A program made the position numbers and the translations under genes. A DNA stretch of 55,257 nucleotides from Bacteroidaceae bacterium. Its GTDB lineage: Bacteria; Bacteroidota; Bacteroidia; Bacteroidales; Bacteroidaceae. The stretch lies in assembly GCA_017448825.1 (NCBI GenBank), contig JAFSKR010000056.1, forward strand, positions 1 to 55,257. The letters are read 5' to 3'. Of this stretch, positions 1-55,257 are shown piece by piece. Numbering within the stretch: position 1 is the first letter of the stretch; every line of letters begins with the position of its first letter. The notes beneath the pieces were generated by a model that saw only the letters and a list, made by a program, of their open reading frames with translations, was not told the origin of the DNA and ran no database searches.

Positions 1-1010
1 TTCCAACGTGGTCACCTTGTCGGGTATCACCACCTCTTCCAAATCCACACAATTGGCAAAGGCACGATAACCTATCGTGCGAACGTTATCGCCAATCACC
101 AACTCTGACAATTTGGAACAATTCATAAACGCCCCTGCCCCAATGGAAGTCACGCCTTCACCAATAGCCACTTGGGTCATCGCTGTACAGCCTTTGAAAG
201 CCTCAGAACCAATAGTAAGGGTGCTGGCTGGAATGGTGATTCCTTTTAGTGCCGTACAGCCAGAAAAGGCGGTTGACCCTATACTCTCAACCGTATTGGG
301 GATGGTCAGGGTGGACAACCTTGTACAACCGATAAAGCAGCCACCACCAATGACAGAACACCCATCTTTAATAGTCAAATTCTTCAAACTGGTACAATTT
401 TTGAATACATCTGTCCCCATCGCAGTCATCCCCGCACCGATTACCAAGGTTTCCAAAGCTGTACAGCCACTAAACGTTTCAGCTTCATTGAAAAGGGAAC
501 TTTCACGTTCCAACGTGGTCACCTTGTCGGGAATCACCACCTCTTCCAAATTCACACAATTGGCGAAGGCACGGTAACCTATCGTACGAACATTACTACC
601 AATTTCCAACTCTGACAATTTGGAACAATTCATAAACGCCCCAACCCCGATGGAAGTCACACCTTCACCAATAGTCGCTTTAGTCATTGCTATACATCCA
701 TAGAAAGCATTAGAACCAATAGTAAGGCAGCTTGCAGGGATGGTCAGGGTTGACAACCTTGTACAACCGCTAAAGCAGCCTGCTCCAATGACAGAACACC
801 CGTCCTTGATGGTCACATTCTTCAAACTGGTGCAATCCTTAAATACATTTGTTCCCATTGTGGTCATCCCTGCACCTATTACCACGGTTTCCAGAGCCGT
901 ACAGCCACTAAACGTTTCGGCTTCATTGAATAGAGAATTCTCACGTTCTAACGTGGTCACATTGTCAGGAATCACCACCTCTGTCAACTCGTCGCAGCCA
1001 GCGAAAGCAC
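1..1010 (-). repeat. Long tandem coding repeats inside the BspA-type gene
   Basis: Near-identical DNA starts at 1, 508 and 946, giving periods of 507 bp (169 codons) and 438 bp (146 codons). The 69-bp difference is exactly 23 codons, one leucine-rich repeat, so the longer unit carries one extra repeat (protein segment starting NTVESIGSTAF). This is the pattern expected from recombination between repeats. Confidence 0.85.
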
Positions 1011-1305
1011 GGTAGCCGATACTCACGACATTGCTGCCGATGCTTATGCTCTGCAAGTGGATACACTTGTTGAAAGCCTGGGCAGCAATGCCCGTCACGG
1101 TATAGTCAATTTCGTTATACGTCACCGTTTCCGGGATGGTGATAGCTCCGGTGTAAGACTCGTCGCTGGAAGTGACACTGACCGTCTTTGTGTTTTTGTT
1201 GATGGCGTAGCAAACCCCATCCACCTGAAAATCAGAGGCAATCAAAGGAAGCGACAACACAAGTCCCATGCCTATGAGTACCGATTTAAGTAACATTTTT
1301 TTCAT
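1..1305 (-). CDS. BspA-type leucine-rich repeat surface protein, C-terminus beyond the window
   Basis: The minus-strand frame is open from an ATG at 1305 to the left edge without a stop, so at least 435 residues are present and the C-terminus is missing. A hydrophobic signal peptide (MKKMLLKSVLIG...) is followed by a short N-terminal region and then about 23-residue repeats of the form 'tIGxxAFxxCxxLxxvtIp', the BspA/TpLRR (LRR_5) class. These are usually surface-exposed adhesins or binding proteins in oral and gut Bacteroidales and treponemes. The coding sequence itself is built from long tandem units: the same segment begins at positions 1, 508 and 946. A T9SS or other anchoring tail may lie outside the window. 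The family call is secure; the ligand is unknown. Confidence 0.88.
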   Translation of the reverse strand, partial: MKKMLLKSVLIGMGLVLSLPLIASDFQVDGVCYAINKNTKTVSVTSSDESYTGAITIPETVTYNEIDYTVTGIAAQAFNKCIHLQSISIGSNVVSIGYRAFAGCDELTEVVIPDNVTTLERENSLFNEAETFSGCTALETVVIGAGMTTMGTNVFKDCTSLKNVTIKDGCSVIGAGCFSGCTRLSTLTIPASCLTIGSNAFYGCIAMTKATIGEGVTSIGVGAFMNCSKLSELEIGSNVRTIGYRAFANCVNLEEVVIPDKVTTLERESSLFNEAETFSGCTALETLVIGAGMTAMGTDVFKNCTSLKNLTIKDGCSVIGGGCFIGCTRLSTLTIPNTVESIGSTAFSGCTALKGITIPASTLTIGSEAFKGCTAMTQVAIGEGVTSIGAGAFMNCSKLSELVIGDNVRTIGYRAFANCVDLEEVVIPDKVTTLE

Positions 1306-1951
1306 GCGTTTTAGATATTTTTTGTACCCCTGCCAGTCCCCACAAAGGTTGATAAGTACAATATTCACACAAGAAGCGTGGAACTGTATGTCCACATCTT
1401 CAAGCTGAAGGCCCTGAGAATCGCCCGAATAACAAAGATGGTTTAATTAAGCAGTTCCACGCAATAATGCGTGAAGCCGCTATGTCTGTCTTCTGTTATT
1501 CGAGTATGGCAAGTGTGGCACACGAGCCTTCTCAAAATTTGCAATGATTGAAAATTTCTCAGGTTTTCAGCTTGCAAGAAAGAGCATAACGCTTCTATTT
1601 ACCAATAAGCCACGGCACCGAAGCACCGCAGAGAGTGTTGCCACTCATTCGGGGACAAATTAACGAAGAAACTCCGAAACCCGCAAACTTTTCTCCAACT
1701 TTTTTCAAAAAGGCACAAAAAAAGGCACAAAGCAAAAACTTTGTGCCTACATTTTTTATTTAAGGGTTGGGGCTGAACATCGAAAGTGCCGCATGGTACT
1801 TTCTGAGGGCATTAGCATAGGGTTAAACCGACGTGGGGCACGTCGGCAGAGCCAAACGAGTTTGGGCTCTGCTCTCGCTTACTCGCTGCTTTTTGTTCTC
1901 TCTGTGTGGCATGGGGGGATTATCTCTTCTTATTTTTCTTACTGAAAAGGT
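1306..1951. other. Gene-free stretch with interlocked inverted repeats
   Basis: No convincing gene is seen. An 11-bp inverted repeat (1376-1386 with 1452-1462, GCGTGGAACTG) interlocks with a 9-bp one (1426-1434 with 1494-1502, CGAATAACA), a pseudoknot-type order. A local hairpin (1458-1462 with 1469-1473, CACGC) competes for the same bases. The region is the presumed leader or promoter region of the minus-strand BspA gene. It also carries one copy of the 99-bp repeat (1748-1846). Confidence 0.5.
1748..1846. repeat. 99-bp direct repeat, copy 1 (left of the toxin-antitoxin pair)
   Basis: This sequence recurs at 2619-2717 in the same orientation with only a few mismatches. Both copies end in a palindrome, CCGACGTG-gggg/cccc-CACGTCGG. 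The two copies bracket the toxin-antitoxin module and its promoter. Confidence 0.85.
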
Positions 1952-2263
1952 TTATTTCGTCTGTCTGGCTTGAGCCTTTGGCTCGCGTCTAGTATCCCAA
2001 AAGGCGGCAATGTGAAGCGTATCGTCCTTGACATAATAGACTATCTTGTTGAGCTGACGCACGATAATACTGCGATAGGTTTGCTTGCGATGAGCGAAAA
2101 GGGGGTCTATTTTGCCCATCGTTGGCATATCGGCGAGAGAAAGCGTAGCCTGTTCCACCTCGTCCATGAATTCCTGTCGGATGCGCTCGCCAAAGTCTCG
2201 CAAGACGTATTCCTCCACCTGATGCAACTGAGCGGCGGCCCGTTTATGCCAGTGTATCTTCAT
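1952..2263 (-). CDS. RelE/ParE-family toxin
   Basis: This 103-residue protein has the size and pattern of RelE/ParE toxins: an N-terminal 'A..QL..v..Yv...fG...a..F..ev' helix pair, a central 'tyRsIIVrqlnKIvYyv' strand region and a C-terminal 'i.aFWDTRReP' motif. Family members either cleave ribosome-bound mRNA (RelE) or poison gyrase (ParE); the sequence alone does not decide which. Its ATG overlaps the antitoxin stop by four bases (ATGA), so the pair is translationally coupled. The type II toxin-antitoxin call is strong, the biochemical target open. Confidence 0.85.
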   Translation of the reverse strand: MKIHWHKRAAAQLHQVEEYVLRDFGERIRQEFMDEVEQATLSLADMPTMGKIDPLFAHRKQTYRSIIVRQLNKIVYYVKDDTLHIAAFWDTRREPKAQARQTK

Positions 2264-2505
2264 ACGGTTACTTTTTCCTTGTGGTGGAAGACCTCATCGT
2301 TGGTCAGATAGTCGCCGGCCTCAAAAGCTGCTTCTGCCTCGTCGAGCATATCGTCAATCTCCTGCATGGTGTAGGGGCGTAACTGCTCGCTTTCTTCCTT
2401 CTTGCTGTACTCAATAAGGTGCTCACCCACCCAGCGCATATTACTTGGCGAGAGTGTACCATAGAGATAGTCGAGAAGACTTGTCAATGTTGCTGTACTC
2501 ATCAT
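2260..2505 (-). CDS. Antitoxin of the ParE/RelE pair
   Basis: An 81-residue acidic protein (MMSTATLTSLLDYLYGTL...) lies directly upstream of, and overlaps by four bases, the toxin gene. The C-terminal half is rich in Glu and Asp ('MQEIDDMLDEAEAAFEAGD'), as in toxin-neutralising antitoxin tails. An in-frame ATG at 2526 would lengthen it, but the -7 promoter box lies at 2531-2538, so transcription should begin at about 2524-2525 and exclude that codon; the ATG at 2505 (or 2502) is therefore preferred. A typical DNA-binding fold cannot be assigned by eye. Function is inferred mainly from position. Confidence 0.78.
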   Translation of the reverse strand: MMSTATLTSLLDYLYGTLSPSNMRWVGEHLIEYSKKEESEQLRPYTMQEIDDMLDEAEAAFEAGDYLTNDEVFHHKEKVTV

Positions 2506-2530
2506 TTTCCCTTTTTTGAGTTTCATGCTG

Positions 2531-2561
2531 CAAAGATACACAAATCGAGCGAAACCGCAAA
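2531..2561 (-). promoter_or_regulatory. Bacteroidetes promoter of the toxin-antitoxin operon
   Basis: On the minus strand a TTTG (2558-2561) is followed after 19 bases by TATCTTTG (2531-2538), matching the Bacteroidetes -33/-7 consensus exactly. The position decides the antitoxin start. Confidence 0.75.
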
Positions 2562-2618
2562 GGAAAAAACATTTTTCTTTGTTCTTTTGTGAGGGAGGTT
2601 GGTTGACACACCCTCCTC

Positions 2619-2717
2619 TACATTTTTTATTTAAGGGTTGGGGCTGAACATCGAAAGTGCCGCATGGTGCTTTCTGAGGGCATTTGCATAGGGTTAAACC
2701 GACGTGCCCCACGTCGG
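2619..2717. repeat. 99-bp direct repeat, copy 2 (right of the toxin-antitoxin pair)
   Basis: Second copy of the element at 1748-1846, offset by 871 bp. It runs into two further imperfect copies of the terminal palindrome. Confidence 0.85.
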
Positions 2718-2763
2718 TCGACCGATGTGGGGCACGTCGGTCAATCGGTGTGGGGCACGTCGG
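2699..2763. repeat. Triple palindromic repeat (CGACGTGGGGCACGTCGG type)
   Basis: Three successive units, each ending in CACGTCGG and containing GTGGGGCAC or its complement, lie just downstream of the alkaline phosphatase stop. They can form stable hairpins and may terminate transcription of the minus-strand phosphatase gene, although no T-run follows immediately. Confidence 0.7.
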
Positions 2764-2787
2764 TTTTGGGGTCAAAAAGAGTCCCGT

Positions 2788-4494
2788 TTAGTGGTTGGCG
2801 ATGTCGATGGCATTGCCCACACAGCTGCTGGGTTGCTGGATGTTGAGCAACGCACAGATGGTGGGGGCGATGTCCACGACATGATAGGTTTGGTTGTCCC
2901 ATGCGTGGCGAACGCCCTTGCCCATCACGATGAAGGGGATGTGGGCATCGTAGGGGCTCCACACAGAGTGGTTGGTGCCGATGGGGATGCCGTCATACTT
3001 AGGCTGATAGCCATCGTCGAAGTCTTCCGTCACGTTTCCTTCCAGGATGATGGCAATGTCACCGCTCCGCTTCGGATTGTAGCCATTGATGACCATCGTC
3101 CGCACTGGCTCGGGCACATAGTCGGGAATCTTCTTCAAATCGAAAGCATACGCCACATTTTCTTTCTCTTCCAGCAGTTCGATGACACGTTCTTTCATCT
3201 TCTCCTTCAATGCCTTCGGATGGCCGTCCCTGCACACCTTCGCGATCACCGTGTCGTTGAAGAACACCTGCTCACACTCCAAGGAGTGAATCACCTTCAC
3301 GGCATCATACTCCACCGTGTTGATTTTCAGTTTCATCTTCGGGTCATCGGTGGTCAGCCCGAACTCCTTCGTCAGTGTCTCGTTCAGTTCTCTCAACACT
3401 TGGTAATATGGCCACGTCTGGGCTGGGATGCCATGCTCGCGGCGGAACTGCACGTTGTGGCTACCTGCATGGTCGGCACTGAGGAATGCTACCCACTCGC
3501 CCTTGCCCACATGCTGGTCGAGCGCATCGAACAGGCGTTTCAGGTCTTGGTCCAGATGCAGATAGGTGTCTTCCACCCACGGCGCGTTGGGACCCACCTT
3601 GTGGCCTATCATGTCGGTGGTGGAGAAGCTGATGGCCAAGAAATCGGTCACTCCCTTGGGGTTATTGCCCAATTGCTCCCCCTCGATGGCGGCAATCGCC
3701 ATGTCGGCGGTGTAGGTGTTGCCATAGGGCGAATACTTCAGGATTGTCCCTGTCCGCTGGTCGTAGTAAGGCTCGTCCAAGCCTCCCGACTGCTCGTAGG
3801 TCTCGGCATCGTACATCAAGTCCCAGAAGTGCTGCTCGTCTTTCTTGTTCTTCGTCGTCTTGTCCAGATACATCCGCCCTAACTTCTTGGCGTTGAAGTC
3901 CCGCACCCACTTGGGCAGTTCCGTCATGTAGTAGGTGGACGAAATCCAGTCCATGCTCTCGCTGTCCATCCAGTAGGCGGCGTTGGCACAGTGTCCGCCC
4001 GGCAAGACAGAGGCGCGGTCCTTGATGCTGACGCTGACCACCTTCGAACGGAAATTGGTGGCCAGCCGCAACTCGTCGCCCATCGTCGTGCAGAGCAGCC
4101 GATGTGGCGAAGCCTGCCCCTCGGTGCGGTCTGTTCCCACGCCCTTCACGCTTCGGTCTCTCACGGGCGTACTCCACTTCCCGTCGAAGTACATGCTGTT
4201 GGCGATGATGCCGCTGAAAGCTGGCACCGTACCCGTATAGACCGCTGTGTGCCCCACCGCCGTCACCGTCGGAACGTAGTTGATGCTGAGCCGGTTACAG
4301 TTGTAACCCTCTGTCATCATGCGCTTGAATCCACCCTCGCAGTAACGGTCGTTATACCTCACCAGATAGTCCCAGCGCATCTGGTCCACCATGATGCCCA
4401 CCACCAGTCGGGGGCGTTGTTGCAACTCCTTTTGTGCACGAAGCACTGGTGTGGCCATACAAAGCGCCACTAAACACATGAAAAACTTTTTCAT
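2788..4494 (-). CDS. Secreted PafA/PhoK-type alkaline phosphatase
   Basis: 568 residues from ATG 4494, which begins a clear signal peptide (MKKFFMCLVALCMATPVLRAQ); upstream in-frame codons would hide it. The mature part has the type I phosphodiesterase/nucleotide pyrophosphatase-like fold signature: the metal-ligand Asp in 'GIMVDQMRWDYL' near residue 37, the nucleophilic Thr region 'YVPTVTAVGHTAVYTG' near 76-78, and 'FLSADHAGSHN' plus a C-terminal 'HIPFIVMGKG' with 'DIAPTICALLNI'. PafA of Flavobacterium and Bacteroidetes hydrolyses phosphomonoesters in the periplasm, often without phosphate repression. No pho box was recognised. Alkaline phosphatase superfamily certain; phosphomonoesterase rather than diesterase likely. 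Confidence 0.88.
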   Translation of the reverse strand: MKKFFMCLVALCMATPVLRAQKELQQRPRLVVGIMVDQMRWDYLVRYNDRYCEGGFKRMMTEGYNCNRLSINYVPTVTAVGHTAVYTGTVPAFSGIIANSMYFDGKWSTPVRDRSVKGVGTDRTEGQASPHRLLCTTMGDELRLATNFRSKVVSVSIKDRASVLPGGHCANAAYWMDSESMDWISSTYYMTELPKWVRDFNAKKLGRMYLDKTTKNKKDEQHFWDLMYDAETYEQSGGLDEPYYDQRTGTILKYSPYGNTYTADMAIAAIEGEQLGNNPKGVTDFLAISFSTTDMIGHKVGPNAPWVEDTYLHLDQDLKRLFDALDQHVGKGEWVAFLSADHAGSHNVQFRREHGIPAQTWPYYQVLRELNETLTKEFGLTTDDPKMKLKINTVEYDAVKVIHSLECEQVFFNDTVIAKVCRDGHPKALKEKMKERVIELLEEKENVAYAFDLKKIPDYVPEPVRTMVINGYNPKRSGDIAIILEGNVTEDFDDGYQPKYDGIPIGTNHSVWSPYDAHIPFIVMGKGVRHAWDNQTYHVVDIAPTICALLNIQQPSSCVGNAIDIANH

Positions 4495-4550
4495 AATCAG
4501 TCTTTTAATTTCGAGGGAGAAAGATAGAAAAAAATAATTTTGAATTCTTA

Positions 4551-5570
4551 TCACAAACGGATTCCAAAGAAGAAACGGGCATACCCTTTCACCTGCCTCG
4601 TGTAGTGGTCGAGATTGCCAAACAGTGTGGAGTTAACCACGAGCGTGGAGCCTACAAAGTATTTGGGATTGATGGTATAGACCACCGCCCCACGGCTGTT
4701 GATAATCATTTCGGGGAAATGATACGACTCCGACCTCTTCTCGCCGTTCATCTCGACACTGTTGCTGTTAAAGATGATGACGTTGGGCTGTGCTGAGAGG
4801 TGGAAGAGCCATCGTTTAGCGACAAGGTTGTAGCCGTAGCCACCACCGATGGCGAAATTGCCCACATAGATTCGTGCCTTCCCCATTTCGGTCGGTGTGT
4901 CGCCTGTCGTTTTGATGCTGCCGCCCTGATAAGAGAAGCCCGCCAACCATGAACCTGCCGAACGCTTCTGGATGTAGGACTGCGTGAAAGCGGCGGGATA
5001 GGAGAAATGGCGATGATTGAACGCATAGTAGCCCGTGACAGACAGCGCCGCCATACGGAGGTAACCCTTGTTCAGATGATACGTTAGGTCATTCTGGGTA
5101 ATGTCGCCTGAAAGCGTCTTGGACAGCTGGTAGCCCGCCTCGATGCCGAATCGGTTGGCGTATGCATTGAGGTTGAACTCCATGTCCTTGTTCCTGCCAC
5201 TCAGACGGGCAGGGTTGATAGCCATACCTGCGGACAATCCCATATAGTTCACGCCTACGCTGAGGGTGGCACGCATGTCGGTTTTGAGCTTGGCACGGAT
5301 GTCGTTTCCATCCACCGTATTTTTGGCATGAATATAATTGCCCGACAGGTTGCCCCTCAACTTCAGCATCAGCCGGCTCTCAGGACGCTTAATATAGAGC
5401 GTGTCGTAAGTCCCCTTCTCATAGTTCTTGCGCAACACGCTGTCAACCTTTTGCCCCGTGACACTCATCCGCTCGCGCATCACCTCACGTCTGCTCTGCG
5501 CAAAAGTCGTGGTCGTGATGGCGAGCATGACCATCACGACCGCCCACATCCTGGCATTTTTCTTTCTCAT
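4551..5570 (-). CDS. DUF4421 outer-membrane protein
   Basis: 339 residues from ATG 5570. A signal peptide (RMWAVVMVMLAITTTTFAQ) precedes 'DTLYIKRPESRLMLKLRGNLSG', a typical opening of the DUF4421 family found in Bacteroidales. The rest alternates short amphipathic segments and turns and ends in '...VKGYARFFFGIRL', consistent with an outer-membrane beta-barrel whose last strand ends in aromatic and basic residues. The start was chosen because the upstream extension lacks a signal sequence and a -7 box lies at 5636-5643. It ends 56 bp before the alkaline phosphatase start, so the two may be cotranscribed. The role is unknown. Confidence 0.82.
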   Translation of the reverse strand: MRKKNARMWAVVMVMLAITTTTFAQSRREVMRERMSVTGQKVDSVLRKNYEKGTYDTLYIKRPESRLMLKLRGNLSGNYIHAKNTVDGNDIRAKLKTDMRATLSVGVNYMGLSAGMAINPARLSGRNKDMEFNLNAYANRFGIEAGYQLSKTLSGDITQNDLTYHLNKGYLRMAALSVTGYYAFNHRHFSYPAAFTQSYIQKRSAGSWLAGFSYQGGSIKTTGDTPTEMGKARIYVGNFAIGGGYGYNLVAKRWLFHLSAQPNVIIFNSNSVEMNGEKRSESYHFPEMIINSRGAVVYTINPKYFVGSTLVVNSTLFGNLDHYTRQVKGYARFFFGIRL

Positions 5571-5635
5571 ATCTTTTAGTTTTTGTTTTTTGTCATTTAG
5601 GGCAATAACCGTCCGTGTTCTGATGAACCAGGGAC

Positions 5636-5643
5636 AAAGGTAC
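5636..5643 (-). promoter_or_regulatory. -7 promoter box for the DUF4421 gene
   Basis: TACCTTTG on the minus strand, about 65 bp upstream of ATG 5570, matches TAnnTTTG. No TTTG is present at the usual -33 spacing, so this is a weaker call. Confidence 0.45.
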
Positions 5644-5744
5644 TCATTTTTCTTGGAACAGACCGATGACAACAAAGGATATGAGCCAAAGAATCTGCCA
5701 GTTTTCCACTTTTTTCACCCAAATTCCACTTTTTTCACACTTTT

Positions 5745-5776
5745 TTTGTTGAATTAAATAAAAAGCTCTATATTTG
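5745..5776 (+). promoter_or_regulatory. Promoter reading into the gene-free 5.8-6.2 kb stretch
   Basis: TTTG (5745-5748), 20-base spacer and TATATTTG (5769-5776) match the Bacteroidetes consensus. Transcription would begin near 5783. The next coding start is about 450 bp away, which supports an RNA gene or a very long leader. Confidence 0.7.
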
Positions 5777-5782
5777 CAACCG

Positions 5783-6165
5783 ACTAAGCCAGTCCCGTCA
5801 ATCGACCTACAATGGTCGAGTACGACAAGACCGGGCGGAGTCGAAATTACATCGATGGAACGAGGCCGAGAACACCATTTGTAAGGACGGTCTTGGGAAA
5901 GGCGTTTACGGGCGTTACTGTTCTGTGTCTTCAAACTTCGCAACTTTGAATCGTATCACAGAGGTAATGCAACGGAACGTCTGCGTGGGTGAATTATATC
6001 CATATTATTGTTATACATATTTTATAATATGTGTATGTACAGTAATAGTAATCGTATATAATCACTTGGCGTGGGCTGGCTGCGTTGCTTATCCTTGATA
6101 CGGGGCAATGCGAAGGCCTGAAGACAGGGATGGGCGGAAGTAGAAAACTCCCCATGCCTTTTTTG
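5783..6165 (+). ncRNA. Candidate structured non-coding RNA, about 380 nt, family not recognised
   Basis: No credible ORF covers this stretch on either strand. From the predicted start, complementary segments nest almost without conflict: a long-range helix 5787-5795 with 6073-6081 (AGCCAGTCC with GGGCTGGCT, one wobble); hairpin 5802-5807/5814-5819; helix 5827-5833/5888-5894 enclosing 5847-5851/5880-5884 and 5855-5858/5875-5878; a rod of 5901-5906/5976-5981, 5912-5918/5964-5970, 5923-5927/5957-5961 and 5930-5935/5945-5950; an AT-rich arm 5989-5999/6056-6065; hairpin 6082-6088/6105-6111; and a final stem with T-run at 6126-6164. I could not match it to tmRNA, RNase P RNA or SRP RNA. A divergent 6S-like RNA or another Bacteroidales RNA family remains possible. 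Structure is seen in the sequence; transcription is inferred. Confidence 0.55.
6126..6164 (+). terminator. Terminator of the candidate ncRNA
   Basis: AGGGATGGG (6126-6134) pairs imperfectly with CCCATGCCT (6151-6159) and is followed by a six-T run through 6164. The loop is 16 bases, so the hairpin is moderate. Confidence 0.5.
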
Positions 6166-6235
6166 TTTCCGCTCACTTAACACAAATTATTCACGCTGAA
6201 TTTGGGAGTTCAGGAGGCGACAGACGCTGAAGCAG

Positions 6236-6742
6236 ATGAGAAGTCTCAGAATTATATCTCTTAGGTTCATGCTATTGGGGCTGCTTGTTCTTTGTGTAAG
6301 CAGCAGACTTCATGCCCAACAAAAAGAAAAAAAACATTATTGGCATGAAATAGGCGTTGGAATTGGAAAGGCTATAGAGTGGCATGGAGGCAATAACACT
6401 GAAACTCATAGCGTGTGTGACTTCCTCTATTTCTGCCATGTTAGCAAGAGCATTAGTATTGGTGGAAGTTTCGGATATTCTCTGCACGATAAAGCGGACG
6501 ATTACAATGATAAAAGTTCGGTCTATATACTTCCTGCTATAAAATGGATGTGGAAAAACGGACATATTATTCGGTTTTACACAAAAGCGGGATTTGGTAT
6601 TAGCCATTTCACACATCAGAGATATAATGAATCAGAATGGGAGCCTGCGATTCAACTTACACCTATAGGCATAGAAATCGGTAAAAAACTTTGTTTTTAT
6701 ACAGAGTTGGGGGGGGGGGTAAAAAAGGAATTGTCAATTTAG
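6236..6742 (+). CDS. Outer-membrane beta-barrel protein, reading frame shifted at an 11-G tract
   Basis: A signal peptide (MLLGLLVLCVSSRLHAQ) is followed by alternating strands typical of a small outer-membrane barrel ('HEIGVGIGKAIEW', 'SISIGGSFGYSLHD', 'FYTKAGFGISHF', 'ELGGG'). The frame as read ends at 6742 just after a run of eleven Gs (6709-6719). With 9 or 12 Gs the protein would continue as 'GIVNLGLTYRFKEKVHH' and stop at 6780, an excellent last barrel strand. The gene is therefore switched off by one base here, by true slippage or by a sequencing error. The family was not recognised. Confidence 0.65.
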   Translation: MRSLRIISLRFMLLGLLVLCVSSRLHAQQKEKKHYWHEIGVGIGKAIEWHGGNNTETHSVCDFLYFCHVSKSISIGGSFGYSLHDKADDYNDKSSVYILPAIKWMWKNGHIIRFYTKAGFGISHFTHQRYNESEWEPAIQLTPIGIEIGKKLCFYTELGGGVKKELSI

Positions 6743-6780
6743 GATTAACCTATCGATTTAAGGAAAAAGTCCATCATTAA

Positions 6781-7068
6781 AACAGACATAATTATTAATT
6801 AACTCTAAAAACAAAATGAGATAGCCTTAAGCATTGACAAGTTCAGATTTTTTCATGCTGAAGGCACAAGAACCAGATAGTAATCACTTTTTCTGAAGAG
6901 AGGGGCACGATAGTGCAGCCACTTCCCGAATACTTAATTAAAAAGGTTATATCCTTTTCTAACAAAAATTATTTATTAAACAGCGAGGAAACACGGGTAT
7001 AAGATCACAAAGAATCTTTTTTTCTTAATGAGCCTTTCCCTTTTCTCTACAAATCTTAAAAACAAAAC
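6781..7068. other. AT-rich spacer, no gene seen
   Basis: Between the barrel gene and the BACON lipoprotein I see no ORF of interest, no consensus promoter and no clear hairpin. Confidence 0.5.
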
Positions 7069-7099
7069 ATGAAAAAAAATTAACTTTTGGAGCATCTTT

Positions 7100-7738
7100 A
7101 TGATGGCAATGCTCATGCTTGGTGCAGTTCTTTCTCTCTCATCATGTGGTGATGATTCAGATCCAGATGAAGTATCTGTAAGTATGCCTTCTGTCAATTT
7201 TAGTGAAAACGGCGGATCGCAAGTTGTTCAGATTACCAGTAATACAGGATGGACGGTTAGCGGTGCTCAAAGTTGGTTGACGGTCGCTCCTGTGAGTGGC
7301 TCGAAAAATGGCTCTATTTCTCTTATGGCAAGTGCTAATACAGAGAGTAGCAGTCGTAGTTGTGTCCTGTACGTCAATGCAGGTAGTGCATCGGCTGTTA
7401 TTACGGTGACCCAGTCGGCAGTTTCAGCTCCAACTCGTGTTACAATCACGAATGGTAGTGTTTACACTTTAGAGCGTTTCAGAGTAGTGTTCCTTAATTC
7501 TAGATTCGAGAAGTTAACAGACCGTGATTTTGGAACATTGTCCCCTGGTAGCTCTGTGACTGTTGATATACCAACAGGTGCTACAGAGTATTATATGGCA
7601 ACTTATTCTGGCTCAACTTGGTACTTCTCTCCAAACTATACAGTTGATTACACAACGCTCAATCTTACTACCGATGAGATAGGAAACTGGAGTGCAAATT
7701 CAGCACCAGTAAGAAAGTTGTCGGCGGCAACGGAATAA
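7100..7738 (+). CDS. BACON-domain lipoprotein, natural start lost in an 8-A tract
   Basis: The protein shows a lipobox (LGAVLSLSSCG), an acidic linker and a BACON domain ('VNFSENGGSQVVQITSNTGWTV', 'SWLTVAPVSGS', 'YVNAGSASAVITVTQS'), a beta-sandwich common in Bacteroidetes surface and glycan-binding proteins. A second beta domain of about 100 residues follows. The expected start is the ATG at 7069, but the following eight As (7072-7079) put a TAA four codons in. With seven As the frame would read MKKINFWSIFMMAM and give a normal lipoprotein signal. As it stands, translation could begin only at ATG 7100, without the basic N-region. Binding target unknown. Confidence 0.75.
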   Translation: MMAMLMLGAVLSLSSCGDDSDPDEVSVSMPSVNFSENGGSQVVQITSNTGWTVSGAQSWLTVAPVSGSKNGSISLMASANTESSSRSCVLYVNAGSASAVITVTQSAVSAPTRVTITNGSVYTLERFRVVFLNSRFEKLTDRDFGTLSPGSSVTVDIPTGATEYYMATYSGSTWYFSPNYTVDYTTLNLTTDEIGNWSANSAPVRKLSAATE

Positions 7739-7753
7739 AAATACCCCAAAAAC

Positions 7754-7809
7754 GAAGGGGGGAGGGAGTTCATTTACATACATAGGGGTGTGGCTCCCCC
7801 CCCCCTTCA
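7754..7809. terminator. GC-rich hairpin between the BACON and M6 genes
   Basis: GAAGGGGGG followed by GGGAG can pair with CTCCCCCCCCCCTTC ending near 7808. It has a long loop and no good T-run. It contains a ten-C tract (7796-7805). Confidence 0.35.
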
Positions 7810-7828
7810 TTGAAGTTCGATTTGTGAC

Positions 7829-10024
7829 ATGGAGATATTAAGGCTTTTTGTTTTGCAAGGGATGTTTATATTGGGATGGATATCTTTGAATGCAGTCCCC
7901 GCATATCCCAAGAAAATTCCAGTGCATGTAGGTGATAGCGTAATCTATATTCGTCTATTTGGTGATGAAAACAGCAAACGAGCAGAGACTTTGGATGGCT
8001 ACACTCTTTTACAGAAGTCCCGGCAGTGGTTTTATGCTGAGAGGGATACGTCAGGATTTTTGGTACCATCAGCTTATGCTTTGTCATGTTCTCCAGATGA
8101 TGACACACAAAAGTTCTTAGATTCAACTCCTCTTCACCTTACATCCAAGTTTGTTGTGTCACCAAAGATACGAGGTCATCAAGTCTCTGTGAATCGTCGT
8201 CAGCCAGCAGTGGGAAATCGTCGGATATTGGTAATTCTCATGCAGTATAAAGATTTGGCGTTCAAAAAAAGGAATGAAGATTTTGAGCATCTTTTTAATC
8301 AGTCTGGTTATACAGAAGATGGTGCACAAGGGAGTGTGTATGATTTTTATGCAGATGTCTCTTATGGACAGTTGCAGTTAGAGAGTGATGTTATTGGTCC
8401 TTTTACAAGTCGATACTCATACAATTTTTATGGGAAGAATGATCGAAATGGTAATGATAGCCAAGCAGAGCGACTTTTTGAAGAAGCTGTAGAATATGCG
8501 GCAACAGAAGTGGCTTTGTCTGATTATGATGCAGATGGTGATGGCTTTGTAGATAATGTGCACATTATTTTTGCGGGGTATGGAGAGGAAGCAGGAGCGA
8601 ATCAAGATGCTATTTGGTCGCATGAGGCAACCTTATATACTCCCTATGAAATACAAGGTATGAAAATAGATCGCTATTCATGTGCACCAGAGTTAAGAGG
8701 GAATTCGGGAACAGGTATCTCTCGTATAGGTCCTCATTGTCATGAGATTGGTCATGCCCTTGGGGCAATGGATTACTACGATACTAATTATTCGTCTGGT
8801 GGTGCGTATGAAGGAACAGGAATGTGGGATGTAATGGCTTCCGGCAGTTGGAATAATGATGGCATTACACCTGCGGATTTTAATCCCTATGTGAAGATGC
8901 ATGACTTTGGATGGATATCACCTCAAGTTTTACCTTCGGGAAATGTTAATTTGCAACCATCATGTGATGATATAGGGAGTTATTACATCTTAGGGGCATC
9001 TGCTTCAGATGAGTATTATTTACTTGAAAATAGAAGCAAAAAGAAGTGGGGCGCGGGTATTCCTGGTGAGGGTCTGCTGATTTTCCATATCCATTCAGAT
9101 GTAGCAAATGTTTGGAATAATATTAATGTTACAGCACCACAGATGTGTTATGTTGTGTGCGCTTCTTCAAAAAGCAGGTATCCCAATAGTTCCACTTCAT
9201 CTTATGGAGAGATTAATTCAGATGGATGTCCTTATCCAGGAAGTTCTGGTAATCGAAATTTTGGGACAAATTCTACCCCAGAAGCATTCTACTGGGATGA
9301 AAAGGAATGTGGAATAGAATTGAATGATATAGTTATGGAAAGCGATGGTGGTATTCTCTTAACCAATAATAGTACGGGGAGTATTTATGAACCCATTGAA
9401 AGGGAGAGAATCTTCTTCGAGGATTTTGAAAGGGATGTAAATGTAAACATTTTGGAGGATGCTTGGACGATAGAAGAAGTTCCAACCGACATGAAAAACT
9501 TTGACAGGTTGTTGGCTTATGATGGCAATAGAAGTCTCCAAATCTCAGCAAGAAAAATAGAAGATGAGGTTCGAGGCTCATTTGAATTTTCTTGTCCTCC
9601 AACGGCTGACCAAGGGAAATATAGAATAAAACTATATATTGCTTCACGTTATATCGCCCAAGGAGATTCAAATGTCATTAAAATTGGTTATAAGAAAGAA
9701 AATGATTTGGAGTGGCGGTATCATGAGGTCTTATCTGAAGAAAATAGCAAATGGAAACAGGCTGTTGTAAGATTACCTGAAAGTGTTCTACCTTACTTCC
9801 GAATAGAAGGTGTAGTTTCAAAGGGGAGTATACTTGGTATAGATAATATCGAAGTAGAGCAGGAAATACCAAAGGAAGATACAAGTATAAACGATGTTCT
9901 TGTCAAAAAAGGGAACGCCCTCTTTTCTGGTATATATACTTTGATGGGACATCCCGTTTCTTCTATTCCACCGATTCATCCATATATATACATAAAAAAT
10001 GGAAAGAAAATATATGTGAAATAG
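7829..10024 (+). CDS. Secreted M6-family metalloprotease with T9SS-like C-terminal tail
   Basis: 731 residues with an N-terminal hydrophobic signal segment and a propeptide-like region. The zinc site 'HCHEIGHALGAMDYYD' (about residues 302-315) is the HExxH motif of the M6 immune inhibitor A-like peptidases; 'GTGMWDVMASGSWN' after it is the characteristic met-turn region. The preceding 'YDADGDGFVDNVHIIFAGYGEE' fits M6 proteins. The end, 'SGIYTLMGHPVS...YIYIKNGKKIYVK', has the layout of Prevotella C-terminal sorting domains (YxLxGxxV ... IYIxNGKKxxVK), suggesting export by the T9SS encoded downstream. Base composition is visibly richer in A and T than in the operons from 10 kb on, a possible sign of transfer. 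Substrate unknown. Confidence 0.88.
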   Translation: MEILRLFVLQGMFILGWISLNAVPAYPKKIPVHVGDSVIYIRLFGDENSKRAETLDGYTLLQKSRQWFYAERDTSGFLVPSAYALSCSPDDDTQKFLDSTPLHLTSKFVVSPKIRGHQVSVNRRQPAVGNRRILVILMQYKDLAFKKRNEDFEHLFNQSGYTEDGAQGSVYDFYADVSYGQLQLESDVIGPFTSRYSYNFYGKNDRNGNDSQAERLFEEAVEYAATEVALSDYDADGDGFVDNVHIIFAGYGEEAGANQDAIWSHEATLYTPYEIQGMKIDRYSCAPELRGNSGTGISRIGPHCHEIGHALGAMDYYDTNYSSGGAYEGTGMWDVMASGSWNNDGITPADFNPYVKMHDFGWISPQVLPSGNVNLQPSCDDIGSYYILGASASDEYYLLENRSKKKWGAGIPGEGLLIFHIHSDVANVWNNINVTAPQMCYVVCASSKSRYPNSSTSSYGEINSDGCPYPGSSGNRNFGTNSTPEAFYWDEKECGIELNDIVMESDGGILLTNNSTGSIYEPIERERIFFEDFERDVNVNILEDAWTIEEVPTDMKNFDRLLAYDGNRSLQISARKIEDEVRGSFEFSCPPTADQGKYRIKLYIASRYIAQGDSNVIKIGYKKENDLEWRYHEVLSEENSKWKQAVVRLPESVLPYFRIEGVVSKGSILGIDNIEVEQEIPKEDTSINDVLVKKGNALFSGIYTLMGHPVSSIPPIHPYIYIKNGKKIYVK

Positions 10025-10240
10025 CAAACTTATACGATTATCCTTTAATGAGTCGTTTGCTTAGAATTCAGCTGGCACCGTTCGGCAAGAGGAGAGAAAG
10101 ACTAAATCCGCAAATGGGCAATAAGAGCCAATTATCATCTTGGTTCACCTTTTCTCCCTTGGCCTCAGGCTTTGATTGCAAAGATAGCACAACACCTTTG
10201 AAGAGAGGGTGCAAATCCAAAGGATGGTCGTATTAGAATT

Positions 10241-10966
10241 TCATGCCTTCGCTTTGGGTACGAGCAAGATACTCACCTCGTAGAGCAGGTACATGGGCAG
10301 GCTTACGATGGCGAGGGTGACGGCATCGGAGGTGGGGGTGATAATGGCGGCGATGATGAGGATGATGACGAGGGCATGGCGACGGTACTGCTGCATCTGC
10401 TGGCGGTGCAGGATGCCGAGGCGTCCGAGCAGCCACGCGAGGATAGGTATCTCGAAGACGATGCCCATCGCAAGGCTGAGGAACAGGAGGGTGTCGATGT
10501 AGCTCTGGAGGGAGATGAGATTCTCCACCGCGCTGTCCACCTGATAGTTGCCAAGAAAGCGGAACGTGATGGGGAAAAGGATGAAGTAGCTGAACAAGAC
10601 TCCCGACATGAACATCAGATAGGCAGAAATGACGAGCGGCGTGGAATAGCGTCGCTCGTTCTGATAGAGTGCAGGCGAGATGAAGCGGTAGAGTTGGTAG
10701 AGGATATAGGGTGCTGCCACAAGGATGCCCACATAGAAACTGGTGGTGACATGAACGAGGAACTGACGTGTCAACTCGGTGTTGATGAGACGGATGTCAG
10801 GGGTGGAGCCGAAGATTTGTGGCAGGAAGTCAGGACTTTTGGGGGCGAAGATAACGACAAAAACCTCGTCTTTGAACACAAAGGCGAGGATGGCGAAGAG
10901 TGCTGTGACGACGAGGCATCGCAGCAGCACGTGGCGCAGTTCGTCAAGATGGTCCCAGAAGGTCAT
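10241..10966 (-). CDS. tatC: Sec-independent protein translocase TatC
   Basis: 241 residues, close to the usual 240-270. It opens with the conserved 'FWDHLDELRHVLLR' cytoplasmic segment, contains 'SFYVGILVAAPYILYQLYRFISPAL' and the later 'FEIPILAWLLGRLGI', and has about six membrane segments. TatC recognises twin-arginine signal peptides and forms the translocase with TatA. It overlaps tatA by 23 bp and is last in an operon that starts with a polyferredoxin and includes a twin-arginine reductase, a likely substrate. Confidence 0.95.
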   Translation of the reverse strand: MTFWDHLDELRHVLLRCLVVTALFAILAFVFKDEVFVVIFAPKSPDFLPQIFGSTPDIRLINTELTRQFLVHVTTSFYVGILVAAPYILYQLYRFISPALYQNERRYSTPLVISAYLMFMSGVLFSYFILFPITFRFLGNYQVDSAVENLISLQSYIDTLLFLSLAMGIVFEIPILAWLLGRLGILHRQQMQQYRRHALVIILIIAAIITPTSDAVTLAIVSLPMYLLYEVSILLVPKAKA

Positions 10967-11138
10967 CTTTCTTTTCTTCGTCGGTGGTCACTTCTTTCAT
11001 GCCGTCCTTGAAGGCACGGACTCCTTTACCGGCTCCGCGCATGAGTTCAGGTATTTTCTTGCCACCAAAGAGGAGGAGGACAACAACGAGGATGACGATA
11101 ATTTCGGGCATCCCCAACCCTAAGAACATGGGTATCAT
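10944..11138 (-). CDS. tatA: Twin-arginine translocase subunit TatA/E
   Basis: 64 residues: one N-terminal membrane helix 'MPEIIVILVVVLLLFGGKKIPELMRGAGKGVRAFK' with the diagnostic FGxKKxPEL turn and an amphipathic helix, then an acidic tail. This is the TatA pore-forming type (no TatB in most Bacteroidetes). It overlaps the reductase stop by four bases and tatC by 23 bp, so it is tightly coupled to both. Confidence 0.94.
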   Translation of the reverse strand: MIPMFLGLGMPEIIVILVVVLLLFGGKKIPELMRGAGKGVRAFKDGMKEVTTDEEKKDDLLGPS

Positions 11139-12556
11139 AATTTGTTTTGTTTAAGTTTTTCTACAAAGTCATCTATGCGGCGCAGTTCCATCGGGATGCG
11201 GATGTTCTGTGGGCAATGGGGGCTGCACTTGCCGCAACCGATGCAGTGGTCGGCTTGCCGTAACCGAGGCACCGAACGGTCGTAACCGACGAGGAAGGCA
11301 CGACGGGCTTCCCGATAGTTCTCTGCCTGCTGGTTCTCAGGCACGTTGCCCTTGTTGACACACTTGTTGTAATGCACGAAAATGGCAGGGATGTCAAGTC
11401 CGTAGGGGCAGGGCATGCAGTACTTGCAGTCGTTGCAGGGGATGATGGGATAGGAGTGATAGAGGTTGGCAATCTCAGTTTCAAGCCATTCCTGCTGCTC
11501 GACACTGAGGGGTTCGAGGGGACAGAAAGAGCGCAGATTGTCCTCCAGATGTTCCATGTAAGTCATGCCGCTGAGGGCAGTCAGCACGTTGGACTTGCTT
11601 CCACAATAACGAAATGCCCACGATGCCACGCTATCCTCGGGACGCTGCTGCTTGAGGGTAGCCACGATGTGGTCGGGCATCTTGGCGAGACGGCCGCCAA
11701 GGAGCGGTTCCATGATGACAACGGGGATGTCACGCTTTTCCAGTTCTTCGTAAAGATACCTTGCGCCAGCGTTGTAGTCGCCCGATTCTTTCGACAGATT
11801 CCAATCGACGTAATTCATCTGTATCTGCACGAAGTCCCAATGATATTTGTCATGGTTGGCGAGCAGGTGGTCAAACACTTCCACTTCGCCGTGGTAGGAG
11901 AATCCGAGGTTGCGGATGGTGCCCTTCTCACGTTGTTGGAGCAGATAGTCAAGCACTCCATTGTCCATAAAGCGACGGTTGAAGTTTTCGATGCCACCTC
12001 CACCGACAGCATGCAGGAGCAGATAGTCAATGTAGTCGGTCTGTAGATATTTGAGCGAGTTTTGGAACATCTTCACGCCCTCCTCGTGGGTCTGCTGCTG
12101 GGGGGCGAAGTTACTCAACTTGGTGGCAATAAAGAATTTCGAGCGGTCGTAGCCCGATGCCTTCAGGGCAATGCCTGTCGATTCCTCCGAATGTCCCTGG
12201 CAGTAGGCAGGGCTGGTGTCGAAGTAGTTCACCCCGTGGTCAAGGGCAAACTTCACCAGACGGTTCACCTGGTCTTGGTCAATCTCCTCGGGAGCAGGCT
12301 GACCGTCCTTGCCTGTAGGGGTGACTGGTTTGTTGGGCAGACGCATCATGCCATAACCGAGGATGGATACCTTGTCACCCGTGTTGGGGTTCGTTCGGTA
12401 GGTCATCTTGTTGGTGGGGATGTCGCCCGTATGGTGTCCCAGTGGGTCGATTTCGCCCAGTTCGCTGCTGGTCTTGCCAGCACAGGCGGCAAGTGTTGCG
12501 GTGGCCGTTGCGGCTCCTGCTATCTTGAGGAAATCCCTTCTATTTATATCTTTCAT
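11135..12556 (-). CDS. Twin-arginine aldo/keto reductase with C-terminal ferredoxin domain (probable Tat lipoprotein)
   Basis: 473 residues from ATG 12556 (MKDINRRDFLKIAG). The N-terminus has a twin-arginine motif NRRDFLK and a hydrophobic stretch ending in the lipobox-like 'LAACAG', so export as a folded lipoprotein is likely. The middle is an aldo/keto reductase barrel ('ILGYGMMRLP', 'YFDTSPAYCQGHSEE', 'YIDYLLLHAVG', 'IRNLGFSYHG', 'VVIMEPLLGG'). The C-terminus has two iron-sulfur motifs, 'CNDCKYCMPCPYG' and 'CIGCGKCSPHCP'. Such Fe-S aldo/keto reductases are common in Bacteroidetes and clostridia; the export signal is the unusual part. Electrons could come from the neighbouring membrane polyferredoxin; the substrate is not known. 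Confidence 0.88.
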   Translation of the reverse strand: MKDINRRDFLKIAGAATATATLAACAGKTSSELGEIDPLGHHTGDIPTNKMTYRTNPNTGDKVSILGYGMMRLPNKPVTPTGKDGQPAPEEIDQDQVNRLVKFALDHGVNYFDTSPAYCQGHSEESTGIALKASGYDRSKFFIATKLSNFAPQQQTHEEGVKMFQNSLKYLQTDYIDYLLLHAVGGGGIENFNRRFMDNGVLDYLLQQREKGTIRNLGFSYHGEVEVFDHLLANHDKYHWDFVQIQMNYVDWNLSKESGDYNAGARYLYEELEKRDIPVVIMEPLLGGRLAKMPDHIVATLKQQRPEDSVASWAFRYCGSKSNVLTALSGMTYMEHLEDNLRSFCPLEPLSVEQQEWLETEIANLYHSYPIIPCNDCKYCMPCPYGLDIPAIFVHYNKCVNKGNVPENQQAENYREARRAFLVGYDRSVPRLRQADHCIGCGKCSPHCPQNIRIPMELRRIDDFVEKLKQNKL

Positions 12557-12588
12557 AAATCCTTCCATTTTTCAATTCTTACATCTTA

Positions 12589-14181
12589 TCAAATTTCACG
12601 ATGCACCTCGTTCCCTTCCACATAGATGGCAGCAAGGGGTCTTGCTGGACACAGGTATTCGCACTTGCCACAGCCGATGCACTTCTCGGTGTTGACAGCA
12701 GGCACCATGAGCAGGTCGCGCCAATCCATGCGGTTGCCATCTGCATCATACCACTGCTGGTCGTCGGGGTTCTGTTTCAGACTCTTATCGAGCGGCACCA
12801 TCTGGATGGCTTCGGCAGGGCAATGGCTGGCACAACTGCCACATCGCTGACCTTCTGCCACGGGCAAGCAGTTTTCCTTCACCCACACAGCATGACCAAT
12901 CTGGATGGCTGTCTTCTCGGGGGGTATGATGGAACAGATGGCACCCGTCGGACAAACGTGTGAGCAACGTGTACACTCTGGACGACAGAAACTCTTGTCG
13001 AATTGCATCTCTGGCTGCATGAAATGGTCGAGGTCGGTCGAGGGACGCAACACACCATTGGGACAGTTGGCGATGCAGAGCTGACAAGCGGTGCAATGGT
13101 CGTGCAGATTCTGAACCGAGAGCGAACCTGGAGGGGTGACTCGAGTCTTGCGTGTGGGAAGCTTCTTGTCTTCAATCACGGCAAGCCCACCATCAGTGGT
13201 CTTCTCTTGAGCTTGAAGGGCAGCAGCGGCAACAGTCGCACCTGTAATGGCCAAGAACGAACGGCGGCTCACTTCTCCATCCTTGCCTTCCTCTGCGTCT
13301 GTTCCTTTACTTCCACTCAGTCTTTTCTTTCCTACAGGTGCCAAATGTAATGCTCCCTTTCCGCACACCGTCTGACAATCACCACAAGTGACACAACGAG
13401 TGTAGTCGAACACGACGGGCTTCCCTTTCTCCACCTTGATGCAGGCTGCTTTGCAATTCTTCTCACACAGGCCGCACTTGATGCACTTGTCTTCCTCCAC
13501 CTGCATCTTCAGCCAAGAGAACTTCGCCATATAACCCAACACCGTGCCCACAGGACAGATGGTGTTGCAGTAAGTTCTGCCGTGCATGAATGCCAACACA
13601 AAGAGGATGAGTGCCGTAACCGAGGCGATGACCACCAAAATGAGCGGGTTGTTATGCGGCTCCACATAAGAGAAGATGTAGTTATCATTAGCTTCCGACC
13701 ACTGTGCCAACAGGTTGTTGATATCGGTATAAACCACCTGCAACAGAGAGGAAACGATGCGTCCGTAAGAACTATACGGAGCCAAGAGCACCACACCTGC
13801 ACTGAATCCCGTCAGCAGCATGATGAGGAAGAGTGCCAGCACGGAGAGTCGCAGCCAAGTCTTCGGCTTCGAATAACTGTACCTATTGGCAAACTTCGCC
13901 TTCTTGTTCTTGCGGAAGATTTTCCATTTGCCTATCCATGCAAAGAAGTCCTGCAAGACTCCAAGGGGGCAGATGATGGAACAGTAGATACGCCCCAACA
14001 GGAACGTAAGAACAAGCACGATAGCAATGGAGAGCCAGTTGAGTGCCAGCACGCTGGGCAGGAACTGTAGTTTTGCCATCCAAGCGATGTGATGGTGAGC
14101 CATTCCCGACAAATCGACGAACAGCCAAGTGATTCCCAGCCAAAAGATGACGGCAAGGATTCTACGAATTAGTTTCAGCAT
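12589..14181 (-). CDS. Membrane polyferredoxin (NapH-like plus NapG-like fusion)
   Basis: 530 residues. The N-terminal part has several membrane helices and the two NapH/YccM motifs 'GRIYCSIICPLGVLQDF' and 'GRTYCNTICPVGTVLGY'. Two cytoplasmic-type ferredoxin motifs follow ('CIKCGLCEKNCKAAC', 'CVTCGDCQTVCG'), then an internal twin-arginine-like segment 'SRRSFLAITGATVAAAALQ', and a NapG-like domain with further clusters ('CTACQLCIANCPNG', 'CTRCSHVCPTGA', 'CGSCASHCPAEA', 'CIGCGKCEYLCPARPL'). It looks like a quinol-linked electron-transfer module passing electrons across the membrane. It is first in the operon with the Tat reductase (32 bp downstream), tatA and tatC. Confidence 0.85.
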   Translation of the reverse strand: MLKLIRRILAVIFWLGITWLFVDLSGMAHHHIAWMAKLQFLPSVLALNWLSIAIVLVLTFLLGRIYCSIICPLGVLQDFFAWIGKWKIFRKNKKAKFANRYSYSKPKTWLRLSVLALFLIMLLTGFSAGVVLLAPYSSYGRIVSSLLQVVYTDINNLLAQWSEANDNYIFSYVEPHNNPLILVVIASVTALILFVLAFMHGRTYCNTICPVGTVLGYMAKFSWLKMQVEEDKCIKCGLCEKNCKAACIKVEKGKPVVFDYTRCVTCGDCQTVCGKGALHLAPVGKKRLSGSKGTDAEEGKDGEVSRRSFLAITGATVAAAALQAQEKTTDGGLAVIEDKKLPTRKTRVTPPGSLSVQNLHDHCTACQLCIANCPNGVLRPSTDLDHFMQPEMQFDKSFCRPECTRCSHVCPTGAICSIIPPEKTAIQIGHAVWVKENCLPVAEGQRCGSCASHCPAEAIQMVPLDKSLKQNPDDQQWYDADGNRMDWRDLLMVPAVNTEKCIGCGKCEYLCPARPLAAIYVEGNEVHREI

Positions 14182-14225
14182 CAGTTAATGAGAGTTAGAA
14201 TTACGTGTCATAAAAAATTTCGCCA

Positions 14226-14259
14226 CAAATATAGGAATTGTTTTCGGAAAAAGAACAAA
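14226..14259 (-). promoter_or_regulatory. Promoter of the polyferredoxin-reductase-tatA-tatC operon
   Basis: On the minus strand TTTG (14256-14259), 22-base spacer and TATATTTG (14226-14233). Start predicted near 14219, 38 bases before ATG 14181. Confidence 0.6.
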
Positions 14260-14273
14260 AAAGAAGCACTTTT

Positions 14274-14304
14274 TTTGTCAAATGTCCAGTTCTTCGTACC
14301 TTTG
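14274..14304 (+). promoter_or_regulatory. cysS promoter
   Basis: TTTG (14274-14277), 19-base spacer and TACCTTTG (14297-14304), an exact consensus match, about 29 bp before the cysS ATG. It lies back to back with the promoter of the divergent operon. Confidence 0.75.
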
Positions 14305-14332
14305 TACGCTTTTTAGATAAAAAAACAAGATA

Positions 14333-15835
14333 ATGGAACAGGCACTTTATGTTTACAACACTCTGACCCGTAAGAAAGAGGTGTTCCGCCCACTGCATGC
14401 GCCACACGTGGGCATGTATGTCTGCGGACCTACAGTATATGGTGACGCACATTTGGGACACGCTCGTCCCGCTATCACGTTCGACATCATCTTCCGATTC
14501 CTTCGGCACATTGGCTACAAGGTGCGCTATGTGCGTAACATCACCGATGTGGGGCACTTGGAGCATGATGCCGACGAGGGCGAGGACAAAATCGCCAAGA
14601 AGGCACGGTTGGAGCAACTGGAGCCGATGGAGGTAGCTCAGTACTACACGAACCGCTTCCACGAGGCGATGAATGCGTTGAACTGTCTGCCGCCCAGCAT
14701 CGAGCCTCATGCCACAGGACACATCATCGAACAGCAGCAACTGGTGCAGCAGATTCTCGACAACGGCTTTGCCTACGAGAGCAACGGGTCGGTGTATTTT
14801 GACGTAGAAAAGTATAATCAGAAATACAAGTACGGCATCCTCTCGGGCAGAAATCTGGAGAACGTAAAGGATGCCAGCCGCGACCTCGCCGGTGTGGGCG
14901 AGAAGAGGAACCAAGCCGACTTTGCCCTGTGGAAGGCTGCCCAGCCTGAGCATATCATGCGTTGGCCTTCGCCTTGGAGCAGCGGTTTCCCTGGGTGGCA
15001 CTGCGAATGCACTGCAATGGGCAGGAAGTATCTGGGTGCCCACTTCGACATCCATGGTGGTGGCATGGACTTGATTTTCCCTCACCATGAGTGCGAAATT
15101 GCCCAAGCGGTGGCAAGTCAGGGGGAACAAATGGTAACCTATTGGCTGCACAACAACATGATTACCATCGAGGGACAGAAAATGGGCAAGTCGTTGGGTA
15201 ATTTCATCACGTTGCCACAGTTCTTCAGTGGCGACCACCCGAAGCTTGACCGTGCCTACTCACCCATGACCATCCGCTTCTTCATCCTACAAGCTCACTA
15301 CCGCTCCACAGTGGATTTCAGTAACGATGCCCTGCAAGCCGCCGAGAAGGGACTTGAACGTCTCCTTGATGCTTGGAAAGCCCTGCAATCCATCACTCCC
15401 ACTGCCAACGGTTCTGTGTGCATCAATAGTGTCGAGACCCTCAAACAGCAGTGCTACGATGCCCTCTACGATGACTTCAACACCCCCATCGTTATCTCCA
15501 ACCTCTTCGAAGCAACCAAAACTATCAACTCCATCGTCGATAAGAAAGAGACCATCACCCCCGATGCCCTCGAAGCACTCAAGGAGACTTTCTCCCTCTT
15601 CGTCTTCGACCTGCTGGGCATCAAGGCAGGCAGTGCAGCAGCAGCCGATGGCAGTGGCAACGATGCCCGCGAGGAGGCGTTCGGCAAGGTAGTAGATATG
15701 CTGCTCGAACAACGTGCCAAGGCCAAAGCGAATAAAGACTGGGCGACCAGCGACATGATTCGTGACAACCTCGCCGCACTGGGCTTCGAAGTAAAGGACA
15801 CCAAAGACGGATTCACCTGGAAACTGAACAAATAG
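14333..15835 (+). CDS. cysS: Cysteine-tRNA ligase
   Basis: 500 residues, normal length. It contains the zinc/HIGH region '[19 protein letters not shown]', '[15 protein letters not shown]' and '[18 protein letters not shown]' (zinc and active site), and the 'KMGKSLGNF' KMSKS loop. It charges tRNA-Cys with cysteine in the cytoplasm. A dedicated promoter precedes it and a 59-residue membrane protein follows one base after the stop. Confidence 0.97.
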
Positions 15836-15836
15836 C

Positions 15837-16016
15837 ATGGAAAAACTCAAGAAACTTTTCATGATCCTCTCGCTCGTTTTCATCGTCATCTGTTTCGGGG
15901 CGAGCATCTGGCTCTATGTGGTGCTGCGAGACACGATGTCCTTCATCATCATGGTCATCTTCTTCCTCGCACTTATCTGGTTTGGATTTAATGTTAGAAA
16001 TATGCTGAAAATATAA
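15837..16016 (+). CDS. Small two-helix membrane protein, 59 aa
   Basis: ATG 15837 lies one base after the cysS stop codon, and the frame runs to TAA at 16014-16016. The product, starting MEKLKKLFMILSLVFIVIC and containing 'MSFIIMVIFFLALIWFGF', has two hydrophobic helices separated by a short polar loop and ends in basic residues. The close spacing suggests translational coupling to cysS. No family recognised. Confidence 0.65.
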   Translation: MEKLKKLFMILSLVFIVICFGASIWLYVVLRDTMSFIIMVIFFLALIWFGFNVRNMLKI

Positions 16017-16028
16017 GACAAAAACAAA

Positions 16029-16484
16029 ATGAAAAAACTTACTTTCTTACTGGCATTCATGCTGATGGCCTCGATGGAAGTCATGGCAAAGAGTGTGGTG
16101 TTCACCTTGAGTGATGGCACTAAGGTTTATTATCTGTTAGGTGGTGAAACCTCCCCCATGCTACGTTTTGTCGATGGGAAACTAACTGTCGATGCTGACG
16201 AGTACGAACTGAGCAACATCAAGAACTTCTACATCTCCGAGGAAGACGACCCCAACGGCATTGAGGAGGTACTGACACAACAGAACATCCGTTTCAGTGC
16301 CAACACCGTGGTCATCAACTCACCAACCGTGAAGACCGTGAAAGTCTATACGGTGGGAGGTGCCGAAGTCGATGCCGACGTACAAAAATCGGGGGATGTC
16401 ATCTCTGTCAACCTCAATGGCTTGGCAAAGGGCTTTTATGTGATTAGCACAGGAAAGGCTTCGCTGAAAGTCATGAAAAAATAA
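16029..16484 (+). CDS. Small secreted protein with T9SS type A-like sorting domain
   Basis: 151 residues. Signal peptide MKKLTFLLAFMLMASMEVMA, then a short N-terminal domain ('VVFTLSDGTKVYYLLGG', 'YELSNIKNFYISEED'), then a C-terminal 70-residue beta region, 'VKTVKVYTVGGAEV...GLAKGFYVISTGKASLKVMKK', the standard layout of a T9SS type A sorting domain. The protein is little more than a sorting domain with a small head. It sits 12 bp after the small membrane protein and 6 bp before a larger secreted protein, so it may be its partner. Function unknown. Confidence 0.75.
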   Translation: MKKLTFLLAFMLMASMEVMAKSVVFTLSDGTKVYYLLGGETSPMLRFVDGKLTVDADEYELSNIKNFYISEEDDPNGIEEVLTQQNIRFSANTVVINSPTVKTVKVYTVGGAEVDADVQKSGDVISVNLNGLAKGFYVISTGKASLKVMKK

Positions 16485-16490
16485 AAAAAC

Positions 16491-18611
16491 ATGCCGACCA
16501 TGAAGAAAATCCTTATTGCCTTCACGACACTTGTCCTGTCAGCCTCAACGGGCTTGCTCCATGCACAGGAAAAACCTGAAGCACTGTGGTTCCAATTCGA
16601 CAACCGTTTCATCGCCAACGAAGTTTTAGACTTGGCAAACGTCGATTCCATCGAGCTGACAAAGACCACGCTGAAACGCTACAAGTATCTCCCTGCCGCC
16701 GACAGAGTCACCCCCATGTCAAAGAGTTACCGCACGAATGGTGTCTATCGCTTCGACGACATCGAACGCTATCTGGTCAGACCCAGCACCTATGCGAGCA
16801 ACGACTACACCAGCGAGAACTCCACCTACTGCTTTCAGCGCAGCGCCGAGAGTGAGCACTTCGTGATTTTCTGGGCCAAAGGACTGACCAAACAGCGCAA
16901 CGGCAATCTGACGGGAGGGGCATCCAGCTCAGTGTGCAACGTGAACACGCTGCTCACCAATGCTGAGAAAATATGGAAAGTGTATGTGGAGGAACTGGGC
17001 TTCTTGGAGCCAGGCAACTCGACCACCGACAACGTGAAAATCCAGATGTACGTGGTCAATCAGTCCGACTGGCGAGCTGACGGCAGTGGCACTGAAGGCA
17101 CATACTGGGTGGCGGGCTCGGGCAACACCAAGACCAGCAACACATACTGCACTGGCATATTCCATTGTAATGCTTGGGCGGCCAGCGACAATGTGACCGT
17201 GGCTCACGAAATCGGGCACACCTTCCAGTACCTCGTCAGCGGAGACCTCGGAAATACCCACGGACTTAACTATGTGCTGGGCGGCAATGGCTCCTATGGC
17301 AACGAATGGTGGGAGGACTGTGCTAATTGGCAAGCTCACAAGGTTTACCCCGCACAGCAATTTGCCACCAACTGGGGCAACAACCAGAAGATGCACCACA
17401 TGAATATTTTGCATGAGGATGCTCGTTATAACAACTGTTACTATCAGGACTGGTGGTGCCAGCAGCACGGATTGACCACCATTGGCCGCGTCTGGCGCGA
17501 AGCCATTAAGCCCGAGGATCCCATCCAAGCCTATATGCGCATCTTCGGCCTCAATGAAGAGACGTTTGCCGACGAACTGTATGAGGGCTATGCCCACATC
17601 GCCAGCATGGACATCGACCGTTGGCAGCAGTACGGGCAGGGCTTGATAGGCAGCGAGCAGCAACGCCTGAAAGAGCCATCAGCCAGCATTGTGACAGACT
17701 TCCTTGGCAACGATGATGAGTATTGGGTGGTTGACCCCGATTACTGTCCCGAAAACTATGGCTACAACGCCAATCCGCTAAAAGTCCCAGCTGTCGGCAC
17801 CATAGTGAAAGCCCACTTCAAAGGCATCGTGGGGGCCTCTGGCTACCGCATCATCAACAAACTCCATGCAGGATGGCGCTATGGACTGGTGGCATACAGC
17901 AGCGACGGCACTCGCACCTATGGCGAGATGGGGCGGGATGCCGAGGGTGAAGTGTCCATCACCGTACCTGAAAACTGCACCCACATTTGGTTCGTCGTCA
18001 TGGGTGCCCCGAAAACCTACTGGACCCACTCATGGGACAACAACACCAGCAATGATGAGCAGTGGCCTTATGCCGTAAAGTTTGAGGGCACTGACCCCTA
18101 TGGAGCCAACAAGACTTATGGCGACTATCCCGATGACTACGAACGCAAGGACACCACCGTCGTTCTCAATGCCAACCTTGCTTACAGTTCCAGCAGTTAC
18201 ACCAGCGTGCGTGTGCAGTACGACATGGATGCCATCAGTCAGGCACTTGGTGTCAGCACCGAGCAGATGAAGGCCATCAAGTGCAAGTCGGGCAGTAATG
18301 GCGTGAAAGGCACACTGGACTTTGTTGGGGTAGGCAGTAATGGAAAAGACACCTACGGCACCACCACCTCCACTTCAAGTGCCACCTGCTACGGCCATTG
18401 GTTCACCACAGCAGGCAACGTGGTGGGTTACACCTCCACAGCCGCCATCTTTGCCGAGATGTACCCCGACCAATATGGCTGCTACGTCGGCCAATACCCT
18501 GGCAAACTGAAGAAAGGCAATACCTACGTGATTCGCCAGGCCATCATCTACACCCACACCGACGGCAAACAATACCGCGCCACGATGGAAGTGCACCTGA
18601 ACGTGATTTGA
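16491..18611 (+). CDS. Secreted DUF6055/DUF4859 protein with HExxH zinc motif
   Basis: 706 residues; start at 16491 or at the internal ATG 16500 (MKKILIAFTTLVLSAS...LLHAQ signal peptide). The central part carries 'VTVAHEIGHTFQYLVSGD' (HExxH near residues 239-243) with 'EWWEDCANWQAHKVYP' downstream, matching the DUF6055 family of putative zinc peptidases. The C-terminal 150 residues, from 'VVLNANLAYSSSSYTSVRVQYDM' on, resemble DUF4859. It immediately follows the small sorting-domain protein. Peptidase activity is inferred from the motif only; no C-terminal sorting tail is seen on this protein itself. Confidence 0.78.
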   Translation: MPTMKKILIAFTTLVLSASTGLLHAQEKPEALWFQFDNRFIANEVLDLANVDSIELTKTTLKRYKYLPAADRVTPMSKSYRTNGVYRFDDIERYLVRPSTYASNDYTSENSTYCFQRSAESEHFVIFWAKGLTKQRNGNLTGGASSSVCNVNTLLTNAEKIWKVYVEELGFLEPGNSTTDNVKIQMYVVNQSDWRADGSGTEGTYWVAGSGNTKTSNTYCTGIFHCNAWAASDNVTVAHEIGHTFQYLVSGDLGNTHGLNYVLGGNGSYGNEWWEDCANWQAHKVYPAQQFATNWGNNQKMHHMNILHEDARYNNCYYQDWWCQQHGLTTIGRVWREAIKPEDPIQAYMRIFGLNEETFADELYEGYAHIASMDIDRWQQYGQGLIGSEQQRLKEPSASIVTDFLGNDDEYWVVDPDYCPENYGYNANPLKVPAVGTIVKAHFKGIVGASGYRIINKLHAGWRYGLVAYSSDGTRTYGEMGRDAEGEVSITVPENCTHIWFVVMGAPKTYWTHSWDNNTSNDEQWPYAVKFEGTDPYGANKTYGDYPDDYERKDTTVVLNANLAYSSSSYTSVRVQYDMDAISQALGVSTEQMKAIKCKSGSNGVKGTLDFVGVGSNGKDTYGTTTSTSSATCYGHWFTTAGNVVGYTSTAAIFAEMYPDQYGCYVGQYPGKLKKGNTYVIRQAIIYTHTDGKQYRATMEVHLNVI

Positions 18612-18635
18612 ACACCTGTTGACGAAACTACGAAT

Positions 18636-18675
18636 AAAAGGGGAAGCGAACAGAAAACGTTCGTTTCCCCTTTTT
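18636..18675 (+). terminator. Strong intrinsic terminator after the DUF6055 gene
   Basis: AAAAGGGGAAGCGAAC (18636-18651) pairs with GTTCGTTTCCCCTTTT (18659-18674) around a seven-base loop, ending in a five-T run. It closes the cysS-to-DUF6055 group. Confidence 0.85.
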
Positions 18676-18794
18676 GTATTTTTTAACACATCACGATTAA
18701 ACTTCAGGAGAAACGGGGAGTCATATTGAACGAAAACCAACTTGCAAGGGTGGTTCTGCAAAGAACACTAAAAACGACTAATTAAGAACACTAA

Positions 18795-19328
18795 ATGAAG
18801 ACAACAATGAAAAAGTTTATCCTTTCAGCACTCGCAATGGTGCTCATATCAGTGGCCGCAACGGCACAAAATGAAAATGGTGGTCAACGTCAGCGCATGG
18901 ATCCGACAGAAATCTATAACCGTCAGGCAGAACGTCTGGTGAAACAGATGAAACTGGAAGACGACAAGGCGGAGGCCTTCAAGGTGCTCTATCTCGACTA
19001 TCAGACGGCACGCCGCAATGCCGCTAACCCGAAAGGGGAGAATGCCGAGGATGAGAAGGTGGACATGAAGAAAATCACGGATGCTCAGGCCACGGAACTG
19101 ATTCAGAAGCAGTTTGCCGCTCAAGAGGCACAATTGACTGTAGATAAGTCCTACCTACCCAAGTTCCTCGAAATCCTCACACCAGCACAGGCTGCCCAAA
19201 TCTACATCCAGCGTGGCGGTCAGCGTGGTGGCATGGGACAGCAAGGTGGTCAGGGTCGTCCTGGTGGCGGTTTTGGCGGCGGTCCACGAGGTGGTGGCAA
19301 TGGTGGCTTCGGTGGTGGAGGTTTCTAA
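18795..19328 (+). CDS. Secreted Spy/DUF4890-like protein with Gly-rich tail
   Basis: 177 residues with a signal peptide (MKKFILSALAMVLISVAATAQ; ATG 18795 or 18807). The helical middle ('IYNRQAERLVKQMKLEDDKAEAFKVLYLDYQ', 'LPKFLEILTPAQAAQIYIQ') resembles the LTxxQ-type Spy/DUF4890 helices of small periplasmic proteins. The last 40 residues are almost only Gly, Arg and Gln and end in Phe. A periplasmic chaperone-like or metal-stress role is a guess. It stands alone between two terminators. Confidence 0.65.
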   Translation: MKTTMKKFILSALAMVLISVAATAQNENGGQRQRMDPTEIYNRQAERLVKQMKLEDDKAEAFKVLYLDYQTARRNAANPKGENAEDEKVDMKKITDAQATELIQKQFAAQEAQLTVDKSYLPKFLEILTPAQAAQIYIQRGGQRGGMGQQGGQGRPGGGFGGGPRGGGNGGFGGGGF

Positions 19329-19381
19329 ATCCAATTCATAAGTACCTATAATAATAAAGAAAATTCAACTCTGTTTTTTCG

Positions 19382-19419
19382 AGGAGGCACGAGATGGGAA
19401 TCTGGTGACTCCTTTTTTT
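19382..19419 (+). terminator. Terminator before the T9SS operon
   Basis: AGGAG-g-CAC (19382-19390) pairs with GTG-a-CTCCT (19405-19413), followed by a seven-T run. It separates the Spy-like gene from porP. Confidence 0.75.
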
Positions 19420-19518
19420 GTGAGTTTTTAAGTTTTTGAGTTAGTTTACACCCATCGGGGAGAGAAAAAAGTTTTTGTGAAATACAATAAATAGGGGAAG
19501 ATTGCGTTTTTAGTATTG

Positions 19519-20460
19519 ATGATTCGACGATTATACGCGATGTCGGTGCTCTTGACGGTATTTTTTGTGTCGGCAAGCGCACAATGGGATGTGCAGTTCT
19601 CTGACTACACAGCCCTCAAGTCGTTTTATAACCCTGCCGTGTCGGGCACTGACGGGATGTTGAACGTAAGTGCCATCTATTCGATACAACAAGGGGGATA
19701 TGACGATGCGCCACAGACACTCTATGTGGGTGCCGACCTGCCCATCTTCTTCCTCAGTCCCCGTCATGGCGTGGGGATAAGTTTCTTCAGCGACAATGCC
19801 TCGATGTTCACCACCACGAAAATAGCTCTTCAGTATGCCTACAACATCAAGTTGGGCAAGAAAGGACGTTTGGCGGTGGGCTTTCAAGGCGGTCTGTTGA
19901 GCGAAAGCATGGATGCCAGTAAGGTGGAGAAGGAGGACAACAGCGACCCCGCCTTCCCTTCCTCTCAGCAGAAAGGCAACAAGGTGGACTTGGGCTCGGG
20001 CTTCTACTACTACCACCCAAAACTGTGGTTCGGCATCTCGGGGCAACACCTCTTGGCACCCACCATCATGATAGGCGAGACGAACGAGCTGGAAGTGTCA
20101 AGAATGTTTTATTTAATGGGTGGATGCAATATAAAGATAAAAAAATCGTTAATTACAATACAGCCCTCCTTCTTGGTGCAGTCAGACCTTGACAACTGGC
20201 GAGAAGACATCCAGTGCAAAGTGGCGTACGAAAATGAAGGAAAAAAGTTCTATGGCGGTGTGGGTTACAGCCCCAACACATCCGTGACTTTCTTGGTGGG
20301 GGGCGTATTTCATGGCATCAGCTTGGGATATGATTATCAGATGTTTACGTCTGGTGTAGGGTTGGTGAACGGCAGTCATGAAATCGTGCTCGGCTATCAA
20401 ACAGACCTCGATTTGTTCAAGAAAGGACGCAACAAGCATAAGAGCGTTAGATGGCTGTGA
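19519..20460 (+). CDS. porP: T9SS outer-membrane protein PorP/SprF
   Basis: 313 residues from ATG 19519 (an upstream TTG is less likely). Signal peptide ending 'FFVSASAQ', then the family opening 'WDVQFSDYTALKSFYNPAVSGTDGMLNV' and repeated barrel strands ('GVGISFFSDNAS', 'KIALQYAYNIKLG', 'LWFGISGQHL', 'GISLGYDYQM'). PorP/SprF proteins are outer-membrane barrels linked to the GldK-N motor and anchoring in type IX secretion. It is first in the porP-gldK-gldL-gldM-gldN operon. Confidence 0.92.
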   Translation: MIRRLYAMSVLLTVFFVSASAQWDVQFSDYTALKSFYNPAVSGTDGMLNVSAIYSIQQGGYDDAPQTLYVGADLPIFFLSPRHGVGISFFSDNASMFTTTKIALQYAYNIKLGKKGRLAVGFQGGLLSESMDASKVEKEDNSDPAFPSSQQKGNKVDLGSGFYYYHPKLWFGISGQHLLAPTIMIGETNELEVSRMFYLMGGCNIKIKKSLITIQPSFLVQSDLDNWREDIQCKVAYENEGKKFYGGVGYSPNTSVTFLVGGVFHGISLGYDYQMFTSGVGLVNGSHEIVLGYQTDLDLFKKGRNKHKSVRWL

Positions 20461-20544
20461 GCAGGATTGAAAAATCTTTAGCTCGCCCATAGGGCAACTG
20501 CTGAAAGCAAGTGTGAAGCAATTTGAAGAATTATAATATAGAAG

Positions 20545-22011
20545 ATGAAAAAATTGTTTTTTGCAATAAGTGCAATGGTCTTTACCTTGGCGGTGGCCTC
20601 TTGCTTTTCGAGCAAGGGGGGATCTAATGCGTCAGGAGGCGAAGTGACAGGTATTGGCGGCACATCGATGTCGGAACCAGCACCTTACGGCATGGTACTC
20701 GTGAAGCGCGGCAGCCTCAAGATGGGCACGGACAAGACCGATAGCCTATGGGGTAAGGATGTGCCCACCAGAGACATCAGTGTGGATGCTTTCTGGATGG
20801 ACGAGAAGGAGGTGACGAACTCGATGTATCGTCAGTTTGTGTATTGGGTGCGTGATTCCATCATCCGCGAGCGTCTGGCCGACCCTGCCTATGGTGGCGA
20901 CGAGACCTACAAGATTGAGGAAGACAAGAACGGTGACCCCATCACCCCTCATCTGAACTGGAACAAGGCCTTGCCACGCAATCCCGATGAAGACCAAGAG
21001 CGTGCCCTTGAAAGTGTCTATACCTATCACCCTGTGACAGGCGAGAAGATGCTGGATGCCAGCCAGTTGAACTATCGCTATGAAGTGTTCGACTATGTGA
21101 TGGCAGCCAAAAGGAAGTATCGCCTGAAGAATGGTGGTGACCGTGGCTTTGGTGCGTCTCCACTGGAAGAACGCAACTTGAACACAGACTTCGAAAATGA
21201 CCCCAACGAGGAAGTCATCATTTCGAAAGACACTGCCTACGTGGATGATGATGGCATTATCCATCGCGAGACCATCACACGTCCGCTCAGCAGTATGTGG
21301 GACTTTCTCAACACTTATATCGTCAATGTATATCCCGATACGACCTGCTGGATTAACGACTTCCAGAATGCCGAGAACGAAGCCTATATGCGCCTCTACT
21401 TCACCCACTCCAACTTCAACGAATATCCCGTTGTGGGCGTGAGCTGGGAGCAAGCCAACGCTTTCTGCAACTGGCGCACCGACTTCCTCATCAAGGGACT
21501 GGGACCACAGGCCAAGTTCATCCAGCGTTACCGTCTGCCCACCGAGGCCGAATGGGAATTTGCCGCACGTGGCAAGGATGGCAACGAACTGCCGTGGCAG
21601 CAGGAAGGAGTGGCCAGCGACAAGGGATGCTACTTTGCCAACTTCAAACCCGACCGAGGCAACTACACGAAGGACGGCAACCTCATCACCTCGAAAGTGG
21701 GCATCTACAGTGCCAACTCCAACGGACTCTACGATATGGCTGGCAACGTGGCAGAGTGGACAAGCACCGTCTATACGGAGGCGGGAGTGCTCTCAATGAG
21801 TGACATGAACCCCACACTCACCTACAATGCCGCCAAGGAAGACCCTTATGCTCTGAAGAAGAAAAGTGTAAGAGGTGGTTCGTGGAAAGACCCCGAGAGT
21901 TTCATCAAGAGTGCATGGCGTTCGTATGAATACCAAAACGTGGGACGCTCCTTCGTAGGCTTCCGATGCGTGAGGTCGCAAGTGGCAACAGCAACGAAAC
22001 AGAAAAAATAA
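20545..22011 (+). CDS. gldK: T9SS lipoprotein GldK/PorK
   Basis: 488 residues. Lipoprotein signal with lipobox 'LAVASC', a Ser/Gly linker, then a formylglycine-generating-enzyme-like (SUMF1) fold: 'GMVLVKRGSLKMGTD', 'FWMDEKEVTNSMYRQFV', 'VSWEQANAFCNWRT', 'YRLPTEAEWEFAARG', 'GLYDMAGNVAEWTS', 'VRGGSWKDP', 'SFVGFRCVRS'. GldK/PorK forms the periplasmic ring with GldN under the outer membrane. The fold is used structurally here, not as an enzyme. It lies 84 bp after porP. Confidence 0.95.
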   Translation: MKKLFFAISAMVFTLAVASCFSSKGGSNASGGEVTGIGGTSMSEPAPYGMVLVKRGSLKMGTDKTDSLWGKDVPTRDISVDAFWMDEKEVTNSMYRQFVYWVRDSIIRERLADPAYGGDETYKIEEDKNGDPITPHLNWNKALPRNPDEDQERALESVYTYHPVTGEKMLDASQLNYRYEVFDYVMAAKRKYRLKNGGDRGFGASPLEERNLNTDFENDPNEEVIISKDTAYVDDDGIIHRETITRPLSSMWDFLNTYIVNVYPDTTCWINDFQNAENEAYMRLYFTHSNFNEYPVVGVSWEQANAFCNWRTDFLIKGLGPQAKFIQRYRLPTEAEWEFAARGKDGNELPWQQEGVASDKGCYFANFKPDRGNYTKDGNLITSKVGIYSANSNGLYDMAGNVAEWTSTVYTEAGVLSMSDMNPTLTYNAAKEDPYALKKKSVRGGSWKDPESFIKSAWRSYEYQNVGRSFVGFRCVRSQVATATKQKK

Positions 22012-22145
22012 TTATATGTACAATTTGACAATGTACAATTTAGGCTAACGTGAAGCACACACACCGAATGGCAAATTGTAAATGGTTAAATTGTAAATCA
22101 AATTGAATTGTAAATGGTAAATGGTTAAATTGTAAATCAAAAATT
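22012..22145. repeat. gldK-gldL spacer repeat (AATTGTAAA family, copy 1)
   Basis: The spacer contains 'ACAATGTACAATTTAGGCTAACG' followed by a GCACACAC...CCGAAT block and multiple tandem AATTGTAAA units. The same order recurs in the gldL-gldM spacer. The TACAATTT and AAATTGTA ends are mutually complementary, so the element can fold back. Confidence 0.75.
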
Positions 22146-22988
22146 ATGGCAACACAATATACAGGCATTCAGAAGTGGCTTCGCACCAAGAGGGGTCAGA
22201 CCTTCCTGAACTATGCATATAGCTGGGGAGCATCCGTCGTTATCGCAGGTGCCCTCTTCAAACTCACCCACATTGCAGGTGCCGACATCATGCTCTTCTT
22301 GGGCATGGGCACTGAGGTCATCGTGTTCTTCCTCGCAGGTTTCGAACCCCAGGAGAGTTTCGATGCACGAGAACTGGCAGAAGAGGCTGCCGAGAATGCT
22401 GCCATCACAGCACAGGTCAATGCCAGCCTCTCCGAGGAGACGGCTGCTGCACTCGCCAATGCTGCCAATGTGGCAGCTCATGCACCTGCTGGCGGTGGTG
22501 GAGGAGCCGTAATTGTAGGTGGCGGAGGTGTGCCTGGAGGTGGCACGATTGTCATCAATGGTGGTGGCTCTAGCTCGATGGGCGAGGTGGGCAATGCCAA
22601 CAGCGGCGAACCCATCGATGCAGCCCAACTGGCTGCCAACATCTCGAAGGCACCCGTCTTCAACTCTGCCCAGTTCCAAGGCATGGCTCCCGAAATGCAG
22701 GAGGCTACCAAGGCTTACGTGGAGCAGTTGGCAGAACTCACTGACATCCTCAAGAAGGTGGCAGAACAGAGTGCTCGCCTCACACGCGACAGCGAGGAGA
22801 TGGAGAACATGAACCGCACGCTCACGGGCATCAACCGCTTCTACGAGATGCAGCTCAAGAGCGTCGGCACTCAGTCGGCCACCATCGACGAGGTGAACGA
22901 CCAAACCAAGAAACTTGCTGCTCAGTTACAAGAACTGAACGATGTCTATTTCAAGATGGTTGAAGCTCTGAAAATGAAGATTGCATAA
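22146..22988 (+). CDS. gldL: T9SS inner-membrane motor protein GldL/PorL
   Basis: 280 residues. Two N-terminal membrane helices ('YAYSWGASVVIAGALFKLTH', 'ADIMLFLGMGTEVIVFFLAG') followed by 'FEPQ', the classic GldL start. The cytoplasmic part is helical with a coiled-coil-prone end ('MENMNRTLTGINRFYEMQL', 'LAAQLQELNDVYFKMVEAL'). GldL and GldM form the proton-motive-force-driven rotary motor of T9SS. A glycine-rich linker (GGGGGAVIVGGGGVPGGG, about residues 116-133) interrupts the cytoplasmic domain. Confidence 0.95.
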   Translation: MATQYTGIQKWLRTKRGQTFLNYAYSWGASVVIAGALFKLTHIAGADIMLFLGMGTEVIVFFLAGFEPQESFDARELAEEAAENAAITAQVNASLSEETAAALANAANVAAHAPAGGGGGAVIVGGGGVPGGGTIVINGGGSSSMGEVGNANSGEPIDAAQLAANISKAPVFNSAQFQGMAPEMQEATKAYVEQLAELTDILKKVAEQSARLTRDSEEMENMNRTLTGINRFYEMQLKSVGTQSATIDEVNDQTKKLAAQLQELNDVYFKMVEALKMKIA

Positions 22989-23082
22989 TGTACCTTTTAC
23001 AATGTACAATTTAGGCTAACGCGATGCACACATTCCGAATAGCAAATTGTAAATTGTAAATTGTAAATTGTAAATAACGAAG
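22989..23082. repeat. gldL-gldM spacer repeat (AATTGTAAA family, copy 2)
   Basis: Same element as in the gldK-gldL spacer: ACAATGTACAATTTAGG, a GCACACA block and four tandem AAATTGT units just before gldM. It is shorter than copy 1. Confidence 0.75.
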
Positions 23083-24642
23083 ATGATACGAAAGAAATTA
23101 AGTCCGCGACAGAAGATGATCAATCTGATGTACGTTGTGCTGATGGCTATGTTGGCACTCAACGTCTCGTCAGATGTGCTCGAAGGTTTCTCGCTTGTGG
23201 ACGAAGGTCTCAATCGCACGAAAGTCAACTCCACCACGCAGAACGAAGCGATATACAAGGAGTTGGATGCTGCCATGAAACTGAACCCCGAGAAGACCCG
23301 CCAGTGGTATGAAAAGGCTCAGCAAGTGCGCAAGATGTCCGATTCCCTCTACACGCTTGCCGAGAACTTGAAGTGGGAGATTGTGCGTGAAGCTGATGGC
23401 AGCGATGCTGACCTCAACAACATAGAAGGGCGTGACAACCTCGAAGCAGCCACCCACGTGATGCTCGCTCCAGGCATCGGCAAGGGTGGCACCCTCAAGA
23501 AGGCCATCGAGGCATACCGCGACGGCATCACGGCAATGATAAACGACGAGAATCAGAAGAAAATCGTGCGTTCCAACCTCACTACTGAAGTGCCCAAGAA
23601 AGCCAAGTTGCAAGGCAAGAACTGGCAGGAATATATGTTTGAGAACACCCCTGTGGCTGCCGCTGTCACCCTGCTCACCAAACTCCAAACCGATGTTCGT
23701 CATGCTGAAGGCGAGATGCTCCATCAATTAGTGGCCAACATCGACGTGAAGGATGTGCGTGTGAACGAAATCCAAGCCCTCGTCATCCCCAACTCCCAGA
23801 CGGTGGTACGTGGTGGCAAGTTCTCCGCCCAAATCATCATGGCCGCTGTCGATACCACCCAGCGTCCCGAAATCTATGTGGGCAACACTCTCTTGAAGTC
23901 AGAAAACGGACGCTACGAGACCATCTGCGGCTCCACAGGCGACTTCACACTGAAGGGCTACCTTGTCATGAAAAATGGTAATGGCGAGACCATCCGTCGT
24001 GAGTTTGCACAGCCCTACACCGTGGTGGAACCTTCAGCGACCGTGAGTGCTACCATGATGAATATGTTGTATGCAGGTTATCAGAACCCCATCAGTGTCA
24101 GTGTGCCTGGTGTGCCCAACAACCGCATCAACCTCTCCATGACCAACGGAACCCTCACCAAGAAGGATGGTGGCAACTATGTGGCCGTGCCATCGAAGGT
24201 GGGTGAAGATGTCACCTTCACCGTCACGGCACAAAACGAGGGTCGCCAGCAGGAAATGGGCAAGTTCTCTTTCCATGTGCGCAAACTCCCCGACCCCACA
24301 GGTTACCTCGAATATACCGACTCCAAGGGCAATGCCACCCGATTCAAGGGCGGACGCATCAGCAAGCAAGCCATTGTGGCGGCTGGAGGCATTGGAGCTG
24401 CCATTGATGATGGCCTGCTCGACATCTCCTTCCGAGTGCTCGGCTTCGAAACCCTCTTCGTCGATAATATGGGCAACGTGGTGCCCGAAGTGAGCGGTTC
24501 CGCCTCCTTCACGGCCAACCAATTGACCCGCATCCGCTCGCTGAGCCGAGGCAAACTCTTCAACATCAGCCGCATCCGTGTGGTGGGGCCTGACGGCATA
24601 GAACGAACGCTCACTTCACCCGTTGAAGTCATCATCAACTAA
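23083..24642 (+). CDS. gldM: T9SS motor protein GldM/PorM
   Basis: 519 residues. The opening 'KLSPRQKMINLMYVVLMAMLALNVSSDVLEGF' is the signature single membrane helix of GldM, followed by four periplasmic domains (D1 helical, D2-D4 beta-sandwich) ending 'GIERTLTSPVEVIIN'. It spans the periplasm and transmits GldL rotation to the GldK/GldN ring. It lies downstream of gldL across a repeat-filled spacer and is cotranscribed. Confidence 0.95.
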   Translation: MIRKKLSPRQKMINLMYVVLMAMLALNVSSDVLEGFSLVDEGLNRTKVNSTTQNEAIYKELDAAMKLNPEKTRQWYEKAQQVRKMSDSLYTLAENLKWEIVREADGSDADLNNIEGRDNLEAATHVMLAPGIGKGGTLKKAIEAYRDGITAMINDENQKKIVRSNLTTEVPKKAKLQGKNWQEYMFENTPVAAAVTLLTKLQTDVRHAEGEMLHQLVANIDVKDVRVNEIQALVIPNSQTVVRGGKFSAQIIMAAVDTTQRPEIYVGNTLLKSENGRYETICGSTGDFTLKGYLVMKNGNGETIRREFAQPYTVVEPSATVSATMMNMLYAGYQNPISVSVPGVPNNRINLSMTNGTLTKKDGGNYVAVPSKVGEDVTFTVTAQNEGRQQEMGKFSFHVRKLPDPTGYLEYTDSKGNATRFKGGRISKQAIVAAGGIGAAIDDGLLDISFRVLGFETLFVDNMGNVVPEVSGSASFTANQLTRIRSLSRGKLFNISRIRVVGPDGIERTLTSPVEVIIN

Positions 24643-24652
24643 AAGAAGACAG

Positions 24653-24788
24653 AAGACCCCCTCCTCACTCCCCCTGAATGGGGAGGGTGGTTACTATCAA
24701 TAAAGAAAATTGCAAGAACAACAAAGTAGAATCTCCCCCCACAAAACATTCTACTCCTCCCATTTAGGGGAGGCGGGGGAGGGGTCTT
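24653..24788. repeat. 136-bp foldback repeat, copy 1 (gldM-gldN spacer)
   Basis: A 136-bp element with long imperfect inverted ends: AAGACCCCCTCC at the left, GGAGGGGTCTT at the right, and inner parts TCCCCCTGAATGGGGAGG and CCTCCCATTTAGGGGAGG mirrored. It ends one base before the gldN ATG at 24790. A second 136-bp copy lies at 33386-33521. Confidence 0.88.
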
Positions 24789-24789
24789 T

Positions 24790-25875
24790 ATGAGACGATT
24801 CATTTACATACTCATCACCTTCTGCATGGTGGGCACACTCACAGCCCAGCCTCAGAAGAGCCGCGTGCAGAACAACCGCACCACCGCCCAGAAGAAAACA
24901 ACCACCACTGATGCCGACCGTGCCAGCCTCATGTTCCCCACTGCTGTGGATGTGCCAGAAGACCCCACATGGCGTCGCGACATCTACCGTTCTATCGACC
25001 TCACCAAGGACGAGAACGCAGCACTCTACTATCCTGTTGAGCCACAAGGCGGCAGCATGAATCTGTTCACCCTGCTGTTCAAACTGCTCAACACTGGCAA
25101 GATACCTGCATACGAATACCAATTGGATGGTATCGAAAACTTCCAGCAGAGTAACCGAATGCACTTCAAGGATATGTTGGAGCGTCAGGACATCTTCTAC
25201 GAAGTGGATGGCAACACCATCAAGGTGGCACAGGGCGACATCCCCTCAGCCGAAGTGCTCTCCTACTACGTGAAGGAAAGCAGTTACTACGACCAGCACA
25301 CTGCCACCTACCACAGCCGTGTCACCGCTCTCTGCCCAGTGCTTCATCGCTCATCCGAAGAGTTCAGTTATGGTGACGTGCAGAAACGCCCCCTCTTTTG
25401 GGTGAAGTATGACGACATCAAAACCTATCTCAGCGGACAGGAAGTGATGACCAGCAACCTCAACAACGCCGCCCGTATGTCGATGGACGACTTCTTCTCC
25501 ACCAACCATTACCAAGGCGAAATCTACATGACCACCAACATGCAGAACAAGTCGCTCCAGCAGTATTGCGCCACCGACTCCCTCTTGAAGAAGGAACAAA
25601 GCCGCATCGAAAAGGAAATCACCGACTTCGAGGAACACATCTGGAAAGAACCCATCGATTCCCTCGAACAGGCGCGTCGTGACTCCATTGCCGCAGCCTC
25701 TGTCAAGGGCAAGAAAGGCAGAGCCAAAGCCAATGGCAGCGCATCTTCCTCCGCTGGACGTACAGCACGCCGAGGTTCCTCTGCTTCTGGCACCAAGAAA
25801 GAAAAATCCAGTGGTTCATCATCAAGTGGCGGCAACGGCACACCTCGCGTCTCGGTAAGAAGACAACGGCACTAA
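24790..25875 (+). CDS. gldN: T9SS protein GldN/PorN with basic Ser/Gly-rich tail
   Basis: 361 residues. Signal peptide ending 'TLTAQPQ', then the family core 'WRRDIYRSIDLTKDENAALYYPVEP', 'LFTLLFKLLNTGKIPAYEY', 'HFKDMLERQDIFYEVDG', and 'VLHRSSEEFSYGDVQKRPLFWVKYDDIKTYL'. GldN/PorN pairs with GldK in the periplasmic ring. From about residue 297 the protein turns into a Lys, Ser, Gly and Arg-rich low-complexity tail of some 65 residues. Last gene of the operon; a terminator follows at 25970. Confidence 0.94.
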   Translation: MRRFIYILITFCMVGTLTAQPQKSRVQNNRTTAQKKTTTTDADRASLMFPTAVDVPEDPTWRRDIYRSIDLTKDENAALYYPVEPQGGSMNLFTLLFKLLNTGKIPAYEYQLDGIENFQQSNRMHFKDMLERQDIFYEVDGNTIKVAQGDIPSAEVLSYYVKESSYYDQHTATYHSRVTALCPVLHRSSEEFSYGDVQKRPLFWVKYDDIKTYLSGQEVMTSNLNNAARMSMDDFFSTNHYQGEIYMTTNMQNKSLQQYCATDSLLKKEQSRIEKEITDFEEHIWKEPIDSLEQARRDSIAAASVKGKKGRAKANGSASSSAGRTARRGSSASGTKKEKSSGSSSSGGNGTPRVSVRRQRH

Positions 25876-25969
25876 CTCTCCTTTTCCATGGGGTGACTCA
25901 CGGTCATGCTCCTGACACGGAGAATAATGCCTCATCTGAAGTGATTGTTCTTCCTTTTTCACACCTTCA

Positions 25970-25999
25970 ACATCCACGATTTCAAGTGGATGTTTTTTT
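25970..25999 (+). terminator. Terminator of the porP-gldKLMN operon
   Basis: ACATCCAC (25970-25977) and GTGGATGT (25986-25993) form a perfect 8-bp stem with an eight-base loop, followed directly by a seven-T run. Confidence 0.85.
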
Positions 26000-26382
26000 G
26001 TGCGTGCTGCTTTCTTTTGCTTCCATTGGTCTATTCTTCCTCCTCCATCATGCCTATAGGGGTACCTTTTCCATCACCTCCTCTGACTCATGTTGGCAGC
26101 AACCGTTGTTGCGTGACTATGAGGAATCTCTTTCTTGTAGCCCTTTTTTTTGTCTGAAAAAGAGGTGGTAATTTTGCAGCGGCCTCCCCCAAAACAGTCG
26201 CCATGCCCCACCCCACATCCGAACGGGAATGAAACGTTGCCCAAACAGAAGGATAGTTCCTGAAAGATGAGTTGAAGGCTTTTTCTTTGCGGTGATTTTT
26301 GGAAAAAACGTCTCGTTCGCTTCGCGCAAGGTGCATGCACATCGTCATTGTTTATCCTTGTGTTCGGAAAAGCATAAATAAA

Positions 26383-26414
26383 TTTGTTATTTTTCTCACT
26401 TAATCGTATCTTTG
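26383..26414 (+). promoter_or_regulatory. Promoter of the alpha/beta hydrolase gene
   Basis: TTTG (26383-26386), 20-base spacer and TATCTTTG (26407-26414). Start predicted near 26421, about 48 bases before the natural ATG at 26469. Confidence 0.72.
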
Positions 26415-26504
26415 TGCCCGAAACGAATCTTTAACTTGAAAACTCACAAACTAAAAAAACAATAATATATGAAGAAAAAGGTTCTTTTATTGCTATGAGC
26501 ACTG

Positions 26505-28130
26505 GTGGGACTGGTGACCATGACTGCCGCCCAGGAGGAGCCTGGTGCCTATCAGGTGTATCATGAGACGGACACGGTCTGGAACTTTGGTTACCAGGGC
26601 CTGAATCTTTTCAGCCGCAAAATGCACCGCATCGATATTGCCTATCCTTCGACGGACAAGGACGGGAATGCGGTCACGCTAAGTGGTTATGTTTGCGTGC
26701 CCGATGAGGTGTATGGCGGTGCCATGCCTTGCGACGGTGTGATGCTCTACAATCACTTCACCCACACATTCGCGCAAGAGGCACCCACACGGGGCTATTC
26801 TATAGGCGAGGACTTGGTGATGGCGAATCCGCTCAAACCCAACTACATCGTGGTGTGCAGCGACTTCATCGGTTTTGGCCTGACTGCCGACCGTCCGCAG
26901 GTGTATTGCTACGGGGATGTGAACGGGCAGGCGAGCATTGACTGCTTGTTGGCAGCCCGCAAACTGCTGGACGAGCGTGGCATCAGTCAGGGCAAGTACC
27001 TCTTCAACGTGGGCATCTCTTCTGGTGGCTATGATGCCATCGCCACACAAAGGGTGCGCGACATGAAGTATCGGGATGAAATCCGCTTTGACAAGACCCT
27101 TGTGGGCGGTGTCCCCTTCGACTTGGAGGCGGCGTACGAGACATTCATCTCTGGGAAGGAAGATGCCTCCTGGTCTCCGACTTGCATGCCGATGGTGCTC
27201 GATCAGTATAACCGTCATGCCAACCTTGGGTTTACCTACGAACAGATGTTTACGGATCAGCTGGCCCCCCATTTCGAGGAGTGGTTCCTCAGCGGCAAGT
27301 ATTCCATGTCGGACTTGGGGAAACTGCTGGAAGGCAAGAAGCTGGTAGAGCTGGTACAACCTGAATTTCTGTCGGAGACTTCTCCTGAGTACAAGAAGTT
27401 CATTGCCGCCTCGAAAGAGCACAGCCTGGCCAATGGCTGGACTCCCGACTCGACGGCGAGCTACTATGTGCAGCACCTTACCCGCGACAAGGTGGTGCCC
27501 GCCAATTCAGGCCGCGAGTTCCTAAGCTTTCTGAACAATTTCGACTATGACGGCAAAAAGTGTCAAGGCTTCACCAAGTCTATCGTGCCTGAGCGCACCC
27601 GTCTGCAAACGAACTTCATCATCCCCTCGGAGAGCCACACGCTGGTGGGCGGCCTCGTCTATTTCCTGCATCTTGCCGCCACGCTCACAGCCTATCCGAT
27701 CCTTTATTACGACGACGAACTGAACACCTATTATGCCGACCTCATTGAGCCAGCCACCCTGATGGGCATCCTCAAACTGCTGGAATCGAAGGGCTACGAC
27801 GTGCGCGGCACAGTGAAGAAGCTCACGCAGGGAGACGGTTCGGCTGGCGGTGGCACCGACTTCTTCAGTATGCTTGCCACCATCAACGAGACCCTGACGA
27901 AGTACGGCACCAACCTCGAAGAAGTGCTGCAGATCGTGTCAGACTGCGGTGTGGAGTTGAACGACATCCTCGCGGTGTATCAATATCTGAACACCGACCC
28001 CGACCCTGCCGCTGAGAGCAAGATACGTCGGATTGCCTCCGACTCGGAAGAGCCTGTCGCAGAGCCGATGCTGATAGATTATTATCAGCAATATCTGAAG
28101 AACTGGGTGATAGAAAAAACTAAAAATTAA
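26505..28130 (+). CDS. Secreted alpha/beta hydrolase, signal peptide interrupted by TGA
   Basis: The natural start appears to be ATG 26469 (MKKKVLLLL), but codon ten is TGA (26496-26498); the frame then continues 'ALVGLVTMTAAQEEPGAY', the rest of a normal signal peptide. As written, only GTG 26505 could start the remaining 541 codons, without an intact signal. The body is an alpha/beta hydrolase: 'IDIAYPSTDKDGNAVTLSGYVCVP', 'NYIVVCSDFIGFG', the nucleophile elbow 'NVGISSGGYDA' and a later 'SESHTLVGG' His candidate. It resembles secreted lipase/peptidase-like proteins of Bacteroidales. Point mutation, readthrough or sequence error cannot be told apart here. Confidence 0.75.
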   Translation: MGLVTMTAAQEEPGAYQVYHETDTVWNFGYQGLNLFSRKMHRIDIAYPSTDKDGNAVTLSGYVCVPDEVYGGAMPCDGVMLYNHFTHTFAQEAPTRGYSIGEDLVMANPLKPNYIVVCSDFIGFGLTADRPQVYCYGDVNGQASIDCLLAARKLLDERGISQGKYLFNVGISSGGYDAIATQRVRDMKYRDEIRFDKTLVGGVPFDLEAAYETFISGKEDASWSPTCMPMVLDQYNRHANLGFTYEQMFTDQLAPHFEEWFLSGKYSMSDLGKLLEGKKLVELVQPEFLSETSPEYKKFIAASKEHSLANGWTPDSTASYYVQHLTRDKVVPANSGREFLSFLNNFDYDGKKCQGFTKSIVPERTRLQTNFIIPSESHTLVGGLVYFLHLAATLTAYPILYYDDELNTYYADLIEPATLMGILKLLESKGYDVRGTVKKLTQGDGSAGGGTDFFSMLATINETLTKYGTNLEEVLQIVSDCGVELNDILAVYQYLNTDPDPAAESKIRRIASDSEEPVAEPMLIDYYQQYLKNWVIEKTKN

Positions 28131-28206
28131 AAAACTAAAAACTAAAAGTTAAAGTTACCTCTGCCCCTCATTGACAAAACACCCTTTCACTTTTAGTTTT
28201 TAACTT
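28114..28206. repeat. Foldback repeat with AAAAACTAAAAGT ends, copy 1
   Basis: AAAAACTAAAAGT near the left and ACTTTTAGTTTTT at the right are perfect inverted ends around a core AAAGTTACCTCTGCC...TTGACA. The same element lies at 31975-32072. The left end overlaps the last codons of the hydrolase gene. Confidence 0.8.
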
Positions 28207-28216
28207 AAAAGATAGT

Positions 28217-29344
28217 ATGAAAAAGATACGACATACATTGGCAGCTTTCATGCTGGGCTGCATCTCCGCCTTTGCCGGTGAAGAACCAAAGACGAACTCC
28301 ACTTTCAGCATTGTTTCACTCAATGTTGACGGACTGCCAGGCAAGTTGGCATTCATCCCCGTGAACTCCGATGGTCCCATGTCGGCAGGCAGTGAGCGCA
28401 TCAGCGAATACCTCGCAAACCTGAACTGCGATATCCTCTGTCTGCAGGAAGACTTCAATTACCGCATGGAAATCTGGTCACGCCTCTTCGCCAACTATCA
28501 GCACGACGAGTGGTCGGGCGGCATCATCTACGAAGACCGCGAGATAGACTTTGCCCACTTGCAGAATCTAAAGTTCGAGTGCGACGGACTCAACACTGTG
28601 TGGCGCAACAACATTCAGTCCGACAGCTACGAGCGTGTGCCCTGGCAAAAAAGCTTCGGCAAGTTCAGCCACGACTTCGACGACATCATCACCAAGGGAT
28701 TCCGCTGCCACGAGCTAACCCTCTCCGACGGCAATCAAATCGTTGTGTACAACATGCACATGGATGCCAGCTCGAATCGTGACGAGAAGAAAGGCAACGA
28801 CGGCAAAGACCGTGAGGCACGCATCTCTCAGTGGCAGCAGTTACGCGACCACATCCTGGAGCATCTTGACCAACGTCCCGTCATCGTCGTAGGCGACATG
28901 AACAGCTACTACCACCGCGACGACTTCAAGACAGAGTTCATCGATGCCATAACCACGACAGGACGCGCCACCGTCAGCGATGCATGGATTGAGAAGTACA
29001 ACAAGGGCATCTATCCTGAAATGGGCAGTGAACCATTGGAGAAAGAAACACTCGACAAGGCACTCTACATCAACCCCACCGACGGTAATAGTGTGGAACT
29101 GGTCAATGTTTCCATCGACCTGAGCAATTATCTGTACAACGATAAGCCCCTTGGCGACCACTATCCCCTCATCGCCACGTTCCGCTACATCTCCTCCTAC
29201 GAACAAGGTGCTACCCGCATCAACCAGACTGCCGCCGATGCCAATGGCGCTACCCCAGAAGCCTACGACCTGTCGGGTCGTCCTGTGGATGCCACCCACA
29301 AGGGCATCGCAATCACCAAACAGGGGAAGTTCCTCAAGAAATAG
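28217..29344 (+). CDS. Secreted endonuclease/exonuclease/phosphatase-family protein with sorting-like tail
   Basis: 375 residues. Signal peptide (MKKIRHTLAAFMLGCISAFA), then the EEP fold: 'FSIVSLNVDGLPG', 'NCDILCLQEDFNY', 'VVYNMHMDASS', 'RPVIVVGDMNSYYHRDD', and the final 'LGDHYPLIATF' His motif. Metal-dependent phosphodiesterases of this superfamily include sphingomyelinases and nucleases; the 'SLNVDGLPG' start is more like the sphingomyelinase/phosphatase branch. The C-terminus 'AYDLSGRPVDATHKGIAITKQGKFLKK' has the pattern of a Prevotella C-terminal sorting domain. Substrate unknown. Confidence 0.82.
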   Translation: MKKIRHTLAAFMLGCISAFAGEEPKTNSTFSIVSLNVDGLPGKLAFIPVNSDGPMSAGSERISEYLANLNCDILCLQEDFNYRMEIWSRLFANYQHDEWSGGIIYEDREIDFAHLQNLKFECDGLNTVWRNNIQSDSYERVPWQKSFGKFSHDFDDIITKGFRCHELTLSDGNQIVVYNMHMDASSNRDEKKGNDGKDREARISQWQQLRDHILEHLDQRPVIVVGDMNSYYHRDDFKTEFIDAITTTGRATVSDAWIEKYNKGIYPEMGSEPLEKETLDKALYINPTDGNSVELVNVSIDLSNYLYNDKPLGDHYPLIATFRYISSYEQGATRINQTAADANGATPEAYDLSGRPVDATHKGIAITKQGKFLKK

Positions 29345-29388
29345 GATAAGTGGCTTCTTCTTTTTGCAAAATCAAGCCTGAATATAGG

Positions 29389-29423
29389 AAAAGCCTTGGG
29401 GTCGAGTGACTTTAGGGCTTTTT
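29389..29423 (+). terminator. Terminator between the EEP gene and thrA
   Basis: AAAAGCCT (29389-29396) pairs with AGGGCTTTT (29414-29422, one bulge). The T-rich end runs directly into the -33 element of the thrA promoter. Confidence 0.55.
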
Positions 29424-29424
29424 C

Positions 29425-29458
29425 TTTGTGGTGGTTTCGTGAAAAAGTCGTATCTTTG
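29425..29458 (+). promoter_or_regulatory. thr operon promoter
   Basis: TTTG (29425-29428), 22-base spacer and TATCTTTG (29451-29458). Start predicted near 29465, about 20 bases before the thrA ATG, so there is no room for an attenuation leader peptide. Confidence 0.65.
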
Positions 29459-29484
29459 TGCCCGATATTGTATTTTGAGCATAT

Positions 29485-31971
29485 ATGAAGGTATTGAAGT
29501 TTGGCGGAACCTCGGTGGGTTCCGTGGAGAGTATTCTCAATTTGAAAAAGATTGTGGAGGCGTGCGACGGGCCTGTCGTGGTGGTCGTGTCGGCTCTCGG
29601 TGGAATAACCGATCAATTGATTCACACGTCAAAACTGGCTGTGTCGGGCGACATTGCCTATTTGACGGCTTACAACGAGATGGTGGAACGCCATCATCAG
29701 ATGATTGACACCATTATCACAGACACAACGAAGAAGGAAAAACTGCTTGCCACCGTGGATGAACTGCTGGGACAACTGAAAAGCATCTATCAGGGTGTAT
29801 ATCTGATTGGTGACCTCAGTGAAAAGACCAGCAACGTGATTGTGTCTTACGGAGAGCGCATTTCAAGCAATATCGTTGCCACATTGATTGACAACGCCCA
29901 ATGGTATAATTCTCTGGAGTTTATCAAGACGAAGCATAAGCAGGGCAGAAACCTGTACAGCAACTCTATCAGCACACCGCTCATTCTGGAGGCTTTCAAG
30001 GATTTCAAGGCGGGGAAGGCAGACCATAAGGTGTGCTTGGCTCCTGGATTTATCGCGACTGACAGCCTGACAGGAGAGGTGACGAACCTTGGTCGTGGTG
30101 GTTCAGACTATACGGCAGCCATCTTGGCAGCCGCATTGGATGCCGAGGTTCTGGAAATCTGGACGGATGTGTCAGGTTTCATGACAGCCGACCCTCGTGT
30201 CATCAACAACGCATATCCTATTGACAAGCTTTCTTACGTGGAGGCGACGGAATTGTGCAACTTCGGGGCAAAGGTGGTGTATCCTCCGACGATTTATCCC
30301 GTATGTGTGAAGAGCATCCCCATTCTCATCAAGAACACTTTTCACCCCGAAGACAAGGGTACCATTATCACGAATTTGGTGGAAGGTGACGACAATGGTC
30401 GTGCCATCAAGGGCATCTCGTCCATCAACAACACATCGCTCATCACGGTGAGCGGTCTGTCGATGGTGGGTGTGATTGGTGTGAATCGCCGCATCTTCAC
30501 GACATTGGCAGAAAACGGCATCAGCGTGTTCATGGTGAGCCAAGCAAGTTCGGAGAACAGCACATCTATTGGTGTGACGGATGACGACGTTGACCGTGCA
30601 TGCGAGGTGCTGAACCACGAGTTTGCCAAGGAAATAGAGATGGGTGCGATGTATAAGATGAAGTTGGAGCGCGACTTGGCAACGGTGGCAATTGTGGGAG
30701 AGAACATGAAGCACACACCTGGTATTGCAGGAAAGCTGTTTGGCACGCTGGGCAGGAACGGCATCAGTGTGATTGCCTGTGCGCAAGGAGCGAGCGAGAC
30801 AAACATCTCGTTTGTGGTGGAGCGGAAGAGCTTGAGAAAGTCGCTGAACGTAATCCACGACTCATTCTTCTTGTCAGAATATCAAGTGCTGAATGTCTTC
30901 CTGTGTGGTGTCGGCACAGTCGGTGGAAGCCTGTTGGAGCAAATTGCAGGTCAACGTCAGAAGTTGATGAAGGAACGAAATCTGAAAATTAACGTGGTGG
31001 GTATTGCCAGCGGACATAATGCTGTGTTCAACCGTGACGGTATCGACTTGGCACAATTTGAAGAGAATGGGGGTTTCTCCATACAAAAATTGCGCAAGAG
31101 CCTGAAAGCGGCAGAGCCAAGTAATATCAAGCGACTGAAAGAAGAGGTTATCGGCATGAACATCTTCAACAGCGTCTTTGTGGATTGCACAGCGAGTGCA
31201 GAGGTGGCGAATCTCTATGAGGCTTTCCTCAGCAACAACATCTCGGTGGTGGCTGCCAACAAGGTGGCTGCATCAAGCGACTATGCGAATTATGCAACAC
31301 TGAAAGCAACTGCCCGTAAACGTGGCGTGAAATATCTCTTCGAGACCAATGTGGGTGCAGGACTTCCCATCATCAACACCATCAACGACCTCATCAACTC
31401 AGGCGACAAGATTCTGAAACTGGAGGCTGTGCTGAGTGGCACGTTGAACTTCATCTTCAACACCATTAGTGCACAAGTGCCTTTCAGCGAGACGGTGCGC
31501 CTGGCGAAAGAACAGGGCTATTCGGAACCCGACCCTCGAATTGACTTGAGCGGCAAGGATGTGGTGAGGAAGTTGGTCATCCTGTCTCGTGAAGCTGGTT
31601 ACAAGATGAATCAGGAAGATGTGGAGAAGCAGTTGTTCATTCCACAGTCGTTCTTTGACGGCACATTGGAGGACTTCTGGAAGAACCTCCCCTCGCTGGA
31701 TGAGCAATTTGAGGAAGAACGCCAAGAGGTGGAGGCTGCCCATCAGCATTGGAAGTTTGTGGCAAAACTGGAGAATGGGAAAGGCAGTGTGTCCCTACAA
31801 CGTGTGGGTGAGCACCATCCTTTCTACGACCTTGAAGGCTCGAACAATATCATCCTCATAACAACGGAACGTTACAACCAGTACCCAATGCTGATTCAGG
31901 GCTATGGTGCTGGTGCATCGGTGACGGCTGCCGGTGTGTTTGCAGACATCATGAGTATAGCAAATATCTAA
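29485..31971 (+). CDS. thrA: Bifunctional aspartokinase/homoserine dehydrogenase
   Basis: 828 residues, the usual length for the fused enzyme. N-terminal kinase with 'KFGGTSVGS' (residues 3-11) and 'GRGGSDYTAAILAAAL', then a pair of ACT domains ('ITVSGLSMVGVIGVNRRIF', 'VAIVGENMKHTPGIAGKLF') that normally mediate threonine feedback inhibition, then homoserine dehydrogenase from about residue 465 ('VFLCGVGTVGGSLLEQI', 'NVGAGLPIINTINDLINSGD', 'SEPDPRIDLSGKDVVRKLVIL'). It catalyses the first and third steps from aspartate toward threonine and methionine. It heads the thr gene cluster. Confidence 0.97.
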   Translation: MKVLKFGGTSVGSVESILNLKKIVEACDGPVVVVVSALGGITDQLIHTSKLAVSGDIAYLTAYNEMVERHHQMIDTIITDTTKKEKLLATVDELLGQLKSIYQGVYLIGDLSEKTSNVIVSYGERISSNIVATLIDNAQWYNSLEFIKTKHKQGRNLYSNSISTPLILEAFKDFKAGKADHKVCLAPGFIATDSLTGEVTNLGRGGSDYTAAILAAALDAEVLEIWTDVSGFMTADPRVINNAYPIDKLSYVEATELCNFGAKVVYPPTIYPVCVKSIPILIKNTFHPEDKGTIITNLVEGDDNGRAIKGISSINNTSLITVSGLSMVGVIGVNRRIFTTLAENGISVFMVSQASSENSTSIGVTDDDVDRACEVLNHEFAKEIEMGAMYKMKLERDLATVAIVGENMKHTPGIAGKLFGTLGRNGISVIACAQGASETNISFVVERKSLRKSLNVIHDSFFLSEYQVLNVFLCGVGTVGGSLLEQIAGQRQKLMKERNLKINVVGIASGHNAVFNRDGIDLAQFEENGGFSIQKLRKSLKAAEPSNIKRLKEEVIGMNIFNSVFVDCTASAEVANLYEAFLSNNISVVAANKVAASSDYANYATLKATARKRGVKYLFETNVGAGLPIINTINDLINSGDKILKLEAVLSGTLNFIFNTISAQVPFSETVRLAKEQGYSEPDPRIDLSGKDVVRKLVILSREAGYKMNQEDVEKQLFIPQSFFDGTLEDFWKNLPSLDEQFEEERQEVEAAHQHWKFVAKLENGKGSVSLQRVGEHHPFYDLEGSNNIILITTERYNQYPMLIQGYGAGASVTAAGVFADIMSIANI

Positions 31972-31974
31972 GGT

Positions 31975-32072
31975 AAAAACTAAAAGTTGAAAACTAAAAA
32001 CTATAAACTAAAAGTTAAAGTTACCTCTGCCTCCTGTTGACAGAACTTTCTCTCACTTCTAGTTTTTAACTT
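31975..32072. repeat. Foldback repeat with AAAAACTAAAAGT ends, copy 2
   Basis: Second copy of the 28114-28206 element, filling most of the gap between thrA and the homoserine kinase-like gene. Confidence 0.8.
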
Positions 32073-32095
32073 ATACCTTTTTAGCGAAGCGATAT

Positions 32096-33436
32096 ATGAA
32101 GCACATTATCATATTAGGCGACGGAATGGCGGATTGGCCCGTGGAATCGCTCGGGAACAAGACGCTGCTACAGTATGCCAACACTCCTTACATGGATTTG
32201 TTGGCAAAGAGAGGACGTTGCGGTATGTTGAAGACGGTGCAGGATGGCTTCCATCCAGGCAGCGAAGTGGCTAATTCGAGCATCTTGGGTTATGACCAGA
32301 ATGAAGTATATGAAGGACGCGGTCCCTTGGAGGCTGCGAGCATCGGTGTGAAGTTGGCTCCTGATGATATGGCGATTCGTTGCAATATCATTTGCATAGA
32401 AGGTGACCATATCAAGAACCACTCGTGCGGAAGGTTGGAGACAGAAGAGGGCGATGTGCTCATCAAATACTTGCAGGAACATTTGGCGAATGACCCCGAA
32501 GTGGTGGGGAAGTACGGTAACGTAGTACATTTCTATACAGGTGTGCAGTATCGGAACTTGCTGGTTATCAATGGTGGAAGCAAGCACATTCTGTGTACAC
32601 CACCACATGATGTGCCGCTGCAACCATGGCAACCATTGTTGGTGAAGCCTGACATGGAAGCGGAGAGGAAGGATGAACGCAAAACGAAACTGAGTGCGAC
32701 AGAAACTGCTGAGTTGTTGAATGTGCTGATACTGAAATCGCAAGAGCTGTTAAAAGAGCATCCGCTGAATACCCAACGTGTTGCTGAAGGGAAAGACCCA
32801 GCTAACTCTATTTGGCCGTGGGCAGGAGGGTATCGTCCCCACATGGTGCCGCTGACGAAAACTTTTCCACAGATCAAACGTGGAGCAGTCATTACGGCGG
32901 TTGACCTCATCAGAGGCATTGGCACGTTGGCAGGATTGCGTGTCATAGATGTGCCTGGTGCAACAGGACTCTACGACACCAACTATGAGGGCAAGGCACA
33001 GGCTGCCATTGAGGCATTGAAAACAGATGACTTCGTATATCTGCACATCGAAGCCTCTGACGAGGCAGGACATGACGGCGACCTCGAACTGAAACTCAAG
33101 ACCATTGAGAACCTTGATAGTCGTGCCATCAAACCCATATATGAGGAGGTGAAAAATTGGGGCAAGGCGGGTACGTCAACGGCTGACATGGAACCTGTTG
33201 CCATTGCTGTGCTGCCTGACCATCCGACACCAATAGCACATCGGACACATACCAACGAGCCGATTCCTTTCCTCATTTATGCTCCTGGTATCGAGGCGGA
33301 CGATGTGAAGGTGTTCGACGAGGATGCTTGCAAGAATGGTGCATACGGGTCGTTAGAAAAGGATGGGTTTATTAAGGAATTCATGAAGACCCCCTCCTCA
33401 CTCCCCCTGAATGGGGAGGATGGCTACCATCAATAA
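32096..33436 (+). CDS. Phosphoglycerate mutase-like protein, proposed homoserine kinase
   Basis: 446 residues of the archaeal-type cofactor-independent phosphoglycerate mutase (ApgM) fold: 'ILGDGMADWPVESLGNKT' (metal site), 'GSEVANSSILGYD' (nucleophilic Ser), 'YLHIEASDEAGHDGD' and 'AVLPDHPTPIAHRTHTNEPIPF'. In bacteria this subgroup sits between homoserine dehydrogenase and threonine synthase genes and is called a proposed homoserine kinase. Here no GHMP-type thrB is present and the gene lies exactly between thrA and thrC, so homoserine phosphorylation is the likely role. The last residues (from KTPSSLPLNGE on) are encoded by an inserted 136-bp repeat. Confidence 0.88.
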   Translation: MKHIIILGDGMADWPVESLGNKTLLQYANTPYMDLLAKRGRCGMLKTVQDGFHPGSEVANSSILGYDQNEVYEGRGPLEAASIGVKLAPDDMAIRCNIICIEGDHIKNHSCGRLETEEGDVLIKYLQEHLANDPEVVGKYGNVVHFYTGVQYRNLLVINGGSKHILCTPPHDVPLQPWQPLLVKPDMEAERKDERKTKLSATETAELLNVLILKSQELLKEHPLNTQRVAEGKDPANSIWPWAGGYRPHMVPLTKTFPQIKRGAVITAVDLIRGIGTLAGLRVIDVPGATGLYDTNYEGKAQAAIEALKTDDFVYLHIEASDEAGHDGDLELKLKTIENLDSRAIKPIYEEVKNWGKAGTSTADMEPVAIAVLPDHPTPIAHRTHTNEPIPFLIYAPGIEADDVKVFDEDACKNGAYGSLEKDGFIKEFMKTPSSLPLNGEDGYHQ

Positions 33437-33521
33437 GAAAAAAATAGCAAGAACAACAATAGTAGAATCTCCCCCACAAACATTCTACTCCTCCCATTCA
33501 GGGGAGGCGGGGGAGCGGTCT
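33386..33521. repeat. 136-bp foldback repeat, copy 2 (homoserine kinase-like gene to thrC)
   Basis: The same length and order as the copy at 24653-24788. Its left 51 bases form the 3' end and stop codon of the upstream gene, and it ends two bases before the thrC ATG at 33524. Confidence 0.88.
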
Positions 33522-33523
33522 GT

Positions 33524-34828
33524 ATGAATTTTTACAGTACAAACGGACAGGCTCCTATCGCCACTTTGGAAAAGGCGGTGGTGAAGGGACTAGCAGAGGA
33601 CAAGGGACTCTATATGCCAGAGCGAATCAAATCGTTGCCACAGGAGTTTTTTGACAATATAGAAAAGCTCTCCTTTCAGGAGATAGCATATACTGTGGCA
33701 GATGCTTTCTTCGGTGAGGATGTGCCAGCTGAGGACTTGAAGAAAATCGTATATGACACATTGGCTTTTGACTGTCCTTGTGTGAAGGTGACAGACAGCA
33801 TATACTCTCTGGAACTTTTTCATGGACCCACATTGGCATTCAAGGATGTGGGCGCAAGGTTTATGGCTCGCTTGTTGCAGTACTTCTTGAAGAAAGAAGG
33901 GAAGGGGCAGGTGAATGTGCTAGTGGCAACATCTGGTGATACGGGAAGTGCGGTGGCCAACGGTTTCTTAGGAGTTGATGGCATCCATGTGTATGTGCTC
34001 TATCCGAAGGGGAAGGTCAGCCCCATTCAGGAGTGTCAGTTCACTACCTTAGGCCAGAACATCACGGCGGTGGAAGTGGATGGTGTGTTTGACGATTGTC
34101 AGGCTTTGGTGAAAAATGCCTTTATGGATGCTGAACTGAATGCGCACATGAAGCTGACTTCTGCCAACTCCATCAATGTGGCGCGTTTCCTGCCTCAGGC
34201 TTTCTACTATTTCTATGCCTACGCTCAGATGAAGAAGAAGGGGTTGGCTGACGAGTTGGTGGTATGTGTACCATCAGGCAATTTCGGCAATATATGTTCC
34301 GCTCTCTTTGGCAAGAAGATGGGACTGCCCATCAAGCGTTTCATCGCTGCCAACAATGCCAACGACATCTTCTTCAAGTACTTGCAGACCGGCAAGTATG
34401 AACCGAAGCCATCGGTACAGACGATTGCCAATGCGATGGACGTGGGCGACCCAAGCAACTTCGCCCGTGTATATGACCTCTACGGCAAGAGCCATGCCGC
34501 CATCTGTGCTGACATCAGCGGTGCTACCTACACCGACCATCAGATAGCAGAGACCATCAAGGAGGTAAAGACTGAGACTGGTTATGTCTGCGATCCTCAC
34601 GGAGCCTGTGGCTATCGCGCCTTGAAGGAGGGACTGAAAGCAGGTGAAGTGGGTGTGTTCCTTGAAACTGCACACCCTGCCAAGTTCAAAGACACCGTTG
34701 ACTGCATTCTCGGAGCAGATATTGACATCCCTGCCAAACTTCAAGCATTCATGAAGGGTACCAAGCAGAGTGTCCCCATGAACAAGAACTTTGCCGACTT
34801 CAAGCAATACCTAATGGAGGTAAAATAA
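33524..34828 (+). CDS. thrC: Threonine synthase
   Basis: 434 residues. N-terminal 'FYSTNGQAPIATLEKAVVKGLAEDKGLYMPE', the PLP-lysine motif 'ELFHGPTLAFKDVGARF', 'VLVATSGDTGSAVANGF' and 'SINVARFLPQAFYYFYA', 'CVPSGNFGNICSALFGKKMGLP'. It converts O-phosphohomoserine to threonine and phosphate using pyridoxal phosphate. It completes the branch begun by thrA. The HD phosphodiesterase gene starts only 10 bp later. Confidence 0.97.
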   Translation: MNFYSTNGQAPIATLEKAVVKGLAEDKGLYMPERIKSLPQEFFDNIEKLSFQEIAYTVADAFFGEDVPAEDLKKIVYDTLAFDCPCVKVTDSIYSLELFHGPTLAFKDVGARFMARLLQYFLKKEGKGQVNVLVATSGDTGSAVANGFLGVDGIHVYVLYPKGKVSPIQECQFTTLGQNITAVEVDGVFDDCQALVKNAFMDAELNAHMKLTSANSINVARFLPQAFYYFYAYAQMKKKGLADELVVCVPSGNFGNICSALFGKKMGLPIKRFIAANNANDIFFKYLQTGKYEPKPSVQTIANAMDVGDPSNFARVYDLYGKSHAAICADISGATYTDHQIAETIKEVKTETGYVCDPHGACGYRALKEGLKAGEVGVFLETAHPAKFKDTVDCILGADIDIPAKLQAFMKGTKQSVPMNKNFADFKQYLMEVK

Positions 34829-34838
34829 TCATATATCG

Positions 34839-36905
34839 ATGAAACTTTCCAAACAGCAGAAACGAACAGACCGCACCCGACTTCTCATGAAGGTGGTCTT
34901 AGTGGTCATCTCTACGGCATTAATCGTTTATTTCATGCCGAGAGGAGATGAGTTTGGCTATAAGTATGAGTTGGATAAACCATGGAACTATGGCCTGCTG
35001 ATAGCCAATACCAAGTTCCCCATACTGAAGAATGACTCTGCTGTTCACCATGAGAAAGAGGCAACGGAACGTCGGTTCCAGCCATACTACAATTACGACA
35101 AGGCGGTGCGCGACAGCATGGTCAACCTCCTCTACAACTATGCTGCCAAGGAGTGGCAAGGACAGAACGCGGCGATGTATATCCATCATATCGCCATCTT
35201 GCTTGACACCATCTACCAACACGGTGTCCTCTCTACCGATGACTATGCACGCTTGATTGACGAAGAGCACCACAAGAGCATCCGCATCGTAAGAAATAAC
35301 GAGGCAAGTTCTGTTCCCATCACTGATGTGTTCTCTTTGCGAACGGCTTATAGGTACATCATGATGGCAGATACGGTGAAGTACTCACGGTTGGTACTCC
35401 AACAGTACAACATCAACGAACTTATTCAACAGAATTTGACGTATGACGAAATGAAGTCGAGAGCCGAATTGGACGAACTATTGCAAAGCATCTCCAGTTA
35501 CAATGGTTTTGTACAAGCTGGACAGAAGATTATCGACCGTGGTGAAACGGTTACAGACGAATTATACGACATCTTACATTCCTATAAGACAGACTATGAG
35601 CGACGTAACACCGATGATGCCAGTTTGCCCTACAAGTCCATTGGACAGAGCATTTTCGTGATTGTGATACTCACCACCCTTATCTCTTATCTGTCACTCT
35701 TCCGCAATGATTATTTCGAGAATTTCCGTTGTGGCATTTTGCTTTTTGCCCTGCCAGTGTTCTTCTGCATCGTTGCAGCCTTGATGGTGTCGCACAAGAT
35801 TCTGAACGTCTTCATGTTGCCCTGTTGTATGGTGCCCATTGTGATACGTGTGTTCATGGACTCCCGAACAGCCTTCATGTTCCATTGTGCCATGGTGCTC
35901 ATCATCTCCCTCATGTTAACCAACAATTACGAGTTTGTCATACTGCAACTGACAGCAGGTATGGTGGCAATACAGACACTACGCGAACTCTCTCAACGTT
36001 CGCAGATTATCCGTACCGCCTTCATCATCTTCCTTGTCTATGTAGTTTTCTACACTGGCTATTCGCTCCATCATGAAAATGCCGTGAAGATGGACACATG
36101 GATGTACATTTGTTTTTCAGTGAACGGGGTATTGTTGCTTTTCACCTATCCGATGCTGTGGCTGTTTGAGAAAATTTTTGGATTTACCAGTGATGTGACA
36201 TTGGTGGAACTCAGCAACATTCACAACCCATTGTTGCAACGCATGACAGAAGTGGCTCCTGGCACTTTCCAACACTCCATGCAGGTGGCAAATCTGAGTG
36301 CAGAGGTGGCCACCAAAATCGGTGCCAAGGCGCAACTGGTGCGTACCGGTGCACTCTATCACGACATCGGTAAAACTGAACGCCCCGTCTTCTTCACCGA
36401 GAATCAACAGGGTGCCTCTCCACATAAGCATCTTTCCCCCTTGAAGAGCGCAGAAGTCATCATCGCTCATGTGACAAGAGGGGCAGAACTTGCGGAGAAG
36501 AGCCACTTGCCAGAAGCGATTAGACGTTTCATCCTGACCCATCATGGGAAAGGCAAGGCAAAGTTCTTCTACATCACCTACAAAAACGAGCACCCTAACG
36601 AGGAAATAGACGATGCACTATTCACCTATCCAGGGCCCAACCCCAGCACGAAGGAAGAAGCCATCCTCATGATGTGTGACGCAACAGAAGCCGCTTCACG
36701 GGCTCTGTCTGAGTACACCGAAGAGAGCATCAACCAATTGGTGGACAAGATTATCGATGGACAGGTGGCAGAGGGCTTCTTTAGCGAATGCGCCATCACC
36801 TTCAAGGACATCGCTGTGGCGAAGACGGTATTGAAAGACAAGTTGAAAACAATATATCACACTCGTATCTCCTATCCCGAACTGAACAATACGGGTGAAT
36901 CATGA
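34839..36905 (+). CDS. 7TM-HD (PgpH/YqfF-type) phosphodiesterase, probable c-di-AMP hydrolase
   Basis: 688 residues: an N-terminal helix, an extracytoplasmic 7TMR-HDED-like domain (about residues 40-260), seven membrane segments (about 270-440) and a C-terminal HD domain with 'NPLLQRMTEVAPGTFQHSMQVANL', 'RTGALYHDIGKTERPVFFTENQ' and 'HVTRGAELAEKSHLPEAIRRFILTHHG'. This is the PgpH architecture; characterised members degrade cyclic di-AMP. It is 10 bp behind thrC, suggesting cotranscription. Confidence 0.9.
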   Translation: MKLSKQQKRTDRTRLLMKVVLVVISTALIVYFMPRGDEFGYKYELDKPWNYGLLIANTKFPILKNDSAVHHEKEATERRFQPYYNYDKAVRDSMVNLLYNYAAKEWQGQNAAMYIHHIAILLDTIYQHGVLSTDDYARLIDEEHHKSIRIVRNNEASSVPITDVFSLRTAYRYIMMADTVKYSRLVLQQYNINELIQQNLTYDEMKSRAELDELLQSISSYNGFVQAGQKIIDRGETVTDELYDILHSYKTDYERRNTDDASLPYKSIGQSIFVIVILTTLISYLSLFRNDYFENFRCGILLFALPVFFCIVAALMVSHKILNVFMLPCCMVPIVIRVFMDSRTAFMFHCAMVLIISLMLTNNYEFVILQLTAGMVAIQTLRELSQRSQIIRTAFIIFLVYVVFYTGYSLHHENAVKMDTWMYICFSVNGVLLLFTYPMLWLFEKIFGFTSDVTLVELSNIHNPLLQRMTEVAPGTFQHSMQVANLSAEVATKIGAKAQLVRTGALYHDIGKTERPVFFTENQQGASPHKHLSPLKSAEVIIAHVTRGAELAEKSHLPEAIRRFILTHHGKGKAKFFYITYKNEHPNEEIDDALFTYPGPNPSTKEEAILMMCDATEAASRALSEYTEESINQLVDKIIDGQVAEGFFSECAITFKDIAVAKTVLKDKLKTIYHTRISYPELNNTGES

Positions 36906-36975
36906 AAGCCTCGAACAACTGCAGATAAGCAAGGCAATAGACATTTGGTAAAAAGATTTATAGCAAAAAGAAGAG

Positions 36976-38484
36976 ATGAAAAATAAACTTTGGCTGACAT
37001 TCCTACTAGTACTTTTGGTGGTGGCTGCATTAATAGGGCTTTTCTATCTGCCACGCATCAAAGTGCAGGACACAGACCTGCGTCGTGTGAACATCCTGAG
37101 TGATGTGCAGCGTCGTGACAAAGACGGCAATATCATTGCAGAAGTGATGGCTGATTCATTGGATGGCTACGTAGAAAAACGTATCGATTCAGCAGCCATC
37201 AGGGTGAAGCAACTCACTTACGTTGATTCCATCCCCAAAGGTATGACGGCCACAGAAGACTATGCAGACGTAAAAGGCGTGAATCGTGAGATGGATCTCT
37301 TCTACGCAGCACTTGATGAAGTACGCAACCGTCCTGTCCGCATTGCCTATTTTGGTGATTCCTACATCGAAGGGGATATTCTCACGATGGACTTGCGTGG
37401 GCTTTTGCAGCAGAAGTATGGCGGACGCGGCGTCGGTTTTGTCGAAATACAATGCGTTTCTTCCGACTTTCGTCAGTCAGTCACGACCAAACGCAACGGG
37501 TGGAACAAGTATCACTCCAACGAAAAGGGACATGGTTTCAATGCCTCTCTGCAAGGCCCCGCTGGCAGTTACTTCATCCCGACGGGCAAAGCCACCTACG
37601 AAATGCGTGGAACGAAAAACGTCTATGCAGGTCTGCTTGACACAGCAGAAGTGGCAACAGTCTATTTCACACCTGGCGATGGACTAAACATCCATTATGC
37701 CATCAACGGAGGGGAAAGCCAAACACTATATTCCAATGGCATCGCCTCAGAGCCCGAAACATACGAAGAGCAGATAGAAGAGCTCGATTCCGACTCCGTC
37801 GTTCACTATAAGACGGTGACACGTCAAGTTGCACCCACTCAACAAGGCGCAGGAAGAGTCTTGGCAGAATCAGCAAAAGGTCGCATCGGAAAGTTCAGCA
37901 TGAATGTCACGGGTGGGCATGGCTCCCGTTTCTATGGTGTCGCCCTTGATGGTCGCCACGGCATCGTGGTGGATAACTTCAGTATGCGTGGCAGTGGCGG
38001 TCAGCATCTGTTGAAAGTGCCCCAACAGACCTTGAACAGTTTCGCCGCAGTACGTCCTTATGACCTTATCATCCTTCATTTCGGTCTGAACGTAGCAGGC
38101 CCTAAGCAGAAAGATTACAGCAGTTACGCAAATCAGATGGGGCAAGTAGTGGAACACCTAAAGGTGGCATACCCCCATGCCAGCATCCTCGTCGTCAGCA
38201 TTGGCGACCGCGACGCTCGTGGTTCCGACGGTCAGATGCACACAATGGGAGGCATACAGGAACTGGTGTCCTATCAGCGCAAGATGGCAAGCGACCAGCA
38301 CGTAGCTTTCTGGAACCTCTATGAAGCAATGGGCGGAGATGGAAGTCTTGCCAAGATGGTAGAGAAGAAACAAGCCAACAAAGACTACACACACATCAAC
38401 TTTGCAGGAGGTCGCCATCTGGCAAGCCTGCTATTTGAAGTCCTCGTCAACGGAAAGAAGAACTACGACAATCGTGTACACTAA
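36976..38484 (+). CDS. SGNH/GDSL-like protein, membrane-anchored
   Basis: 502 residues with one N-terminal membrane helix (LWLTFLLVLLVVAALIGLFYLP). Block I 'RIAYFGDSYIEGDILTMDLR' lies near residues 122-141, a central beta insert carries 'GGHGSRFYGVALDG', and the C-terminus has the catalytic 'DYTHINFAGGRHLASLLF' Asp/His motif. Such proteins act on acyl groups of cell-surface glycans. It is followed, with a short overlap, by a second SGNH protein and then an MBOAT acyltransferase, an AlgJ/AlgX-plus-AlgI-like set. Confidence 0.8.
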   Translation: MKNKLWLTFLLVLLVVAALIGLFYLPRIKVQDTDLRRVNILSDVQRRDKDGNIIAEVMADSLDGYVEKRIDSAAIRVKQLTYVDSIPKGMTATEDYADVKGVNREMDLFYAALDEVRNRPVRIAYFGDSYIEGDILTMDLRGLLQQKYGGRGVGFVEIQCVSSDFRQSVTTKRNGWNKYHSNEKGHGFNASLQGPAGSYFIPTGKATYEMRGTKNVYAGLLDTAEVATVYFTPGDGLNIHYAINGGESQTLYSNGIASEPETYEEQIEELDSDSVVHYKTVTRQVAPTQQGAGRVLAESAKGRIGKFSMNVTGGHGSRFYGVALDGRHGIVVDNFSMRGSGGQHLLKVPQQTLNSFAAVRPYDLIILHFGLNVAGPKQKDYSSYANQMGQVVEHLKVAYPHASILVVSIGDRDARGSDGQMHTMGGIQELVSYQRKMASDQHVAFWNLYEAMGGDGSLAKMVEKKQANKDYTHINFAGGRHLASLLFEVLVNGKKNYDNRVH

Positions 38485-39388
38485 AGTTCGACATATCATC
38501 AGCACCATATCTGTGGTTCTTGCTTTCATCATTTTTGATGGAAGCAACGCCTTCGCGCAGTCCCTCACCACGCCGTTCCCTGCCAGTTTCCGCAATACAC
38601 GCACCAACGAACTCATTGATGGAACGTCGCTGGCACCCGTATTCAAGAAAATTAAACAAAACAGAAGCGTGAAAGTGATGCACATCGGCGACTCCCACGT
38701 CAAAGGAAACATCCTGCCACGCACGGTGGGCAACACACTTCAAGGATATTTCCCACATCTGGAGTTCACTTACTATGGCATCAATGGAGCATGGGCACGT
38801 CGTTTCTACGAACGAGACATGATAAACCGTGTGGCAGCCGAAAATCCCGACCTCGTCATCATCTCTTTCGGCACTAACGAAGCCCACGGCAACACCATTA
38901 ACGAGCAAGTGCATGGAGAGACCATGAAGACCCTCACACAGCGCATCAAGGAGCGTTGTCCCAATGTCTGCTTCCTCTTCACCACACCTCCAGGCAGTTA
39001 CATCTCGCGGCGCACAGGCAGCTACACCACAGGAACAGGACGAAGAAAGCGCACCCACTACACAACCACCAAGGTGCCCAACCAGAACACCGACAACGTG
39101 GCACGCAGCATCGTCAACTTCTGCAAAGCCAATCACATAGCCGTGTGGGACATCTTCACCATCGCAGGTGGAGCCACATCCGCTTGCACCAACTGGCACA
39201 ATGCCGGACTCATGAACACCGACTGCATCCACTACCTCGCCTCAGGCTACACCCTGCAAGGCAAACTGTTAGGCGAGGCCATCTACAAAGCATACACAGG
39301 CACCGCCACCTCGGGCAGCCAGACACGCATGATGCACGGCTCCACACCTCAAGAACAAAAGCCATACAATTCGGTAAAAGGATTTTAG
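38474..39388 (+). CDS. Secreted SGNH/GDSL hydrolase-like protein
   Basis: 304 residues from the proposed GTG start at 38474, which gives a proper signal peptide (YTKVRHIISTISVVLAFIIFDGSNAFAQ) and overlaps the previous stop by 11 bases; the in-frame ATG at 38402 would add a non-signal stretch. Block I 'VMHIGDSHVKGNILP', 'LVIISFGTNEAHG' (block III-like) and 'DCIHYLASGYTLQGKLLGEAI' (catalytic Asp and His) define the SGNH fold. Placed between the other SGNH protein and the MBOAT gene, it probably transfers or removes acyl groups on an exported polysaccharide. Confidence 0.8.
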   Translation: MYTKVRHIISTISVVLAFIIFDGSNAFAQSLTTPFPASFRNTRTNELIDGTSLAPVFKKIKQNRSVKVMHIGDSHVKGNILPRTVGNTLQGYFPHLEFTYYGINGAWARRFYERDMINRVAAENPDLVIISFGTNEAHGNTINEQVHGETMKTLTQRIKERCPNVCFLFTTPPGSYISRRTGSYTTGTGRRKRTHYTTTKVPNQNTDNVARSIVNFCKANHIAVWDIFTIAGGATSACTNWHNAGLMNTDCIHYLASGYTLQGKLLGEAIYKAYTGTATSGSQTRMMHGSTPQEQKPYNSVKGF

Positions 39389-39394
39389 GAATAT

Positions 39395-40963
39395 ATGTTT
39401 GACATCGACCCCTCACGTCTCATAGAACAACTGCTCTATCAGCCCGACTCCCCCATGATATTCTCGTCGGGCATCTTCCTGTTCCTATTTTTAGGATTCA
39501 CGCTCATCTACAACCTGTTAGGGCGTGCAGACACCCTACGCATCCTCTTTGTCACCCTCTTCTCCTATTACTTCTATTACAAATCCAGCGGCCTCTTCTT
39601 TTGGCTTTTGGCACTCGTCACCACCAGCGACTACTTCATCGCACGTGCCATCAGCACCATCAAGGAGAAAGGGAGCCTTGCCAAGACACTCGTCTTCCTC
39701 TCCCTCCTACTCGACCTCGGGCTGCTCATCTTCTTCAAATACACCAACTTCCTTGGAGAGACCATCTGCACCTTGCTGGAAGACTGTGGCATCCACGTCC
39801 CAGCCTCCATCACTGGCAGCTATCTGAAAGCCGTCGTCTGGCAGCCACGCGACATCTTCCTGCCCGTGGGCATATCCTTCTTCACCTTCCAGTCGCTCAG
39901 CTACACCATTGATGTCTATCGAGGCAACATCAAGCCCCTCAACCGCCTGCTCGACTATGCCTTCTACGTCAGCTTCTTCCCACAACTCGTGGCAGGCCCC
40001 ATCGTCCGTGCACGCGACTTCATCCCCCAGATACGTCGCCCCCTCATAGTAACCGACACCATGTTCGGCATGGGAGTCTTCTACATCATCGCAGGACTCT
40101 TCAAGAAAGCCGTCATCAGCGACTATATCTCCGTCAACTTCGTTGAGCGCATCTTCGACCAGCCCGACCTCTACAGCGGACTCGAGAACCTCCTTGCCGT
40201 CTATGGTTACACCCTCCAGATATACTGCGACTTTTCGGGCTACTCCGACATGGCCATCGGCATCGCCCTCCTGCTCGGATTCCAGTTTCCCAAAAACTTC
40301 GACAGCCCCTACAAGTCTGCCTCTATTACCGAGTTCTGGCGGCGCTGGCACATCAGCCTCTCCTCGTGGCTCAAGGACTACCTCTACATCTCCCTTGGCG
40401 GCAACCGTCACGGCAAGTTCCGTCAGTACTTCAACCTCCTCATGACCATGCTTCTCGGCGGTCTTTGGCATGGAGCTTCCCTCAACTTCATTCTCTGGGG
40501 CGGCATCCACGGTGTGCTCCTGTGTCTCGACAAGATGTGGCACTCCCTTTGCAGTGTGCTCAGTCCGCTCACCTACTTGCCGAGCAAGCACACCCCCAAC
40601 CCGACCAAGAACTGGTTTGTGGTTATGTTAGGTGGCTTGCTCACTTTCCACCTCGTTGCTGCTTGTTGGGTGCTCTTCCGTGCTCCCTCCTTCGGCATCG
40701 CCGAACAGGTGTTCCATCAGATATTCTGCAAGTTTGAGCCGCAGATATTCCTCCAATGGTGCACCTCCTACAAGGCCGTGGCACTCCTCATGTTGCTGGG
40801 CTATGTCCTCCACTTCATGCCAGAGTTCTTGACAAACAAGCTGAAGGACTTCGTCACCCGTTGTCCGCTTGTGGTCAAAGCCCTCCTCATCGTCATCCTC
40901 GTCTTCGTGGTCATCCAGATTAAGTCGAGCGATGTGCAGCCTTTCATCTACTTCCAATTCTAA
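39395..40963 (+). CDS. MBOAT-family O-acyltransferase (AlgI-like)
   Basis: 522 residues with about ten membrane segments. The core 'ISFFTFQSLSYTIDVYRG', 'FPQLVAGPIVRARDFIPQI', 'QIYCDFSGYSDMAIGIALLLGFQFPKNFDSPY', 'WRRWHISLSSWLKDYLYISLGGNR' and the catalytic His of 'LLGGLWHGASLNFILWGG' match AlgI/DltB-type MBOAT enzymes. It would move acetyl groups across the membrane for the neighbouring SGNH proteins. It starts seven bases after the previous stop. Confidence 0.93.
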   Translation: MFDIDPSRLIEQLLYQPDSPMIFSSGIFLFLFLGFTLIYNLLGRADTLRILFVTLFSYYFYYKSSGLFFWLLALVTTSDYFIARAISTIKEKGSLAKTLVFLSLLLDLGLLIFFKYTNFLGETICTLLEDCGIHVPASITGSYLKAVVWQPRDIFLPVGISFFTFQSLSYTIDVYRGNIKPLNRLLDYAFYVSFFPQLVAGPIVRARDFIPQIRRPLIVTDTMFGMGVFYIIAGLFKKAVISDYISVNFVERIFDQPDLYSGLENLLAVYGYTLQIYCDFSGYSDMAIGIALLLGFQFPKNFDSPYKSASITEFWRRWHISLSSWLKDYLYISLGGNRHGKFRQYFNLLMTMLLGGLWHGASLNFILWGGIHGVLLCLDKMWHSLCSVLSPLTYLPSKHTPNPTKNWFVVMLGGLLTFHLVAACWVLFRAPSFGIAEQVFHQIFCKFEPQIFLQWCTSYKAVALLMLLGYVLHFMPEFLTNKLKDFVTRCPLVVKALLIVILVFVVIQIKSSDVQPFIYFQF

Positions 40964-40986
40964 CCCCATCCATCAGAAAAAGAACT

Positions 40987-43461
40987 ATGAGTAACCCATT
41001 GAGAAAACAATCCCTCCTCCTCATTATCCTCCTCTTCATAGCTGGCAGCAAGGCAGAAGCACAGTCTCAAACGTCCTTCCACGAGGGGATGCTTCGCACC
41101 ATCAAGACCCACGGCTGGCTCAAGGAACTTCTTCAGCGTCAGCACGATGGTCTGACTGGTCATCCAGAAGCCCTCTCCTATCCCTACAACTCCTGCCTCT
41201 GGGCAGGCGAGATTTCCCGTTCCGACGAAACTTACGGCGACAACTGGTGGCGTTACGAACAGACCGCCTACTACACCGAAGGCATGCTGAAGTTGGGTTA
41301 TGAGTTGAACGACTCAGCCATGGTGGCAAAGGCAGAAGAAGGCATCGAATACACTTTGGCTCATCCCAGCGAAACGGGTGTGTTGGGCAATTCCACCCTC
41401 GAAGGCATCACATGGCCCATGTCCGTCTTCTTCCGTGTGCTGCAAGCCAAGTATGAGCACGACGGCGACGAACGCATTCCCGCCGCTTTAGAGAAGCATT
41501 ACCTCAACTTCACGCCTGAAGATTTGGCTGGCGGCATCGTGGGTGGACGCAACATCATGAGCATCGAAGGCATACTCTGGACCTACGGAAAGACGGGCAA
41601 CACCAAACTGCTCCAGTTGGCGGAAGAAGCCTGGGCATACCAAGACTGCTTCGCCGTCGATGAGACAGCTATCACGAGCGACGAACCCTTCTACATGCAC
41701 AGCGTCACATTCTGCGAGATGCTCAAACTTCCCCTGCTGCTCTATGCCTACACCGGCAAGACCCGCTACCTCGATCTCGCCATGACAGCCGTGCGCAAGT
41801 TGGAGCGCGAGTCCATGCTGCCTGATGGCGTGCCCACCAGTGCCGAGTTCCTCTATGGCAACCGTGTGGAGGTGAGCCACGAGACCTGTGACATCGTCGA
41901 TTACACTTGGACACTCGGACATTTCCTCCAAGTAACGGGACAGGCTGAATGGGCGGACAAGATAGAACGAGCCATCTACAATGCCGGATTGGGAGCCATC
42001 ACCAAAGACTTCCGTTCGCTCCAGTACTTCTCATCGCTCAACCAGTTCATCGCCACCGGCACTTCCAACCACAACCTTTACAAGCACGGCTCCACCTGGA
42101 TGGCATACCGTCCCACCCACGAGACCGAATGCTGCTCAGGCAACGTGAACCGTATGTTGCCCAATTTCGTAGGACGCCTCTGGATGACCGACACCGAGGG
42201 TGGGGCAGTGGCTGCACTTTATGCTCCTGGCAGCGCTGTGTTCTCCACTTCCGAAGGCGATGTGGAAATAGAGTGCGATACTGACTATCCTGCTGATGGT
42301 CAGATTGTATTCCACGTGAAGAGCACCAATGCCGTTGCTTCCATCCCTCTGACGCTCCGCATCCCCACGTGGTGCGAGGGTGCAACGCTCGAAGTCAACG
42401 GAAAGGCAGTCAATCTTGCGCTCACTCCAGGCACTTTCGTCCGTCTACCACAGTCGGTCAAGCAAGGTGACGAGATTGTTCTTGACCTTCCCATGAAGTT
42501 GCAGAAGCAGACCCTCGAAGGACAAGGCGTCTATTTCGAACGCGGTCCGCTGCTCTATGCCTACGCCATTCCGCAGCAAATGACCGAAGACCTTGAAGAG
42601 TATGAGTGCATGCATGGGAAGAAGCCTGAGAATCCCGATTTCAAGTGCTGGAGCATCACGCCCACAGGTGCATGGAACTATGCCTATGCCAACGATGGAA
42701 AAGGGTTTGAAGAGCCAGCTGCAGAAGGAGAAGAAGCACCTTATTTCTTCGATAAGCACAGCACTTCCGCCTACACCATTCCTGTCAAGCCCATCAAGTG
42801 GGAACTGGACGAGGACAGATACACCCCAGCCTTGCCCGAACAGGGACATCTGGAACTCCTGAGCGACGAGACCACCTACATTCCCCTGGTGCCCTACGCC
42901 AGCACCGAACTCCGTCTCACCGTCTTTCCCGATGCCGACTCACAGCCTCTGCCTCCCACTCCTGAAAAGGATTACACCCGTCCTGCCGATGCACCCGACT
43001 GTGTGAGTGTGGTCGATGGATACTACTGCGCCTATTTCGAGATGCCTCGTTTCTGCTGGGATGCCCCCATCTACTGCAAGGTGCGCACAGCCGACGACAC
43101 CACCACCGACATGCACAATCCGAAAGAAGGCACCCTCTGTGAAGAAGTGGGCACCACGACCAATGGCCGCCGCATCTGGCGATGGACAGGGCCAGCGGCC
43201 ACAGAACTGGCACCCGTCGAAATCATCTTCACCAACAACGACATGCTCACCGACATCATGCCCTTTGCCAATGGCGGCTACTACAACTACGGCGCACTCC
43301 TCTACAAGGCAGGACAGACCACGCCCGTCTCCATCTCCTCTCCAGCCGCCGGTGCATCATCCCACAGCCCATGGTTTAACCTTCAGGGACACAGCATGAC
43401 ACACCCCACCGCCACGGGCATCTACATTATCGACGGGAAAAAGGTGGCGCTCCAGTTTTGA
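40987..43461 (+). CDS. Secreted GH127 glycosidase (beta-L-arabinofuranosidase family)
   Basis: 824 residues with a signal peptide (LLLIILLFIAGSKAEAQ). The six-hairpin barrel region has 'NRVEVSHETCDIVDYTW' and 'THETECCSGNVNRMLPNF', matching the Glu-x-Cys and Cys-Cys zinc/nucleophile motifs of GH127 (about residues 299-301 and 381-382). Beta-sandwich domains follow. The end 'TATGIYIIDGKKVALQF' resembles a short sorting tail but is less typical. GH127 enzymes remove arabinofuranose from plant glycans; no SusC/D pair is nearby. It follows the MBOAT gene by 23 bp. Confidence 0.86.
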   Translation: MSNPLRKQSLLLIILLFIAGSKAEAQSQTSFHEGMLRTIKTHGWLKELLQRQHDGLTGHPEALSYPYNSCLWAGEISRSDETYGDNWWRYEQTAYYTEGMLKLGYELNDSAMVAKAEEGIEYTLAHPSETGVLGNSTLEGITWPMSVFFRVLQAKYEHDGDERIPAALEKHYLNFTPEDLAGGIVGGRNIMSIEGILWTYGKTGNTKLLQLAEEAWAYQDCFAVDETAITSDEPFYMHSVTFCEMLKLPLLLYAYTGKTRYLDLAMTAVRKLERESMLPDGVPTSAEFLYGNRVEVSHETCDIVDYTWTLGHFLQVTGQAEWADKIERAIYNAGLGAITKDFRSLQYFSSLNQFIATGTSNHNLYKHGSTWMAYRPTHETECCSGNVNRMLPNFVGRLWMTDTEGGAVAALYAPGSAVFSTSEGDVEIECDTDYPADGQIVFHVKSTNAVASIPLTLRIPTWCEGATLEVNGKAVNLALTPGTFVRLPQSVKQGDEIVLDLPMKLQKQTLEGQGVYFERGPLLYAYAIPQQMTEDLEEYECMHGKKPENPDFKCWSITPTGAWNYAYANDGKGFEEPAAEGEEAPYFFDKHSTSAYTIPVKPIKWELDEDRYTPALPEQGHLELLSDETTYIPLVPYASTELRLTVFPDADSQPLPPTPEKDYTRPADAPDCVSVVDGYYCAYFEMPRFCWDAPIYCKVRTADDTTTDMHNPKEGTLCEEVGTTTNGRRIWRWTGPAATELAPVEIIFTNNDMLTDIMPFANGGYYNYGALLYKAGQTTPVSISSPAAGASSHSPWFNLQGHSMTHPTATGIYIIDGKKVALQF

Positions 43462-43487
43462 TTCTCAGCCTCTTAACCCTCAGCCCC

Positions 43488-44231
43488 ATGACTTCATCGG
43501 AGATTTACAATGCAGCCCAACTCATGGAACGCATCCAGCAGGTCGGCTTCCTGCCCCTGCTCGACAGCGGCATCCGCGGTTTTTCGGCAGAAGAGATGGT
43601 GGCGGAAGATTGCCGCTATGTCACCTTCCCCGACGGCGGATGGGACTGGCCTCTGTGGAAGTGGAAAGGCCCCGTCGTCACCGAAGGCAACTGCGTCTAT
43701 GGCAAATTCTTCAACAAGAAAGCAGGCTTCGTCAGCCGAGCCTGGTGGCCAGACCTCTGCAACTACCGCCGCAGCCAGCACCCACAGCCAGCTCCCGGCA
43801 CCATCGAAGACGCCATCCTCGCCACCCTGCAAGAGCATGGTAGCCTCATCACCCGTCAGCTCCGCGCCCTCTGCGGCTTCACTGGCCCCAAAGCACCGAG
43901 TAAGCGAGTACAGAAACAAGATGGCTTGTATTCTGCCGAGCATGAGGTGGTTCGGCCGAAGGTCAACATGCGCAGCCGCTTCGATGCCATCATCACACGG
44001 CTACAGATGGGATGCTACATCGTCACCGAAGACTTTGTTTATCCGCTCGACCGCCATCACCACGAATATGGTTGGGGCTGGTCATTGCTCACCACCCCCG
44101 AACAACTCTATGGCGCAGAAGCCTGTCAGTCATCCCGTCCCCCCGAAGAGTCCTTCCAGCGTATGCTCACCCATCTCCACACCCTCCTGCCCAATGTTGA
44201 AGAAAAGGCCCTGAGGAGAATGATAATGTAA
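43488..44231 (+). CDS. AlkZ-related (winged-helix glycosylase-like) protein
   Basis: 247 residues from ATG 43488; the frame is also open upstream from a TTG overlapping the GH127 stop. The pattern 'LMERIQQVGFLPLLDSGIRGFSAEEMV', 'FPDGGWDWPLWKWKGPVV', 'GKFFNKKAGFVSRAWWPDLCNYRR' and 'LRALCGFTGPKAPSKRVQKQDG' is recognised from a Bacteroidales family named AlkZ-related. Whether it has DNA glycosylase activity is not established; it lacks the full AlkZ length. No signal peptide, so cytoplasmic. Confidence 0.65.
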   Translation: MTSSEIYNAAQLMERIQQVGFLPLLDSGIRGFSAEEMVAEDCRYVTFPDGGWDWPLWKWKGPVVTEGNCVYGKFFNKKAGFVSRAWWPDLCNYRRSQHPQPAPGTIEDAILATLQEHGSLITRQLRALCGFTGPKAPSKRVQKQDGLYSAEHEVVRPKVNMRSRFDAIITRLQMGCYIVTEDFVYPLDRHHHEYGWGWSLLTTPEQLYGAEACQSSRPPEESFQRMLTHLHTLLPNVEEKALRRMIM

Positions 44232-44295
44232 GATTCCTGCCTGTCTGTGAAGAGCGTGGAAACCTTGCTATCCCCCCCCTCGTAACCTCAAAAGG

Positions 44296-44362
44296 GGTGT
44301 GACTCACACCTATGGTAGGGGTCTGAGTCACACCTATGACAGGGTCTGAGTCACACCGTTTT
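44296..44362. repeat. Tandem repeat with GGTGTGACTCACACC palindrome
   Basis: Three units of about 23-24 bases, each with TGA[C/G]TCACACC, the last two preceded by GGGTC. The first contains a perfect 7-bp inverted repeat GGTGTGA-c-TCACACC. Could be a protein-binding or foldback site. Confidence 0.7.
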
Positions 44363-44667
44363 CGAGGTGTAAAGTGAGCCTTTCTGCGGATGTTCGCAAA
44401 AGCCTATAGAGGGAACTCCATTTCACCCTTCACCCTTTTTCCCTTTTTCCATCTCACTCCGCATCAAAACAGCCCCCTTTCAACGTCATTCATCCCCTTT
44501 TTCCACAAAACTCCTCTCAATCTTTTCGCCTTTCTCATTTTTTCCGTACATTTGCCCTCGCAAGCGTTCGGCACCCCATGCCGTCCGTAAGCAGACATCG
44601 TGGGTATATTGAATCAACGTATTCAATTCTGAAGGTAGGAATAAAAAACGGGAAGTGGTACGTCTTT

Positions 44668-44699
44668 TTTGTGCCCGTATTTTAGAATTGTTAGATTTC
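44668..44699 (+). promoter_or_regulatory. Probable promoter of the phosphoethanolamine transferase gene
   Basis: TTTG (44668-44671), 20-base spacer and TAGATTTC (44692-44699), one mismatch to TAnnTTTG, 18 bp before ATG 44718. Confidence 0.5.
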
Positions 44700-44717
44700 A
44701 AAAGCGTCCGAACAACT

Positions 44718-46346
44718 ATGCGAGAGGATCTAAAGAGAAAGAATTGTGCCCCTATGTCGGGGTGTTCTGGCACAAAAAAACTTAATGTAAATGCGATATT
44801 GGCATTTTTGAAAGAGAAGTTGCTCTATCCTTTTCAACGTGACCTGTTCTATTTCATAATATTATGGGTACTCATTGCCCTTCCTAACTGCTATTCACAG
44901 TTGGGAAATCCTACTTATGCAGCCTATCTCGCTCTGATGTATTATATCATCACCTATATCATTGTGATGGTGCTCAATCTTTATCAGAAAGTGGCAAGGG
45001 TGTTGAAACCTATTGTTTTCATCTTGACAACATTGTTCGCCATATTGAATCTCTATTGCTATCATGTGTATGGGTGTCTGCTCTCTAACGATTTCATTCA
45101 GATTATCGCAGCCACGAATCCAGACGAGGCGAAAGAATACTTTGACACATTTATTTCATGGGAGCAAGTAGTTTTGTTCTTCTCTATCATAGCCGTCAGC
45201 ATCTTCATCACCTTTATGCTTCCTAAAATACAAAAGGTAAAATTGGGGAAATCATGGATAGTGGCAGGTGTGATACTGTTGTTTTCTATTTGTGCAATCT
45301 GGCACAATTCTGGTATTATCCAAGAAGAATTTGTGGACAAAAAACGGTGGAGTTTCAGTTTTGAAGAAGTCGTGGACTTGAAAAATCACCCCACTCACCC
45401 TCAAATTGAAGAGTCAGATAGCATTCACCCTTCACAAATCATTATTATATTGGGTGAGTCATTCTCTTCCAATCACAGTTCCTTGTATGGATATAAAAGA
45501 AATACGAATCCGCTTTTGACGAGGCAAGTGCAGGATGGAAATCTATTCGTCTATAAAAAGGTAACGAGTCCCTGCTCTCACACTACCGCGGCTTTCAAGT
45601 ATTTGCTGAACACATATCAAATAGGCCATGAAGATGGACTTCCGTGGTATGAACATACCAATATCATTGAAGTGATGAAAATTGCTGGGTATTATACTGC
45701 ATGGATTTCCAACCAATCTGAAAAAGGTATGTTTGATAATCTTCCCAGTGGACATGGTCAGTTGTGCGATGAAACTTTTTTCCTGGAGAATGAAATGAAT
45801 GCCAATAGATATGATGGAGGGCTAATAGGAAAAGAAAAGGTCAATACTAAAGAAAAGAATGTCATCTTCTATCATTTTATGGGGCAACATGAGAACTTCG
45901 AAGAACGTTATCCCCATGATTACGAAGGGTTCAAAAGAGCAGAATACAATGAGTATCCAGAACATCAAAGGAATCTTTTGGCAGCCTACGACAATGCCAC
46001 CCTCTACAATGATTTTGTCGTCAACTCCATCATGAATAGATATAAGGAGCAAGATGCTGTTGTATTCTACTTTTCCGACCATGGATTAGATCTTTTCGAC
46101 ACTGACCCCAACTACTTTGGACATGCAAAAGCAACGGAGGAGTCGCAAGCACAAGGCAAGAAAATACCATTCATGGTCTATGTTTCTCCCATTTTCCAAG
46201 AACTTCATCCAGACAAAATGGAGAAGATAAAGTCTTCTACGAACAAGCCGTTCTGCACGGATAAATTCATTTATGCCGTCATGGATGTTGCTGGCTATCG
46301 GTTTGCGGACAATGATGACATGGAGAAGTATTCCTTATTTCAGTAA
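44718..46346 (+). CDS. Phosphoethanolamine transferase-like inner-membrane enzyme
   Basis: 542 residues from ATG 44718 (another ATG lies at 44754). About five N-terminal membrane helices, then a periplasmic sulfatase-fold domain with 'IIIILGESFSSNHSSLYGYKRNTNPLL', the nucleophile Thr region 'VTSPCSHTTAAFKYLLN', 'IFYHFMGQHENFEERYP' and 'VVFYFSDHGLDLFDTDPNYFGHA', as in EptA/CptA/OpgE. Such enzymes add phosphoethanolamine to lipid A or other surface glycans and can lower sensitivity to cationic peptides. The gene is AT-richer than its upstream neighbours. It is followed 42 bp later by a GDPD-like gene. Confidence 0.88.
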   Translation: MREDLKRKNCAPMSGCSGTKKLNVNAILAFLKEKLLYPFQRDLFYFIILWVLIALPNCYSQLGNPTYAAYLALMYYIITYIIVMVLNLYQKVARVLKPIVFILTTLFAILNLYCYHVYGCLLSNDFIQIIAATNPDEAKEYFDTFISWEQVVLFFSIIAVSIFITFMLPKIQKVKLGKSWIVAGVILLFSICAIWHNSGIIQEEFVDKKRWSFSFEEVVDLKNHPTHPQIEESDSIHPSQIIIILGESFSSNHSSLYGYKRNTNPLLTRQVQDGNLFVYKKVTSPCSHTTAAFKYLLNTYQIGHEDGLPWYEHTNIIEVMKIAGYYTAWISNQSEKGMFDNLPSGHGQLCDETFFLENEMNANRYDGGLIGKEKVNTKEKNVIFYHFMGQHENFEERYPHDYEGFKRAEYNEYPEHQRNLLAAYDNATLYNDFVVNSIMNRYKEQDAVVFYFSDHGLDLFDTDPNYFGHAKATEESQAQGKKIPFMVYVSPIFQELHPDKMEKIKSSTNKPFCTDKFIYAVMDVAGYRFADNDDMEKYSLFQ

Positions 46347-46388
46347 TCGTTTGCCCTGTTATAAAGGGGTAGAAACTTATAGTCTTTG

Positions 46389-47237
46389 ATGATGAAGCGA
46401 AACCATTTCTTAAGAAACATTACATTGATACTCGTGGGGGGGGTAATTTTGATGTTGGGGGTGTTCTTGTGGCTCATTTCTCCCATGCCACAACCTCAAG
46501 ATGATGTGCTTTCCAATCAGAACTATTATATTGCCCATGCCACAGGTGCCATCAATGGGAAAACTTATCTCAATTGCCAAGAGGCTTTGTTGCAGTCTCT
46601 CAACAATGGGTACAAATATGTGGAATTGGACTTGAGTCTAACAACAGACAGTGCCCTTGTCTGTGTGCATGATTGGGCATATTTTTGCAAAAATCTTGTT
46701 GGTGACAGTATTGAAACGGCCATCAGCACAAAAGAATTTCTTGGAAAAAGCATTTTGGGACAATACACACCTTTAACCTTGCAACAAGCCATAGAAATAC
46801 AAAGGATTCATCCATATATCATTGTCACAGACAAAATATCCGATACAAAAATATTGAACCGCGAATTTCTGCAAAATAGACACAAAGTAATGGTTGAAGC
46901 CTTTACTTTATCAGATTATGTTGAATTAAAGAAGGCTGGATATATTCCCATGATGTCGCTTTGGACATTTGACTATTCACAAATATTTTGGGATTTCATC
47001 TATTACCCTTTGAAATATCATACGAAAATAGATTGGATATGTGTTCACTCATCAAGCAATATTAAAAGTCTAAGAATGCTGAAACGACTCTTCAACTGCA
47101 AAGTCGCCATGTACACATGCAATTCACGAGCCTTCTTTACCGAACATCTTGGCAAAGAAATAGATTTGATCTATACAGACAATTGGAATCCCCTAAAACA
47201 AACGAACAACGATACTTTGTATACAACGGTCTATTGA
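46389..47237 (+). CDS. Glycerophosphodiester phosphodiesterase-like membrane-anchored protein
   Basis: About 282 residues; several ATGs cluster at 46386-46392. One N-terminal membrane anchor (ITLILVGGVILMLGVFLWLI), then a GDPD barrel: 'YIAHATGAINGKTYLNCQEALLQSL', 'YKYVELDLSLTTDSALVCVHDW' (catalytic Glu-Asp and His), 'TPLTLQQAIEI', 'DLIYTDNW'. The first motif has HATG in place of the usual HRG, so the catalytic arginine appears to be missing and activity may differ. Paired with the phosphoethanolamine transferase, it may act on phospholipid head groups. Confidence 0.8.
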   Translation: MMKRNHFLRNITLILVGGVILMLGVFLWLISPMPQPQDDVLSNQNYYIAHATGAINGKTYLNCQEALLQSLNNGYKYVELDLSLTTDSALVCVHDWAYFCKNLVGDSIETAISTKEFLGKSILGQYTPLTLQQAIEIQRIHPYIIVTDKISDTKILNREFLQNRHKVMVEAFTLSDYVELKKAGYIPMMSLWTFDYSQIFWDFIYYPLKYHTKIDWICVHSSSNIKSLRMLKRLFNCKVAMYTCNSRAFFTEHLGKEIDLIYTDNWNPLKQTNNDTLYTTVY

Positions 47238-47469
47238 ACAATCACAGAAGTGTTTGAAACGGTCCCTCGCGACATCCTTGACCTCCTCCTCTCCGTCATC
47301 AACGTCAACTTCCTCCCGCACTTGACGTTTGGCTGACTCTGTGAATGGCCGATGTACCACAACTTGTAAGGGGCTTCTTCCACTTTGTTTTCAGCATGCC
47401 TTGTGGACTTTCTTTTAAGAATTATCCTTTTAAGATTATCTTTTTTGGATAAAATTCTCAAAGGTGTAT

Positions 47470-47508
47470 AAAAAAGGCTGGCTCCCATCATGGAAGTCAG
47501 CCTTTTTA
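47470..47508. terminator. Bidirectional terminator between convergent genes
   Basis: AAAAAAGGCTG (47470-47480) pairs with CAGCCTTTTT (47498-47507), giving A and T runs on both sides; it serves the GDPD gene and the acyl-CoA dehydrogenase operon. The 230 bp before it contain no gene I recognise. Confidence 0.82.
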
Positions 47509-47527
47509 TATATAATATGTGTATGTC

Positions 47528-49237
47528 TTACTCTTGTACGTAACTTGCCAACTGGTCAACGTCGAGGGCGTTGATGTAGTTGCAGTGCTTTGCCACTTCG
47601 CTTTCGGCGTAGTTGATGAAGACGGTGAGCGACTTGCCGAAGAGTTCGGGAGCACGCTGGGTGTCTTGCAGGAGCAGGTGGCCCATGATGACGTAGGCAG
47701 TCATCTCGTAGAGTTTGCGGGCACAGAGGTCGAGGAAGTCCTGATTGCCGGGCTCCTTAGCCTTCTCGATGCAAGCAGCGAGTTTCTCGTTCATTGCCTT
47801 GATGCGCTCTGCATAGGCTGCATACTCGGCTGCAACGGGTTCTGCCTCGAAGTCCTTGATGACGTTGGCATAGAAGCCTGAGGTGATGTAGCGGATAGCG
47901 GCTACGGTCTGCAACTGAGTGGTACCCTCATAGATGGACATGATGCGGGCATCGCGATAGACACGCTGGCACTTGTACTCAAGCATGAAGCCTGAACCGC
48001 CGTGTACCTGAATGGAATCGTAGGCAGATTCGTTGGCGAACTCGGAGTTCATGCCTTTGGCGAGTGGAGTGAAGGCATCGGCGAGTTTGCTGTACTTCTT
48101 GAACTCGTCACGCTCTTCGGGAGTCAGTTTGCGCTCCTTGCTGATATCATCGAGTGCTTTGTAGATGTCCACGTAACGTGCGGTCATGTAGAGGAGTGAA
48201 CGACCTGCATCGAGTTTGGCCTTGATGCGGGCAATCATATCGTAAACGGCTGGGAAGTGGATGATTTCCTTACCGAACTGCTTGCGGTCGCGGGCATAGT
48301 TGATGGCCTCTTCGTAAGCTGCCTGTTCTGCACCTACTGACTGAGAAGCGATACCGAGACGGGCACCGTTCATCAGACCCATCACGTACTTGATGAGACC
48401 GAGTTTTTCTGAGCCACAGAGTTCTGCCTTGGCGTTCTTATAGACGAGTTCGCAGGTGGGGCTGCCGTGAATGCCGAGCTTGTTCTCGATGCGACGCACG
48501 TTCACACCTCCGTTACGCTTGTCGTAGATGAACATGGAGAGACCACGACCGTCGCGAGTGCCTTCTACGGAACGTGCCAGCACGAGGTGGATGTCAGCGT
48601 CGCCATTGGTGATGAAGCGCTTCACACCGTTGAGTCGCCAGCAGTTCTCCTTCTCGTCGAAGGTGGCCTTGAGCATCACGGACTGGAGGTCGGAACCTGC
48701 ATCAGGCTCTGTCAAGTCCATAGACATGGTTTCACCTGCACAAACACGTGGGATGTAACGCTTGCGCTGGTCTTCGTCGCCAAACTCATAGAGGGTCTCG
48801 ATACAGTCTTGGAGTGACCAGATGTTTTCGAAACCAGCATCACCTTCTGCGATGATTTCGTTAGCAGCGGTGTAAACCACGTTAGGCAGGTTCAGACCGC
48901 CGTAACGACGTGGCATGGTCATGCCGCAGAGACCAGCCTTGATGGTGGCATCGAGGTTCTCGTAGGTCTTAGAGGCATAGCGCACACGGCCGTTCTCGCA
49001 GTGAGGGCCTTCAGCATCGACATCCTCAGAATTGGGGCCGATGATGTTGGCGTTGATGTCGCCTGTGATTTCGAGCAGGCTGTCATAGTTCTCCTGTGCA
49101 TCCTCGTAGTCCTTGGGTGCATAGTCGTACTGACCGTAGTCAGCATAGTTTCTCTCCTTCAACTCAACGATGCGTTTCATCAAAGGGTGTTCCATGTGGA
49201 ATTTAATCTCAGGAACATCTGTATAGGAATTAGCCAT
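47528..49237 (-). CDS. Acyl-CoA dehydrogenase
   Basis: 569 residues from ATG 49237 (MANSYTDVPEIKFHM). The flavin-enzyme signatures are clear: 'GLCGMTMPRRYGGLNLPNVVYTAANE', 'CAGETMSMDLTEPDAGSDLQSV', 'GDADIHLVLARSV', 'QVHGGSGFMLEYKCQRVYRDARIMSIYEGTT', and a C-terminal extra helical domain typical of the large Bacteroidales members. It oxidises an acyl-CoA at the alpha-beta bond and passes electrons to the electron-transfer flavoprotein encoded directly upstream. Chain-length specificity cannot be read. Confidence 0.95.
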   Translation of the reverse strand: MANSYTDVPEIKFHMEHPLMKRIVELKERNYADYGQYDYAPKDYEDAQENYDSLLEITGDINANIIGPNSEDVDAEGPHCENGRVRYASKTYENLDATIKAGLCGMTMPRRYGGLNLPNVVYTAANEIIAEGDAGFENIWSLQDCIETLYEFGDEDQRKRYIPRVCAGETMSMDLTEPDAGSDLQSVMLKATFDEKENCWRLNGVKRFITNGDADIHLVLARSVEGTRDGRGLSMFIYDKRNGGVNVRRIENKLGIHGSPTCELVYKNAKAELCGSEKLGLIKYVMGLMNGARLGIASQSVGAEQAAYEEAINYARDRKQFGKEIIHFPAVYDMIARIKAKLDAGRSLLYMTARYVDIYKALDDISKERKLTPEERDEFKKYSKLADAFTPLAKGMNSEFANESAYDSIQVHGGSGFMLEYKCQRVYRDARIMSIYEGTTQLQTVAAIRYITSGFYANVIKDFEAEPVAAEYAAYAERIKAMNEKLAACIEKAKEPGNQDFLDLCARKLYEMTAYVIMGHLLLQDTQRAPELFGKSLTVFINYAESEVAKHCNYINALDVDQLASYVQE

Positions 49238-49241
49238 AATT

Positions 49242-49415
49242 CTATTTTTTATTCTTAAAGTCTTTACAGGTATCGTAGAAGCGTATAGCAAAATATATTG
49301 CAAAAACTTCACTTAATAATCTATGCCACAACTCATGGTCTGTCTGGAGTGAACGGTACATTAAAAATATAACAAATGCAGCATAGAGAATTAAAACCAA
49401 GACTTTTTTCTTCAT
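49242..49415 (-). CDS. Small membrane protein between etfA and the acyl-CoA dehydrogenase gene, 57 aa
   Basis: ATG 49415 lies one base after the etfA stop, and TAG at 49242-49244 lies four bases before the dehydrogenase ATG. The product starts MKKKVLVLILYAAFVIFLMY, a clear membrane helix, continues 'LWHRLLSEVFAIYFAIRFY' (a second amphipathic or membrane segment) and ends in a basic tail. The tight packing within the etfB-etfA-dehydrogenase operon makes a real gene likely. No family recognised. Confidence 0.72.
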   Translation of the reverse strand: MKKKVLVLILYAAFVIFLMYRSLQTDHELWHRLLSEVFAIYFAIRFYDTCKDFKNKK

Positions 49416-49416
49416 A

Positions 49417-50457
49417 TTACTTGGAGTTCTTCTTATAATACTTAATCAACTTCGGAACAACCTCTTCGATGGTTCCGTTGATAATGTAGTCGGCAATCTG
49501 GTTGATAGGAGCCTGTGGGTCGTTGTTGATGGAGATGATGATACCTGAGTCCTTCATGCCTGCCACGTGCTGGATAGCACCAGAGATACCGCAGGCGATA
49601 TACACCTTAGGACGTACAGTGGTACCTGTCTGACCAATCTGACGGTCGTGGTCAATCCAACCTGCATCAACAGCAGCACGGCTGGCACCCACTTCTGCAT
49701 GAAGCTCCTTAGCGAGTTCGAAGAGGAGGTTGAAGCCTTCGGGACCACCTACGCCATAACCACCGGCGATGACGATAGGAGCACCTTTGAGGTTGTGCTT
49801 TGCCTTCTCCACGTGACGGTCGAGCACCTTCACCACATAGTCGGTGAGAGGGATGTACTTGGCCACGTCGTGCTTCACCACTTCACCCTTGTAGTTCTCG
49901 TCGAGGATTTCCTTCTTCATCACACCGTCACGAACGGTTGCCATCTGTGGGCGATGCTCGGGGTTAACGATGGTGGCGATGATGGAACCACCGAAAGCAG
50001 GACGAATCTGGTAGAGTTGGTCTTCGTAGTGCTTATCGACCATGTTGCCCTCGGCATCCTTCACCTTCATGTCGAACGAGCCAATCTCCAACTGGGTGCA
50101 GTCGGCTGTCAAACCTGAGTGGAGTGCGGAAGACACACGAGGACCGAGGTCGCGACCGATGACGGTAGCACCCAAGAGACAAATCTGTGGTTTCTCCTCC
50201 TTGAAGAGGTTTACCACAGCAGAAGTGTGGGGAAGGGAGGTGTAAGGGAACAGTTTCTCATCGTCGAAGATGTGCACTTTATCTACACCGTAAGGAATGA
50301 CTTGCTTCTCAACACCCTCGAGACCTGCTCCGATGAGAACGGCTTCTAACTGCACTCCAAGCTGGTTGGCGAGTTTGCGACCCTTGGTGCAAAGCTCCAA
50401 ACTTACATCAGCAACCTTGTTGCCTTCAAGTTCACAATATACAAAAACGTTGTTCAT
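49417..50457 (-). CDS. etfA: Electron transfer flavoprotein subunit alpha
   Basis: 346 residues. N-terminal nucleotide-fold domain ('VFVYCELEGNKVADVSLELCTKGRKLA') and the conserved C-terminal FAD domain: 'PIVIAGGYGVGGPEGFNLLFELA', 'GASRAAVDAGWIDHDRQIGQTGTTV', 'YIACGISGAIQHVAGM', 'IISINNDPQAPINQIADY'. With EtfB it shuttles electrons from the acyl-CoA dehydrogenase. It starts one base after the etfB stop. Confidence 0.97.
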   Translation of the reverse strand: MNNVFVYCELEGNKVADVSLELCTKGRKLANQLGVQLEAVLIGAGLEGVEKQVIPYGVDKVHIFDDEKLFPYTSLPHTSAVVNLFKEEKPQICLLGATVIGRDLGPRVSSALHSGLTADCTQLEIGSFDMKVKDAEGNMVDKHYEDQLYQIRPAFGGSIIATIVNPEHRPQMATVRDGVMKKEILDENYKGEVVKHDVAKYIPLTDYVVKVLDRHVEKAKHNLKGAPIVIAGGYGVGGPEGFNLLFELAKELHAEVGASRAAVDAGWIDHDRQIGQTGTTVRPKVYIACGISGAIQHVAGMKDSGIIISINNDPQAPINQIADYIINGTIEEVVPKLIKYYKKNSK

Positions 50458-50458
50458 A

Positions 50459-51268
50459 TTATCCGATGGTGTTGCTTTCCATGAGTTCTACAATCAGACT
50501 CTCGACATCTGCATCAGAAGAAGTGAGGGTCTTGTTTTCTTTCGCCTTGAAGACGATGCTCTTCACCGCCTTCACGTTGGTGGGGGACCCCGCCTTGCCA
50601 ATTTGTGCTGGGTCTGCCTCAATGTCGGCAGCCCCCCAAGTGGTGAACTCGCGGTTCTTGTTTGCCCACACACGCTTCACGTTGCGTACACGGCAAGGGG
50701 CGGCACTTCCGTTCACCGTCACCACGATGGGCAGCGGACCTTCCACAGTCTCCACACCACCGTCGATGTGACGCTTGGCTACAATCTTCTTGGCTTCCTT
50801 GTCGAGTGAGAGGATTTCCTCGGTGTAAGTGATTTGGGTAAGACCCAACTTCTCTGCCACCTGAGGACCCACCTGTGCCGTGTCGCCGTCGATAGCCTGG
50901 CGACCGCAAAGGATGATGTCGTAGTCGCCCACCTTCTTAATGGCCTGAGCCAATGTGTAGGAAGTGGCGAGAGTGTCGGCACCGCCCAGAGGACGGTCAG
51001 AGATGAGGATGCCCTCGTCGGCACCACGATAGATGCCCTCTTTCAACACCTCGGCAGCCTTGGGAAGACCCATGGTGAGCATGGTGATAGTGGAACCCGG
51101 ATTCGCGTCCTTCAGGCGAAGTGCCTGTTCAAGAGCGTTCAAGTCCTCGGGGTTGAACACGGCTGGCAAAGCCGCACGGTTCACTGTACCCTCTGGAGTC
51201 ATCGCGTCAGGACCGACATTTCTTGTGTCGGGCACCTGCTTTGCGAGTACAATAATTTTCAAACTCAT
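50459..51268 (-). CDS. etfB: Electron transfer flavoprotein subunit beta
   Basis: 269 residues from ATG 51268 (MSLKIIVLAKQVPDT). Motifs 'NPEDLNALEQALRLKD', 'YDIILCGRQAIDGDTAQVGPQVAEKLG' and 'VDGGVETVEGPLPIVVTVNGSA...CRVRNVKRV' fit EtfB. A TTG at 51307 would extend it without homologous sequence. First gene of the etfB-etfA-small ORF-dehydrogenase operon. Confidence 0.97.
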   Translation of the reverse strand: MSLKIIVLAKQVPDTRNVGPDAMTPEGTVNRAALPAVFNPEDLNALEQALRLKDANPGSTITMLTMGLPKAAEVLKEGIYRGADEGILISDRPLGGADTLATSYTLAQAIKKVGDYDIILCGRQAIDGDTAQVGPQVAEKLGLTQITYTEEILSLDKEAKKIVAKRHIDGGVETVEGPLPIVVTVNGSAAPCRVRNVKRVWANKNREFTTWGAADIEADPAQIGKAGSPTNVKAVKSIVFKAKENKTLTSSDADVESLIVELMESNTIG

Positions 51269-51512
51269 AGTTAATGTATTGATTGTTTTTGGTATGTATT
51301 GTCCCAAACTGGTTAGTCTTACCCATAATAGGGCAATATAATATGAAGTGCAAATTTACAACATTTTTCCCTTTCCGCAATGAATAGAAGGATTTTTATG
51401 CTCAAAAACACGAAAAGAGTGCAAAAACATAAAAAGAAAGTGCCATTGTGCGGTACGAACTGTGCGTTTTTTCAACAACTAACCCGTCAAAGAAACTTTT
51501 TCTCAAAATAAA

Positions 51513-51544
51513 TTTGGAGCGTAATATGTAATCCCTTACCTTTG
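51513..51544 (+). promoter_or_regulatory. Superoxide dismutase promoter
   Basis: TTTG (51513-51516), 20-base spacer and TACCTTTG (51537-51544), an exact match, about 30 bp upstream of the ATG. Confidence 0.75.
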
Positions 51545-51574
51545 TACACTTTCTCATCTTAAACAAACAATGGT

Positions 51575-52183
51575 ATGACACAAACTAACCCTCTTGACGG
51601 AACGTTTCAATTGGTAGAACTTCCGTATGCAGCCGATGCATTAGAACCAGTCATCAGCAAAGAAACCATCAGTTTCCATCACGGGAAACACTTGCAGACC
51701 TACGTGAATAACCTCAACACGCTATTGCCAGGCAGTCCTTACGAAGGACGTTCGTTAGAAGAAATTGTCTGCAAAAGTGACGGTGGAATCTTCAACAATG
51801 CAGGTCAAATTCTCAACCATAACCTCTATTTCACTCAGTTTACAGCACCAGAAGAAAACAACAAACCTGTAGGGAATTTGGCTGTCGCCATCGAACAACA
51901 ATTTGGCTCTTTCGAGGCATTCAAAGAAGAATTTGAGAAAAAGGGTAGTACTCTATTTGGGTCTGGCTGGGTTTGGTTAGCTGCCGACCAAGATGGTAAA
52001 CTACACATCACGCAAGAAGCCAATGCCAACAACCCCATCACCAAAGGACTCACGCCTCTACTCACGTTTGATGTGTGGGAACATGCCTATTATTTGGACT
52101 ACCAAAACCGCCGACCTGTCCATCTCTCCAATTTATGGAGTATCGTGAACTGGGCAGCGATTGACAAACGATACATGAAGTGA
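51575..52183 (+). CDS. sodB: Iron/manganese superoxide dismutase
   Basis: 202 residues. Metal ligands lie in 'ISFHHGKHLQTYVNNLN', 'NNAGQILNHNLYFTQF', and 'LLTFDVWEHAYYLDYQNRRPVHL' (Asp and His). The Gln before 'ILNH' is where iron-type enzymes carry it, so an Fe or cambialistic enzyme, as known from Porphyromonas and Bacteroides, is likely. It detoxifies superoxide in the cytoplasm of this presumably anaerobic organism. Monocistronic, with its own promoter and terminator. Confidence 0.95.
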   Translation: MTQTNPLDGTFQLVELPYAADALEPVISKETISFHHGKHLQTYVNNLNTLLPGSPYEGRSLEEIVCKSDGGIFNNAGQILNHNLYFTQFTAPEENNKPVGNLAVAIEQQFGSFEAFKEEFEKKGSTLFGSGWVWLAADQDGKLHITQEANANNPITKGLTPLLTFDVWEHAYYLDYQNRRPVHLSNLWSIVNWAAIDKRYMK

Positions 52184-52195
52184 CATCGTCAATAG

Positions 52196-52238
52196 AAAGA
52201 AGGGGATAGCCTGATAGTGTCAGGCTATCCCCTTCTTT
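52196..52238. terminator. Strong bidirectional terminator after sodB
   Basis: A 19-bp perfect stem: AAAGAAGGGGATAGCCTGA (52196-52214) with its complement ending in TTCTTT (52220-52238), five-base loop. The stem overlaps the stop codon and last codons of the convergent minus-strand gene. Confidence 0.88.
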
Positions 52239-52644
52239 CTCCTATAATCAAAAAAATCTCATCCTTCAGTTCGTCGGGAATTTCAACAGCACGAAGTTGG
52301 AGTGAGCGAACCCAACCAGCCACTTCTTCTTCCCTCATCGTATAAAGAACTTCACGAAATTCTTCGATTTCATCGGGCAAATAAGCACTACTGCCCTTGC
52401 CACGGAAACGGTCAAGTTCTTCATCATTGTAGTACTCTATCTGTTTGCTCACAGCGGCAAGCAGACTTTCCTTCTCGCAGGTTTCATGCTGACCACAACA
52501 TTCCATATCTTCCACCTGCTGAATGTTGGGTAATTCTACGATTTCACCTCTTGCCAACAACTTCTTCAATTTCTTCTCACGAAAGAAGCCTGCCAAGAAA
52601 GCAATGATGCCCAATATAAGGAGTCCAATAATTAGGTATATCAT
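52225..52644 (-). CDS. Small membrane-anchored protein upstream of sodB, conserved next to aroA
   Basis: 139 residues. One N-terminal helix (MIYLIIGLLILGIIAFLAGF), a basic stretch, 'ECCGQHETCEKESLLAAV' with three Cys and a His that could bind metal, and a helical acidic C-terminal half. Its last codons (IIGERRG) come from the terminator stem. It lies 21 bp behind aroA on the same strand, so they are probably cotranscribed. I recall similar Bacteroidales proteins loosely labelled phospholipase, but see no support for that activity. Confidence 0.7.
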   Translation of the reverse strand: MIYLIIGLLILGIIAFLAGFFREKKLKKLLARGEIVELPNIQQVEDMECCGQHETCEKESLLAAVSKQIEYYNDEELDRFRGKGSSAYLPDEIEEFREVLYTMREEEVAGWVRSLQLRAVEIPDELKDEIFLIIGERRG

Positions 52645-52665
52645 AACCAGAAGTAGTTAACCTTA

Positions 52666-53922
52666 TCAAACCGTTTCTATCTTAAAACCAACACGTTCCA
52701 AATCTTTCCAGAAGTGAGGATAGGACTTCGACACCACATGAGGGTCATTGATTCGGATATAATCATGACACAATGCCACAGGAGCAAATGCCATCGCCAT
52801 TCGGTGGTCTTCATAAGTGGAAATAGCTATTTCATCGGGTAAATTGATGCCAACTTGTCCTCTTACGCCATTCCACAACAGTTCGCTGTCATTATGGTCT
52901 TCAAGTATATAACCTAATTTTGCAAGTTCCGTTTTCAGTGCTTCTATGCGGTCAGTCTCTTTTATTTTCAAACTCTGCAAACCAATAAAATGGAACGGAA
53001 CTCCCATCATGCAGCACGTCACAACAAAGGTCTGTGCAAGGTCTGGCATCTCCAAGAAATCATGGTAAAGCGCATCGACACAACGACCATTTTTCCTCAG
53101 CACTATAGCATTATCACGATACTCTGTCGTAACACCTAATTTTTCAAAGAGTTGCGCGCCATGACTATCGCCTTGTACACTCTCCGCAAAAAGACCTGGC
53201 AGAACGACCTTGGCATCATCGTTGGGAGCAAGTGCTACCATCTCATACCAGTAACTTGCAGCACTCCAATCACTTTCGACGAAGTATTTCCTTGCTTGAT
53301 ATGGGACAGGTTCCACCACTATACATTCTTGTCCATTTTCCTCTTTCCAATACGCTTTTGCCCCATAATCACGCATCACGGAAAGGGTCATGTCAATGTA
53401 AGGGCGACTGACAATTTTGTCTGATGAAAACAGTTTCAGACCCTTTTTCAGCATCGGAGCAATCATCAATAGTGCAGATATATATTGAGAACTCACATTG
53501 CCCAACACATGAACGATTCCTCCCTCAAGACACCTATTCCCTGTAATCCGCAAGGGAGGGAAACCTTCTTTCTCCATATATTCTATATGCGCACCCAACT
53601 GGCGTAGAGCATCAACAAGGATTCCAATCGGACGCTGCTTCATGCGATCACTCCCAGTAATGACATGAGTCCCTTCTCCCACAGCCAACATCGCCGTGGA
53701 GAAACGCATGGCTGTACCAGCTGCGCCAATATCAATGGTTTGTGGTTTCCCACTCAACCACTCTATCATCACCCTTGTATCATCGCAATCGCTCACATTC
53801 TCTGGAGTCTGAGGACTACCTGACAAAGCACTGATAACCAACGCACGATTGCTCAGACTTTTCGATGAAGGCAATACGATATGACCACGAATCGCTTCTG
53901 GTGCACCAACTTTTATCTGCAT
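52666..53922 (-). CDS. aroA: 3-phosphoshikimate 1-carboxyvinyltransferase (EPSP synthase)
   Basis: 418 residues from ATG 53922 (MQIKVGAPEAIRGHIVLPSSKSLSNRAL). The first motif is the 'LPSSKSLSNRALV' substrate loop; 'IDIGAAGTAMRFSTAMLAVGEG', 'SDRMKQRPIGILVDALRQLGA', 'SSQYISALLMIAPML', 'ESDWSAASYWYEM', 'LKIKETDRIEALKTELAKLG' and 'YEDHRMAMAFAPVAL' follow. It joins shikimate-3-phosphate and PEP in aromatic amino-acid synthesis. The longer frame up to 54015 is rejected because the promoter -7 box lies at 53941-53948. Confidence 0.96.
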   Translation of the reverse strand: MQIKVGAPEAIRGHIVLPSSKSLSNRALVISALSGSPQTPENVSDCDDTRVMIEWLSGKPQTIDIGAAGTAMRFSTAMLAVGEGTHVITGSDRMKQRPIGILVDALRQLGAHIEYMEKEGFPPLRITGNRCLEGGIVHVLGNVSSQYISALLMIAPMLKKGLKLFSSDKIVSRPYIDMTLSVMRDYGAKAYWKEENGQECIVVEPVPYQARKYFVESDWSAASYWYEMVALAPNDDAKVVLPGLFAESVQGDSHGAQLFEKLGVTTEYRDNAIVLRKNGRCVDALYHDFLEMPDLAQTFVVTCCMMGVPFHFIGLQSLKIKETDRIEALKTELAKLGYILEDHNDSELLWNGVRGQVGINLPDEIAISTYEDHRMAMAFAPVALCHDYIRINDPHVVSKSYPHFWKDLERVGFKIETV

Positions 53923-53940
53923 AATCACTGATTTTTCGTA

Positions 53941-53948
53941 CAAAGGTA
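53941..53948 (-). promoter_or_regulatory. aroA -7 promoter box
   Basis: TACCTTTG on the minus strand, 18 bases before ATG 53922. No TTTG is found at the usual -33 distance. Confidence 0.55.
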
Positions 53949-53971
53949 GTGATTTTTTCCGTAGAATTATA

Positions 53972-53979
53972 TAAATTTG
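53972..53979 (+). promoter_or_regulatory. -7 box of the DUF6359 lipoprotein gene
   Basis: TAAATTTG on the plus strand, about 38 bases before ATG 54018, lies inside the upstream region of the divergent aroA promoter. No -33 TTTG is seen. Confidence 0.4.
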
Positions 53980-54017
53980 CGAACAAAATCGACAACTATC
54001 CATAAAAGTAAGCAACT

Positions 54018-55028
54018 ATGAACTTGCGACAAAGCATCCTCTTCATACTCTGCACCCTTCCTCTTTGGGCTTTTTGGGCCTGCGAGAAATTAGATATACC
54101 CTCTGACGAGAACAATCCACACTCAAAAGAAACGGACATAGACAGTCTATTCTCCAGTGATAGCACAGGATTCTTCTCTTACTCTGTAAATGACATCATT
54201 TCAGAGAAATATGATACTGAAAAGGACGTTTACATCGTTGGGTATATTGTGGGGTACATCAGCGGGAACAATATACAAAGTAGTGAGTTTTCCACTGGAG
54301 ATATAAAAACAAATATCATCTTGGCAGACATTCCCGTAGAAAAAAACTACAATAACTGTATTCCTATACAACTGAGCACTGCTACAACAGCCTGCAACGA
54401 AACCCGTCAGAGACTTAACCTGTCAGATAACCCTACGATGTTGGGAAAGAAGATTCGGTTACAAGGTGACATTGAAACCTACATGGACACGAAAGGTATC
54501 AAGGGAGCAAAGAATCACAACATCTTAGAAGACGACTTTGACTACGAAGCATACTATGCTTCGTTGAATCATACAGATGAAACACCTACTATGACTGACA
54601 CCTTAAATTATGTAAACAGTCATGGTATAGAGGAAAGTGTCGCCTTCTCTGTTCACGACTTCAAAACATACATACCCACCTATCTCAACTACTATGAAGC
54701 ATCAGGGATAAAAGACTGTTATGTGGAAGGATATATCGTCGGCTACATCAAGAAACAGGGACATTCGATGGCCAATACCATTTTCTCAACAGGTGACGTG
54801 GAAACCAATATCGTGATAGCAGATTCACCGACCGAGTCTGACCCCATGAACTGCATCGCCATTCAATTAACCCAAGACTCCTCCAAGAGTCAATCCACCC
54901 GCGAAGCACTCAACCTTTCCTCTCACCCTGAGAACCTACATCGGAAAGTCATCATTTTCGGCAACATCGAGACATACATGAGCACTCTCGGACTTAAAAA
55001 TGCACGTCAGTACCTCTTCACTAATTAA
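54018..55028 (+). CDS. Lipoprotein with two DUF6359 domains
   Basis: 336 residues. Lipobox 'LWAFWAC' at the end of the signal peptide. Two homologous halves follow, each with 'VYIVGYIVGYISG...STGDIKTNIILAD', 'NCIPIQLS', 'LNLSDNP...LGKKIRLQGDIETYM...KGIKGAKN' and in the second half 'CYVEGYIVGYIKK...STGDVETNIVIAD', 'NCIAIQLT', 'LNLSSHP...HRKVIIFGNIETYM...LGLKNAR'. These are DUF6359, a small beta-barrel (OB-like) domain of surface lipoproteins. Ligand unknown. Confidence 0.85.
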   Translation: MNLRQSILFILCTLPLWAFWACEKLDIPSDENNPHSKETDIDSLFSSDSTGFFSYSVNDIISEKYDTEKDVYIVGYIVGYISGNNIQSSEFSTGDIKTNIILADIPVEKNYNNCIPIQLSTATTACNETRQRLNLSDNPTMLGKKIRLQGDIETYMDTKGIKGAKNHNILEDDFDYEAYYASLNHTDETPTMTDTLNYVNSHGIEESVAFSVHDFKTYIPTYLNYYEASGIKDCYVEGYIVGYIKKQGHSMANTIFSTGDVETNIVIADSPTESDPMNCIAIQLTQDSSKSQSTREALNLSSHPENLHRKVIIFGNIETYMSTLGLKNARQYLFTN

Positions 55029-55126
55029 GCACCTTTCCGTTTTTCATAGAAAATTCCACCAAGTTCAAGGCTCACGCCGCTACCGCCACAGTATCTATTC
55101 ACATATACATATACCAATATAACAAA

Positions 55127-55161
55127 GAGTCCCCCCTCATCATCGTGATGTGGGGGGACTC
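55127..55161 (-). terminator. Probable rRNA operon terminator
   Basis: GAGTCCCCCC (55127-55136) and GGGGGGACTC (55152-55161) form a perfect 10-bp stem; the loop bases can pair further. It lies just 3' of the 5S gene when read on the minus strand. Confidence 0.75.
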
Positions 55162-55167
55162 CCTCAA

Positions 55168-55257
55168 GAAGGCGGCGACCTACTCTCCCGCATTGCGGTG
55201 CAGTACCATCGGCGCGCCCGGGCTTAACTTCTCTGTTCGGGATGGGAAGAGGTGGAA
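55168..55257 (-). rRNA. rrf: 5S ribosomal RNA, 3' part
   Basis: The reverse complement reads CCACCTCTTCCCATCCCGAA, then CAGAGAAGTTAAGCCCG, CGCCGATGGTACTGC and GGGAGAGTAGGTCGCCGCC, the conserved 5S sequence. The 5' end lies beyond the window; the 3' end is placed near 55168 from the closing stem. Confidence 0.95.

Follow-up and report, generated by a model that had tools for sequence, protein, structure and literature searches.

Transcription attenuators and terminator/antiterminator riboswitches share a common architecture, in which a structured 5′ leader holds mutually exclusive helices, one stem is followed by a run of U's, and a gene lies close behind. In CopA/CopT plasmid copy control, complementary stem-loops progress from loop kissing to a full duplex, and 6S RNA is a single housekeeping gene that is not tied to a downstream start codon. 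Little has been mapped, to our knowledge, of how the Bacteroidales, a dominant order in gut and rumen, regulate their genes once transcription has begun. A 2010 survey reported Bacteroidales-1 and other Bacteroidetes motifs as structured RNAs of this same group (PMC2864571), and the HMP-PP (thiS) riboswitch has been presented as a terminator-embedded, unusually small aptamer (PMC6478431). The RNA that we compare with these systems lies at positions 5782-6164 on the plus strand of a stretch of 55,257 nucleotides of Bacteroidaceae DNA (GCA_017448825.1, contig JAFSKR010000056.1; the whole stretch is hereafter the window), and is one copy of an RNA family of ~380 letters that is absent from Rfam.

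The RNA occupies the stretch between a minus-strand DUF4421 gene and an ORF at 6236. Its promoter and outline, with both ends inferred, are the following:

5745..5748, plus strand: TTTG, the -33 element, read from the sequence.
5769..5776, plus strand: TATATTTG, the -7 element, read from the sequence and matched by a family-wide enrichment of the box.
5782..6164, plus strand: the RNA as far as its U-run, placed from the promoter, the matches to models R2 and R1 (below) and the U-run.

TTTG and TATATTTG, spaced by 20 nt, form what we take to be a Bacteroidota-type promoter, and transcription would start near 5782. Of 126 family loci, 110 have a TAnnTTTG box no more than 220 nt 5′ of the upstream domain, where mononucleotide shuffles would give 13.3, and 69 of the 126 carry a TTG or TTTG at 17-23 nt in addition to it. 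A first-pass annotation of this DNA had proposed that an RNA of no recognised family, highly structured and driven by its own promoter, lies here, a proposal borne out by the promoter sequence, by the z-scores of the fold and by the negative Rfam search described below. That annotation regarded the locus as a free RNA gene and had not linked the RNA to the ORF that begins 72 nt downstream of the U-run.

On the plus strand the locus folds with z = -7.04 and on the minus strand with z = -4.94, 0 of 100 shuffles being as stable in either case. When 918 segments of 380 nt, taken from both strands, were ranked by MFE regressed on GC, the best segment over the locus (5761-6140, plus strand) came 3rd and 5783-6162 (plus strand) came 5th; two segments over 2521-3020 ranked above the former, and 52081-52460 (minus strand) stood 4th, between the two. 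The earlier claim that complementarity here is far above that of the other spacers was overstated as far as energy is concerned, because the locus ranks only 3rd and 5th, but the locus is the more elaborate: the places that outrank it or interleave with it (2521-3020 and 52081-52460) hold simpler inverted repeats. One of them, an intergenic inverted repeat at 2696-2766 whose arms measure 34 nt (85%) and 22 nt (95%), is the most stable fold of the window and also contains three 23-nt repeats (ACCGACGTG..CACGTCGGT). Another, at 52194-52240, is a perfect 21-bp inverted repeat with a 5-nt gap, located between genes, and is probably a terminator.

At gathering scores, the Rfam scan of the window returned only the 5S rRNA at 55167-55257, and at E <= 5 the region 5560-6260 gave only two eukaryotic snoRNA matches on the opposite strand (E 4.4 and 4.6), which lie far below cut-offs and are taken as chance. 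None of the families against which the first-pass annotation had advised a check (6S, Bacteroidales-1, RNase P and tmRNA) gave a match at the locus in these Rfam scans. The RNA is not RNase P RNA (RF00010), for which the genome has its own gene elsewhere (C31:19173-19624, 201.8 bits). There is no support for a tmRNA (RF00023), with none in the window by covariance model or ARAGORN and only 4 matches, all below cut-off, in a search of the own genome. Nor is there any for 6S RNA (RF00013, RF01685), for which neither the window nor the region 5560-6260 gave a covariance match; a 6S-Flavo search of the own genome was likewise without a match, but its controls were silent too, and hence it is uninformative. 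A literature search, with most subscription papers, preprints and supplements outside its reach, found no publication naming this RNA; a fragment of the family may stand among the thousands of candidates in PMC8040213.

With the window's DNA as the query, 34 of 150 relatives gave a match. An alignment of 27 copies was used to build a covariance model of the 3′ half (R1), and 21 of these 27 first loci a model of the upstream half (R2). In the window, the parts of the RNA fall as follows:

5897..5999, plus strand: upstream half, matched by covariance model R2.
5988..6066, plus strand: AU-rich arm capping the rod (described below), from the MFE fold; its length varies between loci.
6066..6162, plus strand: downstream half, matched by model R1 at 94.6 bits.

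R1 finds three copies in the window's own genome, matches 75 of the 150 relatives, a single genome having as many as 17 copies, and across the order Bacteroidales matches 61 of 295 genomes and 40 of 184 genera. A search of 296 genomes sampled from the whole phylum, which could miss distant members, returned the window's own genome alone. A DNA pattern scan of named genome contigs yielded at least 118 stretches whose record titles are overwhelmingly Bacteroidales, with Prevotella, Bacteroides and Muribaculaceae among the contig titles of the matches listed. R2 matches all 27 of the first loci (21 of them used in building it) and 99 of 100 further loci selected by R1 alone, L088 being the miss; these 99 comprise 98 distinct sequences. 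Of the 80 genome-contig loci listed from the pattern scan, R1 matches 80, partly by construction, and R2 matches 75; judged from their coordinates, three of the R2 misses (L163, L212 and L230) have insufficient upstream room, whereas L184 and L238 do have it. Both halves are present in the named isolates Xylanibacter rarus 109 (L190), Bacteroides bouchesdurhonensis (L166) and B. caecigallinarum (L228). The gap from R2 to R1 ranges from 0 to 109 nt (median 58). The two separately modelled halves co-occur and form one RNA, and the AT-rich side arm that the first reading had drawn by eye is present in the MFE fold.

Some details of the distribution stand apart. Three contigs labelled Firmicutes, Clostridia and Lachnospiraceae (L201, L220 and L234) carry the RNA; mis-binning is likely, because these contigs are short (3-9 kb) and come from metagenome assemblies, and transfer is possible. 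Two IMG/VR contigs contain the pattern, L281 being a family member and L282 matching neither model. In several fragmented genomes, e.g. G106, G452, G555 and G461, many weaker matches of ~80 nt lie a few hundred bases from contig ends, perhaps as a subtype repeated many times. Among the 100 copies L063-L162, 14 lie less than 900 nt from a contig end, where 5.6 would be expected, and for 10 of these it is the upstream end that is near; such assembly breaks near leaders may reflect repeats or population variation.

When downstream ORFs are taken as those on the same strand that begin with ATG and have at least 60 codons, 105 of 125 loci have one starting 40-100 nt after the RNA, and the distances peak sharply at 70-75 nt; of 2540 random positions, 18.4% have an ORF so placed. 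This is the conserved position directly upstream of a start codon that a cis-acting leader requires, and the RNA likewise has the stem and subsequent U-run that a terminator/antiterminator leader requires (the stem, T, covaries, and 124 of 127 loci are U-rich). The first ORFs, chosen by a simple rule that is wrong in some loci, fall into 66 Pfam families among 122, the commonest being BspA-type LRR (11), with AbiH, HSP70 (2/122) and DUF2971 also represented. The RNA might still be a metabolite riboswitch, but its downstream genes share no pathway, and the common metabolic theme expected of such a sensor was not found among the 122 first ORFs. A hydrophobic N-terminus is present in 61 of 105 first ORFs and a lipobox-like site in 25, both being counts without a computed background. 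In the window, the genes that follow are these:

6236..6742, plus strand: first gene, a 168-aa protein with a hydrophobic N-terminus and a weak OMP_b-brl match.
7100..7738, plus strand: second gene, a BACON-domain lipoprotein-like protein, from the ORF list and Pfam.
7829..10024, plus strand: third gene, a secreted M6-type metallopeptidase, from the ORF list and Pfam.

The OMP_b-brl match of the first product (Pfam E 0.0079) is below the curated cut-off, and the product is possibly an outer-membrane protein. At locus L003 the second gene is also M6-like, by N-terminal similarity read by eye, and the other two copies in the window's own genome precede small ORFs and then secreted-type proteins with Ig-like/LRR and BspA LRR repeats. 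Judged by eye, the first ORF is a similar small helix-turn-helix-like regulator at six loci (L071, L078, L092, L134, L147 and L156). The leaders L008 and L014 precede tandem short proteins with a common RRDFFKK..ALP N-terminus and Cys-rich tails, which resemble peptide precursors, and the copy at 391-633 of the IMG/VR contig L281 stands before the gene of an EF-Tu-like GTPase, which is followed two genes later by an HSP70-like gene. Control by a uORF is unlikely, as no ATG is conserved by eye.

Copy number and position also bear on the suggestion, made in the first-pass annotation, that this could be a divergent 6S RNA. A long rod, as one state of the RNA would form (below), is what such an identity would lead one to expect, but Rfam gives no 6S match, three copies sit in the own genome and up to 17 in a relative, the RNA keeps the position and start-codon spacing of a leader, and one of its helices extends past the U-run. 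We find a 6S identity scarcely credible.

Pairing was assessed by an all-pairs scan, in which the native duplex energies of 231 region pairs in 99 loci were compared with those of swaps inside 20 similarity clusters; relatedness is partly controlled in this way, the largest of the 20 clusters holding 39 of the 99 loci. Seven pairs fell at z < -4 and none above +4. The two strongest of the 231 are K1 (z -20.9) and K2 (z -18.1), each of which links a variable stretch of the upstream half with a variable stretch of the downstream one, and in the MFE fold of the window K1, K3, K2, AT2 and AT1 make one nested rod, capped by the AU-rich arm:

5922-5933:6119-6130, plus strand: rod helix with K1.
5936-5942:6109-6115, plus strand: rod helix K3, CUUCGCA:UGCGAAG.
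5951-5976:6081-6103, plus strand: rod helix with K2 and AT2.
5978-5986:6069-6078, plus strand: AT1, which competes with stem T.

K1 and K2 are each paired in 98 of 99 loci, with 87 and 92 distinct 5′ strands, respectively, as delimited by the program. K3 (z -4.6; E <= -4 in 98 of 99 loci) takes the forms UUCGCA:UGCGAA, CUCGCA:UGCGAG, CUGGCA:UGCCAG, CUGGUA:UACCAG and CUAGCA:UGCUAG across the family, and UUCGCAA, once considered as a hairpin loop, was rejected as such, pairing with the core as K3. AT2 (z -3.6) is the alternative pairing 5969-5974:6082-6088 that the earlier reading had pointed out, now placed by within-cluster swaps and the scan as part of the conserved rod. The idea of an upstream antiterminator made of AT1/AT2 as the whole switch had to be widened, K1 and K2 being far stronger in the scan. 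Neither the K helices nor AT, P and C0 (the last two described below) belonged to any covariance model.

The pairing is also specific to each copy. When copies from the same genome are compared, the native partner is the best in 73 of 75 cases for K1 and 68 of 75 for K2, and the whole rod stands at -58.5 kcal/mol with native strands against -37.0 with strands of the same genome's other copies (99 and 190 pairings). K1 and K2 change fast yet remain fully complementary and self-specific, which suggests that they drift neutrally through compensatory changes or that selection disfavours pairing between copies. Strong support for the rod extends to K1, K3, K2 and AT2; AT1 is supported in one test, native strands beating within-cluster swaps (0/2000), but not in two others, as it is paired in 91.6% against 91.2% in shuffles and does not figure among the 24 top-ranking region pairs. 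Of all the rod's helices, AT1, where the rod directly encounters T, is the weakest.

A second set of helices, unable or hardly able to coexist with the rod, also covaries:

5901-5906:5976-5981, plus strand: A1, from covariation.
5922-5927:5957-5962, plus strand: A2, overlapping K1, from covariation and partly in the model.
6088-6094:6128-6134, plus strand: b, 5′ strand CUUAUCC, from covariation and part of R1.
6068-6075:6151-6158, plus strand: T, an 8-bp stem with 5′ arm GGCGUGGG, from covariation and part of R1.
6159..6164, plus strand: U-run directly after the 3′ arm of T, from the sequence.

Counted in 98 loci and compared with shuffles, on alignments that were fitted to A1, part of A2, b and T and so favour those helices, the cells in which both sides change number 58 for A1 (17.7 in shuffles), 108 for A2 (36.5), 93 for b (27.5) and 21 for T (5.9). 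In the 231-pair scan the same helices reach z -5.1, -3.6, -6.4 and -5.4, respectively. Much of what the first-pass annotation had drawn by eye survives: the rod described at 5901-5981 contains A1 and A2, both covarying; the alternative folds it allowed for are real in that rod and competing helices both covary in the scan; and its own refutation test, run on the homologous spacers, found the paired bases preserved across the family. Its final stem, which we take to be the local helix 6127-6134:6151-6158, did not survive, as this helix is not among the 24 best of the 231 region pairs, and the conserved stem before the U-run is 6068-6075:6151-6158 instead. In 124 of 127 loci, the 10 nt surrounding the core's end contain at least six T's. 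Because T closes ~75 nt, it is missing from the output of a short-loop terminator scan. By pseudoknot-free energies, the AT/rod state beats T in 91 of 99 loci, by a median of 11.4 kcal/mol.

Could the locus act as DNA, as a recombination site, a cruciform, an insertion-prone site or the end of a mobile element? The many copies per genome would agree with this, as would the excess of nearby contig ends (14 of 100 within 900 nt, 5.6 expected), but a promoter, a U-run and a fixed distance to a start codon do not, and G-U pairs are common in the covarying helices, as RNA would show. A search of phage and plasmid records also returned no near match for the window copy, and we judge a DNA-level role very improbable.

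There are two further long-range helices, P with its partner hairpin and C0:

6146-6152:6204-6210, plus strand: P, 5′ strand AACUCCC, overlapping the 3′ arm of T, from complementarity; in neither model.
6195..6218, plus strand: hairpin beyond the U-run; its loop GGGAGUU (6204-6210) supplies the 3′ strand of P, from complementarity.
5787-5795:6073-6081, plus strand: C0, 5′ strand AGCCAGUCC, from the swap test and the 231-pair scan.

P crosses the U-run, joining the region of the T 3′ arm to the hairpin just before the start codon. Of 127 loci, 51 have a pairing score of at least 18 for P, compared with 6.8% of swaps and 1.8% of shuffles, and two control segments are flat; in the 231-pair scan P reaches z -8.3, and the native partner is the best among same-genome copies in 53 of 75 cases. 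One locus, L005, is without it. C0 is the long-range closing helix of the first-pass annotation, and is probably real: native strands give -11.31 kcal/mol against -10.52 for within-cluster swaps (0/2000), and its halves reach z -3.6 and -2.4 in the 231-pair scan. Support from these two sources is moderate because a negative control sharing its 5′ strand rang (4/2000). This intended control, the 5′ end against U105-120, was also significant within the 20 clusters (5/2000), and the control of core 60-75 against the post-terminator region gave 46/2000 within 20 clusters; the other controls were flat. Amongst the minor helices, the local hairpin h0 was set aside when its significance was lost within 20 clusters (335/2000), and helix a is marginal (75/2000 within-cluster swaps). 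The 231-pair scan also holds weaker, unplaced pairs, e.g. C67-73 with C109-114 (z -3.2).

An RNA with its own promoter, a U-rich end and a large, ornate fold might be a free-standing ncRNA, finishing at the U-run and active in trans, with the downstream gene as a neighbour or a target. The spacing to the start codon is, however, tight (105 of 125 loci), helix P extends past the U-run, 66 Pfam families in 122 first ORFs offer no common target theme, and the strands of each copy fit one another rather than those of the genome's other copies. We consider a trans-acting RNA unlikely.

For a family with this position, two covarying sets of helices, a U-run and self-specific pairing, we lean, by a modest degree, towards a bistable cis-acting leader that sets termination against read-through of the downstream operon. 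Such a leader would be transcribed from its own promoter and adopt either of two conserved folds. During synthesis, folding could begin in the upstream half (A1 and A2) and then proceed to the downstream half (b and T). In this two-hairpin (F) state each half would be folded on itself, with A1 and A2 in one and b and T in the other, and T would form before the U-run; were it to form in time, transcription would end at the U-run, before the gene. In the rod (R) state, most of the upstream half would be paired with the downstream half through K1, K3, K2, AT2 and AT1, occupying the 5′ arm of T; were the halves to zip into the rod first, T would be lost and the gene read, making R the presumed 'on' state. 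In the read-through RNA, the freed 3′ arm of T could pair with the loop upstream of the start codon, forming P and affecting the start region. The balance of R and F, perhaps through folding kinetics or a bound factor, for which the Bacteroides RNA-binding protein RbpB would be one candidate, would then decide the output of the downstream operon. P needs this second role because a partner downstream of the U-run cannot influence termination there, and the F state would need kinetic trapping or a ligand because the energies favour R.

T is also unlike a textbook terminator in that it encloses ~75 nt. Might the same bistable leader act on translation, with a T/P switch changing how accessible the start codon is, some 20-30 nt past the P hairpin, and the U-run always transcribed through? 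P, which covaries, connects the switch with the stretch just ahead of the start codon, and a stem that closes a large structured loop departs from common terminators; a U-rich tail after the stem in 124 of 127 loci would, however, be needless for a purely translational switch. We regard control of translation alone as rather doubtful.

Within the reading that we favour, termination against read-through, we tentatively raise the possibility of a folding-timer switch, in which complementary stem-loops form, kiss with K3 in the middle, and zip into the rod, thereby removing the terminator stem. With loops that pair solely with the partner inside their own copy, a genome could run 17 or more such switches independently. 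If this were true, copies could serve surface, secreted and defence-type genes without a copy-specific protein or metabolite, as a ligand-free, modular RNA control layer of the Bacteroidales. A recurrent leader before BspA-type surface proteins, a secreted peptidase operon and the defence-type genes AbiH and DUF2971 would in itself expose a shared control layer. The RNA is also an unusually clear natural case in which both alternative folds of one RNA leave covariation, so that the two-state idea is directly testable by probing and compensatory mutation, and its orthogonal pairing segments could become parts for engineering commensals.

How, then, does this RNA stand beside the systems already described? 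Like attenuators and riboswitches, it has a leader with helices that would exclude one another, a stem with U's and a nearby gene; unlike them, its alternative fold is a rod made of both halves, with fast-varying, self-specific segments, the leader is unusually long, and the downstream genes are very diverse, with no ligand theme. With the HMP-PP riboswitch (PMC6478431) it shares a folded domain inside the stem preceding the U-run; here, the stem encloses ~75 nt, for which a second half of ~100 nt competes, the genes are other ones, and there is no sequence match in Rfam. As for the motifs of the 2010 survey (PMC2864571), those held in Rfam were scanned and none matched the window RNA. The R state recalls the long rod-like hairpin of 6S RNA (RF00013, RF01685), from which the window RNA differs in lacking a covariance match, in being multicopy and in its leader position. 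A likeness in pairing behaviour may be drawn with CopA/CopT, as here too two hairpins have complementary loops, diversified such that each pairs with its own partner; unlike CopA/CopT, both partners reside in one transcript, joined by an AU-rich arm and placed before a gene.
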